DNA of 39,074 nt, taken from the NCBI GenBank assembly GCA_017526985.1, contig JAFXQR010000083.1:1-39074 (forward strand), read 5' to 3'. This document shows positions 1 to 39,074 of the stretch, one piece after another (the first letter of the stretch is position 1; each line of letters starts with the position of its first letter). The stretch comes from Lachnospiraceae bacterium (lineage in GTDB: Bacteria > Bacillota > Clostridia > Lachnospirales > Lachnospiraceae). Position numbers and translations under genes: made by a program. A model generated the notes under the pieces. The model saw only the letters and a list, made by a program, of their open reading frames with translations, did not search any database and was not told the DNA's origin.

Positions 1-1186
1 TCTTGATGTTCTCAACTTCCAGCTTGTACTGCTCTGCCATCTCGGTCAGTTCTTTCTCGTAGTCTTCATCACTTGCTACGATACCCTCTGCCTTTGCAAC
101 TGCTTCCAGTACGCAGCGAGACTTGATGCGCTTCTCAACACCCGGACGGGAGTTCTCTGCCATCTTCTCGCGATCCAGGCCGGTGAACATAAAGTACTGC
201 TCCAGGGAAAGTCCCTGACGACGCAGCTGCTGTGCATACTCATCGATGGACTGCTCTACCTGGGAAGTGATCATTGCTTCCGGAATATCCATCTCAGCTG
301 CTTCGATCAGCTTCTCCAGTACAGCATTTTCCTTCTTGTTCTTTGCTTCGTCTGCTTTTCTCTTGGTCAGCTTCTCGCGTACATCTGCCTTGTACTCATC
401 TACAGTATCAAAGCCCTTATCACCTGCAAAATCATCATCCAGTTCCGGAGTCTGTTTCTCTTTTACTTCATGTACTTTGCACTTAAATACAGCAGCCTTG
501 CCCTTCAGGTTCTCTGCATGATAATCCTCCGGGAAGGTCACATTTACATCGAACTCTTCCTCAGCCTTCTTACCTACTACCTGATCTTCAAAGCCCGGAA
601 TGAAGGAGTTGGAGCCCAGTGTCAGCGGATGGTTCTCACCCTTGCCGCCTTCAAATGCTTCGCCATCCACAAAGCCTTCGTAATCCAGGATCACCTGATC
701 GCCATTCTGCGCCGCACGATCTACTACGGTCATACGAGCATCTTCATCACGCTCTTTGTTGATGAATTCTTCTACATCAGCGTCGGTCACTTCGCTGTCC
801 ACTTTTTCGATCTCTACACCCTTGTATTCGCCAAGCTTTGCTTCCGGATTCAGAGCCACCTCAGCAGTGAATACGAACGGCTTGCCGACTTCCAGAGTAA
901 CGATATCGATGGTCGGACGGGATACGATCTCTTCCTCACACTCGTCATAAGCCTTCTCATAAGCATCTGCGATCGCGTCGTTCACTGCATCACCATAGAA
1001 GAAATCCTTACCATACATCTTCTCGATGATCTGACGGGATACCTTGCCCTTACGGAAGCCCGGGATATTGATCTTGTTCTTGTTCTTCTTGTATGCTTTC
1101 TCTACGAATTTATCAAACTCGTCCTGTGCCATCTCAATGGTCAACTTCGCCATATTGTGCTCTAACTTTTCCAACTGTACGCTCAT
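1..1186 (-). CDS. tig: Trigger factor (ribosome-associated chaperone), 3' part outside window
   Basis: Ribosome-bound peptidyl-prolyl isomerase and chaperone that meets nascent chains at the exit tunnel. The reading frame is open to the left edge, giving about 395 of the usual 430 or so residues. Seen: the N-terminal ribosome-binding domain with the signature region around INIPGFRKGKVSRQ (residues 40-53), then an FKBP-like domain beginning near VVDRAAQNGDQVILDYEGF, then the start of the helical C-terminal domain. The start at 1186 follows a strong AGGAGGAG ribosome site. A TTTACG/TATAAT promoter lies about 85 bases upstream, so the gene has its own transcription unit. In Firmicutes tig is often followed by clpP/clpX, which would lie left of this window (known pattern, not visible here). 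The identity is very secure. Confidence 0.97.
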   Translation of the reverse strand, partial: MSVQLEKLEHNMAKLTIEMAQDEFDKFVEKAYKKNKNKINIPGFRKGKVSRQIIEKMYGKDFFYGDAVNDAIADAYEKAYDECEEEIVSRPTIDIVTLEVGKPFVFTAEVALNPEAKLGEYKGVEIEKVDSEVTDADVEEFINKERDEDARMTVVDRAAQNGDQVILDYEGFVDGEAFEGGKGENHPLTLGSNSFIPGFEDQVVGKKAEEEFDVNVTFPEDYHAENLKGKAAVFKCKVHEVKEKQTPELDDDFAGDKGFDTVDEYKADVREKLTKRKADEAKNKKENAVLEKLIEAAEMDIPEAMITSQVEQSIDEYAQQLRRQGLSLEQYFMFTGLDREKMAENSRPGVEKRIKSRCVLEAVAKAEGIVASDEDYEKELTEMAEQYKLEVENIK

Positions 1187-1267
1187 TTCAAAATTCTCCT
1201 CCTAAAACTCCTAAGATATAAGTAGATATCGGTGTCAGGGTACACTTTCCCCAAGCACACTGTGGGT

Positions 1268-1296
1268 ATTATAGCATAGGATTTTGTGTTCGTAAA
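1268..1296 (-). promoter_or_regulatory. Sigma-A-type promoter of tig
   Basis: On the minus strand a -35 TTTACG (1291-1296) and a perfect -10 TATAAT (1268-1273) are separated by exactly 17 bases. It lies 3' of the preceding gene's terminator and about 82 bases upstream of the trigger factor start. No operator is evident. Confidence 0.8.
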
Positions 1297-1336
1297 GAAA
1301 AAAAATTAAACCCCGCCGAATCTCTTCAGCGGGGTT
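1296..1336 (-). terminator. Rho-independent terminator after the first DUF5722 gene
   Basis: On the minus strand AACCCCGC (1329-1336) pairs perfectly with GCGGGGTT (1309-1316) over a 12-base loop, followed by AATTTTTTTT. It separates the 536-residue DUF5722 gene from tig. Confidence 0.9.
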
Positions 1337-1362
1337 CTTGGCTTTCAAAAAGGTGTTACTGC

Positions 1363-2973
1363 TTACTTCAGGATCTTGCCCCAATCGGAAATACCGATCA
1401 CGGATCTAGCCCATGCATCATAAGCTGCGCCGTTTGCGCCATCCATATTGTCGAACACTTCACGTGCCTTCGGAGTGAAGATACTGTTGATGTTCGGCTG
1501 CGGATCCTGATTGATCACGATGGTCTCTACCACCGGGTTACGCTGTACAGCCATATATGCTGCATAGATTGCTGCTGCCTGTACATCTGCACCCTGCAGT
1601 GCGGAATAACCCACCTCAGTAGCGATCACGCCACGAGACTGTCCCTTGGTATTCAGGAACGCCGGCTGTGCCAGGTAATTGGTCACGGTAGACAGGTTCT
1701 GGATGGTCACCATCTTGTTGCTGCTTACCAGAGAGCTGTAGTTTGCGCTGTTTGCCCAGAACTTTGCATAGGTCAAAGGTACCGGATGCGGATGGAATGC
1801 CATGCACCAGTCAATGTTACCTTCTGCCTTGATCTGTGTGTTGAAGCTGTTCAGGAAATCCTTCACATCGATCACGCAGTAATGCTCCCAATAATTTGCC
1901 GGGTGATTACGATCCCAGTTCTGGTCCATGCAGATGAATACACGTGCATTCGCATCTGCGCTCTTGATGGCATTGTAAGCTACACGGAATGCCTGCATAT
2001 ACTCACGGATGTACTGCTCGTCGCCCACATAAGCAATATAGCTCCACTTACGAACATTTACTTCGTTACCAATGATGTAATCCTGGCCCGGGCCGGTCAT
2101 TGCCACCTGATGCATAATGTTTGCCATGGTGGTGATACCGTTCATATCAGATGCATTGAGCATATACTGGAACGGCTTCTTATCCACATCATGGGACCAC
2201 GGTGCGTGAGAATCTGCTGCATTTGCCAGCGGATGCTTCAACGCCGGATTAGTACCATAGTTGTTGAACTGCACGATCTTTGCAGTGCCATGTGCATAGG
2301 AATCACTGTACTGCAGAGTATCGATATTGTAGTTTGCAAAAATGCCTTCCGGAGCCTTTGCCGGATAAGCCACGCGAGCCTTAGTGTTAGTTGCCAGGAT
2401 CTCCGGATTTACGATGTACTGCGCGCTGCCTGCCATCACTTTCTTTCCGCCCTGAGTCACGCCGAAAGCATACTTCAGATACAGACCGGATGCCGGAAGA
2501 GCAAACTTTGCAGTCGGATTTGCAGAGATCGCTACCTGCGCGATCGGTGCACGATCTGCCGGAATCGCATACTCAAACGGGCACAGTGCATAAACCGAGA
2601 TAACACCATCATCGCTGGTCGGTGCCTTTGCCAGATTCAGACTCAGCTGCACATTGTTCTTGTCGATCAGGTATGCGCCGATGCCGGTAGTTGCAACCGC
2701 AGGCGTTGTCGGTGTCACCGCACCTCCGTTTGCACCTGCATAAGGAAGTCTCCCCTCTGCCTTACCTGCCAGCAGATAATGCTGATACAGCAAGGTTGCA
2801 TCTGTACCGAATACCGCTGCCACATCCGGATACGTTGTTGCGTAAAACTCCGCATCGAAAGTACCGCCGTCCGGCATGGTTTCCGGTGCTGCAAAAGCAG
2901 GCATCGCATTTCCGGCCAGAACAGTCAGTGCCGTCGCGAAGACCGCAATCAGTTTCTGAATTCTTCTCTTCAT
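1363..2973 (-). CDS. Secreted DUF5722 protein, glycosidase-like TIM barrel, with N-terminal YPDV repeat
   Basis: 536-residue secreted protein. Residues 1-29 are a signal peptide (MKRRIQKLIA then a hydrophobic core, ending AFAA). Residues 38-78 form a module of the pattern FDAEFYATTYPDV...HYLLAGKAEGRLPY, a repeat common on clostridial surface proteins. Residues 97-200 look like a beta-rich domain, and 205-536 match DUF5722 (NYNIDTLQYSDS start). The DUF5722 part carries IIGNEVN (Glu304), AFHPHP (392-397) and ATEVGYS (Glu453). That spacing resembles clan-A glycoside hydrolases, where an NE glutamate is the acid/base and a later glutamate the nucleophile. Catalysis and substrate are inference. 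The 485-residue neighbour is a paralogue. It has its own promoter and terminator, so it is probably monocistronic. Confidence 0.85.
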   Translation of the reverse strand: MKRRIQKLIAVFATALTVLAGNAMPAFAAPETMPDGGTFDAEFYATTYPDVAAVFGTDATLLYQHYLLAGKAEGRLPYAGANGGAVTPTTPAVATTGIGAYLIDKNNVQLSLNLAKAPTSDDGVISVYALCPFEYAIPADRAPIAQVAISANPTAKFALPASGLYLKYAFGVTQGGKKVMAGSAQYIVNPEILATNTKARVAYPAKAPEGIFANYNIDTLQYSDSYAHGTAKIVQFNNYGTNPALKHPLANAADSHAPWSHDVDKKPFQYMLNASDMNGITTMANIMHQVAMTGPGQDYIIGNEVNVRKWSYIAYVGDEQYIREYMQAFRVAYNAIKSADANARVFICMDQNWDRNHPANYWEHYCVIDVKDFLNSFNTQIKAEGNIDWCMAFHPHPVPLTYAKFWANSANYSSLVSSNKMVTIQNLSTVTNYLAQPAFLNTKGQSRGVIATEVGYSALQGADVQAAAIYAAYMAVQRNPVVETIVINQDPQPNINSIFTPKAREVFDNMDGANGAAYDAWARSVIGISDWGKILK

Positions 2974-3028
2974 ACTACCTCTCCTTTCGTTTTCTAGTTA
3001 GAGTTTTTATAAAAAAAACTATAGTATG

Positions 3029-3057
3029 ATTTTACCAAAAAATGTCATCAAATACAA
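3029..3057 (-). promoter_or_regulatory. Promoter of the first DUF5722 gene
   Basis: Minus strand -35 TTGTAT (3052-3057), 17-base spacer, -10 TAAAAT (3029-3034). It lies between the terminator of the second DUF5722 gene and the start at 2973, in an AT-rich gap. The ribosome site AAAGGAGAGG sits just before the start codon. Confidence 0.7.
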
Positions 3058-3087
3058 GCCATTTTCGTTCATGCTCCTACTTATATA

Positions 3088-3122
3088 TTATAAAAAACTC
3101 CGCCGGCTATTGTCGACGGAGT
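3088..3122 (-). terminator. Rho-independent terminator after the second DUF5722 gene
   Basis: Minus strand ACTCCGTCG (3114-3122) pairs with CGGCGGAGT (3097-3105) with one G-U pair over an 8-base loop, followed by TTTTTTAT. Confidence 0.85.
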
Positions 3123-3146
3123 CTTTCATAAAACTATACGTATTGC

Positions 3147-4604
3147 TTATCTCAGGATCTGTCCCCAATCCGAAATACCGATCACGGATTTCGCCCACGC
3201 ATCGTATATCCCCGCATTCGGACCATCCATATTTTCATACACTTCCGCGGCTTTTTCGGTAAATATGCCGTTGATATCCTCCTGCGGATCCTGATTGATC
3301 ACGATGGTCTCTATATAGGGATTGCGCAGTACTGACATATATGCCGCAAAAACCGCCGCCGCCTGCGCATCCGCCCCCTGATTTGCAGAGTAGGTCACCT
3401 CGGTCGCCATCACATCCCGAACCTGGCCTCTTGTATTCAGAAACTCTTCCTGTTTTATATGATCCGTCATCACCCCCAGATTCTCGATGGTCACCATCCG
3501 GTCATTAGCCACCAGGGAGCGATACGGTTCACTGTTGTCCCAAAACTTCGCATTTGTCAGCGGCGCCAGGTGGGGATGAAATGCCAGGCACCAGTCAATA
3601 TTCCCTTCTTCCTTTATCATCTCATTAAACTTCGTAAGGAAATCCTTGGAATCGATCATACAATAATGTTCCCAATAATCCTCGGGATGATCCCTATCCC
3701 AGTCATGGTCCAGACAGATGAACACTCTCGCATTGGCATCAGCACTCTTGATCGCATTGTACGCCACCCGGAAAACCTGCATATACTCCCGGATGAACTG
3801 TTCCTCGTCCACATAGGAAATATAGCACCATTTACGGATATTCACTTCATTTCCGATGATATAATCCTGTCCCGGTCCGTTTGACGCCACCTCATGCATC
3901 AGTTTTGCCATCAGAGCCACCCCGTCCGCATCCGCTGCATTCAGCATATACTGAAACGGTTGTTTATCCACATCATAGTCCCAGGGTGCATGCTCATCCG
4001 GCAGGGAAGCCAGGGGATGTTTCAGCACCGGATTGGTTCCGTAATTGTTAAACTGCACGATCTTTGCGGTACCGAATACATAGGAATCACTGTACTGCCG
4101 CATATCGATATTATAGTTTGCAAATACGCCCTCCGGCAGTTTCGCCGGATATTCCACCCGTTCTTTGGTATGCGTCGCCAGAAGTTCCGGATTGCAGATG
4201 TATTTGACACGCAGGTTGATACCGTCCTTTCCGCCTGCCGCATACTTCTTATAGAGCCCATCCTCCGGCAGCCGAAATGTCACACGCTTGCTGATCACGT
4301 CGGAAGATTGCGACCAATCCGACGCATAAAGCACCACCTTTGCCACAGGTACGCGATCCCGGGGCACTTCATCCTCAAAGGGTGCCAGCGCATAGATCCC
4401 CACAGTCCCGTCCCTTCCCAGTGCCTTGCTCCATTCGCTCTTTGTCGCGGTGATCAGCATGGTCACGGTATCCGCATCCACCAGATACGCGCCATCCGAT
4501 GCCACGGCATTCCCGAATCCCGCTGAAACCGGCAGATCATTTCCACCCAAAACAAAAACGACCATCGCAAATGTAATTATACATGTTACGATATGTCTTA
4601 ACAT
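3147..4604 (-). CDS. Secreted DUF5722 protein, paralogue without the YPDV module
   Basis: 485-residue paralogue of the 536-residue protein to its left. Residues 1-28 form a signal peptide or N-terminal anchor. The beta-rich region (about 35-150) is followed by DUF5722 (about 158-485). The putative catalytic pair is kept: IIGNEVN (Glu253) and ATEVTYS (Glu402), with AFHPH between. The C-terminal VIGISDWGQILR is nearly identical to the neighbour. The YPDV/HYxxxGxxEGR module of the neighbour is absent, so that copy gained it or this one lost it. The start follows an AAGGA site at modest distance. The glyA terminator ends only about 39 bases upstream, leaving no room for an obvious separate promoter, so expression may depend on read-through from glyA (inference). 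Function as a glycosidase is likely but unproven. Confidence 0.83.
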   Translation of the reverse strand: MLRHIVTCIITFAMVVFVLGGNDLPVSAGFGNAVASDGAYLVDADTVTMLITATKSEWSKALGRDGTVGIYALAPFEDEVPRDRVPVAKVVLYASDWSQSSDVISKRVTFRLPEDGLYKKYAAGGKDGINLRVKYICNPELLATHTKERVEYPAKLPEGVFANYNIDMRQYSDSYVFGTAKIVQFNNYGTNPVLKHPLASLPDEHAPWDYDVDKQPFQYMLNAADADGVALMAKLMHEVASNGPGQDYIIGNEVNIRKWCYISYVDEEQFIREYMQVFRVAYNAIKSADANARVFICLDHDWDRDHPEDYWEHYCMIDSKDFLTKFNEMIKEEGNIDWCLAFHPHLAPLTNAKFWDNSEPYRSLVANDRMVTIENLGVMTDHIKQEEFLNTRGQVRDVMATEVTYSANQGADAQAAAVFAAYMSVLRNPYIETIVINQDPQEDINGIFTEKAAEVYENMDGPNAGIYDAWAKSVIGISDWGQILR

Positions 4605-4642
4605 ACTGCTGCCATTCCTTACATACTCCTTACAATTCCCTA

Positions 4643-4677
4643 CAAAAATCCCTCCGGCGGTTTCGCACCGGAGGGAT
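4643..4677 (-). terminator. Rho-independent terminator after glyA
   Basis: Minus strand ATCCCTCCGG (4668-4677) pairs perfectly with CCGGAGGGAT (4648-4657), followed by TTTTTGT. It lies between glyA and the second DUF5722 gene. Confidence 0.9.
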
Positions 4678-4704
4678 CCCTAAATACGAATTACTTCCTT
4701 CAGA

Positions 4705-5943
4705 TTATACCAACGGATACTTTGCTGTCAGCTCATCTACGATTGCACGAGCCTTCGGTACTGCTGCCTCACCCTCTTTTACGATCAGGGCGATAGCTTC
4801 TGCGATACGATCCATATCCTCGGTGTTCATACCACGGCTGGTCACGGACGGTGTACCCAGACGGATACCGCTGGTTACATTCGGTTTCTGCGGATCGTTC
4901 GGGATCGTGTTCTTGTTTGCAGTCAGATGCGCCGCATCCATCCAAGCCTCAACCTCTTTACCGGTCAGGTTGTTTGCGGTCAGATCCAGCAGCATCAGGT
5001 GATTATCGGTACCACCGGATACGATCTTTAAACCTCTGCTCATCAGGCCCTTTGCCAGCGCCTGTGCATTGTCTACGATACCCTGGCAGTAGGTCTTGAA
5101 ATCGTCAGACAGAGCTTCCTGGAAGCAAACTGCCTTTGCTGCGATCACGTGCATCAGAGGACCACCCTGGATGCCCGGGAATACTGCCTTGTTGAATTTA
5201 TACTTCTTTGCATTCTCTTCGGAAGAAAGGATCAGACCACCACGAGGTCCGCGCAGTGTCTTGTGAGTTGTTGTTGTTACCACATCTGCATACGGAATCG
5301 GTGACGGATGCAGTCCGGTTGCTACCAGGCCTGCAATGTGCGCCATATCCACCATCAATACAGCGCCAACTTCATCTGCTACTTCACGGAATTTCTTGAA
5401 GTCGATGGTACGAGCATAAGCACTGGCACCGGCGATGATCATCTTCGGCTTGCACTCCAGAGCCTTTGCACGCAGCTCATCATAATCAATGAAACCGTCA
5501 GCATTTACGCCGTAAGGTACGATATTGAAATAGGTACCGGAAATATTCACCGGGCTTCCGTGTGTCAGATGCCCGCCGTGATCCAGGTTCATACCCATGA
5601 TGGTATCACCCGGCTGGCAGATGGCAAACTGTACTGCCAGGTTTGCCTGTGCACCGGAATGCGGCTGAACATTTGCATAGGTGCAGCCGAACAGCTTCTT
5701 TGCACGCTCGATCGCAAGAGTCTCTACCACGTCTACGCAATCGCAGCCACCGTAGTAACGCTTGCCCGGATAACCTTCTGCATACTTGTTGGTCAGCACG
5801 CTGCCCATAGCTGCCATAACTGCATGGCTTACCCAGTTTTCGGATGCGATCAGCTCGATATGGCTGTTCTGACGTGCCTGCTCATCAACGATGGCCTGCG
5901 CGATCTCCGGATCCACTGCTTTCAGTTCTTCCAATGAATACAT
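4705..5943 (-). CDS. glyA: Serine hydroxymethyltransferase
   Basis: PLP enzyme converting serine and tetrahydrofolate to glycine and 5,10-methylene-THF, the main source of cytosolic one-carbon units. At 412 residues it is the usual length. Seen: the N-terminal LIASENWVS motif (31-39), [14 protein letters not shown] (53-66), and the cofactor lysine motif [16 protein letters not shown] with Lys228. The start follows an AGGAGG site about 8 bases away. A possible promoter (-10 TATACT at 5987-5992) lies in the 80-base gap to the lipid kinase gene, but its -35 is poor. Its product 5,10-methylene-THF is the substrate of MetF, encoded near 26 kb, and MetH uses MetF's product, so glyA belongs to the same pathway. 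Identification is secure. Confidence 0.98.
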
Positions 5944-6023
5944 ATGAAAATCCTCCTAATATGATTTCAAAAATACGCTATCCTAGAGTATATACTATCT
6001 GAAAATATTTTTCCACAAAAAAT

Positions 6024-6974
6024 TTATACCAGCAGCCGGAGTTTTTTCGGCAGACAGCGAACGGATATATCCGTAGCCTTTGTCTGCACCTCTCCATCGG
6101 TATGCACATACAACGGACTGTCACTGACGATACGGATCTTGCGCGCTTTATCCTGCCGGATCCCCGGGGTACCCACATGCGCACCGTTGTAGGCTTTCGG
6201 CAAAGTCATTAGCACTTTAAATCTGCTCATCCGGTCCGTAAAGCACAGATCCAGTTCTCCGTCATCATCCACCGCATCCGGCGCAAACATCACGCCGCCC
6301 CCCTGGTATTTATGATTCATGATCGCCACAAACAGACTGTCCTGCACAGCATGGATCCTTTTTCCGTCCAGTGTGATCTGAAACTCCGCCCCTTTGGAAA
6401 GCAGCAGCCGTTTCACGCACAGGAATCCGTAGGAAAGCGCCCCCAGGCCGATGCGGTTAAAGAACGCCTTGTCTTTGGTCTCCAGCGATTCCGCACAGAC
6501 AGCAGCGTCAAAGCCGATCCCGGCACTCACAACAAAATAACGCTGTCTGCCGTTCAGCTCCGGATCCTCCGCATCGCGGTAATACAGTCTTCCCAGGTCG
6601 ATCCGCCGCTCACCATCTCCATCAAGAATGCGTTCCAAAATCTCCACCGGATCCTGCGGCAGTTCCAAAGCCCGCGCCAGATCGTTAGACGAGCCCGCCG
6701 GAATATACCCCAGCCGGGTTCTCTCAAAAGCGCCGGCAGCCGCGATCCCCTGCAGCACTTCGTTCACCGTACCGTCACCGCCCAGTGCCACGATCGTCAC
6801 TTCCCCGGGCACCTTTTTCAACAGATGCTTTGCCAGAAACGATGCGTTCCGTTCTTTGGCAGTCAGATAAAAACGATACTCCGTGTCACGGTTCTTCAGT
6901 TCCGTGTGCACCTGTCTCCATACCTGCATTCCCCTGCCGGACTTTGCCGCCGGATTCACGATAAAATAGTACAT
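6024..6974 (-). CDS. Diacylglycerol kinase-family lipid kinase (YegS/BmrU/DgkB type)
   Basis: 316-residue soluble ATP-dependent lipid kinase of the DAGKc fold. Seen: N-terminal FIVNPAAKSGRG (4-14), the nucleotide-binding GGDGT at 65-69, and GSSNDLAR at 94-101, the family's GxxNDxAR motif. The C-terminal beta domain includes VMFAPDAVDDDGELDL, and the length is typical. The acceptor is not deducible: diacylglycerol kinase DgkB, BmrU and YegS share this architecture. The gene follows metH by 39 bases with an AAGGAG site and is probably the last gene of the metH transcript. No functional link to one-carbon metabolism is evident. The family call is certain, the substrate is not. Confidence 0.92.
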   Translation of the reverse strand: MYYFIVNPAAKSGRGMQVWRQVHTELKNRDTEYRFYLTAKERNASFLAKHLLKKVPGEVTIVALGGDGTVNEVLQGIAAAGAFERTRLGYIPAGSSNDLARALELPQDPVEILERILDGDGERRIDLGRLYYRDAEDPELNGRQRYFVVSAGIGFDAAVCAESLETKDKAFFNRIGLGALSYGFLCVKRLLLSKGAEFQITLDGKRIHAVQDSLFVAIMNHKYQGGGVMFAPDAVDDDGELDLCFTDRMSRFKVLMTLPKAYNGAHVGTPGIRQDKARKIRIVSDSPLYVHTDGEVQTKATDISVRCLPKKLRLLV

Positions 6975-7013
6975 AAACGCTCCTTACATCTGCTGTTAAC
7001 CCATCCCGCCGCT

Positions 7014-9518
7014 CTATTTTACAAAGATCTGCTCCGCGTATCTTACAGTTTCCATGGCGTCCTTCGCATATTTATCTGCACCGATCATCTCCGCATATTC
7101 CGGAGTCATCACGGCACCGCCTACCACCACCTTGCAGTCCGGCCATTCTTCCCGCAGCTGCTTGATGGTCTCTTCCATCGCCGGTACCGTAGTGGTCATC
7201 AGGGCACTCAGGCCCACCAGGTGAATGTCCTCTTTCTTTGCTGTCTCCACGATCAGCTCCGGCGGCACATCCCTGCCTAGATCCACTACATCATAACCGT
7301 AATTTTCCAGAAGGACCTTTACGATGTTCTTGCCGATATCGTGGATGTCACCTTTTACGGTCGCCAGGATCACGCGGCCTTTGATCTCTTCCTGCACACC
7401 GGCGCTCTGCAGCTTTGCCCGGATCACATCAAAGGCGATACTTGCCGTCTCCGCACTGATCAGCAGCTGCGGCAGAAAGACCGTCTTCTTCTCAAAACCC
7501 TTGCCAACGATGTCCAGTGCCGGTACCAGTGCCCCGTTGATCACTTCCAGCGAATCCATGCCACTGTCCAGCAGTTCCCCGCACAATACGCCGGCCCGTT
7601 CCTTCAAGCCCTTGACGATTGCCTCTACCAGAGGTCTTTTTGCCGGATCTTCGATCTCCGCATAGGCATCCTTGCCGGAAGATGCTGCCGGTGCCGCGCC
7701 ACCTGCCGCCGGTGTTGCTGCCGCCGGTGCGTAGTTGGCTGCAAAATCGATATAGGCACCGCAGTTATCGTCCAGCGCCTGCAGTGCGCAGAAGGTATAG
7801 TAAGACTTCATCATCTCCGTGGACGCCGGGTTCATAATGGCCGCAGACAATCCGTTCTGCATCGCCATGGTAAAGAATGCCGCATTCACCAGATCACGGT
7901 TGGGCAGGCCAAAGGAGATATTAGATACCCCCAGGCTGGTCAATCCTCCCAGCTTGTCGTGGATCAGCTTGAGTGCCTGCAGGGTCACTTTGGCCGAATC
8001 CGGTTCCGCGCTGATGGACATGGCCAGCGGATCGATGATGATATCTTTCTTCTTAATACCATATTCCGCTGCCACCTGATACATGTGCTCCGCAATGGCC
8101 AGTCGTCCTTCCGCGGTATTGGGGATACCCTCTTCATCGATGGTCAACGCCACCACCAGGCCGCCGTATTTCGCCGCCAGAGGAAAGACGGTCTTCATCA
8201 CTTCCTCTTTGCCGTTGACCGAGTTGATGAGCGGCTTGCCGTTATAGCGGCGCAACGCCTTTTCCATAGCGACGGGATCCGTGGTATCGATCTGCAGCGG
8301 CAGATCCGTGATGGCCTGCAGTTCCTGCACCACTTCTTCCATCATGGCCACTTCATCGATCTCCGGCAGGCCGACATTCACATCCAGTACATCCGCTTTC
8401 TGTTCCTGCTGTAAGATGCCCTGCTGCAGGATATAGTCCATATCGTGCGCACGCAGTGCCTCTTTAAACTTCTTCTTACCGGTCGGATTGATGCGCTCGC
8501 CGATCAGGATCGGCTTCTTGCCAAATTCTACCGCATGCGTATACGAAGTGATCAGCGTATATTCCTTTTCCGACAAGGGAACCGGCTGCATCTGCTTCAC
8601 GCCCTCGATCATCGCGCCGATATGCGCCGGCGTGGTCCCGCAGCAGCCGCCCAGCACTCTGGCTCCTTTTGCCGCGATCTTTTCCATGGATGCCCGGAAA
8701 CCTTGCGGCTTCACATCATAGATGGTCTTACCGTTTTCGGTTCTCGGGAGTCCCGCATTGGGATTTACAACCACCGGAACGCTGGCATATTTGACCAGTT
8801 CATCTACGATCTCCATCATCTCATCCGGGCCAAGGCTGCAGTTGACACCCACCGCATCCACCCGCAGACCTTCCGCTACGGCCACCACGGTTCTCGGATC
8901 TGCACCGGTCAGCAGCTTGTGTGACTCATCATACGCAGTCGTCAGCACCACCGGCAGCCCCGATTCCTTTGCTGCCAGCACCGCGGCCTTTGCCTCATAC
9001 AGATCGTTCATGGTCTCCACCAGCACCAGATCCACGCCGGCTGCCATACCCGCTTTTACGATCTGCAAAAAGATCTCGTAAGCATCCTCAAAATCCAGAT
9101 CCCCCAGCGGCTTTAACAGCTTGCCCAGCGATCCGATATCCAACGCTACATAATGCTCGTCTGCCACATTGGCAAAAAGCGCGGCATCCGCCGGTTTCCC
9201 GGAGATATCTGTTTTCTCTTCCGCCGCCCTGATCGCCGCCCGGGCATTCTCCACTGCTGCCGCCACCACTTCATTCAAGGAAAAACCATCTGTCGCGTCC
9301 AGTGCGTACTTTAAGCTGTTCGCGCCGAAGGTATTGGTCTTCAGGATATGCACACCCGCCAGCAGATAGTCATAATGCATCTGCCGGATCACATCCGCAT
9401 GTGTTTTATTCCATTTTTCCGGCAGCTCTCCCGGCTGTAAGCCCGCTGCCTGCAAGATCGTTCCGCAGCCTCCGTCAAAAAAGGTAAAGCCGCTTTGCAT
9501 CCGTTCGATCAGATTCAT
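7014..9518 (-). CDS. metH: Cobalamin-dependent methionine synthase, three-domain form without activation domain
   Basis: Transfers the methyl group of 5-methyl-THF via cobalamin to homocysteine, giving methionine. Domains in order: homocysteine-binding barrel (1-305) with zinc cysteines Cys227 (GVNCSLGP) and Cys292/Cys293 (GGCCGT); pterin-binding barrel (about 325-590, starting ILIGERINPTGKKK); an Ala/Pro-rich linker (596-616); B12 cap and Rossmann domains (about 617-834) with DIHDIG at 724-729, His726 being the expected cobalt ligand. The protein stops after the B12 domain at 834 residues, whereas E. coli MetH has about 1227 including the SAM-dependent reactivation domain. That domain is encoded separately at 24871-25521. 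There is a 32-base gap after the NUDIX gene and an AGAGGAG site. No SAM or B12 riboswitch fits in the short upstream gap. Confidence 0.95.
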   Translation of the reverse strand: MNLIERMQSGFTFFDGGCGTILQAAGLQPGELPEKWNKTHADVIRQMHYDYLLAGVHILKTNTFGANSLKYALDATDGFSLNEVVAAAVENARAAIRAAEEKTDISGKPADAALFANVADEHYVALDIGSLGKLLKPLGDLDFEDAYEIFLQIVKAGMAAGVDLVLVETMNDLYEAKAAVLAAKESGLPVVLTTAYDESHKLLTGADPRTVVAVAEGLRVDAVGVNCSLGPDEMMEIVDELVKYASVPVVVNPNAGLPRTENGKTIYDVKPQGFRASMEKIAAKGARVLGGCCGTTPAHIGAMIEGVKQMQPVPLSEKEYTLITSYTHAVEFGKKPILIGERINPTGKKKFKEALRAHDMDYILQQGILQQEQKADVLDVNVGLPEIDEVAMMEEVVQELQAITDLPLQIDTTDPVAMEKALRRYNGKPLINSVNGKEEVMKTVFPLAAKYGGLVVALTIDEEGIPNTAEGRLAIAEHMYQVAAEYGIKKKDIIIDPLAMSISAEPDSAKVTLQALKLIHDKLGGLTSLGVSNISFGLPNRDLVNAAFFTMAMQNGLSAAIMNPASTEMMKSYYTFCALQALDDNCGAYIDFAANYAPAAATPAAGGAAPAASSGKDAYAEIEDPAKRPLVEAIVKGLKERAGVLCGELLDSGMDSLEVINGALVPALDIVGKGFEKKTVFLPQLLISAETASIAFDVIRAKLQSAGVQEEIKGRVILATVKGDIHDIGKNIVKVLLENYGYDVVDLGRDVPPELIVETAKKEDIHLVGLSALMTTTVPAMEETIKQLREEWPDCKVVVGGAVMTPEYAEMIGADKYAKDAMETVRYAEQIFVK

Positions 9519-9550
9519 CTGTTTCTCCTCTGTATCTTAATTTATTCTGA

Positions 9551-10204
9551 TTAGTCATTCCACATACCGCTCACAAACCACATCAGTGCGATCCAGGTAT
9601 AGACCGAATAGAAGATCCCGTCGGCGTCCCGTCCCTCTTTGAGGTACTTCTTTGCGGTTTCCAGATCCGTCAGCGCAAACCCGCCGAACTTCTCCTGTCC
9701 TTCCGCACCATCCTGCGTTAGATCCGAAAAATCCTCACGCTTCACGACTACACACACGATGGCATTGCTCTCATCCGTCATTCCCGGCGAACTGAAGAGC
9801 AACGGATTCACCACCGTCATTTTATCCTGCGCCGTCAGCTGAAGGCCGGTCTCTTCCATCAGTTCCCGTCTTGCCGTCGCAAACAGCGGCTCCTCTTCTT
9901 TGGCATCCTCCGGGTCCATCAGTCCCGCCGGCGGACTTACCAGATACTGTCCCACCGGATAGCGGTATTCCCTTGCCAGCAGCAGCTTTGCTTCGCCGCT
10001 CCCATCGATCAGGATCGGCACACAGGTCACTGCATCCGGTAGCATCGCCTTAAACTCTTTTTCCTCTTTCACTGCTGCCAGCGCGTCTTTCGCCCGTCTC
10101 GAAGCGTTATAATAATGCCCCATCGGAGCATATTTTAAATCATACACCCTCAGAAACTTTTCATCAAAGAGTGTTTCGATCTGCTCCTTTTTCGACTCTG
10201 CCAT
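9551..10204 (-). CDS. NUDIX hydrolase, ADP-ribose pyrophosphatase-like
   Basis: 217-residue NUDIX-fold pyrophosphohydrolase. Seen: LLAREYRYPVGQYLVSPPAGL (75-95), typical of ADP-ribose/nucleotide-sugar pyrophosphatases, then a Nudix box ending RRELMEETGL (112-121). The distance between the conserved glycine (Gly94) and the helix is about five residues longer than in the classic GX5EX7REUXEEXGU box, which is seen in some family members. PGMTDE at 155-160 region supports ADP-ribose-type hydrolases. It lies between the large membrane protein gene (18 bases upstream) and metH, probably co-transcribed. A GGAGG site precedes the start. Substrate is inferred only. Confidence 0.88.
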   Translation of the reverse strand: MAESKKEQIETLFDEKFLRVYDLKYAPMGHYYNASRRAKDALAAVKEEKEFKAMLPDAVTCVPILIDGSGEAKLLLAREYRYPVGQYLVSPPAGLMDPEDAKEEEPLFATARRELMEETGLQLTAQDKMTVVNPLLFSSPGMTDESNAIVCVVVKREDFSDLTQDGAEGQEKFGGFALTDLETAKKYLKEGRDADGIFYSVYTWIALMWFVSGMWND

Positions 10205-10222
10205 GATCTTATCCTCCGTATC

Positions 10223-12169
10223 TCAGTTCTCTGTTAATGCGTGATCCACACCGCCGGTTCTTTGGATCGCGATCTTTTTGATCACAATATCCTCCGGGGT
10301 GATATTCTTCAGATGCAATTCCACATGATAGGTATTCTCGGGAACACTAATGGAAAGCTTCATATGCTCCGCATCATTTTCGACCATCGTATCCTTCAGC
10401 AAGACCTCTCCGAATTCCGCTGTCACATCATAGGTGATCCGGTCCAGCCCGCTTCCCTCGATCAGCATTTCATAATCTCCGGCATAAAGTGTGATATTGG
10501 GGCCGTTTGTGATCGAACCGAGCGACATCACCCAGGTTCCATGCTCCGCTATGCCATTACCGGCCAGCCACGCCCCGTCCTTCAGATCATATTCGAAATC
10601 ACTGAGTGCCGAGAGCATATTTTCATAATCCGTAAAGCCATAGGCAACATAATCGTCATTTCTGGCCGCCTCATCTGCCTCTGTCAGGTATCTTACCAAA
10701 GGGCATTCGCTTTCTTCCTGCGTACTTAATAAGATAAATACCTTTCCCTCCGGTTTCTTTTCTTCGTGGGACATGGGCTGCAGCCACAGATACAGCTCTT
10801 CCACATCGATCTTTTCCGTCACATAATCATCCCAATTATACATCTCAAACCGGCCCTCGGAAAGCTCCGTCATAATGTTCCCGTTCCAGTAGGAGGCATA
10901 TCCGCTGTTGTATCCCTGCGCCACCAGCTGATCGGAGATCTCCCGAAGAGGAGAAGCGATATCCAAGGTCGCCAGTTTATAATAATTGCAAAGACTGCCG
11001 ACCAAAATGGCGGTGATCCCAAGCAGCGGGACCATATAACGCCACAGTACCGCTCCCTTTTTCTCTTTTTGCGCAGCATCTTTGTCGATTTTCTCCGCCA
11101 TAACCGACTTCAGGGAAAATCCGATGATCGGAGCCGCAAATACCGTAAACAAAAGGGCATAGCGATCCTCATAAAACATATCCGTGAACAGATACAGCAG
11201 GAAATAAACCGCTGCCATCACCAGTACCAGTTTCGCCGTGATCCGCTCCTCCGCCGTCCGGTGTCCGCCTTTTGCAAATACACATACATAATAATGGATC
11301 AGGCATCCGATGATAAGAAACGCACAGACATTGGTAAGCATTGCCACAGAAAACGCTGATCCTTCCACATAACCATATTCATGGAAAATACCCATCAGCA
11401 GCCCGCTTGCTTTTTCCATCGAAAAGCCTGTGAAATTCAGGTTTCCCCAGGAGTTGAAATGATAGGAAGAATACAATACGGTCGCATTGATGGCATAACC
11501 GGCAGCACCACCCGCAAAAGCGATCAACGCTCCCGGCAGCTCCGCTTTTTTCTCACGGATGCCTTCCAGCATAAACAATAGCAGCATCGGGATGTAGCAG
11601 ATCACCAGCTGTCTCGGTCCGCCCATACCGGCCGCCATTGCCAGTACAAAGAGTCCCGCCATCAGCAGCAGCTTTTTCTTTTTCTCCGCCGTATGCCGGA
11701 TATGAAGCATCATAGCAATACTGGTAAAAGAGATCGCAACATGCGGAATGTAATACAGACCATACAATATGATATAGGCATAGTCCGCCGAAACCGGCAA
11801 AAAAAGCAGTGCCAGCGTATACGGGTACAACTTCTTAAGTCCGGCCTGCACACAAAAATAATAGTAGCTTAAGGCATATATCACGAATAAAACCACGCCG
11901 GAGATCAGGCGCGAGATACGATAACTCCTTGTCAAGAACAAAAATAGCGAAAAGAAGATCTGATTATTCAGTACCCGGATCTCTGTGGAATACTTCCAGT
12001 TTGGCGAAATAATGCGGTGTTCCTTCGCCAGAAGATCCGACAGTACCATTTCACTGGCCATATCAGCATCCAGCAGTTTTTCGACACGCAGCAGATAGAA
12101 TACCACCCATATCAGTACAACCGCCCCGCAAACGATCCAAGGCAGGATATTATTGCGCTTTTCTTTCAT
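10223..12169 (-). CDS. Polytopic membrane protein, possible GT-C-type glycosyltransferase
   Basis: 648-residue integral membrane protein that I do not recognise as a named family. Residues 12-27 form the first membrane helix. The following loop carries the acidic motif LLDADMASE (32-40) and is followed by about ten more hydrophobic helices up to roughly residue 390. A soluble, presumably extracytoplasmic C-terminal part (about 400-648) ends in a beta-rich section. A first external loop with an acidic motif, many helices and a C-terminal globular domain is the layout of GT-C enzymes using polyprenyl-phosphate sugars, so transfer to a cell-surface glycan is possible (inference). A TTGTTA/TAGAAT promoter precedes it, making it the first gene of the operon with the NUDIX gene, metH and the lipid kinase. 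Confidence 0.75.
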   Translation of the reverse strand: MKEKRNNILPWIVCGAVVLIWVVFYLLRVEKLLDADMASEMVLSDLLAKEHRIISPNWKYSTEIRVLNNQIFFSLFLFLTRSYRISRLISGVVLFVIYALSYYYFCVQAGLKKLYPYTLALLFLPVSADYAYIILYGLYYIPHVAISFTSIAMMLHIRHTAEKKKKLLLMAGLFVLAMAAGMGGPRQLVICYIPMLLLFMLEGIREKKAELPGALIAFAGGAAGYAINATVLYSSYHFNSWGNLNFTGFSMEKASGLLMGIFHEYGYVEGSAFSVAMLTNVCAFLIIGCLIHYYVCVFAKGGHRTAEERITAKLVLVMAAVYFLLYLFTDMFYEDRYALLFTVFAAPIIGFSLKSVMAEKIDKDAAQKEKKGAVLWRYMVPLLGITAILVGSLCNYYKLATLDIASPLREISDQLVAQGYNSGYASYWNGNIMTELSEGRFEMYNWDDYVTEKIDVEELYLWLQPMSHEEKKPEGKVFILLSTQEESECPLVRYLTEADEAARNDDYVAYGFTDYENMLSALSDFEYDLKDGAWLAGNGIAEHGTWVMSLGSITNGPNITLYAGDYEMLIEGSGLDRITYDVTAEFGEVLLKDTMVENDAEHMKLSISVPENTYHVELHLKNITPEDIVIKKIAIQRTGGVDHALTEN

Positions 12170-12220
12170 TCACATTCCCCAATCTGACTCTGTTTTTTCA
12201 TATATAAATCTACAAATCGC

Positions 12221-12249
12221 ATTCTATCAAATCTGCCACAAAATAACAA
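12221..12249 (-). promoter_or_regulatory. Promoter of the membrane protein-NUDIX-metH-lipid kinase operon
   Basis: Minus strand -35 TTGTTA (12244-12249), 17-base spacer, -10 TAGAAT (12221-12226), placed between the lipoprotein terminator and the start at 12169. Confidence 0.7.
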
Positions 12250-12250
12250 G

Positions 12251-12281
12251 CGACAAAACAGGGGCACTTGCGCGCCCCTGT
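12251..12281 (-). terminator. Probable terminator after the lipoprotein gene
   Basis: Minus strand ACAGGGGC (12274-12281) pairs with GCCCCTGT (12258-12265), followed by TTTGTCGC. The T-tract is interrupted, so termination may be only partial. Confidence 0.65.
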
Positions 12282-12316
12282 CGTTTCTTTACGGTATATA
12301 CCGGATCTTACAGATC

Positions 12317-13189
12317 TTATTTTACGGTTACTGCGGTGATGTGCGGGTTTACGCCCTCATACCAGTACAGGAAACCTTCCAGATCTACCTTGTCGCCAAT
12401 GTTAAGACCTTCTACAGCCTTGTATACATCGGTATCCTGACCGCACAGATAAGACTCAACGGTGAAGGTGTATACATTGCCGTCTGCATCCTGCACATCA
12501 AAGTACAGATCGCTGCCCGGTTCGCCGGAGCCGTCCCAGTTGTAAAGGAATGCTACATCTTTGCCGTCTGCATCCTGCTTTGCCGCTACTTCCAGATCTG
12601 TGAAAGCAACAAACTCATTCTGATGATCGATCAGCTCGTCCTTGCCCAGCAGAGCCGTTACATCTTCTGCCTTGTCTACTACATAAGTACCATCCAGGAA
12701 TTCAAAGGTCGCATCTACGATCTCTACCTCACCGGACCACTCACCCTTGAAGCCGTTTACCAGAATGTGTGCTCCCTGGGTCAGCTTTTCGGAATCTTCC
12801 TCAGAGCAAGCCATGTTATAGATGAAGTATGCACCATCCTCATCTGCTGCGTAAACGGTGATCTTGTCTTCCCACCAGGACTGGGTAGCCTGTACATAAA
12901 CATCTACCGTTACCGCATCATCTACTGCTGCTGCGATGTAGTCTGCGTGGCTCATGATATCTGCCTCTTCTGCCGGAGCCTCTGCTTCCGTCGGCTCAGC
13001 TTCTGCAACTGCCTCAGTCGGTTCTGCAGCTTCTGTTGCCTCAGCATTCTCTGCCGGTGCCTCCTCGGTCGGTGCAGCCGCTTCTGCCACTTCTGTCGGC
13101 TCCGTAGCCGGTGCCTGTGCCTCGGTACCGCATGCAGCCAATACCACAGTCATCTCCAAGATCATTGCCAATACTGTTTTCTTTTTCAT
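12317..13189 (-). CDS. Lipoprotein with Ala/Glu/Pro/Thr-rich linker
   Basis: 290-residue predicted lipoprotein of unknown function. The signal is MKKKTVLAMILEMTVVLAAC with lipobox LAAC and acylated Cys20. Residues about 23-80 are a low-complexity linker of repeated PTEAxEAA-like units, probably extended and wall-spanning. The rest (about 85-290) is acidic and beta-rich, with two similar-looking halves (ILVNGFKGEWSGEVEIVDATFEF and LNIGDKVDLEGFLYWYEGVNPHITAV) that recall OB-like folds. I chose the start at 13189, not the in-frame ATG at 13243, because GGGAGG precedes 13189 and the upstream ATG would overlap the -10 box. It has its own promoter and terminator. Linkage to the ABC importer upstream is positional only. 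Confidence 0.85.
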   Translation of the reverse strand: MKKKTVLAMILEMTVVLAACGTEAQAPATEPTEVAEAAAPTEEAPAENAEATEAAEPTEAVAEAEPTEAEAPAEEADIMSHADYIAAAVDDAVTVDVYVQATQSWWEDKITVYAADEDGAYFIYNMACSEEDSEKLTQGAHILVNGFKGEWSGEVEIVDATFEFLDGTYVVDKAEDVTALLGKDELIDHQNEFVAFTDLEVAAKQDADGKDVAFLYNWDGSGEPGSDLYFDVQDADGNVYTFTVESYLCGQDTDVYKAVEGLNIGDKVDLEGFLYWYEGVNPHITAVTVK

Positions 13190-13234
13190 AGTTTCCCTCC
13201 CTTTTGCAGATCGATTCTGCTTTTTCCAAAGGTT

Positions 13235-13263
13235 ATTATACATAGGTTACACAAAAAATCCAT
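13235..13263 (-). promoter_or_regulatory. Promoter of the lipoprotein gene
   Basis: Perfect -10 TATAAT on the minus strand (13235-13240), with a weak -35 TGGATT (13258-13263) at 17 bases. Its position decides the lipoprotein start at 13189. Confidence 0.6.
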
Positions 13264-13285
13264 TGTTATTTTGTGCAAGATATCC

Positions 13286-14875
13286 TTATTTTTTGTACTT
13301 CCTTATGACAAAATATACGAAAATCCCGCACCAGACCGCTGCCAGGCCTCCCAGCAGCAGTTTGGATTCCTTTGGAAGAGGGCCCAGTTCCCGTTTTCCA
13401 TCCGTATCGGCATGCTGATCCAGATGATAGAGCGCATTCACATCCGCATACAGCTTTTCAAAATAGACATCATCCACCGTCTCTTTTCTCCGGGTGGATT
13501 TTGTCACATTTTCGATCATCTGTCCCGCTGCGTCACGCAAAGAGGCGGAGCCGTTAAAGACCTGTGTGATAAAGGTATGCTCCGTATTTTCCAACAGCAG
13601 TTTTGACGCCGCGATCTTCACATCATAATAGAGCTCGTTATCCTCCCCCGCTCTGGAGAGATAGTCCTGATACTCCGCCGACTGCTGCGCCTTTGCGGTC
13701 ACCGGTACATACCCCTCCGTCTGCGCATAGGCGATCTGCACTTCATTGGTCAGCAGATACTGCGCAAAGAGCCAGCTGGCAAGCACCTCCTGCGGATCAC
13801 TCTTATTAAAGATACATACCGACGGCCCCTGGGAGATCATCTGCGGGTGTTCCGGATCAAACTGCGGTATCGGCAGGACTTCCAAATGAAAATCCACCAG
13901 CTTGTCCGCGCTGATATCCAGATGCGTCGCGGTGCTCCCCATCCATGTTGCCCCCGCCGTGGAATCGATGGCAAAGATACACTGCCCCGCATTCAAAAAG
14001 TTTCCCGGGTAACTGGAGATCTTAAAGGTGGAAAATGCCCCCGTCCCCGCGTGCTTTGAGATCGTCTGCAGCAGTTCCTTTGTGGTATCATTAAAGATCA
14101 TCACATTGCCGAAAGCGTCCGAATAGCCGGCGCCACGCTGTTTCAGCATCTGGATCATCATATTGTCCGTAGACTTGTAGATAAAAGGGATCATTACTTT
14201 CTGGCCGTTCACGGCATAGATCCCGTCAGCATCCTTTGCCATCGCGGCCTCGGACACTTCCCATACAAAGTCCCATGTCAGTGTTTCCGGCATCTCATAG
14301 CCCAGTGCCTCCACCATATCCGTATTTACATAGCAGGCTTCGGTAGATCGCATATACGGAACGGCATAATGCACACCATCGATCTCGCACTCTTTTAAGA
14401 ACTGCGGGATCACTTCCGCTTCTGTCGGTCCGTCATAGCGCAGTTTAGATCCGCCCAGTCCGTATCCGGGATCTGCAAAGAGCTGATCCAATGGCACCAC
14501 CGTGTCCGCACCGGAGATATAAGTCGCGATGTGATCCGGATATGTGATACAGACATTCGGCGTGGTATCCGTGGAAATATTGGTGATCACATCGTTGTAG
14601 ATCTTGCCGTAATCCGTATACAGCCTCAGATTGACCGTGATATTCGGATACAGCATCTCAAAATCAGAGATCGCTTTTTCATAGATCCTGGTCTGCGTGA
14701 TATTGGTATCGTTCTTCGCCCAGAAACTCACTTCGATGGGCCGCGTCTCGTCAAAGGTTTCCGGCACGGCAAACTCATGCCGCTCCCGCGCCCCATGGCA
14801 GCCACACAGACAGACTATGGATAACAACGCTCCGCAAAAAGCGGGTATTCTCTTTTTCATGAATATTGCTGCCAT
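13286..14875 (-). CDS. ABC transporter extracellular substrate-binding protein, sugar type, with C-terminal membrane helix
   Basis: 529-residue family 1 extracellular solute-binding protein. The N-terminus is a lipoprotein signal with lipobox LCGC at about residues 23-26. The body starts IEVSFWAKNDTN and continues with the MalE/UgpB-like pattern (YEKAISDFEMLYPNITVNL, then TTPNVCITYPDHIATYI, VPLDQLF). It is unusual in also having a C-terminal hydrophobic stretch (LLLGGLAAVWCGIFVYFVI, about 506-524) followed by RKYKK, so both ends may be membrane-held. An alternative start at 14860 (MKKRIPAF) gives a cleaner signal peptide. The gene begins 2 bases after the upstream permease stop, so translation is coupled. 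Permeases and ATPase are encoded immediately upstream. The substrate is probably a carbohydrate or glycerol-phosphate-like compound (inference). Confidence 0.92.
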   Translation of the reverse strand: MAAIFMKKRIPAFCGALLSIVCLCGCHGARERHEFAVPETFDETRPIEVSFWAKNDTNITQTRIYEKAISDFEMLYPNITVNLRLYTDYGKIYNDVITNISTDTTPNVCITYPDHIATYISGADTVVPLDQLFADPGYGLGGSKLRYDGPTEAEVIPQFLKECEIDGVHYAVPYMRSTEACYVNTDMVEALGYEMPETLTWDFVWEVSEAAMAKDADGIYAVNGQKVMIPFIYKSTDNMMIQMLKQRGAGYSDAFGNVMIFNDTTKELLQTISKHAGTGAFSTFKISSYPGNFLNAGQCIFAIDSTAGATWMGSTATHLDISADKLVDFHLEVLPIPQFDPEHPQMISQGPSVCIFNKSDPQEVLASWLFAQYLLTNEVQIAYAQTEGYVPVTAKAQQSAEYQDYLSRAGEDNELYYDVKIAASKLLLENTEHTFITQVFNGSASLRDAAGQMIENVTKSTRRKETVDDVYFEKLYADVNALYHLDQHADTDGKRELGPLPKESKLLLGGLAAVWCGIFVYFVIRKYKK

Positions 14876-14877
14876 CC

Positions 14878-15747
14878 TTACCCTTTCGTTCCTCCCCTGG
14901 ATACACCTTCCATGATCTTTTTGTGGAAGATCAGAAACAGCACCACCAGCGGCAGTGAGATCACTACCACCGCTGCCATCATCGCAGGAATGTTCTCCCG
15001 TCCGAAACCGTTTTCCCTTATCTCCTGGATCCCGTTGGAAACCAGAAAATACGCTGCATCATCTGTCACCAGTCTGGGCCAGATATACGAGTTCCAGCAT
15101 TCGATTACTTTCAGGATCGTGATCGTGACGATGGTCGGTCGGCTGATGGGGATCATCACCTTCCACAGATATTTCCAGTCCGAAGTCCCGTCCACCTTTG
15201 CCGCCTTGTACAATTCCTCCGGGATCTGTTCAAAGTTTTCCTTCAAAAGATAGATATAAAATACCGAAGTCACGGAAGGCAGGATCAGTCCGGCAAAAGT
15301 ATTGCGCAGATCCAGATCCGTGACCGTCACATAGTTGGTGATCACCACCAGTTCATTTGGGATCATCATCAGTGACAGAAAGAATGTAAACACGATATCC
15401 TTCCCACGGAAGGAAAGTCTCGCAAACGCAAATGCCGCCAGTACCGTCACAAACATCATCAGTGCCGTGGTCAGCACCGTAAAGATCATCGTATTCAGGA
15501 AATACCGCGCCAGAGGCACTGCCGTAAACGCATCGATATAATTGCGTATCGTGGGCGCAAGTGTATACAGTTTGGGGACATACTCAGCATTATACGCGGA
15601 ATAACTCTTTACCGATGTGAGGATCATCCAGTAAAAAGGAAACAGCACGACAATGCCCCAGACCGTAAGCCCCAGATAGAGCAGGGAGGTTTTCGCGGTC
15701 TTTTTCGCTTTATTCTGTTTTATGATCTCCTGATAGTTCTCTTCCAT
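14878..15747 (-). CDS. ABC sugar importer permease, MalG/UgpE-like
   Basis: 289-residue integral membrane permease of the binding-protein-dependent carbohydrate family. It has six predicted helices, the first at about 24-45 (LLYLGLTVWGIVVLFPFYWMI). The cytoplasmic EAA loop reads EELYKAAKVDGTSDWKYLWKVMIPISRPTI near 190-220, with the family's conserved G at the expected place, and contacts the ATPase. Length and layout match MalG-type subunits. It follows the MalF-type permease gene by 24 bases and is followed at 2 bases by the binding protein gene. Role: one half of the transmembrane channel. Confidence 0.95.
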   Translation of the reverse strand: MEENYQEIIKQNKAKKTAKTSLLYLGLTVWGIVVLFPFYWMILTSVKSYSAYNAEYVPKLYTLAPTIRNYIDAFTAVPLARYFLNTMIFTVLTTALMMFVTVLAAFAFARLSFRGKDIVFTFFLSLMMIPNELVVITNYVTVTDLDLRNTFAGLILPSVTSVFYIYLLKENFEQIPEELYKAAKVDGTSDWKYLWKVMIPISRPTIVTITILKVIECWNSYIWPRLVTDDAAYFLVSNGIQEIRENGFGRENIPAMMAAVVVISLPLVVLFLIFHKKIMEGVSRGGTKG

Positions 15748-15771
15748 TTTCCGAAATTACCCATTTTATTA

Positions 15772-16683
15772 TCAGATACTGACCTTTTTGTTGCTGACCA
15801 GCAGATTGATCGTTGTGATGGTCAGGATCACCATAAACAGGATCAGCGCCGCAGCAGATGCATAGGACGGATACCCACCGCTGTCACCGTAGAGCATGTC
15901 ATACACATAGCCGACGATGGTATTCATCCCCGCCGCATTCAGGTTGGTCCCAAACAATGCCACTTCATCACTGTATGCCTTAAAGGCCCCGATGAATCCG
16001 GTGATCACCAGATAAAAGATCATCGGAGAGATCATCGGCAGTGTGATCCGGAAAAAGATCCGGGCCGGCGATGTCCCGTCCACACGCGCCGCTTTGTAAT
16101 ACATCGGATTCACACTTGCCAGCGCGCTGGTCAGGATCAGGATCTTAAAGGGCATGACAACCCAGATCGTATACAGGCATATCACAAACATCTTGGCCCA
16201 ATACGGTCCCTCGATAAAATCCACTCCCGGCGAGCCGAAAACATGCAGCAGCACATTGATCATACCGTCCGTGTACGCCGTCTTTTTGAACAGGATCATA
16301 AACACCAGGCCGACCGCCAGGGTATTGGTCACATACGGCAGAAAAAAGACCGTCTGAAACAGATCCTTCAGGGCCTTGATCTTATTTAAACCCAAAGAGA
16401 TCAGCAGCGCCAGTCCCGTAGAGAGCGGCACCGTAATGATCACGATCAGAAAAGTATTTTTCAATGCCCGGATAAAATAGGGATCATGCAATACATAAGA
16501 ATAGTTATAGAGTCCCGTTCCCTGATAGGTCTGGGATGCAAAATTAAAGCCTTCTTCAAAGGAATAGATAAATACATCTACCAGCGGGTATACTAAAAAA
16601 GCCCCCAGGAAAAGTATCGCCGGCAGCAGGTACAACCACGCCTTCCATTCCGAATGTCGTAAGCCGGATCGTCTTGGTTTCAT
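15772..16683 (-). CDS. ABC sugar importer permease, MalF/UgpA-like
   Basis: 303-residue permease forming the second half of the channel. The first helix (about 14-34) is YLLPAILFLGAFLVYPLVDVF, typical of UgpA/LacF-type subunits. The EAA loop is NPMYYKAARVDGTSPARIFFRITLPMISPMI (about 200-230). Six helices are predicted, with no large MalF-type periplasmic insert. Its start overlaps the stop of the ATPase gene in an ATGA junction, a strong sign of translational coupling. Confidence 0.95.
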   Translation of the reverse strand: MKPRRSGLRHSEWKAWLYLLPAILFLGAFLVYPLVDVFIYSFEEGFNFASQTYQGTGLYNYSYVLHDPYFIRALKNTFLIVIITVPLSTGLALLISLGLNKIKALKDLFQTVFFLPYVTNTLAVGLVFMILFKKTAYTDGMINVLLHVFGSPGVDFIEGPYWAKMFVICLYTIWVVMPFKILILTSALASVNPMYYKAARVDGTSPARIFFRITLPMISPMIFYLVITGFIGAFKAYSDEVALFGTNLNAAGMNTIVGYVYDMLYGDSGGYPSYASAAALILFMVILTITTINLLVSNKKVSI

Positions 16684-17777
16684 GAAAACAGGATCCTTTC
16701 CTCCGTTTCCGGATGAAACAGAAAGACTTTTTTCGGCCGCAGATCAAAGCGCACTTCTCCGCCGATCTTTTGTGATGCGATCTCCGAATCCATAATGGCT
16801 CTGGGCTGCGTTGTCACTGCTCCTGTGTGTCCAAACAATATACTGCTGTCACGCCCCATCACTTCCACGCTCTTCTTCGCGCAGCGAAAAGCACCGTCTT
16901 CCTTCCATACAAAGCCTTCCGGGCGGATCCCGACAAATACCCTACCGTCAGGTGCCCCGTTCACCGCCAGCACATCATCCTCACCGATCCGCAAACGCTC
17001 CCGTACTACCTCGCCTTCAAAAACATTGATCTGAGGATTGCCGAGAAACTTGGCCACAAACAGATTTGCCGGACTGTCATAGACCTCCTGCGGCGCTCCG
17101 ACCTGCTGTACCCGTCCTTCCTTCATCACTACGATACTATCCGAGATGCTCATGGCTTCTTCCTGATCGTGGGTAACAAATACCGTTGTAATGCCGGTCT
17201 CACACTGGATCCGGCGGATCTCTTCCCTGGTCTGCAGGCGCAGTCTGGCATCCAGGTTGGATAAGGGTTCATCCAAAAGCAACACCTTAGGCTTCTTTAC
17301 CAATGCCCGTGCGATGGCCACTCGCTGCTGCTGCCCGCCGGACATCTCGGACGGCTTCCGGTCCAGCAGCCCTTCGATCTGCACGACCTTCGCCGCCTCC
17401 AATACTTTTTCTTCCATCACTTCTTTGGTGAGTTTTGCCTCACCTTTCAGATTTTCCAGCGGAAAACGGATATTCTGACGCACGCTCAGATGCGGATACA
17501 GCGCGTAGTTCTGGAATACCAGACCCACTCCACGATGCTCCGGCGGCAGATCTGTCACATCATCCTCCCCGAAAAAGATGCGCCCCTCTGTCGGCACTTC
17601 CAGTCCGCTGATCAGATTGAGCGCAGTACTCTTGCCGCAGCCGGAAGGCCCCAGAAGTCCCACCAGTTTTCCATCAGGAATGACAAAATGAAAGTCGCTC
17701 ACGGCGACCACATCTTTTGGGTTCTTCTTTTCTCTTCCGGGAAAAATTTTCGTCAGATGTTCCAATCTTATTTCCAT
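16680..17777 (-). CDS. ABC transporter ATP-binding protein, UgpC/MsmX/MalK-like
   Basis: 365-residue ATPase energising carbohydrate import. Seen: Walker A GPSGCGKST (43-51), Q-loop FQNYALYPHLSV (88-99), signature MSGGQQQR (145-152), Walker B VLLLDEP (165-171) and switch histidine in VFVTHDQEEA. The C-terminal TOBE-like domain (about 240-365) is typical of MalK-type subunits that may take regulatory input. It is the first gene of the four-gene importer cluster. Many clostridial sugar importers lack their own ATPase and share one, so a dedicated ATPase here suggests a self-contained system. No clear promoter was found in the 120-base gap upstream. Confidence 0.96.
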   Translation of the reverse strand: MEIRLEHLTKIFPGREKKNPKDVVAVSDFHFVIPDGKLVGLLGPSGCGKSTALNLISGLEVPTEGRIFFGEDDVTDLPPEHRGVGLVFQNYALYPHLSVRQNIRFPLENLKGEAKLTKEVMEEKVLEAAKVVQIEGLLDRKPSEMSGGQQQRVAIARALVKKPKVLLLDEPLSNLDARLRLQTREEIRRIQCETGITTVFVTHDQEEAMSISDSIVVMKEGRVQQVGAPQEVYDSPANLFVAKFLGNPQINVFEGEVVRERLRIGEDDVLAVNGAPDGRVFVGIRPEGFVWKEDGAFRCAKKSVEVMGRDSSILFGHTGAVTTQPRAIMDSEIASQKIGGEVRFDLRPKKVFLFHPETEERILFS

Positions 17778-17841
17778 AAATTTGATCCCATACTATGCCG
17801 CTCCCGATCATTCCCGGGATGGAGCTCCCTTCACAAATCTA

Positions 17842-17872
17842 CTGCCGGGTTCAAGTTATAAAAACCCGGCAG
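17842..17872. terminator. Hairpin between the REC-GGDEF genes and the importer operon
   Basis: Perfect 10-base inverted repeat CTGCCGGGTT (17842-17851) and AACCCGGCAG (17863-17872), 11-base loop. On the minus strand no good T-run follows (TAGATTTGT), so it may be a weak terminator, an RNA-processing site or a pause. Some transcription could pass into the importer genes. Confidence 0.55.
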
Positions 17873-17897
17873 CAGATAATTTTTTAGACGATATTGA

Positions 17898-19217
17898 TTA
17901 TTTCAATTCCGCAGTCTCGTAGTACAGATGAATGTTTCCGCTTCTCTGCAGCTTTTCATACTCCGTAGCGATGCGGGTCACCACGGTCTTGGAGTCCTCT
18001 TCGCTGGTCTCCGGCAGGATCACGATCACCTGTCTTGCAGAATAACGAGTCGCCACATCACCGCGCCGAAGCGTGGTATAAACCGCCTGATCCAGAACCT
18101 CGATCGCCTTTTGCAGTTCGTTGTTATCCGGCAGATATCCCTTTTCCGGCACCAGTGTCAGTAATACGGAACGCGCATCGATATTGCCGCGCTCCACCTG
18201 ACGGCGGATAAAGTTATATACATACTGGAAACCGCGGAAATCCATCTGGAATACACCCTGGTAAATATCCGAACTCTTTACGATCTCGTTTAAGGATGCC
18301 AAATTCTGCAGTTCATTTCCGGATGCCAGACTCTCCTGGCTGTAGAACTGATAGGAATGTTTACCGTTTTTCTTTGCAAAATACAGTGCCTTGTCCGCGC
18401 AATTATACAGTCTGCCAAAGTCCTTTGCATCAAAGGGTGCCAGTGCCACACCAACGGATACAGAGAGCGCCCCCTGCTGGATCTCCTGTTCCATCCGTTT
18501 TGTAAACTCGGTAACGATGGCACTCAGCCTTGCGGACAGACTGTTCTGATCCACCAACCCGGAAATATAAGCCAGGAAAATATCTGCTCCCAAACGGCAA
18601 GCCACATCATCCCGGTCAGTGTATTTGCTCAACACCTCAGCAAATACCTGCAGCGTACGGTCTCCGGCTGCGGTCCCGTAATTCTCATTCACACGTTTAA
18701 AATTATCAATATCCATCACCAGCAGCGCGCCCTTGGGATCATAGCCCATCTTCTGCGTTACTGCCTCTGTTACAAAATCGCCGGAGAGAAGTCCCGTCAG
18801 CGGATCCATTCGTTCCTGCTCTACCACCGGTCCCTGTGCTACACCGCTCGCATCCAACGAAAGTACGATCTTTTCCACCTGTGCCGCAAATGCACTGGGT
18901 ACAAATGGTTTCATAATATAATCCAACGCCCCCACTGCACGCATATGGTTTTCCAGTTCCCCATTGATCTCGCTGGTCAGAAAGACGATCGGCAGATCCT
19001 TCGTCCGCGCATCCGCCCGCAACTGCTCCGCCACCTGGAAACCATCCACAAACGGCATCTCCACATCCACCAGTAGCAGATCCGGCTGATTCTCCGCAAC
19101 CGATGATAATGCCTGCTTTCCGGATGCCATCGTGGTGATCTTGTACTTATCCCCCAAAGCCATCACCGCAACATCAAGATTGATCTTGTCATCATCCACG
19201 ATCAAAATGTTTTTCAT
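17898..19217 (-). CDS. Response regulator: REC, degenerate GGDEF (GADIF) and GGDEF-like C-terminal module
   Basis: 439-residue cytoplasmic protein. REC domain 1-120 has acidic DDD at 8-10, phospho-acceptor Asp51 and Lys103. A diguanylate cyclase-type domain follows (about 135-293; DPLTGLLSGDF, VMDIDNFKRVNENYGTAAGDRTL), but the active-site loop reads GADIF (210-214) instead of GGDEF, so cyclase activity is very probably lost. No RxxD inhibitory site is present. A third module (about 320-439) contains RYSARQVIVILPET (391-404), which aligns with RxGGDEFxxxLPET loops and looks like a degraded second GGDEF fold. Its upstream neighbour at 19248 is a full-length paralogue with intact GGDEF, 30 bases apart and presumably co-transcribed. 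A likely role is binding or modulating the active partner (inference). Confidence 0.9.
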   Translation of the reverse strand: MKNILIVDDDKINLDVAVMALGDKYKITTMASGKQALSSVAENQPDLLLVDVEMPFVDGFQVAEQLRADARTKDLPIVFLTSEINGELENHMRAVGALDYIMKPFVPSAFAAQVEKIVLSLDASGVAQGPVVEQERMDPLTGLLSGDFVTEAVTQKMGYDPKGALLVMDIDNFKRVNENYGTAAGDRTLQVFAEVLSKYTDRDDVACRLGADIFLAYISGLVDQNSLSARLSAIVTEFTKRMEQEIQQGALSVSVGVALAPFDAKDFGRLYNCADKALYFAKKNGKHSYQFYSQESLASGNELQNLASLNEIVKSSDIYQGVFQMDFRGFQYVYNFIRRQVERGNIDARSVLLTLVPEKGYLPDNNELQKAIEVLDQAVYTTLRRGDVATRYSARQVIVILPETSEEDSKTVVTRIATEYEKLQRSGNIHLYYETAELK

Positions 19218-19247
19218 TTGCCTTCCCTCCAGTAGGAAATATATTTT

Positions 19248-20585
19248 TTATTTTAGTACTACCGTTTCATAATACACATGCACTTTTTCACCGGTGTAAC
19301 GCCCCTCATAATCCGCTGCAACACGTGCCACGATACCCTTCGCTTCCTCTTCCCCCGTTTCCGGAAGCAGCAGCACCACCTGCTTATTTGAGTATCTTGT
19401 AAAAATGTCTCCCCTGCGCAGGCCGTTAAACAGCGCTTCCTCCAGCAGTTCCATATCTTTTTCCAGTTCATCTTTTTGCGGTACATACCCCTCATCCGGC
19501 ATCAGATTGAGTAATAGCACTCTGGTATCAAAACGCCCGCGTTCCGCCTGTCGTACCAGGAAATTATACACATACTGAAAACCTCGCAGATCCACCTGAT
19601 ACGCCCCGCGATGGCCGTCCGTTCGCCGGGCCAGTTCGTGGAAATAGCGGATATCCGCATATCTTGCTGCCTGTTCCACATCCGCAGGCGTCTGATCGCT
19701 GAAGAAATGGTATGCATTCTTTCCGTTTTGCTTAACATGATAAAGTGCCTTGTCCGCTGCATTATACAGTGCAGTAAAATCCTGTCCGTCCTCCGGTGCC
19801 AGCGCAATACCCACCGAAACCGAGGAGTTCGTTTCATATTTACATTCTTCCAGTTTATGGCAAAGCTCTTTTATAATGCTGGATGCGATCTCTCCAAGCT
19901 TGTTCTTATCTACGGTACTGTCAATGTAGGCTACAAACTCATCGCCGCCGATCCTGCAGGCAATATCTTTTTTCTCGGTATGATCCCGGAGTGTATCCGC
20001 AAACATTTCCAGCGTCTTATCCCCTGCATCATGTCCGTAATTATCGTTGATGGCTTTGAAGTTATCCATATCGATCATAAAGAGCGCACCCCTGCCGCCC
20101 TTCCGCAGCCGCTCTTCCACGACCTGCGAGGTGTAATTACGGTTCCAGAGCCCTGTTAATGCGTCTTTTTGTGACTTGTCCCGGATATCCTTTAATTCCG
20201 CCGTCAGACTCTGCTGGGTATCCAGAGCGCGCATGATCTTGTCGATGCGTCCCAAAAGAATGCTGGGCACAAAAGGTTTGGGCAAAAAGTCCACCGCGCC
20301 CATCTCCAGACATTTTCCTTCCGTTACCGCATCTTTTTCCGCAGACATAAACGCCACCGGAATATTTTTGGTGCGTTCCTGTCCCCGCATCTGCTCCATC
20401 ACCTTATACCCGTCCATTAGCGGCATGTTGATATCCAGCAATACGATATCGGGTATCGTTACCGACAAAAACTGCAGTGCCTGTTTTCCCGAGATCGCTG
20501 TCGTCACTTTATAATGCCCGTTCAATGCAGCACTTGCGCAATTCAGATTGATTTTCTCGTCGTCCACGACCAGGACATGTTTCAT
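19248..20585 (-). CDS. Response regulator with active-type GGDEF diguanylate cyclase and C-terminal GGDEF-like module
   Basis: 445-residue REC-GGDEF protein predicted to make cyclic-di-GMP from two GTP in response to phosphorylation. REC: DDE at 8-10, Asp51, Lys103. GGDEF domain about 135-295 with DALTGLWNRNY (141-151), MIDMDNFKAINDNYGHDAGD (170-189) and intact GGDEF at 213-217. The RxxD product-inhibition site is absent (EKKD at that position). The third module (about 328-445) mirrors the paralogue, with RYSNKQVVLLLPET (397-410). I prefer the start at 20585 over the in-frame codon at 20618 because it is preceded by GGAAGG and matches the paralogue's REC start. A 20-bp tandem duplication lies just upstream. 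Confidence 0.93.
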   Translation of the reverse strand: MKHVLVVDDEKINLNCASAALNGHYKVTTAISGKQALQFLSVTIPDIVLLDINMPLMDGYKVMEQMRGQERTKNIPVAFMSAEKDAVTEGKCLEMGAVDFLPKPFVPSILLGRIDKIMRALDTQQSLTAELKDIRDKSQKDALTGLWNRNYTSQVVEERLRKGGRGALFMIDMDNFKAINDNYGHDAGDKTLEMFADTLRDHTEKKDIACRIGGDEFVAYIDSTVDKNKLGEIASSIIKELCHKLEECKYETNSSVSVGIALAPEDGQDFTALYNAADKALYHVKQNGKNAYHFFSDQTPADVEQAARYADIRYFHELARRTDGHRGAYQVDLRGFQYVYNFLVRQAERGRFDTRVLLLNLMPDEGYVPQKDELEKDMELLEEALFNGLRRGDIFTRYSNKQVVLLLPETGEEEAKGIVARVAADYEGRYTGEKVHVYYETVVLK

Positions 20586-20603
20586 ACTTCGCTTCCTTCC
20601 TAT

Positions 20604-20643
20604 GAAACTCTTATCCAAATTCTGAAACTCTTATCCAAATTCT
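20604..20643. repeat. 20-bp perfect tandem duplication in the 5' region of the REC-GGDEF gene
   Basis: Two adjacent copies of a 20-base unit beginning GAAACTC and ending AAATTCT (20604-20623 and 20624-20643). It sits between 19 and 58 bases upstream of the start at 20585, in an AT-rich 154-base gap that must hold any promoter of this gene pair. Confidence 0.9.
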
Positions 20644-20739
20644 GTTCAAATGTCTCAAAACAAGTATTGTTCCATTTCTTAAAAAGTTTCGTCTAATTAT
20701 GTTTCATCCAAATCATATTAATCTAATCTACATTCCGTT

Positions 20740-21090
20740 CTATTCTAATGCCTGATAAAGCTGCTCCGCAGTAAACGGTTTGGTGATAAACCCTGCCGCC
20801 CCCAGTTCCTGCGCCCGCTGCTTTACCGTTTCTTCCTCTGCACCGGTCATGAAAAACACTTTGGTATCTGCAATAGCCAGCTCCTGCCGGATCTGTTCCA
20901 AAGCTTCCAGTCCGCCCATCCCCGGCATTGCCACATCCAGAAATACCACATCCGGCTTTTCCCGGCGGATCATCTCGATCCCATCCGCTGCGTTCTCCGC
21001 CTCGCTGATCTCCACACCTTTTTTCTTCAGCATCATCTGTGCCAATCTGCGAAACATAGGATCGTCATCAATCACTACTGCCTTGCTCAT
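20740..21090 (-). CDS. Single-domain response regulator (CheY-like)
   Basis: 116-residue stand-alone receiver domain. Seen: DDD at 8-10, phospho-acceptor Asp52 (VVFLDVAMPGMGG), Thr82 and Lys104 (FITKPF), i.e. the complete active site and nothing else. Its start lies inside the 3' end of the hybrid kinase gene (23-base overlap), so it is translationally coupled and probably the kinase's partner, taking phosphate from its HPt domain. With no output domain it must act by protein contact or as a phosphate shuttle. Confidence 0.93.
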   Translation of the reverse strand: MSKAVVIDDDPMFRRLAQMMLKKKGVEISEAENAADGIEMIRREKPDVVFLDVAMPGMGGLEALEQIRQELAIADTKVFFMTGAEEETVKQRAQELGAAGFITKPFTAEQLYQALE

Positions 21091-24000
21091 CTTCCTTATC
21101 CCCTAATATGTTTTGGATCATCCCAAGCAACTCGCCATACTCTTCCAGCAGTTCCCGGTGATGTTTTTTTACATAAGAAATATCCGTTTCTTTTAATGCC
21201 ATTTCCATATATCTGGCATGCTCAGAAAAAACCGTTGCACCGATGGTTCTGGAAGTGCTCTTTAAACTGTGTGCCCGGATCCTATAATCTTCCCAATTCT
21301 GATTTTCAAACAGTTCTTCCATCTCCCCGCGGTGATCTTCTTCCGCAAAGATCTGCAGCGTATCATAGAAAAACGCCTTCGAATCCATACAATAGGTCAG
21401 GCCGGTCAGCAGATCGATCGCCGGACACTTTTCATGAAAGGCACGCATATCCTGCATCTGAAAAACAGCCCCGGATATCTCCGATTGCCCTGCACTGTTT
21501 CCTTGTGACACATCGCCATATTCCGGCATTTCCGTAACAGCTCTGCCTTCCGCTCTCCTGGTACTCCGGATTGTTTCCGGCAGATACAACTCCAATGTCT
21601 TTTCCAGCATCGGAATCTCGATCGGCTTGGTCAGATAATCCGCAAAACCTGCCCGGATATAACTCTCCCGTGCACCCACGATCGCATTGGCAGTCAGTGC
21701 CACTACGACCGTCTTCTCGTCCAAAAGCTGCTCTGTACGCATTACCTGCAGCGTTTCCATACCGTCCATCCTTGGCATCATATGGTCCATAAAGATCAGA
21801 TGGTAATCCTTTGCGCGTACCAGTTCCAACGCCGCTTCTCCGGAGATGGCCGTGTCCGGCACGATCCCGTTCACTTTCAGGAGGCTCCGGATCACCTTCA
21901 GGTTCATCTCATTATCATCCACTACCAGGACTTTTGCCTCAGGCGCATACAGATAACTGTCTTCCTTCTTTTGCTGTACACTCCCGGCCAGATGCGTTTC
22001 GTAATCACCGATTGGCGTCGCGTCCACGATACCCTGCCGTATCCGAAACGAAAAAGCAGAGCCTTCCCCATATTTGCTTTCCACCTGCAGACTGCTGCCC
22101 ATCATCTCCAACAGTCGGGTAACGATGGACATTCCCAGACCGGTTCCTTCAATATTGCGGTTCCGTTTCTCATCCAGGCGTTGAAAAGACTCAAACAACT
22201 TCTCCCGGTCTTCTTCCCGGATGCCGATCCCGGTATCCCGGACTTCTATAAAAAGCTCCACGGATTCCGGACTGCGTTCCGTACAACAGATTGTCAGTGT
22301 TACACTGCCAGTCTCCGTATATTTTACACCATTTGTCAATAGATTGACAACCACCTGACGCAATCTTACATCATCTCCGTACAGCTTGACGGGCAGCGTA
22401 TCATCCACTGCAACATCCAGCGCCAGCCCCTTCGCCTTTGCCCGCTCTGATACGGAATTGACCAGGTCATGGATCATCTCGGCACTGTCATACTCCACCG
22501 GGAGGATCTCCATCTTGCCGTCTTCGATTTTCGAAAAATCCAGAATACTGTTGATCAGAGAAAGCAGCGTCCGTCCGGCACTCTGTATATTGGACGAATA
22601 CTCCCGGATAGAATCATCCGCCGACTCCCGCAGGATCATCTCATTCATCCCCAGGACAGCATTGATCGGTGTACGGATCTCGTGGGACATCTGTGCCAGA
22701 AAACGGCTTTTGGCATTTCCTGCTGCAATGGCGCTGTCTGCCGATTCTTTCAATTTCCGGTTTGCCTCTTCCTGCCAGCTGATCTGGGCCGTGAGCAGAC
22801 GGTACACCATGATGATGCACACCAGAAACGCGATCAGCGAAATAACACAATAAATAAACGCTACGCCGTAGATCTTCCAGATCCCGCTTGTCACATACAC
22901 GGTAAAGTGGGAATTATCATCCTTGCTGGCGATCATGATACGATACCGCCCGTCATAATCCCGGCAGATCCGGATCGTACCATCTGTCGGAATCTCCTTG
23001 TATACAGATTGCGAAACATTTGACGACCGTTTTTCTGACATCTGATAACTGCCGTACGGATGGTTGATGATCTCACCGCCGGCATCCGCAAGAAATGCAT
23101 AGCCTGCGTCCGAATAACTGCTGCCCAGAATATCGATCAGCTTGTCCATATAGAAGTCGATACCAAAAATCCCCAGCCATTCTCCGGTCCTGGCGTCATA
23201 TACCTGTTCCGAAATGGTCACACAATACAAGCCGGTCTGTTCATCATAATAAGGTGCCGAGATACTCCACCCCTTTTCTGAAGCAAGCGTGTCCGTATAC
23301 CAGCCGCGTTCCTCCACATGCCAGTCTTTGTCCGGCAACCAGCCATTGTTCATAAATACCGTCGGCTCCAGATTCGGATTGGTCATATAGGTAACGGATA
23401 TCTCCGGATACTGCTGCGTGATACGGTTCAGATATTCAATGGTTCCTTCATAGTCCTCCAGCATTTCCGGATGAGTGGATATGATGCTGCAAAACATATC
23501 CAGAATGCTCTTTTGTGTATCCAGCCACTCGGACAGCTTATACTCATAGGTACGCACCTCGCTGCGCATCCGGTTATTTCCCCATCGTAATGTAGCCGAA
23601 ATGTTTGTATACAGACTGATGGTCATTACAAACAAAAGCACGCCGATGATGACCGCCCGGAAACGCGCGTTAATGCCCCCACTAAGGATACGCCGTTTCC
23701 CTATCTTTTCTGTTTCACTCTTTTGTACGATCGCTGTATAGGAAATGATCTGTCCGATCATCTCCGCCAATCGACCGGATGCTTCACGGATCTTAATGAA
23801 TTCTTCTTCATAATCCGCGCTGTGCCGGACATTTTCCACACTGGCGCTGTCCATGATGCGATGCAGCGGATCTCTTAACTCGCCCGTGATCTTGGTCAAG
23901 AAGGCTTCCTTCGAAGCCAGCGCATCCTCTGCCTTTTTCCGGTTGCGGACACTGCTCATATACAGCATCAGGATCACTGCAAACAACCCCAGATTCAGAA

Positions 24001-24844
24001 GGATCATCGCTGCCAGCTGCAAATACGAATTCTTATAAAGCGACCAGTTGCTGACACCGACGATCATATACCAGCCGGAAGACGACCTGGTAGCAAACAA
24101 TGTCTCGGAACGCATTCCTCCCCGGATGTGACTCATCACCACATCCCCGCTCCCCTTGGCCAGTCCGAAGATCCCGCTGTAATCCGGCAACGCTTCTGCC
24201 AGGTTTTTTCCAACCAGTGCATCCTCCGTGCAACCGGCGATGATGCCCTCATTGGTCACGATCACTGCCATTCGCGTACCGTTTTCATACATTTCACGGA
24301 TATAATCCCGTATGGTATCCAAGGTATAATCGACAGCCGCTACACTGGTATGATCGCTGAGCATGACCGAAATGGTATAGCAGATATTGCCGGTTCTTGC
24401 ATCAATATAAGGCGATGTTACATAGGCATTTCCGCCGTTCCGGATAGCACCGGTATACCAGTCTCTCTCTGTAGCCACATAATCGACGGGGCGTTCTTCA
24501 AAATCGGGCATAATATCCCAGCCATCCCCGACAATATAAAAACTGAACAGATTGCCGTTCGTTTTTGTCAGTAACTCTTCCTTCTTTTCATAGACAAAAC
24601 TCTTCAATTCCTCATAGTTGTCCAGATGCGGCTGCGCCTGAATACCCAGCTTCATCGTCAATGCCTCGGAATTGCTGATCATAGACTCCATACGGCCGCT
24701 GATGCTGGCCAGCTGATACGCCCCGGCATCCTTGGTCTGCTGTGAAGTCATACGAAAAACAAGCAATGTGTTCATGCTTGTTACAATTGCAAGTACCAGC
24801 GTAACCGCTATGATGATCCCTTTTATCTTGCGGCTTTGTTTCAT
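21068..24844 (-). CDS. Hybrid histidine kinase: two Cache sensors, dead DHp, active HisKA/HATPase, REC, HPt
   Basis: 1258-residue membrane kinase. Order: TM1 (9-30); first Cache-type sensor (about 35-268; RDWYTGAIRNG, YVTSPYIDARTG); TM2 (275-297); a HisKA-like segment (311-372) in which FLTKITGELRDPLHRI has Gly321 where the phospho-histidine should be; TM3 (396-413); second Cache-type sensor (about 420-650; ERGWYTDTL, ISAPYYDEQTG); TM4 (657-683); true HisKA with FLAQMSHEIRTP (His721); HATPase with N box near 834-842, DTGIGI (870-875) and GTGLGM (900-905); REC with Asp1020; HPt with AHSLKS (His1192). The repeated TM-Cache-TM-DHp block suggests internal duplication of an entire sensor half. The gene lies 26 bases downstream of the MetH reactivation gene and overlaps the CheY-like gene. 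Confidence 0.95.
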   Translation of the reverse strand: MKQSRKIKGIIIAVTLVLAIVTSMNTLLVFRMTSQQTKDAGAYQLASISGRMESMISNSEALTMKLGIQAQPHLDNYEELKSFVYEKKEELLTKTNGNLFSFYIVGDGWDIMPDFEERPVDYVATERDWYTGAIRNGGNAYVTSPYIDARTGNICYTISVMLSDHTSVAAVDYTLDTIRDYIREMYENGTRMAVIVTNEGIIAGCTEDALVGKNLAEALPDYSGIFGLAKGSGDVVMSHIRGGMRSETLFATRSSSGWYMIVGVSNWSLYKNSYLQLAAMILLNLGLFAVILMLYMSSVRNRKKAEDALASKEAFLTKITGELRDPLHRIMDSASVENVRHSADYEEEFIKIREASGRLAEMIGQIISYTAIVQKSETEKIGKRRILSGGINARFRAVIIGVLLFVMTISLYTNISATLRWGNNRMRSEVRTYEYKLSEWLDTQKSILDMFCSIISTHPEMLEDYEGTIEYLNRITQQYPEISVTYMTNPNLEPTVFMNNGWLPDKDWHVEERGWYTDTLASEKGWSISAPYYDEQTGLYCVTISEQVYDARTGEWLGIFGIDFYMDKLIDILGSSYSDAGYAFLADAGGEIINHPYGSYQMSEKRSSNVSQSVYKEIPTDGTIRICRDYDGRYRIMIASKDDNSHFTVYVTSGIWKIYGVAFIYCVISLIAFLVCIIMVYRLLTAQISWQEEANRKLKESADSAIAAGNAKSRFLAQMSHEIRTPINAVLGMNEMILRESADDSIREYSSNIQSAGRTLLSLINSILDFSKIEDGKMEILPVEYDSAEMIHDLVNSVSERAKAKGLALDVAVDDTLPVKLYGDDVRLRQVVVNLLTNGVKYTETGSVTLTICCTERSPESVELFIEVRDTGIGIREEDREKLFESFQRLDEKRNRNIEGTGLGMSIVTRLLEMMGSSLQVESKYGEGSAFSFRIRQGIVDATPIGDYETHLAGSVQQKKEDSYLYAPEAKVLVVDDNEMNLKVIRSLLKVNGIVPDTAISGEAALELVRAKDYHLIFMDHMMPRMDGMETLQVMRTEQLLDEKTVVVALTANAIVGARESYIRAGFADYLTKPIEIPMLEKTLELYLPETIRSTRRAEGRAVTEMPEYGDVSQGNSAGQSEISGAVFQMQDMRAFHEKCPAIDLLTGLTYCMDSKAFFYDTLQIFAEEDHRGEMEELFENQNWEDYRIRAHSLKSTSRTIGATVFSEHARYMEMALKETDISYVKKHHRELLEEYGELLGMIQNILGDKEDEQGSSD

Positions 24845-24870
24845 CTGTTCCCCTTTATGAGAATACTTTC

Positions 24871-25521
24871 TTACACTTTGCTATCGTGGATACCGATCAC
24901 CGCCGTTACGGATTTCTCCGGACTCATGATCAACGTGTCCATCAGAGACAATCCGATATATTTCGGCGGATTCAATACCTCAAATACCCCCTTCTGGTTC
25001 TCCAGAGCGTAGTCACCATACCCCGGACTGTATCTGCTGCACAGACTCTTCCCTTCTGCAAGGATTTCTCTTTCCAGTTTATCGTTCAGGGCATTACAAA
25101 CCGCTTCCACTGCGGCTGCACCGCAAGCCTGCAGCACCGCCGCCTCTGCCATGGATGTGATCCTGGTACGCGTCAGCATCCGGTCAAACCCGGCCCCGAT
25201 CGTCGCCGCAAAGATAAAGATCTCCTTGCAGCCGGCCAGATTTCTGGACAGATGCCGGCTTTCCACTCTGCCATAGGGCATATCGATCAAGCTATTTTCA
25301 TGACAAATGACAGGAAAGCGTGAATAACACGCCTTACCTGCCATTACTGATCTGGTTTTCTCCAGGCAACGATCGATCATCGTCCGATCATCGCTCGGAA
25401 CTTCTGCCCGCCCATACCCTAGATAACGATTGATCTCCTGTTCGGAAATATCCAGTTCTTCCATTGTCGGAATATAGGTTATGACCGGATATGCGATTAT
25501 ACTTTTGTTTTCTTCCATCAT
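24871..25521 (-). CDS. Stand-alone methionine synthase reactivation (activation-domain) protein
   Basis: 216-residue homologue of the C-terminal SAM-binding domain of MetH, which reductively methylates oxidised cob(II)alamin back to methylcobalamin. Key evidence is the C-terminal SAM-site motif region RYSPGYGDYALENQKG (about 163-178) followed by NPPKYIGLSLMDTLIMSPEKSVTAVIG, characteristic of this domain. The three-domain MetH of this genome (7014-9518) lacks exactly this part, so the two products should form the full enzyme. It is 11 bases downstream of metF with an AAGGA site, placing the repair subunit with the enzyme that makes MetH's methyl donor. An electron donor such as flavodoxin is not encoded here. 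Confidence 0.9.
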   Translation of the reverse strand: MMEENKSIIAYPVITYIPTMEELDISEQEINRYLGYGRAEVPSDDRTMIDRCLEKTRSVMAGKACYSRFPVICHENSLIDMPYGRVESRHLSRNLAGCKEIFIFAATIGAGFDRMLTRTRITSMAEAAVLQACGAAAVEAVCNALNDKLEREILAEGKSLCSRYSPGYGDYALENQKGVFEVLNPPKYIGLSLMDTLIMSPEKSVTAVIGIHDSKV

Positions 25522-25532
25522 GGCTGGGATCC

Positions 25533-26408
25533 TTATTTTTTACAAGACGGGATGATCTCGGAAAGATTATGCTGGATCTGCGCTGCCACATCCGGTTTGT
25601 TCATCGTATATACATGAATATGTTCCACACCATTTGCTAGCAGATCGATGATCTGATCTGTCGCATAGGCGATCGCTGCCTGTTTCAGGGCTGCCGGATT
25701 GTCCGAATAGCGATCCAGCAATGCCACATATCGTCTCGGAATAAAAGCCTGGGACAGTTTGATGATCCGGGCCATCTGCTTTGCATTGGTCACCGGCATG
25801 ATCCCTGCCACCACCGGTACCGTCACACCGCCTTCGCGCAAGCGATACAGATAGTTATATAGCAGGTTATTGTCAAAAAACATCTGGGTGGTCAGGAATT
25901 CACAGCCTGCATCCACCTTTTTCTTCATATTAGCGATATCCGTTTTCAGATCCGCCGCTTCCGGATGTTTTTCCGGATAGCATGCTCCTCCGATACAGAA
26001 ATCACCATACTCTTTGATCACAGGGATCAGTTCACTGGCATGCTTATAAACCCAGTCATCCGTGCTCTCCATCCCCTCCGGCAGATCCCCTCGAAGCGCC
26101 AGGATATTTTCGATCCCTGCCGCCTTCAGTGCTTCCACCTGCTCACGGATACTCTCTTTTGATGCATTTACACAAGTCAGGTGCGCCAATGCCGTGACGC
26201 CTGCCTTTTCAATATTTGATGCAATGGCTGTCGTATAGGTTCGTGTGCTGCCTGCAGCGCCATAGGTCACGCTCATAAAATCCGGTTTCAATGCTGCGAT
26301 CTCATTAGTTGCCTTTTCCACACTGTCATAGACCTCGCTGGTCTTGGGCGGAAAGACCTCCAATGACAAAGTCGGTTGTCCGCTCTTAAAAATCTCTGAA
26401 ATTTTCAT
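25533..26408 (-). CDS. metF: 5,10-methylenetetrahydrofolate reductase
   Basis: 291-residue FAD-dependent TIM-barrel enzyme reducing 5,10-methylene-THF to 5-methyl-THF, the methyl donor for MetH. Seen: LSLEVFPPKTSEVY at 15-28 with the catalytic glutamate of FFPPK-type motifs, LTCVNASKESIREQ (about 77-90), LALRGDLP (102-109) and EFLTTQMFFDN (about 164-174). Length equals E. coli MetF (296). The start follows GGAGGAG. A TTGCAG/TAGAAT promoter lies in the 83-base gap after mutY, so metF heads the unit with the reactivation protein and possibly the kinase genes. No SAM riboswitch is present in that gap. Confidence 0.97.
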   Translation of the reverse strand: MKISEIFKSGQPTLSLEVFPPKTSEVYDSVEKATNEIAALKPDFMSVTYGAAGSTRTYTTAIASNIEKAGVTALAHLTCVNASKESIREQVEALKAAGIENILALRGDLPEGMESTDDWVYKHASELIPVIKEYGDFCIGGACYPEKHPEAADLKTDIANMKKKVDAGCEFLTTQMFFDNNLLYNYLYRLREGGVTVPVVAGIMPVTNAKQMARIIKLSQAFIPRRYVALLDRYSDNPAALKQAAIAYATDQIIDLLANGVEHIHVYTMNKPDVAAQIQHNLSEIIPSCKK

Positions 26409-26442
26409 AATCTCCTCCGATATCAGAATCTGTTTATCCGAA

Positions 26443-26488
26443 ATCTATTTATCATAGATATTCTATCTTTTTTGGGTTCCTTCTGCAA
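26443..26488 (-). promoter_or_regulatory. Promoter of metF with a dyad at the transcription start
   Basis: Minus strand -35 TTGCAG (26483-26488), 17-base spacer, -10 TAGAAT (26460-26465). Immediately downstream is a small dyad ATCTAT/ATAGAT (26443-26448 and 26454-26459) that could be an operator or merely chance in AT-rich DNA. Confidence 0.65.
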
Positions 26489-26491
26489 ATC

Positions 26492-27559
26492 TCATTCCTG
26501 CTTCTTCTTCCGAATATATGGCGCATAAGCCGCAAACGCCGAAGGGATCGGATAATCCGCATCGATACTTTCCGGTGTTTCCATCCGGCAGTCCGGATCC
26601 TTTTGCCAGGAGCCTTTCTTCGCCAATTCATCTGCCCGCACCAAATACCCCTTCATCCGCCATTCCAGATGAGAAAAGATGTGCTTGCTGTCCGGCAGCG
26701 TTTCGATATGCAGCGGCTGGAATCCCAGTTCTTCTACATAAGCCAGCGCAGCCTTCTGGTTCAGATGTCCCTGTGCCGCCGGAAGTTCATACAATCCGGC
26801 CAGTAAGCCTTTAGCGGGCCTTCTGCGGATCATCACTCTGTCCTGATACCGGATCACAAATACTGTTTTCTCTTCCACACGCCGCCTCGCTTTTGGTGCC
26901 TTAACCGGCAATTCCGCGACACATCCCTCTTCTCTTGCCAGGCATTGCTTTGCAAGAGGACATACATCACACTTCGGCGTACCGTTTGGTAAACAGATCA
27001 TCGCCCCGAGATCCATCACCGCCTGATTGAAAACCCCCGGCTGTTTTTCCGGAAGGATCTCCTCAATCTCGGTTTTTCTCTGTTTCTTCAGCCCCTCATC
27101 GGAAATATCCGCCGGATCCGCAAGATATCTGGCCAATACCCGCAGTACATTGCCATCTACCGCTGCCACACATTGTCCGAATGCGATCGATGCTACGGCT
27201 CCGGCCGTATAAGCCCCGATACCCGGTAGTTTTAAAATTTCTTCATAGGAGGACGGCATCTCACCCTGATATTCTTCGACAATCTTTTGTGCTGCCTTTT
27301 GCAGATTTCTGGCGCGGTTGTAATACCCCAGCCCTTCCCACAGTTTCAACAGCTTTTCTTCCGATACGGCTGCCAGCGCCCGGATATCCGGCAGTTCATT
27401 GAGAAAGCGGATATAATAGCCTTTAACCGCCTCCACTCTGGTCTGCTGCAGCATGATCTCCGACACCCATACATGATAAGGGGACGGATCATCCCGCCAG
27501 GGCAGACTCCGCTTATTCTCCTGATACCACGCCAGGAGTGGTGCAACTATCCTTTTCAT
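26492..27559 (-). CDS. mutY: A/G-specific adenine DNA glycosylase
   Basis: 355-residue base-excision repair enzyme removing adenine opposite 8-oxoguanine. Seen: SEIMLQQT with catalytic Glu34, helix-hairpin-helix LPGIGAYTAGAV (111-122), VAAVDGNVLRVL with catalytic Asp135, and an iron-sulphur cluster motif Cys189-x7-Cys197-x2-Cys200-x5-Cys206 (first spacing one residue longer than the E. coli x6). A C-terminal NUDIX-like domain (about 228-350) senses 8-oxoG. The start codon overlaps the stop of a possible 9-codon ORF (27556-27585), and the ribosome site is weak. The DUF1653 gene is 44 bases upstream and probably shares the transcript. Confidence 0.96.
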   Translation of the reverse strand: MKRIVAPLLAWYQENKRSLPWRDDPSPYHVWVSEIMLQQTRVEAVKGYYIRFLNELPDIRALAAVSEEKLLKLWEGLGYYNRARNLQKAAQKIVEEYQGEMPSSYEEILKLPGIGAYTAGAVASIAFGQCVAAVDGNVLRVLARYLADPADISDEGLKKQRKTEIEEILPEKQPGVFNQAVMDLGAMICLPNGTPKCDVCPLAKQCLAREEGCVAELPVKAPKARRRVEEKTVFVIRYQDRVMIRRRPAKGLLAGLYELPAAQGHLNQKAALAYVEELGFQPLHIETLPDSKHIFSHLEWRMKGYLVRADELAKKGSWQKDPDCRMETPESIDADYPIPSAFAAYAPYIRKKKQE

Positions 27560-27603
27560 AGCTTTTTATCTGATCTATCTGCCATACAAATATCTCTTTG
27601 TTT

Positions 27604-28449
27604 TCATCCCGGTCTGTGCCGCTCATACTTCTGCCGCATCTGCAGATTGCTTCGGATCCGCTGATAGCGGTCTTCCACATCCCCATTCTGCACCTCAAGC
27701 CCAAGAGACAGTTCGATCAGCATCAATGTCTTGGGAGTCAGCCGACTTCGTTCTTTGAACAATACTTCCAGCTTTTTCTCTACGGTTTCCGCATCCAGGA
27801 ACAAAGTCAGTGACGGATCTACCGCAGATGCCGCCCCTGTGCTCTCTTTCTCTACAGCACCGGATTTCTCCGCATCATCCGTTTTGTACTCCGGTTCTCT
27901 ATGCTCTTTCAGTTCCGACTTACTGTTATTCTCTTCTTTTACGTTCTCCGGCTCAATCTGTCGGCGTCCGGCTGCCGCATCCACCATAAATATGGAATTC
28001 TCTTCCGTTCGTTCTTTTTTGGCGAATATGCTCTTTCCCTCTCCCGCATGCGAGAGTGTGATCTTCTCAGCCTTTTCAGAAAGAATCTCTTTCTTTGGTG
28101 CAGCCTTTTCCTGTTTCAGATCCGACTCTCCCGCCAAATGTCCTGAGCCCTTCCTGTCCTTTTCCGTATCTATATGGATATCCTTATGCTCGTTTTTCTC
28201 AGCGCCCTCACTCTCCTGCACATCCAGCAGCGCAAAACGCTCTTTCTGCTGTGCATAAGGGTATTTCCCCCGATCTACCTCGCTTAAAAACTCCTCCATA
28301 TCACGCACATAGATCCGAAACGGTTCGTAAAGCCCCTGATATACCACGCATTTCCTGCCGCTGCCCGCATCCGTTGCGATCAACAACACCTGATAATCCC
28401 GTCCCTTAAAGTGTCGGTATCTCTCATATGGTTTCGGTTCCGGCCGCAT
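27604..28449 (-). CDS. DUF1653 domain protein with charged linker and C-terminal helical module
   Basis: 281-residue protein of unknown function. The N-terminal DUF1653 domain (about 3-65) shows YRHFKGRDYQVLLIATDAGSG and VVYQGLYEPFRIYVRDMEEF. A long highly charged, probably disordered stretch follows (about 70-205). The C-terminal module (about 210-281) reads FLDAETVEKKLEVLF...ELSLGLEVQNGDVEDRYQRIRSNL, which I recall as recurrent in Lachnospiraceae DUF1653 proteins. I place the start at 28449: AAGGGAG lies 7 bases before it, whereas the in-frame ATG at 28470 has no ribosome site. A promoter whose -35 sits in the previous terminator's stem precedes it. Confidence 0.85.
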   Translation of the reverse strand: MRPEPKPYERYRHFKGRDYQVLLIATDAGSGRKCVVYQGLYEPFRIYVRDMEEFLSEVDRGKYPYAQQKERFALLDVQESEGAEKNEHKDIHIDTEKDRKGSGHLAGESDLKQEKAAPKKEILSEKAEKITLSHAGEGKSIFAKKERTEENSIFMVDAAAGRRQIEPENVKEENNSKSELKEHREPEYKTDDAEKSGAVEKESTGAASAVDPSLTLFLDAETVEKKLEVLFKERSRLTPKTLMLIELSLGLEVQNGDVEDRYQRIRSNLQMRQKYERHRPG

Positions 28450-28500
28450 AAGTATTCTCCCTTTTGCCATCGTAGTATTGTTGTTGCACCAACGCCATAT

Positions 28501-28529
28501 ATTGTACCTTAAAAATGTAAAAAGGACAA
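28501..28529 (-). promoter_or_regulatory. Promoter of the DUF1653-mutY unit, -35 inside the preceding terminator stem
   Basis: Minus strand -35 TTGTCC (28524-28529), 17-base spacer, -10 TACAAT (28501-28506). The -35 is part of the 3' arm of the terminator hairpin at 28523-28552. Confidence 0.6.
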
Positions 28530-28552
28530 GATATCGTTCTATATCAAGTCCT
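28514..28552 (-). terminator. Rho-independent terminator after the small membrane protein gene
   Basis: Minus strand AGGACTTGATAT (28541-28552) pairs with ATATCTTGTCCT (28523-28534), with an internal TT/TT mismatch, followed by TTTTACATTTTT. Confidence 0.85.
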
Positions 28553-28572
28553 ATTTATTTGGCATAAATCTA

Positions 28573-29100
28573 TTATGGGATGATACTCAGTTCAACTCTA
28601 ACTCCGGCCGCCTGAAACGGGATTTTCTCCAGAGAAGCCAGTAAGTGTGTCTGTTCTTCCTCTTCCAGACGGTCAAAACGCTCATTATGAATGCCAATCT
28701 TGTAGGTGCGTATCTGCCCTTCAAAAATCCCTGTTGTCGTGATGCCGCTGTTTGCGTATCCCTTGTCTGCCAGTTCTTCTCTGAGAATCTGCGTATAGCC
28801 ATCCACCAGCTCACGATAATACAGACTCTCATCCCCGGCCACATCATCCTGCCCCACCGCTCTTACTTTGGAGTAGAAGAACAGCATCACAACTACCAAC
28901 ATCACCAATGCGTAAAACAGCCAGTCACTCTTGTCCCTTCTTCTTTTGTATTTCCGGCTCCGTGCCGTCTGGTTATGTTCTTCAGCCTTTCTTCCCTTTG
29001 GCTGCACCATTGCCAGCTTTCTCGCGCTCCCTTGAGCCACCCGCGCTCTTCTTTCCATATACTCTTCTGCCTGATACACTCTTCTTGTCTGATTCTTCAT
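28573..29100 (-). CDS. Single-pass membrane protein of unknown function
   Basis: 175-residue protein, family not recognised. Residues 1-57 are strongly basic (many Arg/Lys, MERRARVAQGSARK and RSRKYKRRRDK), a cytoplasmic tail that could bind nucleic acid or phospholipid heads. One membrane helix follows (about 60-80, WLFYALVMLVVVMLFFY), then an acidic external domain (about 85-175) with helices and a short beta part ending VRVELSIIP. Ribosome site AAGGAGG. It begins 29 bases after the 42-residue ORF and presumably shares its promoter. Confidence 0.75.
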   Translation of the reverse strand: MKNQTRRVYQAEEYMERRARVAQGSARKLAMVQPKGRKAEEHNQTARSRKYKRRRDKSDWLFYALVMLVVVMLFFYSKVRAVGQDDVAGDESLYYRELVDGYTQILREELADKGYANSGITTTGIFEGQIRTYKIGIHNERFDRLEEEEQTHLLASLEKIPFQAAGVRVELSIIP

Positions 29101-29129
29101 TTTCTCCGCCCTCCTTAAGCTATCGTTGT

Positions 29130-29258
29130 TTACGCTGCCTGATCTTTCAGTTCTTCCAGTTCCTCTTCCACTTCCCGCATATCCTCGCAGGCACAGTAAA
29201 ACTTCCCCATCACATAAATCTCATAATGTCCCATTCTGCTCATAACCTTGATATCCAT
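29130..29258 (-). CDS. Small conserved-looking protein of 42 residues
   Basis: A short ORF reading MDIKVMSRMGHYEIYVMGKF, then YCACEDMREVEEELEEL and a polar end. A beta-hairpin-like N-terminal half (with a GHYEIYV strand) is followed by an acidic helix, with two cysteines (22 and 24). AAGGAGG sits about 7 bases before the ATG. The next gene starts 29 bases downstream, and a TATAAT promoter with an operator-like dyad lies upstream, so it appears to be the first gene of a short operon. Function unknown. No signal peptide or membrane segment is present. Confidence 0.7.
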   Translation of the reverse strand: MDIKVMSRMGHYEIYVMGKFYCACEDMREVEEELEELKDQAA

Positions 29259-29338
29259 AACTTTTTCCTCCTTATCCATCCTTTGGGAATCTACCCTATG
29301 TTCCTGCCGTTCCCGGTTTCCCCCTTGTTCTATAACCC

Positions 29339-29373
29339 ATTATACTCGTTCAAAGTACAATAAACCGTACTTT
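29339..29373 (-). promoter_or_regulatory. Promoter with operator-like dyad before the 42-residue gene
   Basis: Minus strand -10 TATAAT (29339-29344) with a weak -35 at 17 bases (29362-29367). The spacer and -35 are covered by a perfect dyad AAAGTAC-N8-GTACTTT (29352-29358 and 29367-29373), the usual position for a repressor site. Confidence 0.6.
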
Positions 29374-29441
29374 TAGCGAATATTTGTTCTTTTTTTGTTT
29401 GGATGTGGATAAAGTTGTTGAAAAGTCGTGGATGACTTCTA

Positions 29442-29470
29442 TTGACAATCACGGAGTTTTCTTTTATCAT
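29442..29470 (+). promoter_or_regulatory. Strong promoter of the Rpn gene
   Basis: Consensus -35 TTGACA (29442-29447), 17-base spacer, -10 TATCAT (29465-29470). Transcription should begin near 29477, leaving a leader of about 178 bases before the ATG at 29655. Confidence 0.8.
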
Positions 29471-29473
29471 CAT

Positions 29474-29646
29474 CCACATGTGGTTCGGGGCTATCTCCCG
29501 TGCTGAAGACGGTGGCCACCGTTTTCGATCACCAAAATAAATCAATCTATATCATTTATTAGCGCGGGGCGATCTGTATTTTCTATTGCATTACCTTTCC
29601 AATTCTCAGAAACTTATCTTCGCCCCGCCCCTGGAAAGGAAGGAGT
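29474..29646 (+). promoter_or_regulatory. Structured leader of the Rpn gene with competing inverted repeats
   Basis: The leader contains CCACATGTGG (29474-29483), a CGGG/CCCG hairpin (29486-29489, 29497-29500), a palindrome ACGGTGGCCACCGT (29509-29522) extendable by several pairs, and a long-range 9-bp GC-rich pair GCGGGGCGA (29564-29572) with TCGCCCCGC (29620-29628). CCTTTCC (29594-29600), in the loop of that long stem, is complementary to GGAAAGG (29633-29639), which begins the ribosome site GGAAAGGAAGGAG. The two pairings together would make a pseudoknot; separately they would be alternatives. A translational control role is inference. Confidence 0.45.
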
Positions 29647-29654
29647 CTACAAAA

Positions 29655-30860
29655 ATGACAAAAAAGGAAGAAAACTTATTAACACAGATTCTCGGAGAGC
29701 CAATGTCCGAACCGGAAACTTTGCAGATGATCATGCAGAATGAAACCGCCTGGCAAGCATTCCGCCAGTTATCCTCCGAGCAAAAACAGCCTTTGCTTAA
29801 TTTCTTTATGGGCAAGAGCAGCTTACTGATCACCTATGACAAGTTCTTCAGAGAAATCTTCTCTCCTGAATTCCACCCGGAGCGGTTGGAAAGTTTCCTG
29901 ACTGCGATCATGGGCGAAGAAGTAAAGATCAAAGATACCATTGAACGGGAAGGTCATTCTTTCACCGAAGACAGCAGTCTGGTCATTATGGATCTGCTGG
30001 TGGAGATCGGTGGGAAGCGCATCGTAAATATCGAGATGCAAAAGGTCGGTCTCTATTTTCCGGGAGAACGCAGTGAAGTGTATGCTTCCGATCTCATCAT
30101 GCGGCAATATACCCGCATCAAAAATGAAAAAGGAAAGAAATTCAAATACAGTGACATGCCACAGGTATATGTCATCATCCTGATGGATAAAAGCGCTCGT
30201 GAGTTCAGCGCAGAAAAAGTGTGCGATCACTATATCCACAAAAGGCAGGTAAACTATGACAGCGGCGCATCACTCAGATCACTACAAAATATCACCTACA
30301 TCACCCTTGACACATTTCGGGAAAAGCTGCAAAATGAAGGTATCCAAAGTTTGCAGGATGCCTGGCTGACTTTCTTTTCTTCAGTAAGAGTCGAGGATAT
30401 CCTGAAACTGATCGATATGTTTCCCGAGTTTCGGGAATACTACCGTGATATTGCCAAGTATCGACATAAGCCGGAGGAGGTGATCCATATGTACTCGGAA
30501 GCAATTGCCTTTTTAGACCACAATACGGAACAATACATGATCGAAGATATGGCGAACCAGATCTCAATCCTGAAAAACGAGAAACAACATTTGGAAAATG
30601 AGTGCCAGGATCTTGAATCCAGAAACCAGAATCTGAAATCCAAGAATCAGAATCTCGAGTCCAAGAATCAGAATCTCGAGTCCAGGAATCAGAATCTCGA
30701 GTCCAGGAATCAGAATCTCGAGTCCAGGAATCAGAATCTCGAGTCCAGGAATCAAAATCTCGAGTCCAAGAATCAGGATCTTGAATCACAGAACAAGAGC
30801 CTGCTGGAAGAGGTAGCTCGCTTGAAAAAATTATACGAATCAAATAATGCCCAGCAATAG
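29655..30860 (+). CDS. Rpn family PD-(D/E)XK nuclease (recombination-promoting nuclease/putative transposase) with heptad-repeat tail
   Basis: 401-residue protein, the only plus-strand gene. The nuclease domain (about 56-235) shows YDKFFREIF (61-69), MDLLVEI with Asp113, and VNIEMQ with Glu127 and Gln129, the D...ExQ core of the PDDEXK_2 transposase-like family. A helical region (240-310) includes HKPEEVIHMYSEAIAFLDHNTEQYMIE. Residues about 318-380 are nine tandem heptads of the type QNLESRN, an almost pure coiled coil. The start at 29655 follows GGAAAGGAAGGAG; an upstream in-frame TTG at 29586 has no ribosome site. E. coli Rpn proteins are DNA endonucleases linked to RecA-independent recombination and phage defence, with a short internally translated form acting as antitoxin (established). 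An equivalent internal start is present here at 30489. Confidence 0.93.
   Translation: MTKKEENLLTQILGEPMSEPETLQMIMQNETAWQAFRQLSSEQKQPLLNFFMGKSSLLITYDKFFREIFSPEFHPERLESFLTAIMGEEVKIKDTIEREGHSFTEDSSLVIMDLLVEIGGKRIVNIEMQKVGLYFPGERSEVYASDLIMRQYTRIKNEKGKKFKYSDMPQVYVIILMDKSAREFSAEKVCDHYIHKRQVNYDSGASLRSLQNITYITLDTFREKLQNEGIQSLQDAWLTFFSSVRVEDILKLIDMFPEFREYYRDIAKYRHKPEEVIHMYSEAIAFLDHNTEQYMIEDMANQISILKNEKQHLENECQDLESRNQNLKSKNQNLESKNQNLESRNQNLESRNQNLESRNQNLESRNQNLESKNQDLESQNKSLLEEVARLKKLYESNNAQQ
30489..30860 (+). CDS. Internal in-frame translation product of the Rpn gene (candidate intragenic antitoxin)
   Basis: An ATG in the Rpn frame (Met279 of the full protein) is preceded by AGGAGGTGATCC (30475-30486), a 12-base perfect match to the complement of the 16S rRNA 3' end, with 8 bases between GGAGG and the ATG. 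The product would be 123 residues: a helix MYSEAIAFLDHNTEQYMIED, then the whole heptad-repeat coiled coil, with no nuclease residues. By analogy with RpnS forms it would pair with the full-length protein and restrain it. That SD quality exceeds most real starts in the window. That it is translated is inferred. Confidence 0.6.
   Translation: MYSEAIAFLDHNTEQYMIEDMANQISILKNEKQHLENECQDLESRNQNLKSKNQNLESKNQNLESRNQNLESRNQNLESRNQNLESRNQNLESKNQDLESQNKSLLEEVARLKKLYESNNAQQ
30606..30794. repeat. 21-bp tandem repeats encoding coiled-coil heptads
   Basis: About nine consecutive 21-base units in frame with the Rpn gene. The central six (about 30645-30770) are nearly identical, each reading AATCAGAATCTCGAGTCCA followed by AG or GG. 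The outer units have diverged. The unit length is a multiple of three, so changes in copy number lengthen or shorten the coiled coil without a frameshift. Confidence 0.92.
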
Positions 30861-30923
30861 TTGATTTACATATGCTCTCGATTGATAACTATGAAATGTG
30901 AATTCTATGTAATGAATTTACAC

Positions 30924-30955
30924 TAAAAAAGCCGTCATTACTGACGACTTTTTAT
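30924..30955. terminator. Bidirectional terminator between convergent genes
   Basis: AAAAAGCCGTCA-TTAC-TGACGACTTTTT: arms 30926-30937 and 30942-30953 with one C/A mismatch, T-run on both strands. It serves the Rpn gene on the plus strand and the symporter pair on the minus strand. Confidence 0.85.
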
Positions 30956-30958
30956 TTC

Positions 30959-31195
30959 CTATTCCCTTCCGCTATTTAGATACCTGTCCCAGAATTCTTT
31001 CATAAGCTCGAAATAGCCCATATCCGAATAGAAATAGATAACAATCGCGAAAAATACGATCAGTATACCAAAACCAAACAGATAGAACAGGAATTTTTCC
31101 ATTTTAGGGTTTCTTCGCAGGCGCTGAAAAATGTACCATTCTTTGAAATATCCGAGCGCTTTCAAAAAAGCATCCATTATAGCTTTAAAATTCAT
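30959..31195 (-). CDS. Small single-pass membrane protein next to the symporter
   Basis: 78-residue protein, not recognised. An amphipathic basic N-terminus (FLKALGYFKEWYIFQRLRRNPKMEK, about 10-34) precedes one membrane helix (about 36-57, FLFYLFGFGILIVFFAIVIYFY) and a short acidic/aromatic tail. It starts 13 bases after the symporter stop with only a weak AAGAG site, so coupled translation is likely. It could be a small transporter-associated subunit (inference from position only). Confidence 0.7.
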   Translation of the reverse strand: MNFKAIMDAFLKALGYFKEWYIFQRLRRNPKMEKFLFYLFGFGILIVFFAIVIYFYSDMGYFELMKEFWDRYLNSGRE

Positions 31196-31208
31196 ATCTC
31201 TTACGGTA

Positions 31209-32747
31209 TCAGTCGCTTAAGGACTGGGTTACGGGAACCTCATTCTTCTTGTTGTAGCAGCTGAAGATCTTTTCCACTTCTTTTGCATCCTGCTGCGGTG
31301 TGATCAGCGAAACCACCGGAACGATGACCAATCCCGCCAGCATAACAAATGCACCGGCATTGATCGGGGACTGCAGAAGCGTCGGAAGCGTACTTCTGAA
31401 CAGCATGTTGTATGTCATAAATCCGGCACCAAAGAGGAAGTTGACCAGGCATGCTGCCTTTGTCGTCTTCTTCCAGTATAAGCCGTAAAGGAACGGCGCC
31501 AGAAATGCACCTGCCATCGCACCCCAGGATACACCCATCAGCTGAGCGATGAAGGTCACGGAAGATTTGTACTGTACGATCGCCAGCACAACGGAGATCG
31601 CAATGAATACCACGATCAGTGCCCGGATGCAGAATACCTGCTTCTTATCTTTCATATCTTTTACGATAGTACCCTTGATGAAGTCGATCGTCAGCGTGGA
31701 ACTGGAAGTCATAACCAGCGAGGACAGCGTGGACATGGATGCGGACAACACCAGGATCACTACCAGTCCGATCAGAACCGGGCTCAGATTGGAGAGCATC
31801 GCCGGAATGATGGAGTCATAACCGTTTGCCTTGATATCGATCTGATCACTGAAAAGTCGGCCGAAACCTCCGAGAAAGTAGCAGCCGCCTGCAACCACAC
31901 CTGCAAAAAGTGTAGAAATGATGGTTCCTTTTGTGATGGATTTCTCTGATTTGATGGCATAAAACTTCTGAACCATCTGCGGAAGTCCCCAGGTTCCGAG
32001 GGATGTAAGGATCACGACACCGATCAGGTTGATGGGATCCGGTCCGAAGAAGGAATTAAATACACCCGGGGTAGTGCTGACAGTTTCATCCGAAATCTTT
32101 GCAAGCCCGTCCAACGCTGCCAGAAAACCGCCCTTGGAATTCAGCACTGCCAGGATGACTGCCACGATACCAAAGAGCATGATGATACCCTGAATAAAGT
32201 CGTTGATCGCGGTTGCCATATATCCGCCGACAATAACATAGATACCGGTAAGCACCGCCATCAGGATGATACAGTATACATAGTCAATATCAAATGCCAT
32301 ACCAAACAGTCGGGAAAGACCGTTATACAATGATGCCGTATAGGGGATCATAAAGATAAATACGATCAGGGATGCGATCAGCTTAAGCGGCTTGGAATCA
32401 AAACGCTGTCCGAAGAATTCCGGCATGGTCGCGGAATTTAAGTGCTGGGACATGATACGGGTGCGGCGCCCGAGTACACGCCACGCCAGCATGGAACCAA
32501 GCAGCGCATTTCCGATACCGATCCAGGTAGATGCGATACCATATTTCCATCCGAACTGTCCCGCATACCCGACAAAGATAACGGCGGAAAAATAGCTGGT
32601 GCCGTATGCAAAAGCAGTCAGCCACGGGCCTACACTTCTGCCGCCCAGCACGAAGCCGTTGACATCGGTGGCATTTTTACGGCAGTAGAAACCTACGCCG
32701 ATCATCACGCCGAAAAATAACACAAGCATCAGGATCTTGATAATCAT
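31209..32747 (-). CDS. Sodium:solute symporter (SSS family)
   Basis: 512-residue secondary transporter of the PutP/PanF/SGLT superfamily, probably 13 helices. Seen: the N-terminal DVNGFVLGGRSVGPWLTAFAYGTSYFSAVIFVGYAG region typical of the first helices, with serine/threonine residues near the Na+ site, and WGLPQMVQKFYAIKSEKS and SASMSTLSSLVMTSSSTLTIDF downstream as in PutP-like proteins. I use the ATG at 32747 (MIIKILM), preceded by GGAGG, rather than the upstream in-frame codon at 32804 that has no ribosome site. The substrate (proline, other amino acid, pantothenate or sialic acid) cannot be decided. It has its own TTTACA/TACACT promoter. Confidence 0.93.
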   Translation of the reverse strand: MIIKILMLVLFFGVMIGVGFYCRKNATDVNGFVLGGRSVGPWLTAFAYGTSYFSAVIFVGYAGQFGWKYGIASTWIGIGNALLGSMLAWRVLGRRTRIMSQHLNSATMPEFFGQRFDSKPLKLIASLIVFIFMIPYTASLYNGLSRLFGMAFDIDYVYCIILMAVLTGIYVIVGGYMATAINDFIQGIIMLFGIVAVILAVLNSKGGFLAALDGLAKISDETVSTTPGVFNSFFGPDPINLIGVVILTSLGTWGLPQMVQKFYAIKSEKSITKGTIISTLFAGVVAGGCYFLGGFGRLFSDQIDIKANGYDSIIPAMLSNLSPVLIGLVVILVLSASMSTLSSLVMTSSSTLTIDFIKGTIVKDMKDKKQVFCIRALIVVFIAISVVLAIVQYKSSVTFIAQLMGVSWGAMAGAFLAPFLYGLYWKKTTKAACLVNFLFGAGFMTYNMLFRSTLPTLLQSPINAGAFVMLAGLVIVPVVSLITPQQDAKEVEKIFSCYNKKNEVPVTQSLSD

Positions 32748-32813
32748 TATAGAATCCTCCGGTTTGAAATATTGAAATACTACTGTAGCGGCAATTTTTG
32801 CCAACCGAGAGAT

Positions 32814-32842
32814 AGTGTATCATGTATGATCGGCAATGTAAA
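32814..32842 (-). promoter_or_regulatory. Promoter of the symporter gene
   Basis: Minus strand -35 TTTACA (32837-32842), 17-base spacer, -10 TACACT (32814-32819), directly after the surE terminator. Confidence 0.7.
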
Positions 32843-32849
32843 CATCCAA

Positions 32850-32876
32850 CAAAAAAGCCGCCGGAAACGGCAGCTT
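32850..32876 (-). terminator. Rho-independent terminator after surE
   Basis: Minus strand AGCTGCCG (32868-32875) pairs with CGGCGGCT (32856-32863), one G-U pair and a TTTC loop, followed by TTTTTT. Confidence 0.88.
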
Positions 32877-32907
32877 TTCTATCAAGAATATATAATCCTG
32901 CGTAAAA

Positions 32908-33627
32908 TCACAGCACCATGCTCCGTATCCGTCCGACAGACACTCTGTTACGGAGCAGTGCCGCCACATCCGTATTCCGCTCTCCATGATCTTCGTGATA
33001 CACCTCCCGGTCATGCAGGACAATGCTGCCGTCCGGCCGGTGTTCTGCCGGATACGGCCCGTAATAATATGGCGCGGATTCGATCTGCGCATCCCAGAGA
33101 ATACCCTTGCACTCCTCCAGTCTGCAGCCCGGAAAATTCACATTCCAGATCTCCTGTGTCAGCTTTTCTTTTTTCAGAAGCGTCTCCGCGATCTCTGCCA
33201 TATAATGATCCGCCACTTCATAAACATCTCCCCGCTGGTTGGAGAAAGCGATGGCCGGCACTCCCAGCATCAGTGCCTGCATCGCCGCACCTACCGTTCC
33301 GGAATAGGCAATATCAAAGCCTGCATTGTATCCCCAGTTCATGCCGGAAAAACACCAGTCCGGCCTGCAGTCTTTCATCAGATATCCCAGCGCCACATCC
33401 AGACAGTCTGCCGGTGTACCGGACACACTGTAGGCCTTCACCCCGGCCACGGGATAGTCCACCGGCCATACCGTAAGCGATTTGCGTATCGTCACACACT
33501 GCGACATGGCGCTGCACTGATTGGCCGGCGCTACCACCCACACCTCGCCAAAGCGTTTTGCCATCTCCGCCACACGCTGCAGCCCTTCCGCTCCGATCCC
33601 GTCATCATTCGTTACCAGTATCCGCAT
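32908..33627 (-). CDS. surE: 5'/3'-nucleotidase SurE
   Basis: 239-residue metal-dependent phosphatase for nucleoside monophosphates, linked to stationary-phase survival. Seen: N-terminal ILVTNDDGI with Asp8/Asp9, Ser39 in CSAMS, SGTPADCLDVAL (69-80) and FSGMNWGYNAG with Asn97, together the metal site of the family. Length is typical. The start follows GGGGAGG. The perfect holA terminator ends about 30 bases upstream, leaving hardly any room for a separate promoter, so expression may come from read-through or a promoter overlapping the terminator. Confidence 0.96.
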   Translation of the reverse strand: MRILVTNDDGIGAEGLQRVAEMAKRFGEVWVVAPANQCSAMSQCVTIRKSLTVWPVDYPVAGVKAYSVSGTPADCLDVALGYLMKDCRPDWCFSGMNWGYNAGFDIAYSGTVGAAMQALMLGVPAIAFSNQRGDVYEVADHYMAEIAETLLKKEKLTQEIWNVNFPGCRLEECKGILWDAQIESAPYYYGPYPAEHRPDGSIVLHDREVYHEDHGERNTDVAALLRNRVSVGRIRSMVL

Positions 33628-33649
33628 ACAAATCCTCCCCTTTTCAGTT

Positions 33650-33678
33650 ATAAAAAAGCGTTCTGCTTGCAGAACGCT
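33650..33678 (-). terminator. Rho-independent terminator after holA
   Basis: Minus strand perfect 10-bp stem AGCGTTCTGC (33669-33678) and GCAGAACGCT (33657-33666) with a two-base gap between arms, followed by TTTTTTATA. Confidence 0.92.
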
Positions 33679-33690
33679 CGCGCCGGTGCA

Positions 33691-34695
33691 TCATACGCTA
33701 TGTTTGATGATCAATGTTTCCACACTTAGGCGGTCGCTCATCCGTCCGGTCTTGATGGCCTCTTCCGCCTTTACGCAATCTTCAATGGCTTCTTTCAGTT
33801 CTTCCATACTGAAGCGAGACGCCAGCCTGCCGTTTTCCTGCACGGCAAATGCCTTCATTTTCAGTTTCGCCTCGATCTGTTTCTGATCCATACCGATGCT
33901 GCGCAGATCCTTCACCCGGAGCATACGGTTGAACTGTCCCGCCAACAGTGCAATGATACCCATAGGCTTCGCGTTCAGGCTGAGCATCTCGTAATAACTG
34001 TCCAGTGCCTTCTTCTGTTTTTTCTCCGCGATGGCATTGGTCAGGACAAACACATGCTCCTCGATCCGTGCCGTCGTCACCGCATCGATATCCTCCGCCG
34101 TGATCTCTTCCCGACCGAGGGTATAGCAGATCAGCTTCTCCAGCTCCGAAGAAATATTCATCATATCCGTGCCGGTCTTCATCAGCAGATAAGAAAATGT
34201 CGAAGCGCGCATCTGTTTGCCTTCGCGTTTTAAGATCCTGAGCACCTGCATTCGGATCTCATCCTCGGTCATCTCATTATAAGCCACTACGCGTCCCAGT
34301 TCTTTCACCGTCTTGAACAGTGCCGTTACACCGCTGGCTTCCTTCTCCACAAAGATCAGGTAGGTGGTCTCCGGCAGATGCTTGATATAATCATTCAGCT
34401 CCGCATTACCGTTCTTAAAGAAACCGCTGTCCGTCACCAGCACCACGCGGTGATCCGCAAAAAGCGGCATAGTATCGGCAAAATCGATGATCGCCTCCAC
34501 CTCAGCCTTTTTACCGTCAAAGCGCGCAAAATTCATCCCGTCATCTTCCGGCATCAGGTACTTGAGCAGCCAGTTCATATTCTGTTGTTTCAAAAAAGCT
34601 TCCTCACCGTAGAGCAGATAGATGTTCTTCAGTTCCTTATTTTTCAGATCTTCTGCTACCCAGTTGACGGATGCTTCTGCCTTTTTTGCTGCCAT
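33691..34695 (-). CDS. holA: DNA polymerase III delta subunit (clamp loader)
   Basis: 334-residue clamp-loader subunit that opens the sliding clamp. Seen: the delta-family opening KNKELKNIYLLYGEEAFLKQQ, DTMPLFADHRVVLV in the first domain, and the C-terminal collar-type helices including MNISSELEKLICY and the LLAGQFNRMLRVKDLRS stretch characteristic of HolA/YqeN. I place the start at 34695 (MAAKKAEASVN) since GGAGGAG precedes it and the promoter lies just upstream; in-frame codons up to 34773 would overlap that promoter. The TTGACG/TAAAAT promoter has a dyad over its -10. Confidence 0.95.
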   Translation of the reverse strand: MAAKKAEASVNWVAEDLKNKELKNIYLLYGEEAFLKQQNMNWLLKYLMPEDDGMNFARFDGKKAEVEAIIDFADTMPLFADHRVVLVTDSGFFKNGNAELNDYIKHLPETTYLIFVEKEASGVTALFKTVKELGRVVAYNEMTEDEIRMQVLRILKREGKQMRASTFSYLLMKTGTDMMNISSELEKLICYTLGREEITAEDIDAVTTARIEEHVFVLTNAIAEKKQKKALDSYYEMLSLNAKPMGIIALLAGQFNRMLRVKDLRSIGMDQKQIEAKLKMKAFAVQENGRLASRFSMEELKEAIEDCVKAEEAIKTGRMSDRLSVETLIIKHSV

Positions 34696-34715
34696 ACCTC
34701 TCCTCCGACACATCA

Positions 34716-34752
34716 ACGATAATATTTTATCGTCACCCCCGATATCCGTCAA
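34716..34752 (-). promoter_or_regulatory. Promoter of holA with a dyad over the -10 box
   Basis: Minus strand -35 TTGACG (34747-34752), 17-base spacer, -10 TAAAAT (34724-34729). A perfect dyad ACGATAA-N4-TTATCGT (34716-34722 and 34727-34733) covers the -10 and start site. Confidence 0.75.
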
Positions 34753-34756
34753 TACG

Positions 34757-34786
34757 AAAATAGCCCGGGACAAAACTGCCCCGGGC
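34757..34786 (-). terminator. Rho-independent terminator after the zinc-ribbon membrane protein gene
   Basis: Minus strand GCCCGGG (34780-34786) pairs with CCCGGGC (34763-34769) over a 10-base loop, followed by TATTTTC. Confidence 0.8.
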
Positions 34787-34794
34787 CATAGTTT

Positions 34795-35955
34795 TTATTC
34801 GACGGTGATCTCATTGATCGGCCGTTTGCTGAAGCGGAAGGACTGGTAACTCAATTTATCGCCAATGCTCAGCCCCTGCCATTCGGAATATTTAAACTCC
34901 GTCTCGTACTTTTCATTGTCCTGATCCTTCAGGCTCACATAATAGTGCTCCGTCCGCGCGCCCTGCCGCCGGTCACCATAGGACGGGTTGCTCACAGAAG
35001 CCGGAATATCCGTTTCCTGCCAGTACGGTTCCTGCCCTGCACCACTGGTCCTCAGATCCGTATCATGTACCCATTTATCAATGTCGTAATAATACTTGGT
35101 CTGATACACCGGCACCGATCTATAGACCGGTTCCTGATAAGTCTCTGTAGTGTACTCCGTCCGATACCTGGGCGTCTGCACCACTTCTCCCTGTCCGTTT
35201 CCCAGGTCCTTATAGGAGGTATCATAGCCATCCAGCACCTGATGCGCGACCTGCCTGGTCTTGGTCTCGTAATGATCCACCACCTGATCATAATGGTGGA
35301 TCTCTTCACTCATCTTAGTAACCCTGGCCCCGGATGGTGTCGACCACCCACTCTCATGGCTTAGGGTAAACTTCTCCACCGCGATAGATCTCTCCCAGCG
35401 GAAACCGACCACCTCCGCTTTCCGCTCCACCGGTTTGAAGAGCCACATGAGTAGCGGGATCAGTATGACTGCCGCCAGCAGCAGCTTAAACAGCTTACTG
35501 CGAAATATCGCAAACGGATTCAAAACCGGGCGGATCTGAATATTCGGACGCACCGGCATGCTGACCGGTTCCATTCTGGGCGTTCCCTGCTCCCTCTTCC
35601 AGTTCTCCGTTTGATTAAAGTAGGTCTTTCCGCCTTTCGGCGCACCGCAGCCGATGCATGTCGGGACCGTCGCCGGATTCTGCGCTCCGCAGCTGTCACA
35701 CAACCAGTTCTCACCGGTACGCTCCTCTTCTTTTTTTACCACCTCACTGCGGATTCCCTTCTCATCCACATGGATCTCCGCATCTTCGTTCAGGATCACT
35801 TTTCCTTCTTTTAATGCCCGGATCACACGCGGATCATCCGGCGGCATATATCGCACATTATTCGGGATCGGTGCCGCGCAATGCGGACACTCCCGATGCT
35901 TCCCCTGTATCATGCTGCCGCAATACGGGCAGTCCCAATAAAACCAGACTTTCAT
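34795..35955 (-). CDS. Zinc-ribbon membrane protein with RanBP2-like finger and Tyr-rich external domain
   Basis: 386-residue protein, family not recognised by name. Domains: N-terminal zinc ribbon CPYCG...CPHC (about 9-27); a second finger WLCDSCGAQNPATVPTCIGCG (about 84-104), whose W-x-C-x2-C...N...C-x2-C pattern is like RanBP2-type fingers; one membrane helix (about 150-172, LFKLLLAAVILIPLLMWLF); and an external domain (about 173-386) rich in Tyr, with strings such as HHYDQVVDHYETKTRQVAHQ and RTEYTTETYQEPVY suggesting long amphipathic beta strands. The start at 35955 follows AAGGAG; the promoter TTGTAA/TATTAT lies upstream. Function unknown. Confidence 0.82.
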   Translation of the reverse strand: MKVWFYWDCPYCGSMIQGKHRECPHCAAPIPNNVRYMPPDDPRVIRALKEGKVILNEDAEIHVDEKGIRSEVVKKEEERTGENWLCDSCGAQNPATVPTCIGCGAPKGGKTYFNQTENWKREQGTPRMEPVSMPVRPNIQIRPVLNPFAIFRSKLFKLLLAAVILIPLLMWLFKPVERKAEVVGFRWERSIAVEKFTLSHESGWSTPSGARVTKMSEEIHHYDQVVDHYETKTRQVAHQVLDGYDTSYKDLGNGQGEVVQTPRYRTEYTTETYQEPVYRSVPVYQTKYYYDIDKWVHDTDLRTSGAGQEPYWQETDIPASVSNPSYGDRRQGARTEHYYVSLKDQDNEKYETEFKYSEWQGLSIGDKLSYQSFRFSKRPINEITVE

Positions 35956-36000
35956 GAGTTTCTCCTTGTTGCTTAAACAAAAAGCCTTTGCTACACCGAT

Positions 36001-36029
36001 ATAATAGCATTGTTTTTCTCTTCTTACAA
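36001..36029 (-). promoter_or_regulatory. Promoter of the zinc-ribbon membrane protein gene
   Basis: Minus strand -35 TTGTAA (36024-36029), 17-base spacer, -10 TATTAT (36001-36006), placed just after the comEC stop. Confidence 0.75.
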
Positions 36030-36053
36030 ATCTCTGTTTGCTGCAACAGTCTC

Positions 36054-38426
36054 TCACTTTCCGGGAGATATATCCTGGAAACATTCCACCCTGATCCTGC
36101 CGTTGGTGGAGCGGATCATAATGGCACCGTCCTCATCGGTGCGGAACACATCACAGCCAAGGTCACCAACACGCTCCATGACATCGGCGTGCGGGTGTCC
36201 GTAGGAATTGTGGTAGCCGCAAGAGACAATGGCGATCTGCGGGGATACAAAATCCAGAAACGCCTGTGACGAAGAAGTATGCGATCCGTGATGTCCCAGC
36301 TTGAGGCAGAAATAACCATCCGGGGGGCGTGACAACGGAGTATCATTCTGCCCCAGTGTTCGCAGTATCACCTCTTCACTCTCCACCGTAGCATCTCCGG
36401 TAAAAATCCCCGTAAAGCCGCCGCCGCTCACTTCCAATACCTGAGAATAGGTATTCACATCTTCCGTCCGGTATCCGCTCTCCGGATGCAGACATACAAA
36501 ACGCAGCTGCTCCCCCTGCAATACCGATCCTGCCGCATTCCACAAAACCGGAATGTTATGTGCTTCCGCCAGCGAGATCAGTTCCGCAAAATCTTCTTCT
36601 GCACCGAACGCGTCCGGAAGCACGATAGCTCCGATCGCTATCCCGCTGTTGGTTTTTCCGGAAGAAGAGGATCCCTCCGCCAGCATCTCCATCAACCCGG
36701 AACAATGATCCGTATCCGGATGTGTGATGAACCAGTAATCCACTTTCCCTATCCCACGGTATTTCAAAAACGGTTCGATCTGATACTGAAACAAAGCATC
36801 TTTGCTGGTACTGCCTCCGTCGATCATCACGGTCAGATCCGGACTTTCAAAACAGATGCCGTCGCCCTGCCCCACATCCAGAAAAGTAACTCCCACCTGC
36901 GGACGGAAACGGATGAAAAGGACCAGCACACCACATACCGCAAGACCGCAGCGCCAGCAGAGCAGCCGCCGCAGATCCGTCTCTTCTTTTTCCGCATAGA
37001 TACCGTCCCCACCAATCATTACAAGCAACTGTCCATACCAGCGTTCCACAGCATCCCGATCCTGCACATATCCCGCCAGCTTCCGTATCATCCGGCGCCC
37101 CAGTAAAAACACGGTACCGAAAAACAGATATGCCAGCACCATCTGTATCACCGACGGACAACCTGCGATACAGGTATGATACGGAAGACGCTGTAAAAGT
37201 TGGCACAGCCATGTATAAATCTTCAACACCAGATGACACGGCATACCGATGACAACACCTGCCGGCAGCCAGAGGCTCCCCAACAACAATACGAGCAGGC
37301 CGCTTACCATCAATACGCTCATCAATGGGATCACAACGAGATTCAGCAGCACCGAATATACCGGCGTTTCATAATAGTTCAGGAGGATGAGCGGCAGCGT
37401 AAATACCGATACCGCAAGGCTGCCGCTCAGCGCCGCCAACAGCCTGCCACGCAGATCTCGCCCGAAGCGTATGCCGTCGATCACTGCCGGATAAAAGATC
37501 GCGATGCCGGCTACTGCGGTATACGACATCCAGAAAGCCGACAGCATGATCTCGTAGGGTGAGAAAAAAACCGTGCTGGCAGCCGAGAGTGCCAGCGCCG
37601 TCGGCAGATCATAGCTTCTGCGTTCCACATCTGCTCCCGCCATCAGACCAAACATGATCACCGCACGCACTGTCGAAGTACTCGCTCCCGTCAGCATGGC
37701 ATAGTTCACCATCAGAAACAGTGCCACTGCTGCCGCCGGTAAGATCGGTACTGTCGCCTTTCGCAATCCCTTATAAAAACCAATCCCCAGAATGCTGATA
37801 TGCAATCCGCTGATGGCCAGGATATGCGCGATCCCGTTCACGCGATACAGATCCTTGATATCCGATGACAGCTCCCCCTTATCCCCAAGCACCATTGCTT
37901 TCATCACACCGGCGTCCTCCGCAGGAAGACAGGCATCATAGATCTCACCAAGAAAACACCGTAACTGCCACAAATCTTCTTTCCAACGATCATAATGTTC
38001 GCCGGCAAAGCTCCACTCCTGCACTGCGGCCTTTGCTCCATAGCCTTTGTACAGATAGTATTCCTGCAGATCAAATTCTCCGGGATTGGTTGCATTTCGA
38101 TACAGCGACACTCTTCCCCGCACATTGATCACGCTGCCCAAAGGCGGCAATATACCATCCTCCGGCAGAGTGCAGATCACACCAAGCCTGCCGGCGTTCC
38201 TTTCATATCCTGTTTTTTCCTGAGATCTTCCGTCAGAGAATCTGACATCTTTGAGATAAAAGATCTGTTTTCCGTTCTTTTCTTCCTTCCACTCCACCAC
38301 ACCGGTAAGCGTGATCGCCTCGCCGGCCTGTTCCCTGTATGGGTTCTCCGGCGGGCCCAGCCATCGAAGTCCCAGCCATACAATGATAAGAAAGAAAAGA
38401 CAGCCTGTACATAACGGTCTTTTCAT
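36054..38426 (-). CDS. comEC: ComEC/Rec2-type DNA uptake channel
   Basis: 790-residue membrane protein that carries single-stranded DNA across the cytoplasmic membrane in transformation. Domains: N-terminal helix (about 8-24), OB-like domain (about 35-145), competence channel domain with VNGIAHILAISGLHISIL (196-213) and many helices to about 450, then a C-terminal metallo-beta-lactamase-like domain (about 510-790) with FLDVGQGDGICFES, THPDTDHCSG (His569, Asp573, His574) and LGHHGSH. All expected regions are present and uninterrupted, so it looks intact. A hairpin-rich element immediately upstream provides its GAGG ribosome site. No other competence gene is adjacent. Confidence 0.95.
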   Translation of the reverse strand: MKRPLCTGCLFFLIIVWLGLRWLGPPENPYREQAGEAITLTGVVEWKEEKNGKQIFYLKDVRFSDGRSQEKTGYERNAGRLGVICTLPEDGILPPLGSVINVRGRVSLYRNATNPGEFDLQEYYLYKGYGAKAAVQEWSFAGEHYDRWKEDLWQLRCFLGEIYDACLPAEDAGVMKAMVLGDKGELSSDIKDLYRVNGIAHILAISGLHISILGIGFYKGLRKATVPILPAAAVALFLMVNYAMLTGASTSTVRAVIMFGLMAGADVERRSYDLPTALALSAASTVFFSPYEIMLSAFWMSYTAVAGIAIFYPAVIDGIRFGRDLRGRLLAALSGSLAVSVFTLPLILLNYYETPVYSVLLNLVVIPLMSVLMVSGLLVLLLGSLWLPAGVVIGMPCHLVLKIYTWLCQLLQRLPYHTCIAGCPSVIQMVLAYLFFGTVFLLGRRMIRKLAGYVQDRDAVERWYGQLLVMIGGDGIYAEKEETDLRRLLCWRCGLAVCGVLVLFIRFRPQVGVTFLDVGQGDGICFESPDLTVMIDGGSTSKDALFQYQIEPFLKYRGIGKVDYWFITHPDTDHCSGLMEMLAEGSSSSGKTNSGIAIGAIVLPDAFGAEEDFAELISLAEAHNIPVLWNAAGSVLQGEQLRFVCLHPESGYRTEDVNTYSQVLEVSGGGFTGIFTGDATVESEEVILRTLGQNDTPLSRPPDGYFCLKLGHHGSHTSSSQAFLDFVSPQIAIVSCGYHNSYGHPHADVMERVGDLGCDVFRTDEDGAIMIRSTNGRIRVECFQDISPGK

Positions 38427-38427
38427 A

Positions 38428-38475
38428 TCCCCCTCATCCGCCCTTCGGGCACCTTCCCCCCAGGGGGAAGGCAGG
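38428..38475. repeat. Hairpin-rich extragenic element, REP-like
   Basis: In a 56-base gap lie GCCC-TTC-GGGC (38440-38450) and CCTTCCCCC-CA-GGGGGAAGG (38452-38471). This resembles short G/C-rich palindromic elements scattered between genes of Ruminococcaceae and Lachnospiraceae, e.g. ones containing CCGCCCTTCGGGCACCTTC. It has no T-run, so it is not a standard terminator. Confidence 0.55.
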
Positions 38476-38482
38476 TTACTAA

Positions 38483-39074
38483 CTATTTCACAATATCTAA
38501 GTTTCTGGAAAAACTGCTCCCCAGATCGATCAATTCACGATACAAAATCTGTGCATCTCCGTTTATCATAAACTGCACACGGTGTACATCTTTGAGCTCC
38601 GCCAGCGAATTGACAATGGAATACAGCGTCACTTCCGGTGTCACATTTCCGACAGTATCCATAAACTCACTGCTGAGATTCACATAGCACACGCCGTCCG
38701 CATCCGTCACAGACAAGATCTGCGTATCCGGATTTACGGTAGGATACATTTCCTTTCCTTCCGGTCCCGAGATCAGGATCTCTACCACCAGACGCTCCAT
38801 GGAAATATTCGTATTGTACATCACCGTCTGCGATGTCTCTACCAGCTGCGTCCCGGTCTCATCCGCAAAATACAGATGCAGTGCCACGGTATCGTAAGCA
38901 TTGATCTCTGCTCCTTCATTATCAACAAAAGTATCTTTCTGCATCACCCCGATAGGATTGCCGGAACGGTCCAGCAGGGGTTCCTCGCCAATGCGCATAC
39001 TCACGCCATCCACCCCGGGGATCTGCACCAGCGTACGTACCAGCGCCGCCCGCACCAGCACTTCTCTGGTCGCA
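38483..39074 (-). CDS. GerMN-domain protein (spore germination family), 5' part outside window
   Basis: C-terminal 197 residues of a secreted or membrane-anchored protein; the frame stays open to the right edge (upstream residues read ATREVL), so the GTG at 39061 is not its true start. Two GerMN-like halves are suggested: LVRTLVQIPGVDGVSMRIGEEPL near the beginning, then VALHLYFADETGTQLV, VEILISGPEGKEMYPTVNPDTQIL and VYVNLSSEF-like strands (VCYVNLSSEF), ending VQFMINGDAQ. In Bacillus GerM has a role in sporulation and germination. The gene is followed after 2 bases by the hairpin element and comEC. Confidence 0.9.
   Translation of the reverse strand, partial: ATREVLVRAALVRTLVQIPGVDGVSMRIGEEPLLDRSGNPIGVMQKDTFVDNEGAEINAYDTVALHLYFADETGTQLVETSQTVMYNTNISMERLVVEILISGPEGKEMYPTVNPDTQILSVTDADGVCYVNLSSEFMDTVGNVTPEVTLYSIVNSLAELKDVHRVQFMINGDAQILYRELIDLGSSFSRNLDIVK

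Follow-up and report, generated by a model that had tools for sequence, protein, structure and literature searches.

The window, that is, the whole 39,074-nt stretch of DNA analysed here, carries on its forward strand a gene for a 401-residue nuclease of the PD-(D/E)XK type (29655–30860). The protein, hereafter the L form, belongs to the Pfam family PDDEXK_2 (PF12784), whose profile it matched with 62.3 bits (curated cut-off, 27.4). Its residues D113, E127, and Q129, which we take to be the catalytic Asp and Glu-x-Gln of PF12784, were invariant in 61 of 61 aligned representatives. Translation of L most likely starts at ATG 29655 rather than at TTG 29586, because the sequence AAGGAG lies shortly upstream of 29655. 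For the full-length gene, pattern matching gave a promoter-like site at 29442–29470 (TTGACA-17-TATCAT, 11 of 12 consensus positions); such patterns are no commoner in the window than by chance (4 found, 4.1 expected from shuffling). Downstream, also as a pattern match, a terminator-like hairpin followed by a T run lies at 30933–30946 (1 found, 1.3 expected), and it would serve both the L transcript and that of the nested gene described below.

The neighbours examined were housekeeping genes, with no recognised defence island around the nuclease gene. PADLOC returned nothing for the locus beyond weak coiled-coil matches and one REase_II match in a neighbour gene, which was rejected as Pfam identifies the product as a MutY-like protein. 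An antisense open reading frame at 30301–30843 was likewise rejected as a gene, since it reads the tail repeats backwards.

The internal start site

Within the nuclease frame, the sequence AGGAGGTGATCC (30475–30486) forms the Shine-Dalgarno (SD) site of a nested open reading frame (30489–30860, forward strand) that begins with an in-frame ATG (30489–30491), 8 nt past AGGAGG. The initial annotation had placed both elements at exactly these coordinates. It had also described the 123-residue product, hereafter the S form, as free of nuclease residues, and the catalytic D113, E127, and Q129 are indeed absent from S. The product consists of a conserved helix, MYSEAIAFLDHNTEQYMIEDM, and a heptad coiled coil, which is encoded by 8.4 copies of a tandem 21-bp (7-residue) repeat (30606–30781).

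The 12-mer is presumably the complement of the 16S 3' tail. It occurs once in the window, where matches with up to two mismatches are not rare (14 found, 3.5 expected). On both strands of the 4.09-Mb assembly, the exact 12-mer was found twice, each time at an internal-start site, once in the window gene and once in a paralogue truncated at the end of its contig; the same pattern reversed, as a control, was absent. A chance origin of the 12-mer was rejected on these grounds.

Selection on the internal start was examined with a third-base scan, in which each codon was compared with the codons used for the same amino acid elsewhere in the same gene. The alignment comprised the loci returned by the searches and 60 fetched regions spanning or near the internal start. 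From the 111 rows aligned around this start, 3 very distant rows and 2 duplicate records were removed, and the remaining 106 gave 81 non-redundant representatives (<80% identity), with fewer per column where rows fall short. Extended to all four bases, the scan of these 81 representatives comprised 935 column-by-base tests. The scan was overdispersed (standard deviation ~2), and its z-scores are not probabilities because the sequences share ancestry. The codon counts held after clustering to 36 representatives.

The nine highest z-scores were 218T (16.2), 219C (11.8), 276G (11.1), 275G (9.4–9.5), 227T (7.7), 281G (7.4), 274G (7.4), 230A (6.8), and 229T (6.4), where the number denotes the codon and the letter its third base. 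All nine lie in the nested promoter or start-site region, in the SD, or in the second codon after the start. Two control sets, which are smaller (~30–35 sequences per column) and thus have a lower ceiling, reached lower maxima: 3.95 in 776 tests for TIGR01784-type genes of the same bacteria (38 rows), and 5.94 in 738 tests for PF12784 genes across the phylum (33 rows). An isolated preference for C at the third base was observed at codon 141 (30075–30077; z 6.0), outside both the promoter and the SD.

At the SD, third-base G was enriched at codons 273, 274, 275, and 276 (z 4.7, 7.4, 9.4–9.5, and 11.1, respectively), with z ≤2.8 for third-base G in each of the 24 codons upstream of codon 273. 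Glu275 was encoded by GAG in 46 of 48 sequences (42% elsewhere in the same genes) and Val276 by GTG in 48 of 54 (31% elsewhere). In 79 of the 81 genes, predicted anti-SD pairing exceeded the average of synonymous shuffles in strength; taken individually, the difference was significant (p ≤0.05) in 29 genes and not in the other 52. The SD was the strongest anti-SD window of the listed open reading frame in 44/81, some of these frames being fragments. A start codon occupied the internal position in 75 representatives (72 ATG, 2 GTG, 1 TTG), and the remaining 6 had an ATG two codons upstream, so that a start codon was present at one of these two places in all 81. The internal start is thus genuine and under selection. 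Neutral synonymous drift of the SD bases, which the initial annotation had named as the outcome that would speak against it, clearly fails to describe the data, in which third bases are biased toward the SD.

It had further been proposed that the codons for EEVI are constrained by the RNA signal. This held for the core AGGAGG-TG, which is conserved, but not for the full 12-base match, for which the claim was too strong: codon 277 showed no third-base G bias (z 0.15), and the full 12-mer was found solely in relatives of the same genus. SD-like motifs are widespread inside genes, and the peptide E-E/K-V is itself conserved at this site, so that the motif might be read as a translational pause during which the coiled coil folds co-translationally, or as a by-product of conserved glutamates. 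We regard this reading as extremely improbable. Where residue 274 of a PEEV-type row is Lys or Gly, AAG GAG or GGG GAG still yields GGAGG. The SD is followed by a start codon in every representative, and a separate promoter, at which stand-alone units begin, is conserved upstream (see below). The simpler version, in which the SD is a mere by-product of the conserved peptide, was rejected by the third-base G bias at codons 273–276 and by the synonymous shuffles. Across the family, the Ser codon at position 281 (30495–30497), two codons past the internal ATG, favours G or A as its third base (z 7.4 and 5.7), which is perhaps part of the initiation signal.

The nested promoter

Upstream of the SD lies a conserved promoter of the nested gene, TTGACA-17-CAAAAT (30307–30335, forward strand), which was absent from the initial annotation. 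Its -35 box, TTGACA (30307–30312), depends on the codons chosen for Leu218 and Asp219, and a 17-nt spacer separates it from the -10 box, CAAAAT (30330–30335). As a bare pattern in the window gene alone, TTGACA is within chance expectation. Across relatives, Leu218 was encoded by CTT in 74 of 75 cases (22% elsewhere in the same genes), and the third base of codon 218 was T in 77 of 78 (18.8 expected; z 16.2). Asp219 is encoded by GAC, with C at the third base of codon 219 in 71 of 78 (z 11.8). At codon 227, the third base was T in 77 of 77 (z 7.7). With these biased bases, TTGAC is complete and the -10 hexamer has its final T. Within this hexamer, A2 and T6 were each kept in all 77 representatives, and they remained unchanged where residues 226–227 went from His/Gln-Asn to Tyr-Ala, Tyr-Ser, Tyr-Pro, or others.

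The -35 box matched the consensus at six of six positions in 57 of 78 representatives, at five in 19, and at four in 2; for the -10 box, four of six positions matched in 69, five in 8, and three in 1. No alignment gaps occurred between the two boxes, whereas the start codon lay at varying distances from codon 218 (165–207 nt). The nested site was the top-scoring promoter-like site of the gene in 69/78. Its score exceeded the mean of synonymous variants in 77/78, and individually p was ≤0.05 in just 20/78. The conserved promoter would give the nested gene a transcript of its own, and expression of the nested gene is well supported by these sequence data. In two otherwise full-length relatives (L086 and L102), a stop lies between the nested promoter and the SD, and the nested unit is intact.

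At the sequence level, and independently of any experiment, these data indicate that a complete small gene can persist inside another gene in the same frame, with protein-coding positions that also carry a promoter and a ribosome-binding site, each under selection for itself. The same third-base scan could be used to seek nested genes in any family with enough members.

Tail variation and stand-alone tail genes

The heptad repeats were hypervariable across tails. A repeat period of 7 or 14 residues was detected in 48 of 108 tails, a period of 4 in none, and no clear period in 60 at the threshold used. Tails were 29–280 residues long, a range that also covers rows cut by contig ends and two duplicate records. 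Among tails with near-identical starts, the length difference was a multiple of 7 in 15 of 36 unequal pairs (~5 expected) and a multiple of 4 in 13 of 36 (9 expected), the pairs not being independent; L003 and L019, for example, have 129 and 108 residues. L003, a paralogue from the same genome as the window, shares the first helix of the window gene and has a different heptad sequence.

Tails also occur as genes of their own. Sixteen tail copies without the nuclease were found away from contig ends and with no nuclease remains just upstream, and 13 of them keep the -35 box. In the other three, L215, L224, and L014 (the last of them degenerate), the promoter is gone. Not counted here are tail copies at contig ends, which probably reflect assembly breaks, and L103, L104, L109, L113, L117, L121, and L189, which have nuclease remains just upstream and were treated as broken full-length genes. 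The 13 stand-alone copies, all in other genomes, thus contain the promoter and S and no nuclease.

The upstream edge of DNA homology to full-length genes was measurable in 12 of these copies, and in 9 of the 13 it lay 0–25 nt upstream of the -35 box. Counted from TTGA, the homology of these nine begins 3–4 nt (L028), 6 nt (L073, second copy), 4–6 nt (L106), 10–16 nt (L194 and L195), 13–19 nt (L192), 1–20 nt (L198), 21 nt (L193), and 24–25 nt (L124) upstream. It begins 34–74 nt upstream in L123, 28–94 nt in L110, and 52–127 nt in L107. L114 gave no usable DNA alignment, and by the protein profile it begins ~50 codons upstream. Among full-length controls, only 1 of 73 alignments ended in the same 25-nt stretch, 2 ended downstream of it, and 68 ran >100 nt further upstream. 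The second copy in L073 begins ~130 nt downstream of the stop codon of a full-length gene. In all 13 copies, the frame from the -35 box to the S start is open. This counts against a purely untranslated leader, which would not need an open frame, unless the copies are young.

The clustering of these edges at TTGACA-17-xAxAAT could also mean that the element, rather than being a promoter, serves as an operator or target of a DNA-binding protein, the nuclease or another, and at the same time as a recombination boundary. The homology of a nuclease-only fragment (L229) is lost there too, and conservation extends beyond the -10 box to codons 229–230. This interpretation is nevertheless very unlikely, given that the spacing, the A2 and T6 of the -10 box, and the strand fit a sigma-A promoter ahead of a strong SD and start codon, and that transcription is reported to start internally in the rpn genes of E. 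coli (Zhong et al. 2023; PMC10327210). As a separate observation, fragment L229 occurs in genome G295, with homology that stops close to residue 217, immediately before the nested -35 box, and a stand-alone tail (L195) elsewhere in the same genome begins where that homology ends. The nested promoter may be a recombination boundary.

Within the genus, the full protein had matches in 13 of 35 genomes, in a few cases via the coiled coil alone. Within the family, the N-terminal 311 residues matched in 71 of 397 sampled genomes and a promoter-to-helix profile in 65 of 397. In a phylum-wide sample, the same profile matched in 1 of 398 genomes, the window's own, so that the nested layout is restricted to the family in these samples. 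The four best named matches were one Butyrivibrio and three Lachnospiraceae records, the weaker matches being from other taxa, and we infer that the family carrying the relatives is Lachnospiraceae. No relatives were found among viral contigs. The window genome also has pieces of a further copy at the end of contig C27 and the start of contig C153, possibly not from one gene; the nuclease part is 98% identical to the window protein over residues 1–200, and the tail piece has different heptads.

Function of the S product and relation to known Rpn systems

According to Zhong et al. (2023; PMC10327210), the short E. coli protein RpnS is produced from an internal start and blocks the full-length RpnL, and transcription also starts internally in all five rpn genes of this species. 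The four-residue repeats of the E. coli proteins vary and set specificity, and for E. coli rpnE a stand-alone tail gene directly downstream of a full-length gene is described. The same paper reports that a Clostridioides difficile rpn gene also makes S, the internal start having been proven by mutation in E. coli. In a search of titles and the beginnings of abstracts, this paper was the only one found on the small Rpn protein, and none was found on the PF12784 subfamily. In our own inspection of E. coli K-12 rpnA, for which the S protein is proven, the internal start was preceded by AAGGAG at a distance of 6 nt (AAGGAG-6-ATG), and the best promoter-like site lay 116 nt upstream, an arrangement that matches that of the window gene.

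The analogy with E. coli Rpn drawn in the initial annotation is apt, as both have an in-frame internal start before a variable tail. In both, the gene encodes a PD-(D/E)XK nuclease and the internal start yields the C-terminal tail alone, with hypervariable short repeats; the internal transcription start of E. coli may have its counterpart here in the conserved nested promoter, and stand-alone tail genes occur in both, some directly downstream of a full-length gene (L073 here, the layout described for rpnE there). By contrast, the nuclease here belongs to PF12784 and E. coli RpnA to PF04754 (305.9 bits). Neither PF04754 nor TIGR01784 was among the best 25 of 27 Pfam families or the best 25 of 26 NCBIfam families (E ≤1) for the window protein. 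The tail has no sequence match to RpnA-S (PDB 7TH0), and a search of the PDB with the promoter-to-helix profile found no Rpn chain at E ≤1, both comparisons being of sequence only, whereas a search with E. coli RpnA does find 7TH0. The repeats are of 7 residues, as in a coiled coil, rather than of 4 as described for E. coli. The differences in family and tail are compatible with convergence, which the independent version suggested in the initial annotation would imply, or with divergence from a common ancestor. A further difference is that the promoter and SD here are known from codon-level selection, and antitoxin activity is suggested by the analogy.

We propose that the locus comprises two genes that share a single reading frame. 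The outer one would produce L, a 401-residue PD-(D/E)XK nuclease followed by a C-terminal helix and a heptad coiled coil. From the inner gene, a sigma-A-type promoter (30307–30335), a putative ~130-nt untranslated leader, a strong SD, and ATG 30489 would give S, of 123 residues. S is probably in excess of L because of its predicted separate transcript and its strong SD. By pairing with the matching coil of L, S would keep the nuclease inactive, as RpnS does with RpnL in E. coli, until infection or stress frees it. Which S and L fit together would depend on how long the heptad coil is and on its sequence. The system may have a role in phage defence. By analogy with these relatives, we consider it likely that S is an antitoxin, an inhibitor of the L nuclease.

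Alternatively, the nested gene is real and the nuclease depends on S as a structural partner rather than an inhibitor. There is precedent for C-terminal subunits that are translated separately and work together with the full-length protein, such as Cas11d of the type I-D CRISPR complex (cited in PMC10327210). A working complex would also be in keeping with the invariant active site and with the frame that stays open ahead of S in stand-alone copies. A partner of this kind is unlikely, since in genomes G173, G097, G296, G375, G355, and G314 a stand-alone S occurred with no other match among the candidates scored (the G097 and G375 assemblies are 61% and 68% complete), and since the best-studied relatives, as described in that paper, use S as an inhibitor.

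The inhibitor reading extends the known Rpn design, an antitoxin within a toxin gene as described for E. coli, to a nuclease group common in the sampled genomes of the family, presumably Lachnospiraceae; what is new here is the nuclease subfamily and the 7-residue repeats. With the change of the repeat unit from 4 to 7 residues, the tail becomes a canonical coiled coil, which makes the unit easy to model as a specificity code. The stand-alone tails would be candidates for separate antitoxin genes. More speculatively, the nested unit (promoter, SD, and coiled-coil frame) might be an antitoxin cassette complete in itself, bounded at its own -35 box and spreading independently of the toxin. Stand-alone copies would then neutralise Rpn-type nucleases of neighbours or invaders, and the number and sequence of heptads would be a matching code, rewritable in both partners at once by gain or loss of 21-bp repeats. 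We hold this extension to be possible and rather doubtful.

Two other groups of genes were compared with the window gene. The C. difficile rpn gene resembles it as a Gram-positive rpn gene with an internal start and differs in its repeats, those reported for the species being of 4 residues rather than 7, a comparison that follows the paper's description. The genes of the same bacteria that match TIGR01784 ("Rpn family nuclease/putative transposase") belong to the same broad nuclease group. They differ in that the window protein has no TIGR01784 match at E up to ~0.6 and in that 38 aligned rows of these genes showed no conserved nested promoter or SD. The TIGR01784 Rpn-type profile matches the window genome 10 times, and the window gene may or may not be among these matches. 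One of its TIGR01784 genes, L004, also ends in 7-residue repeats.
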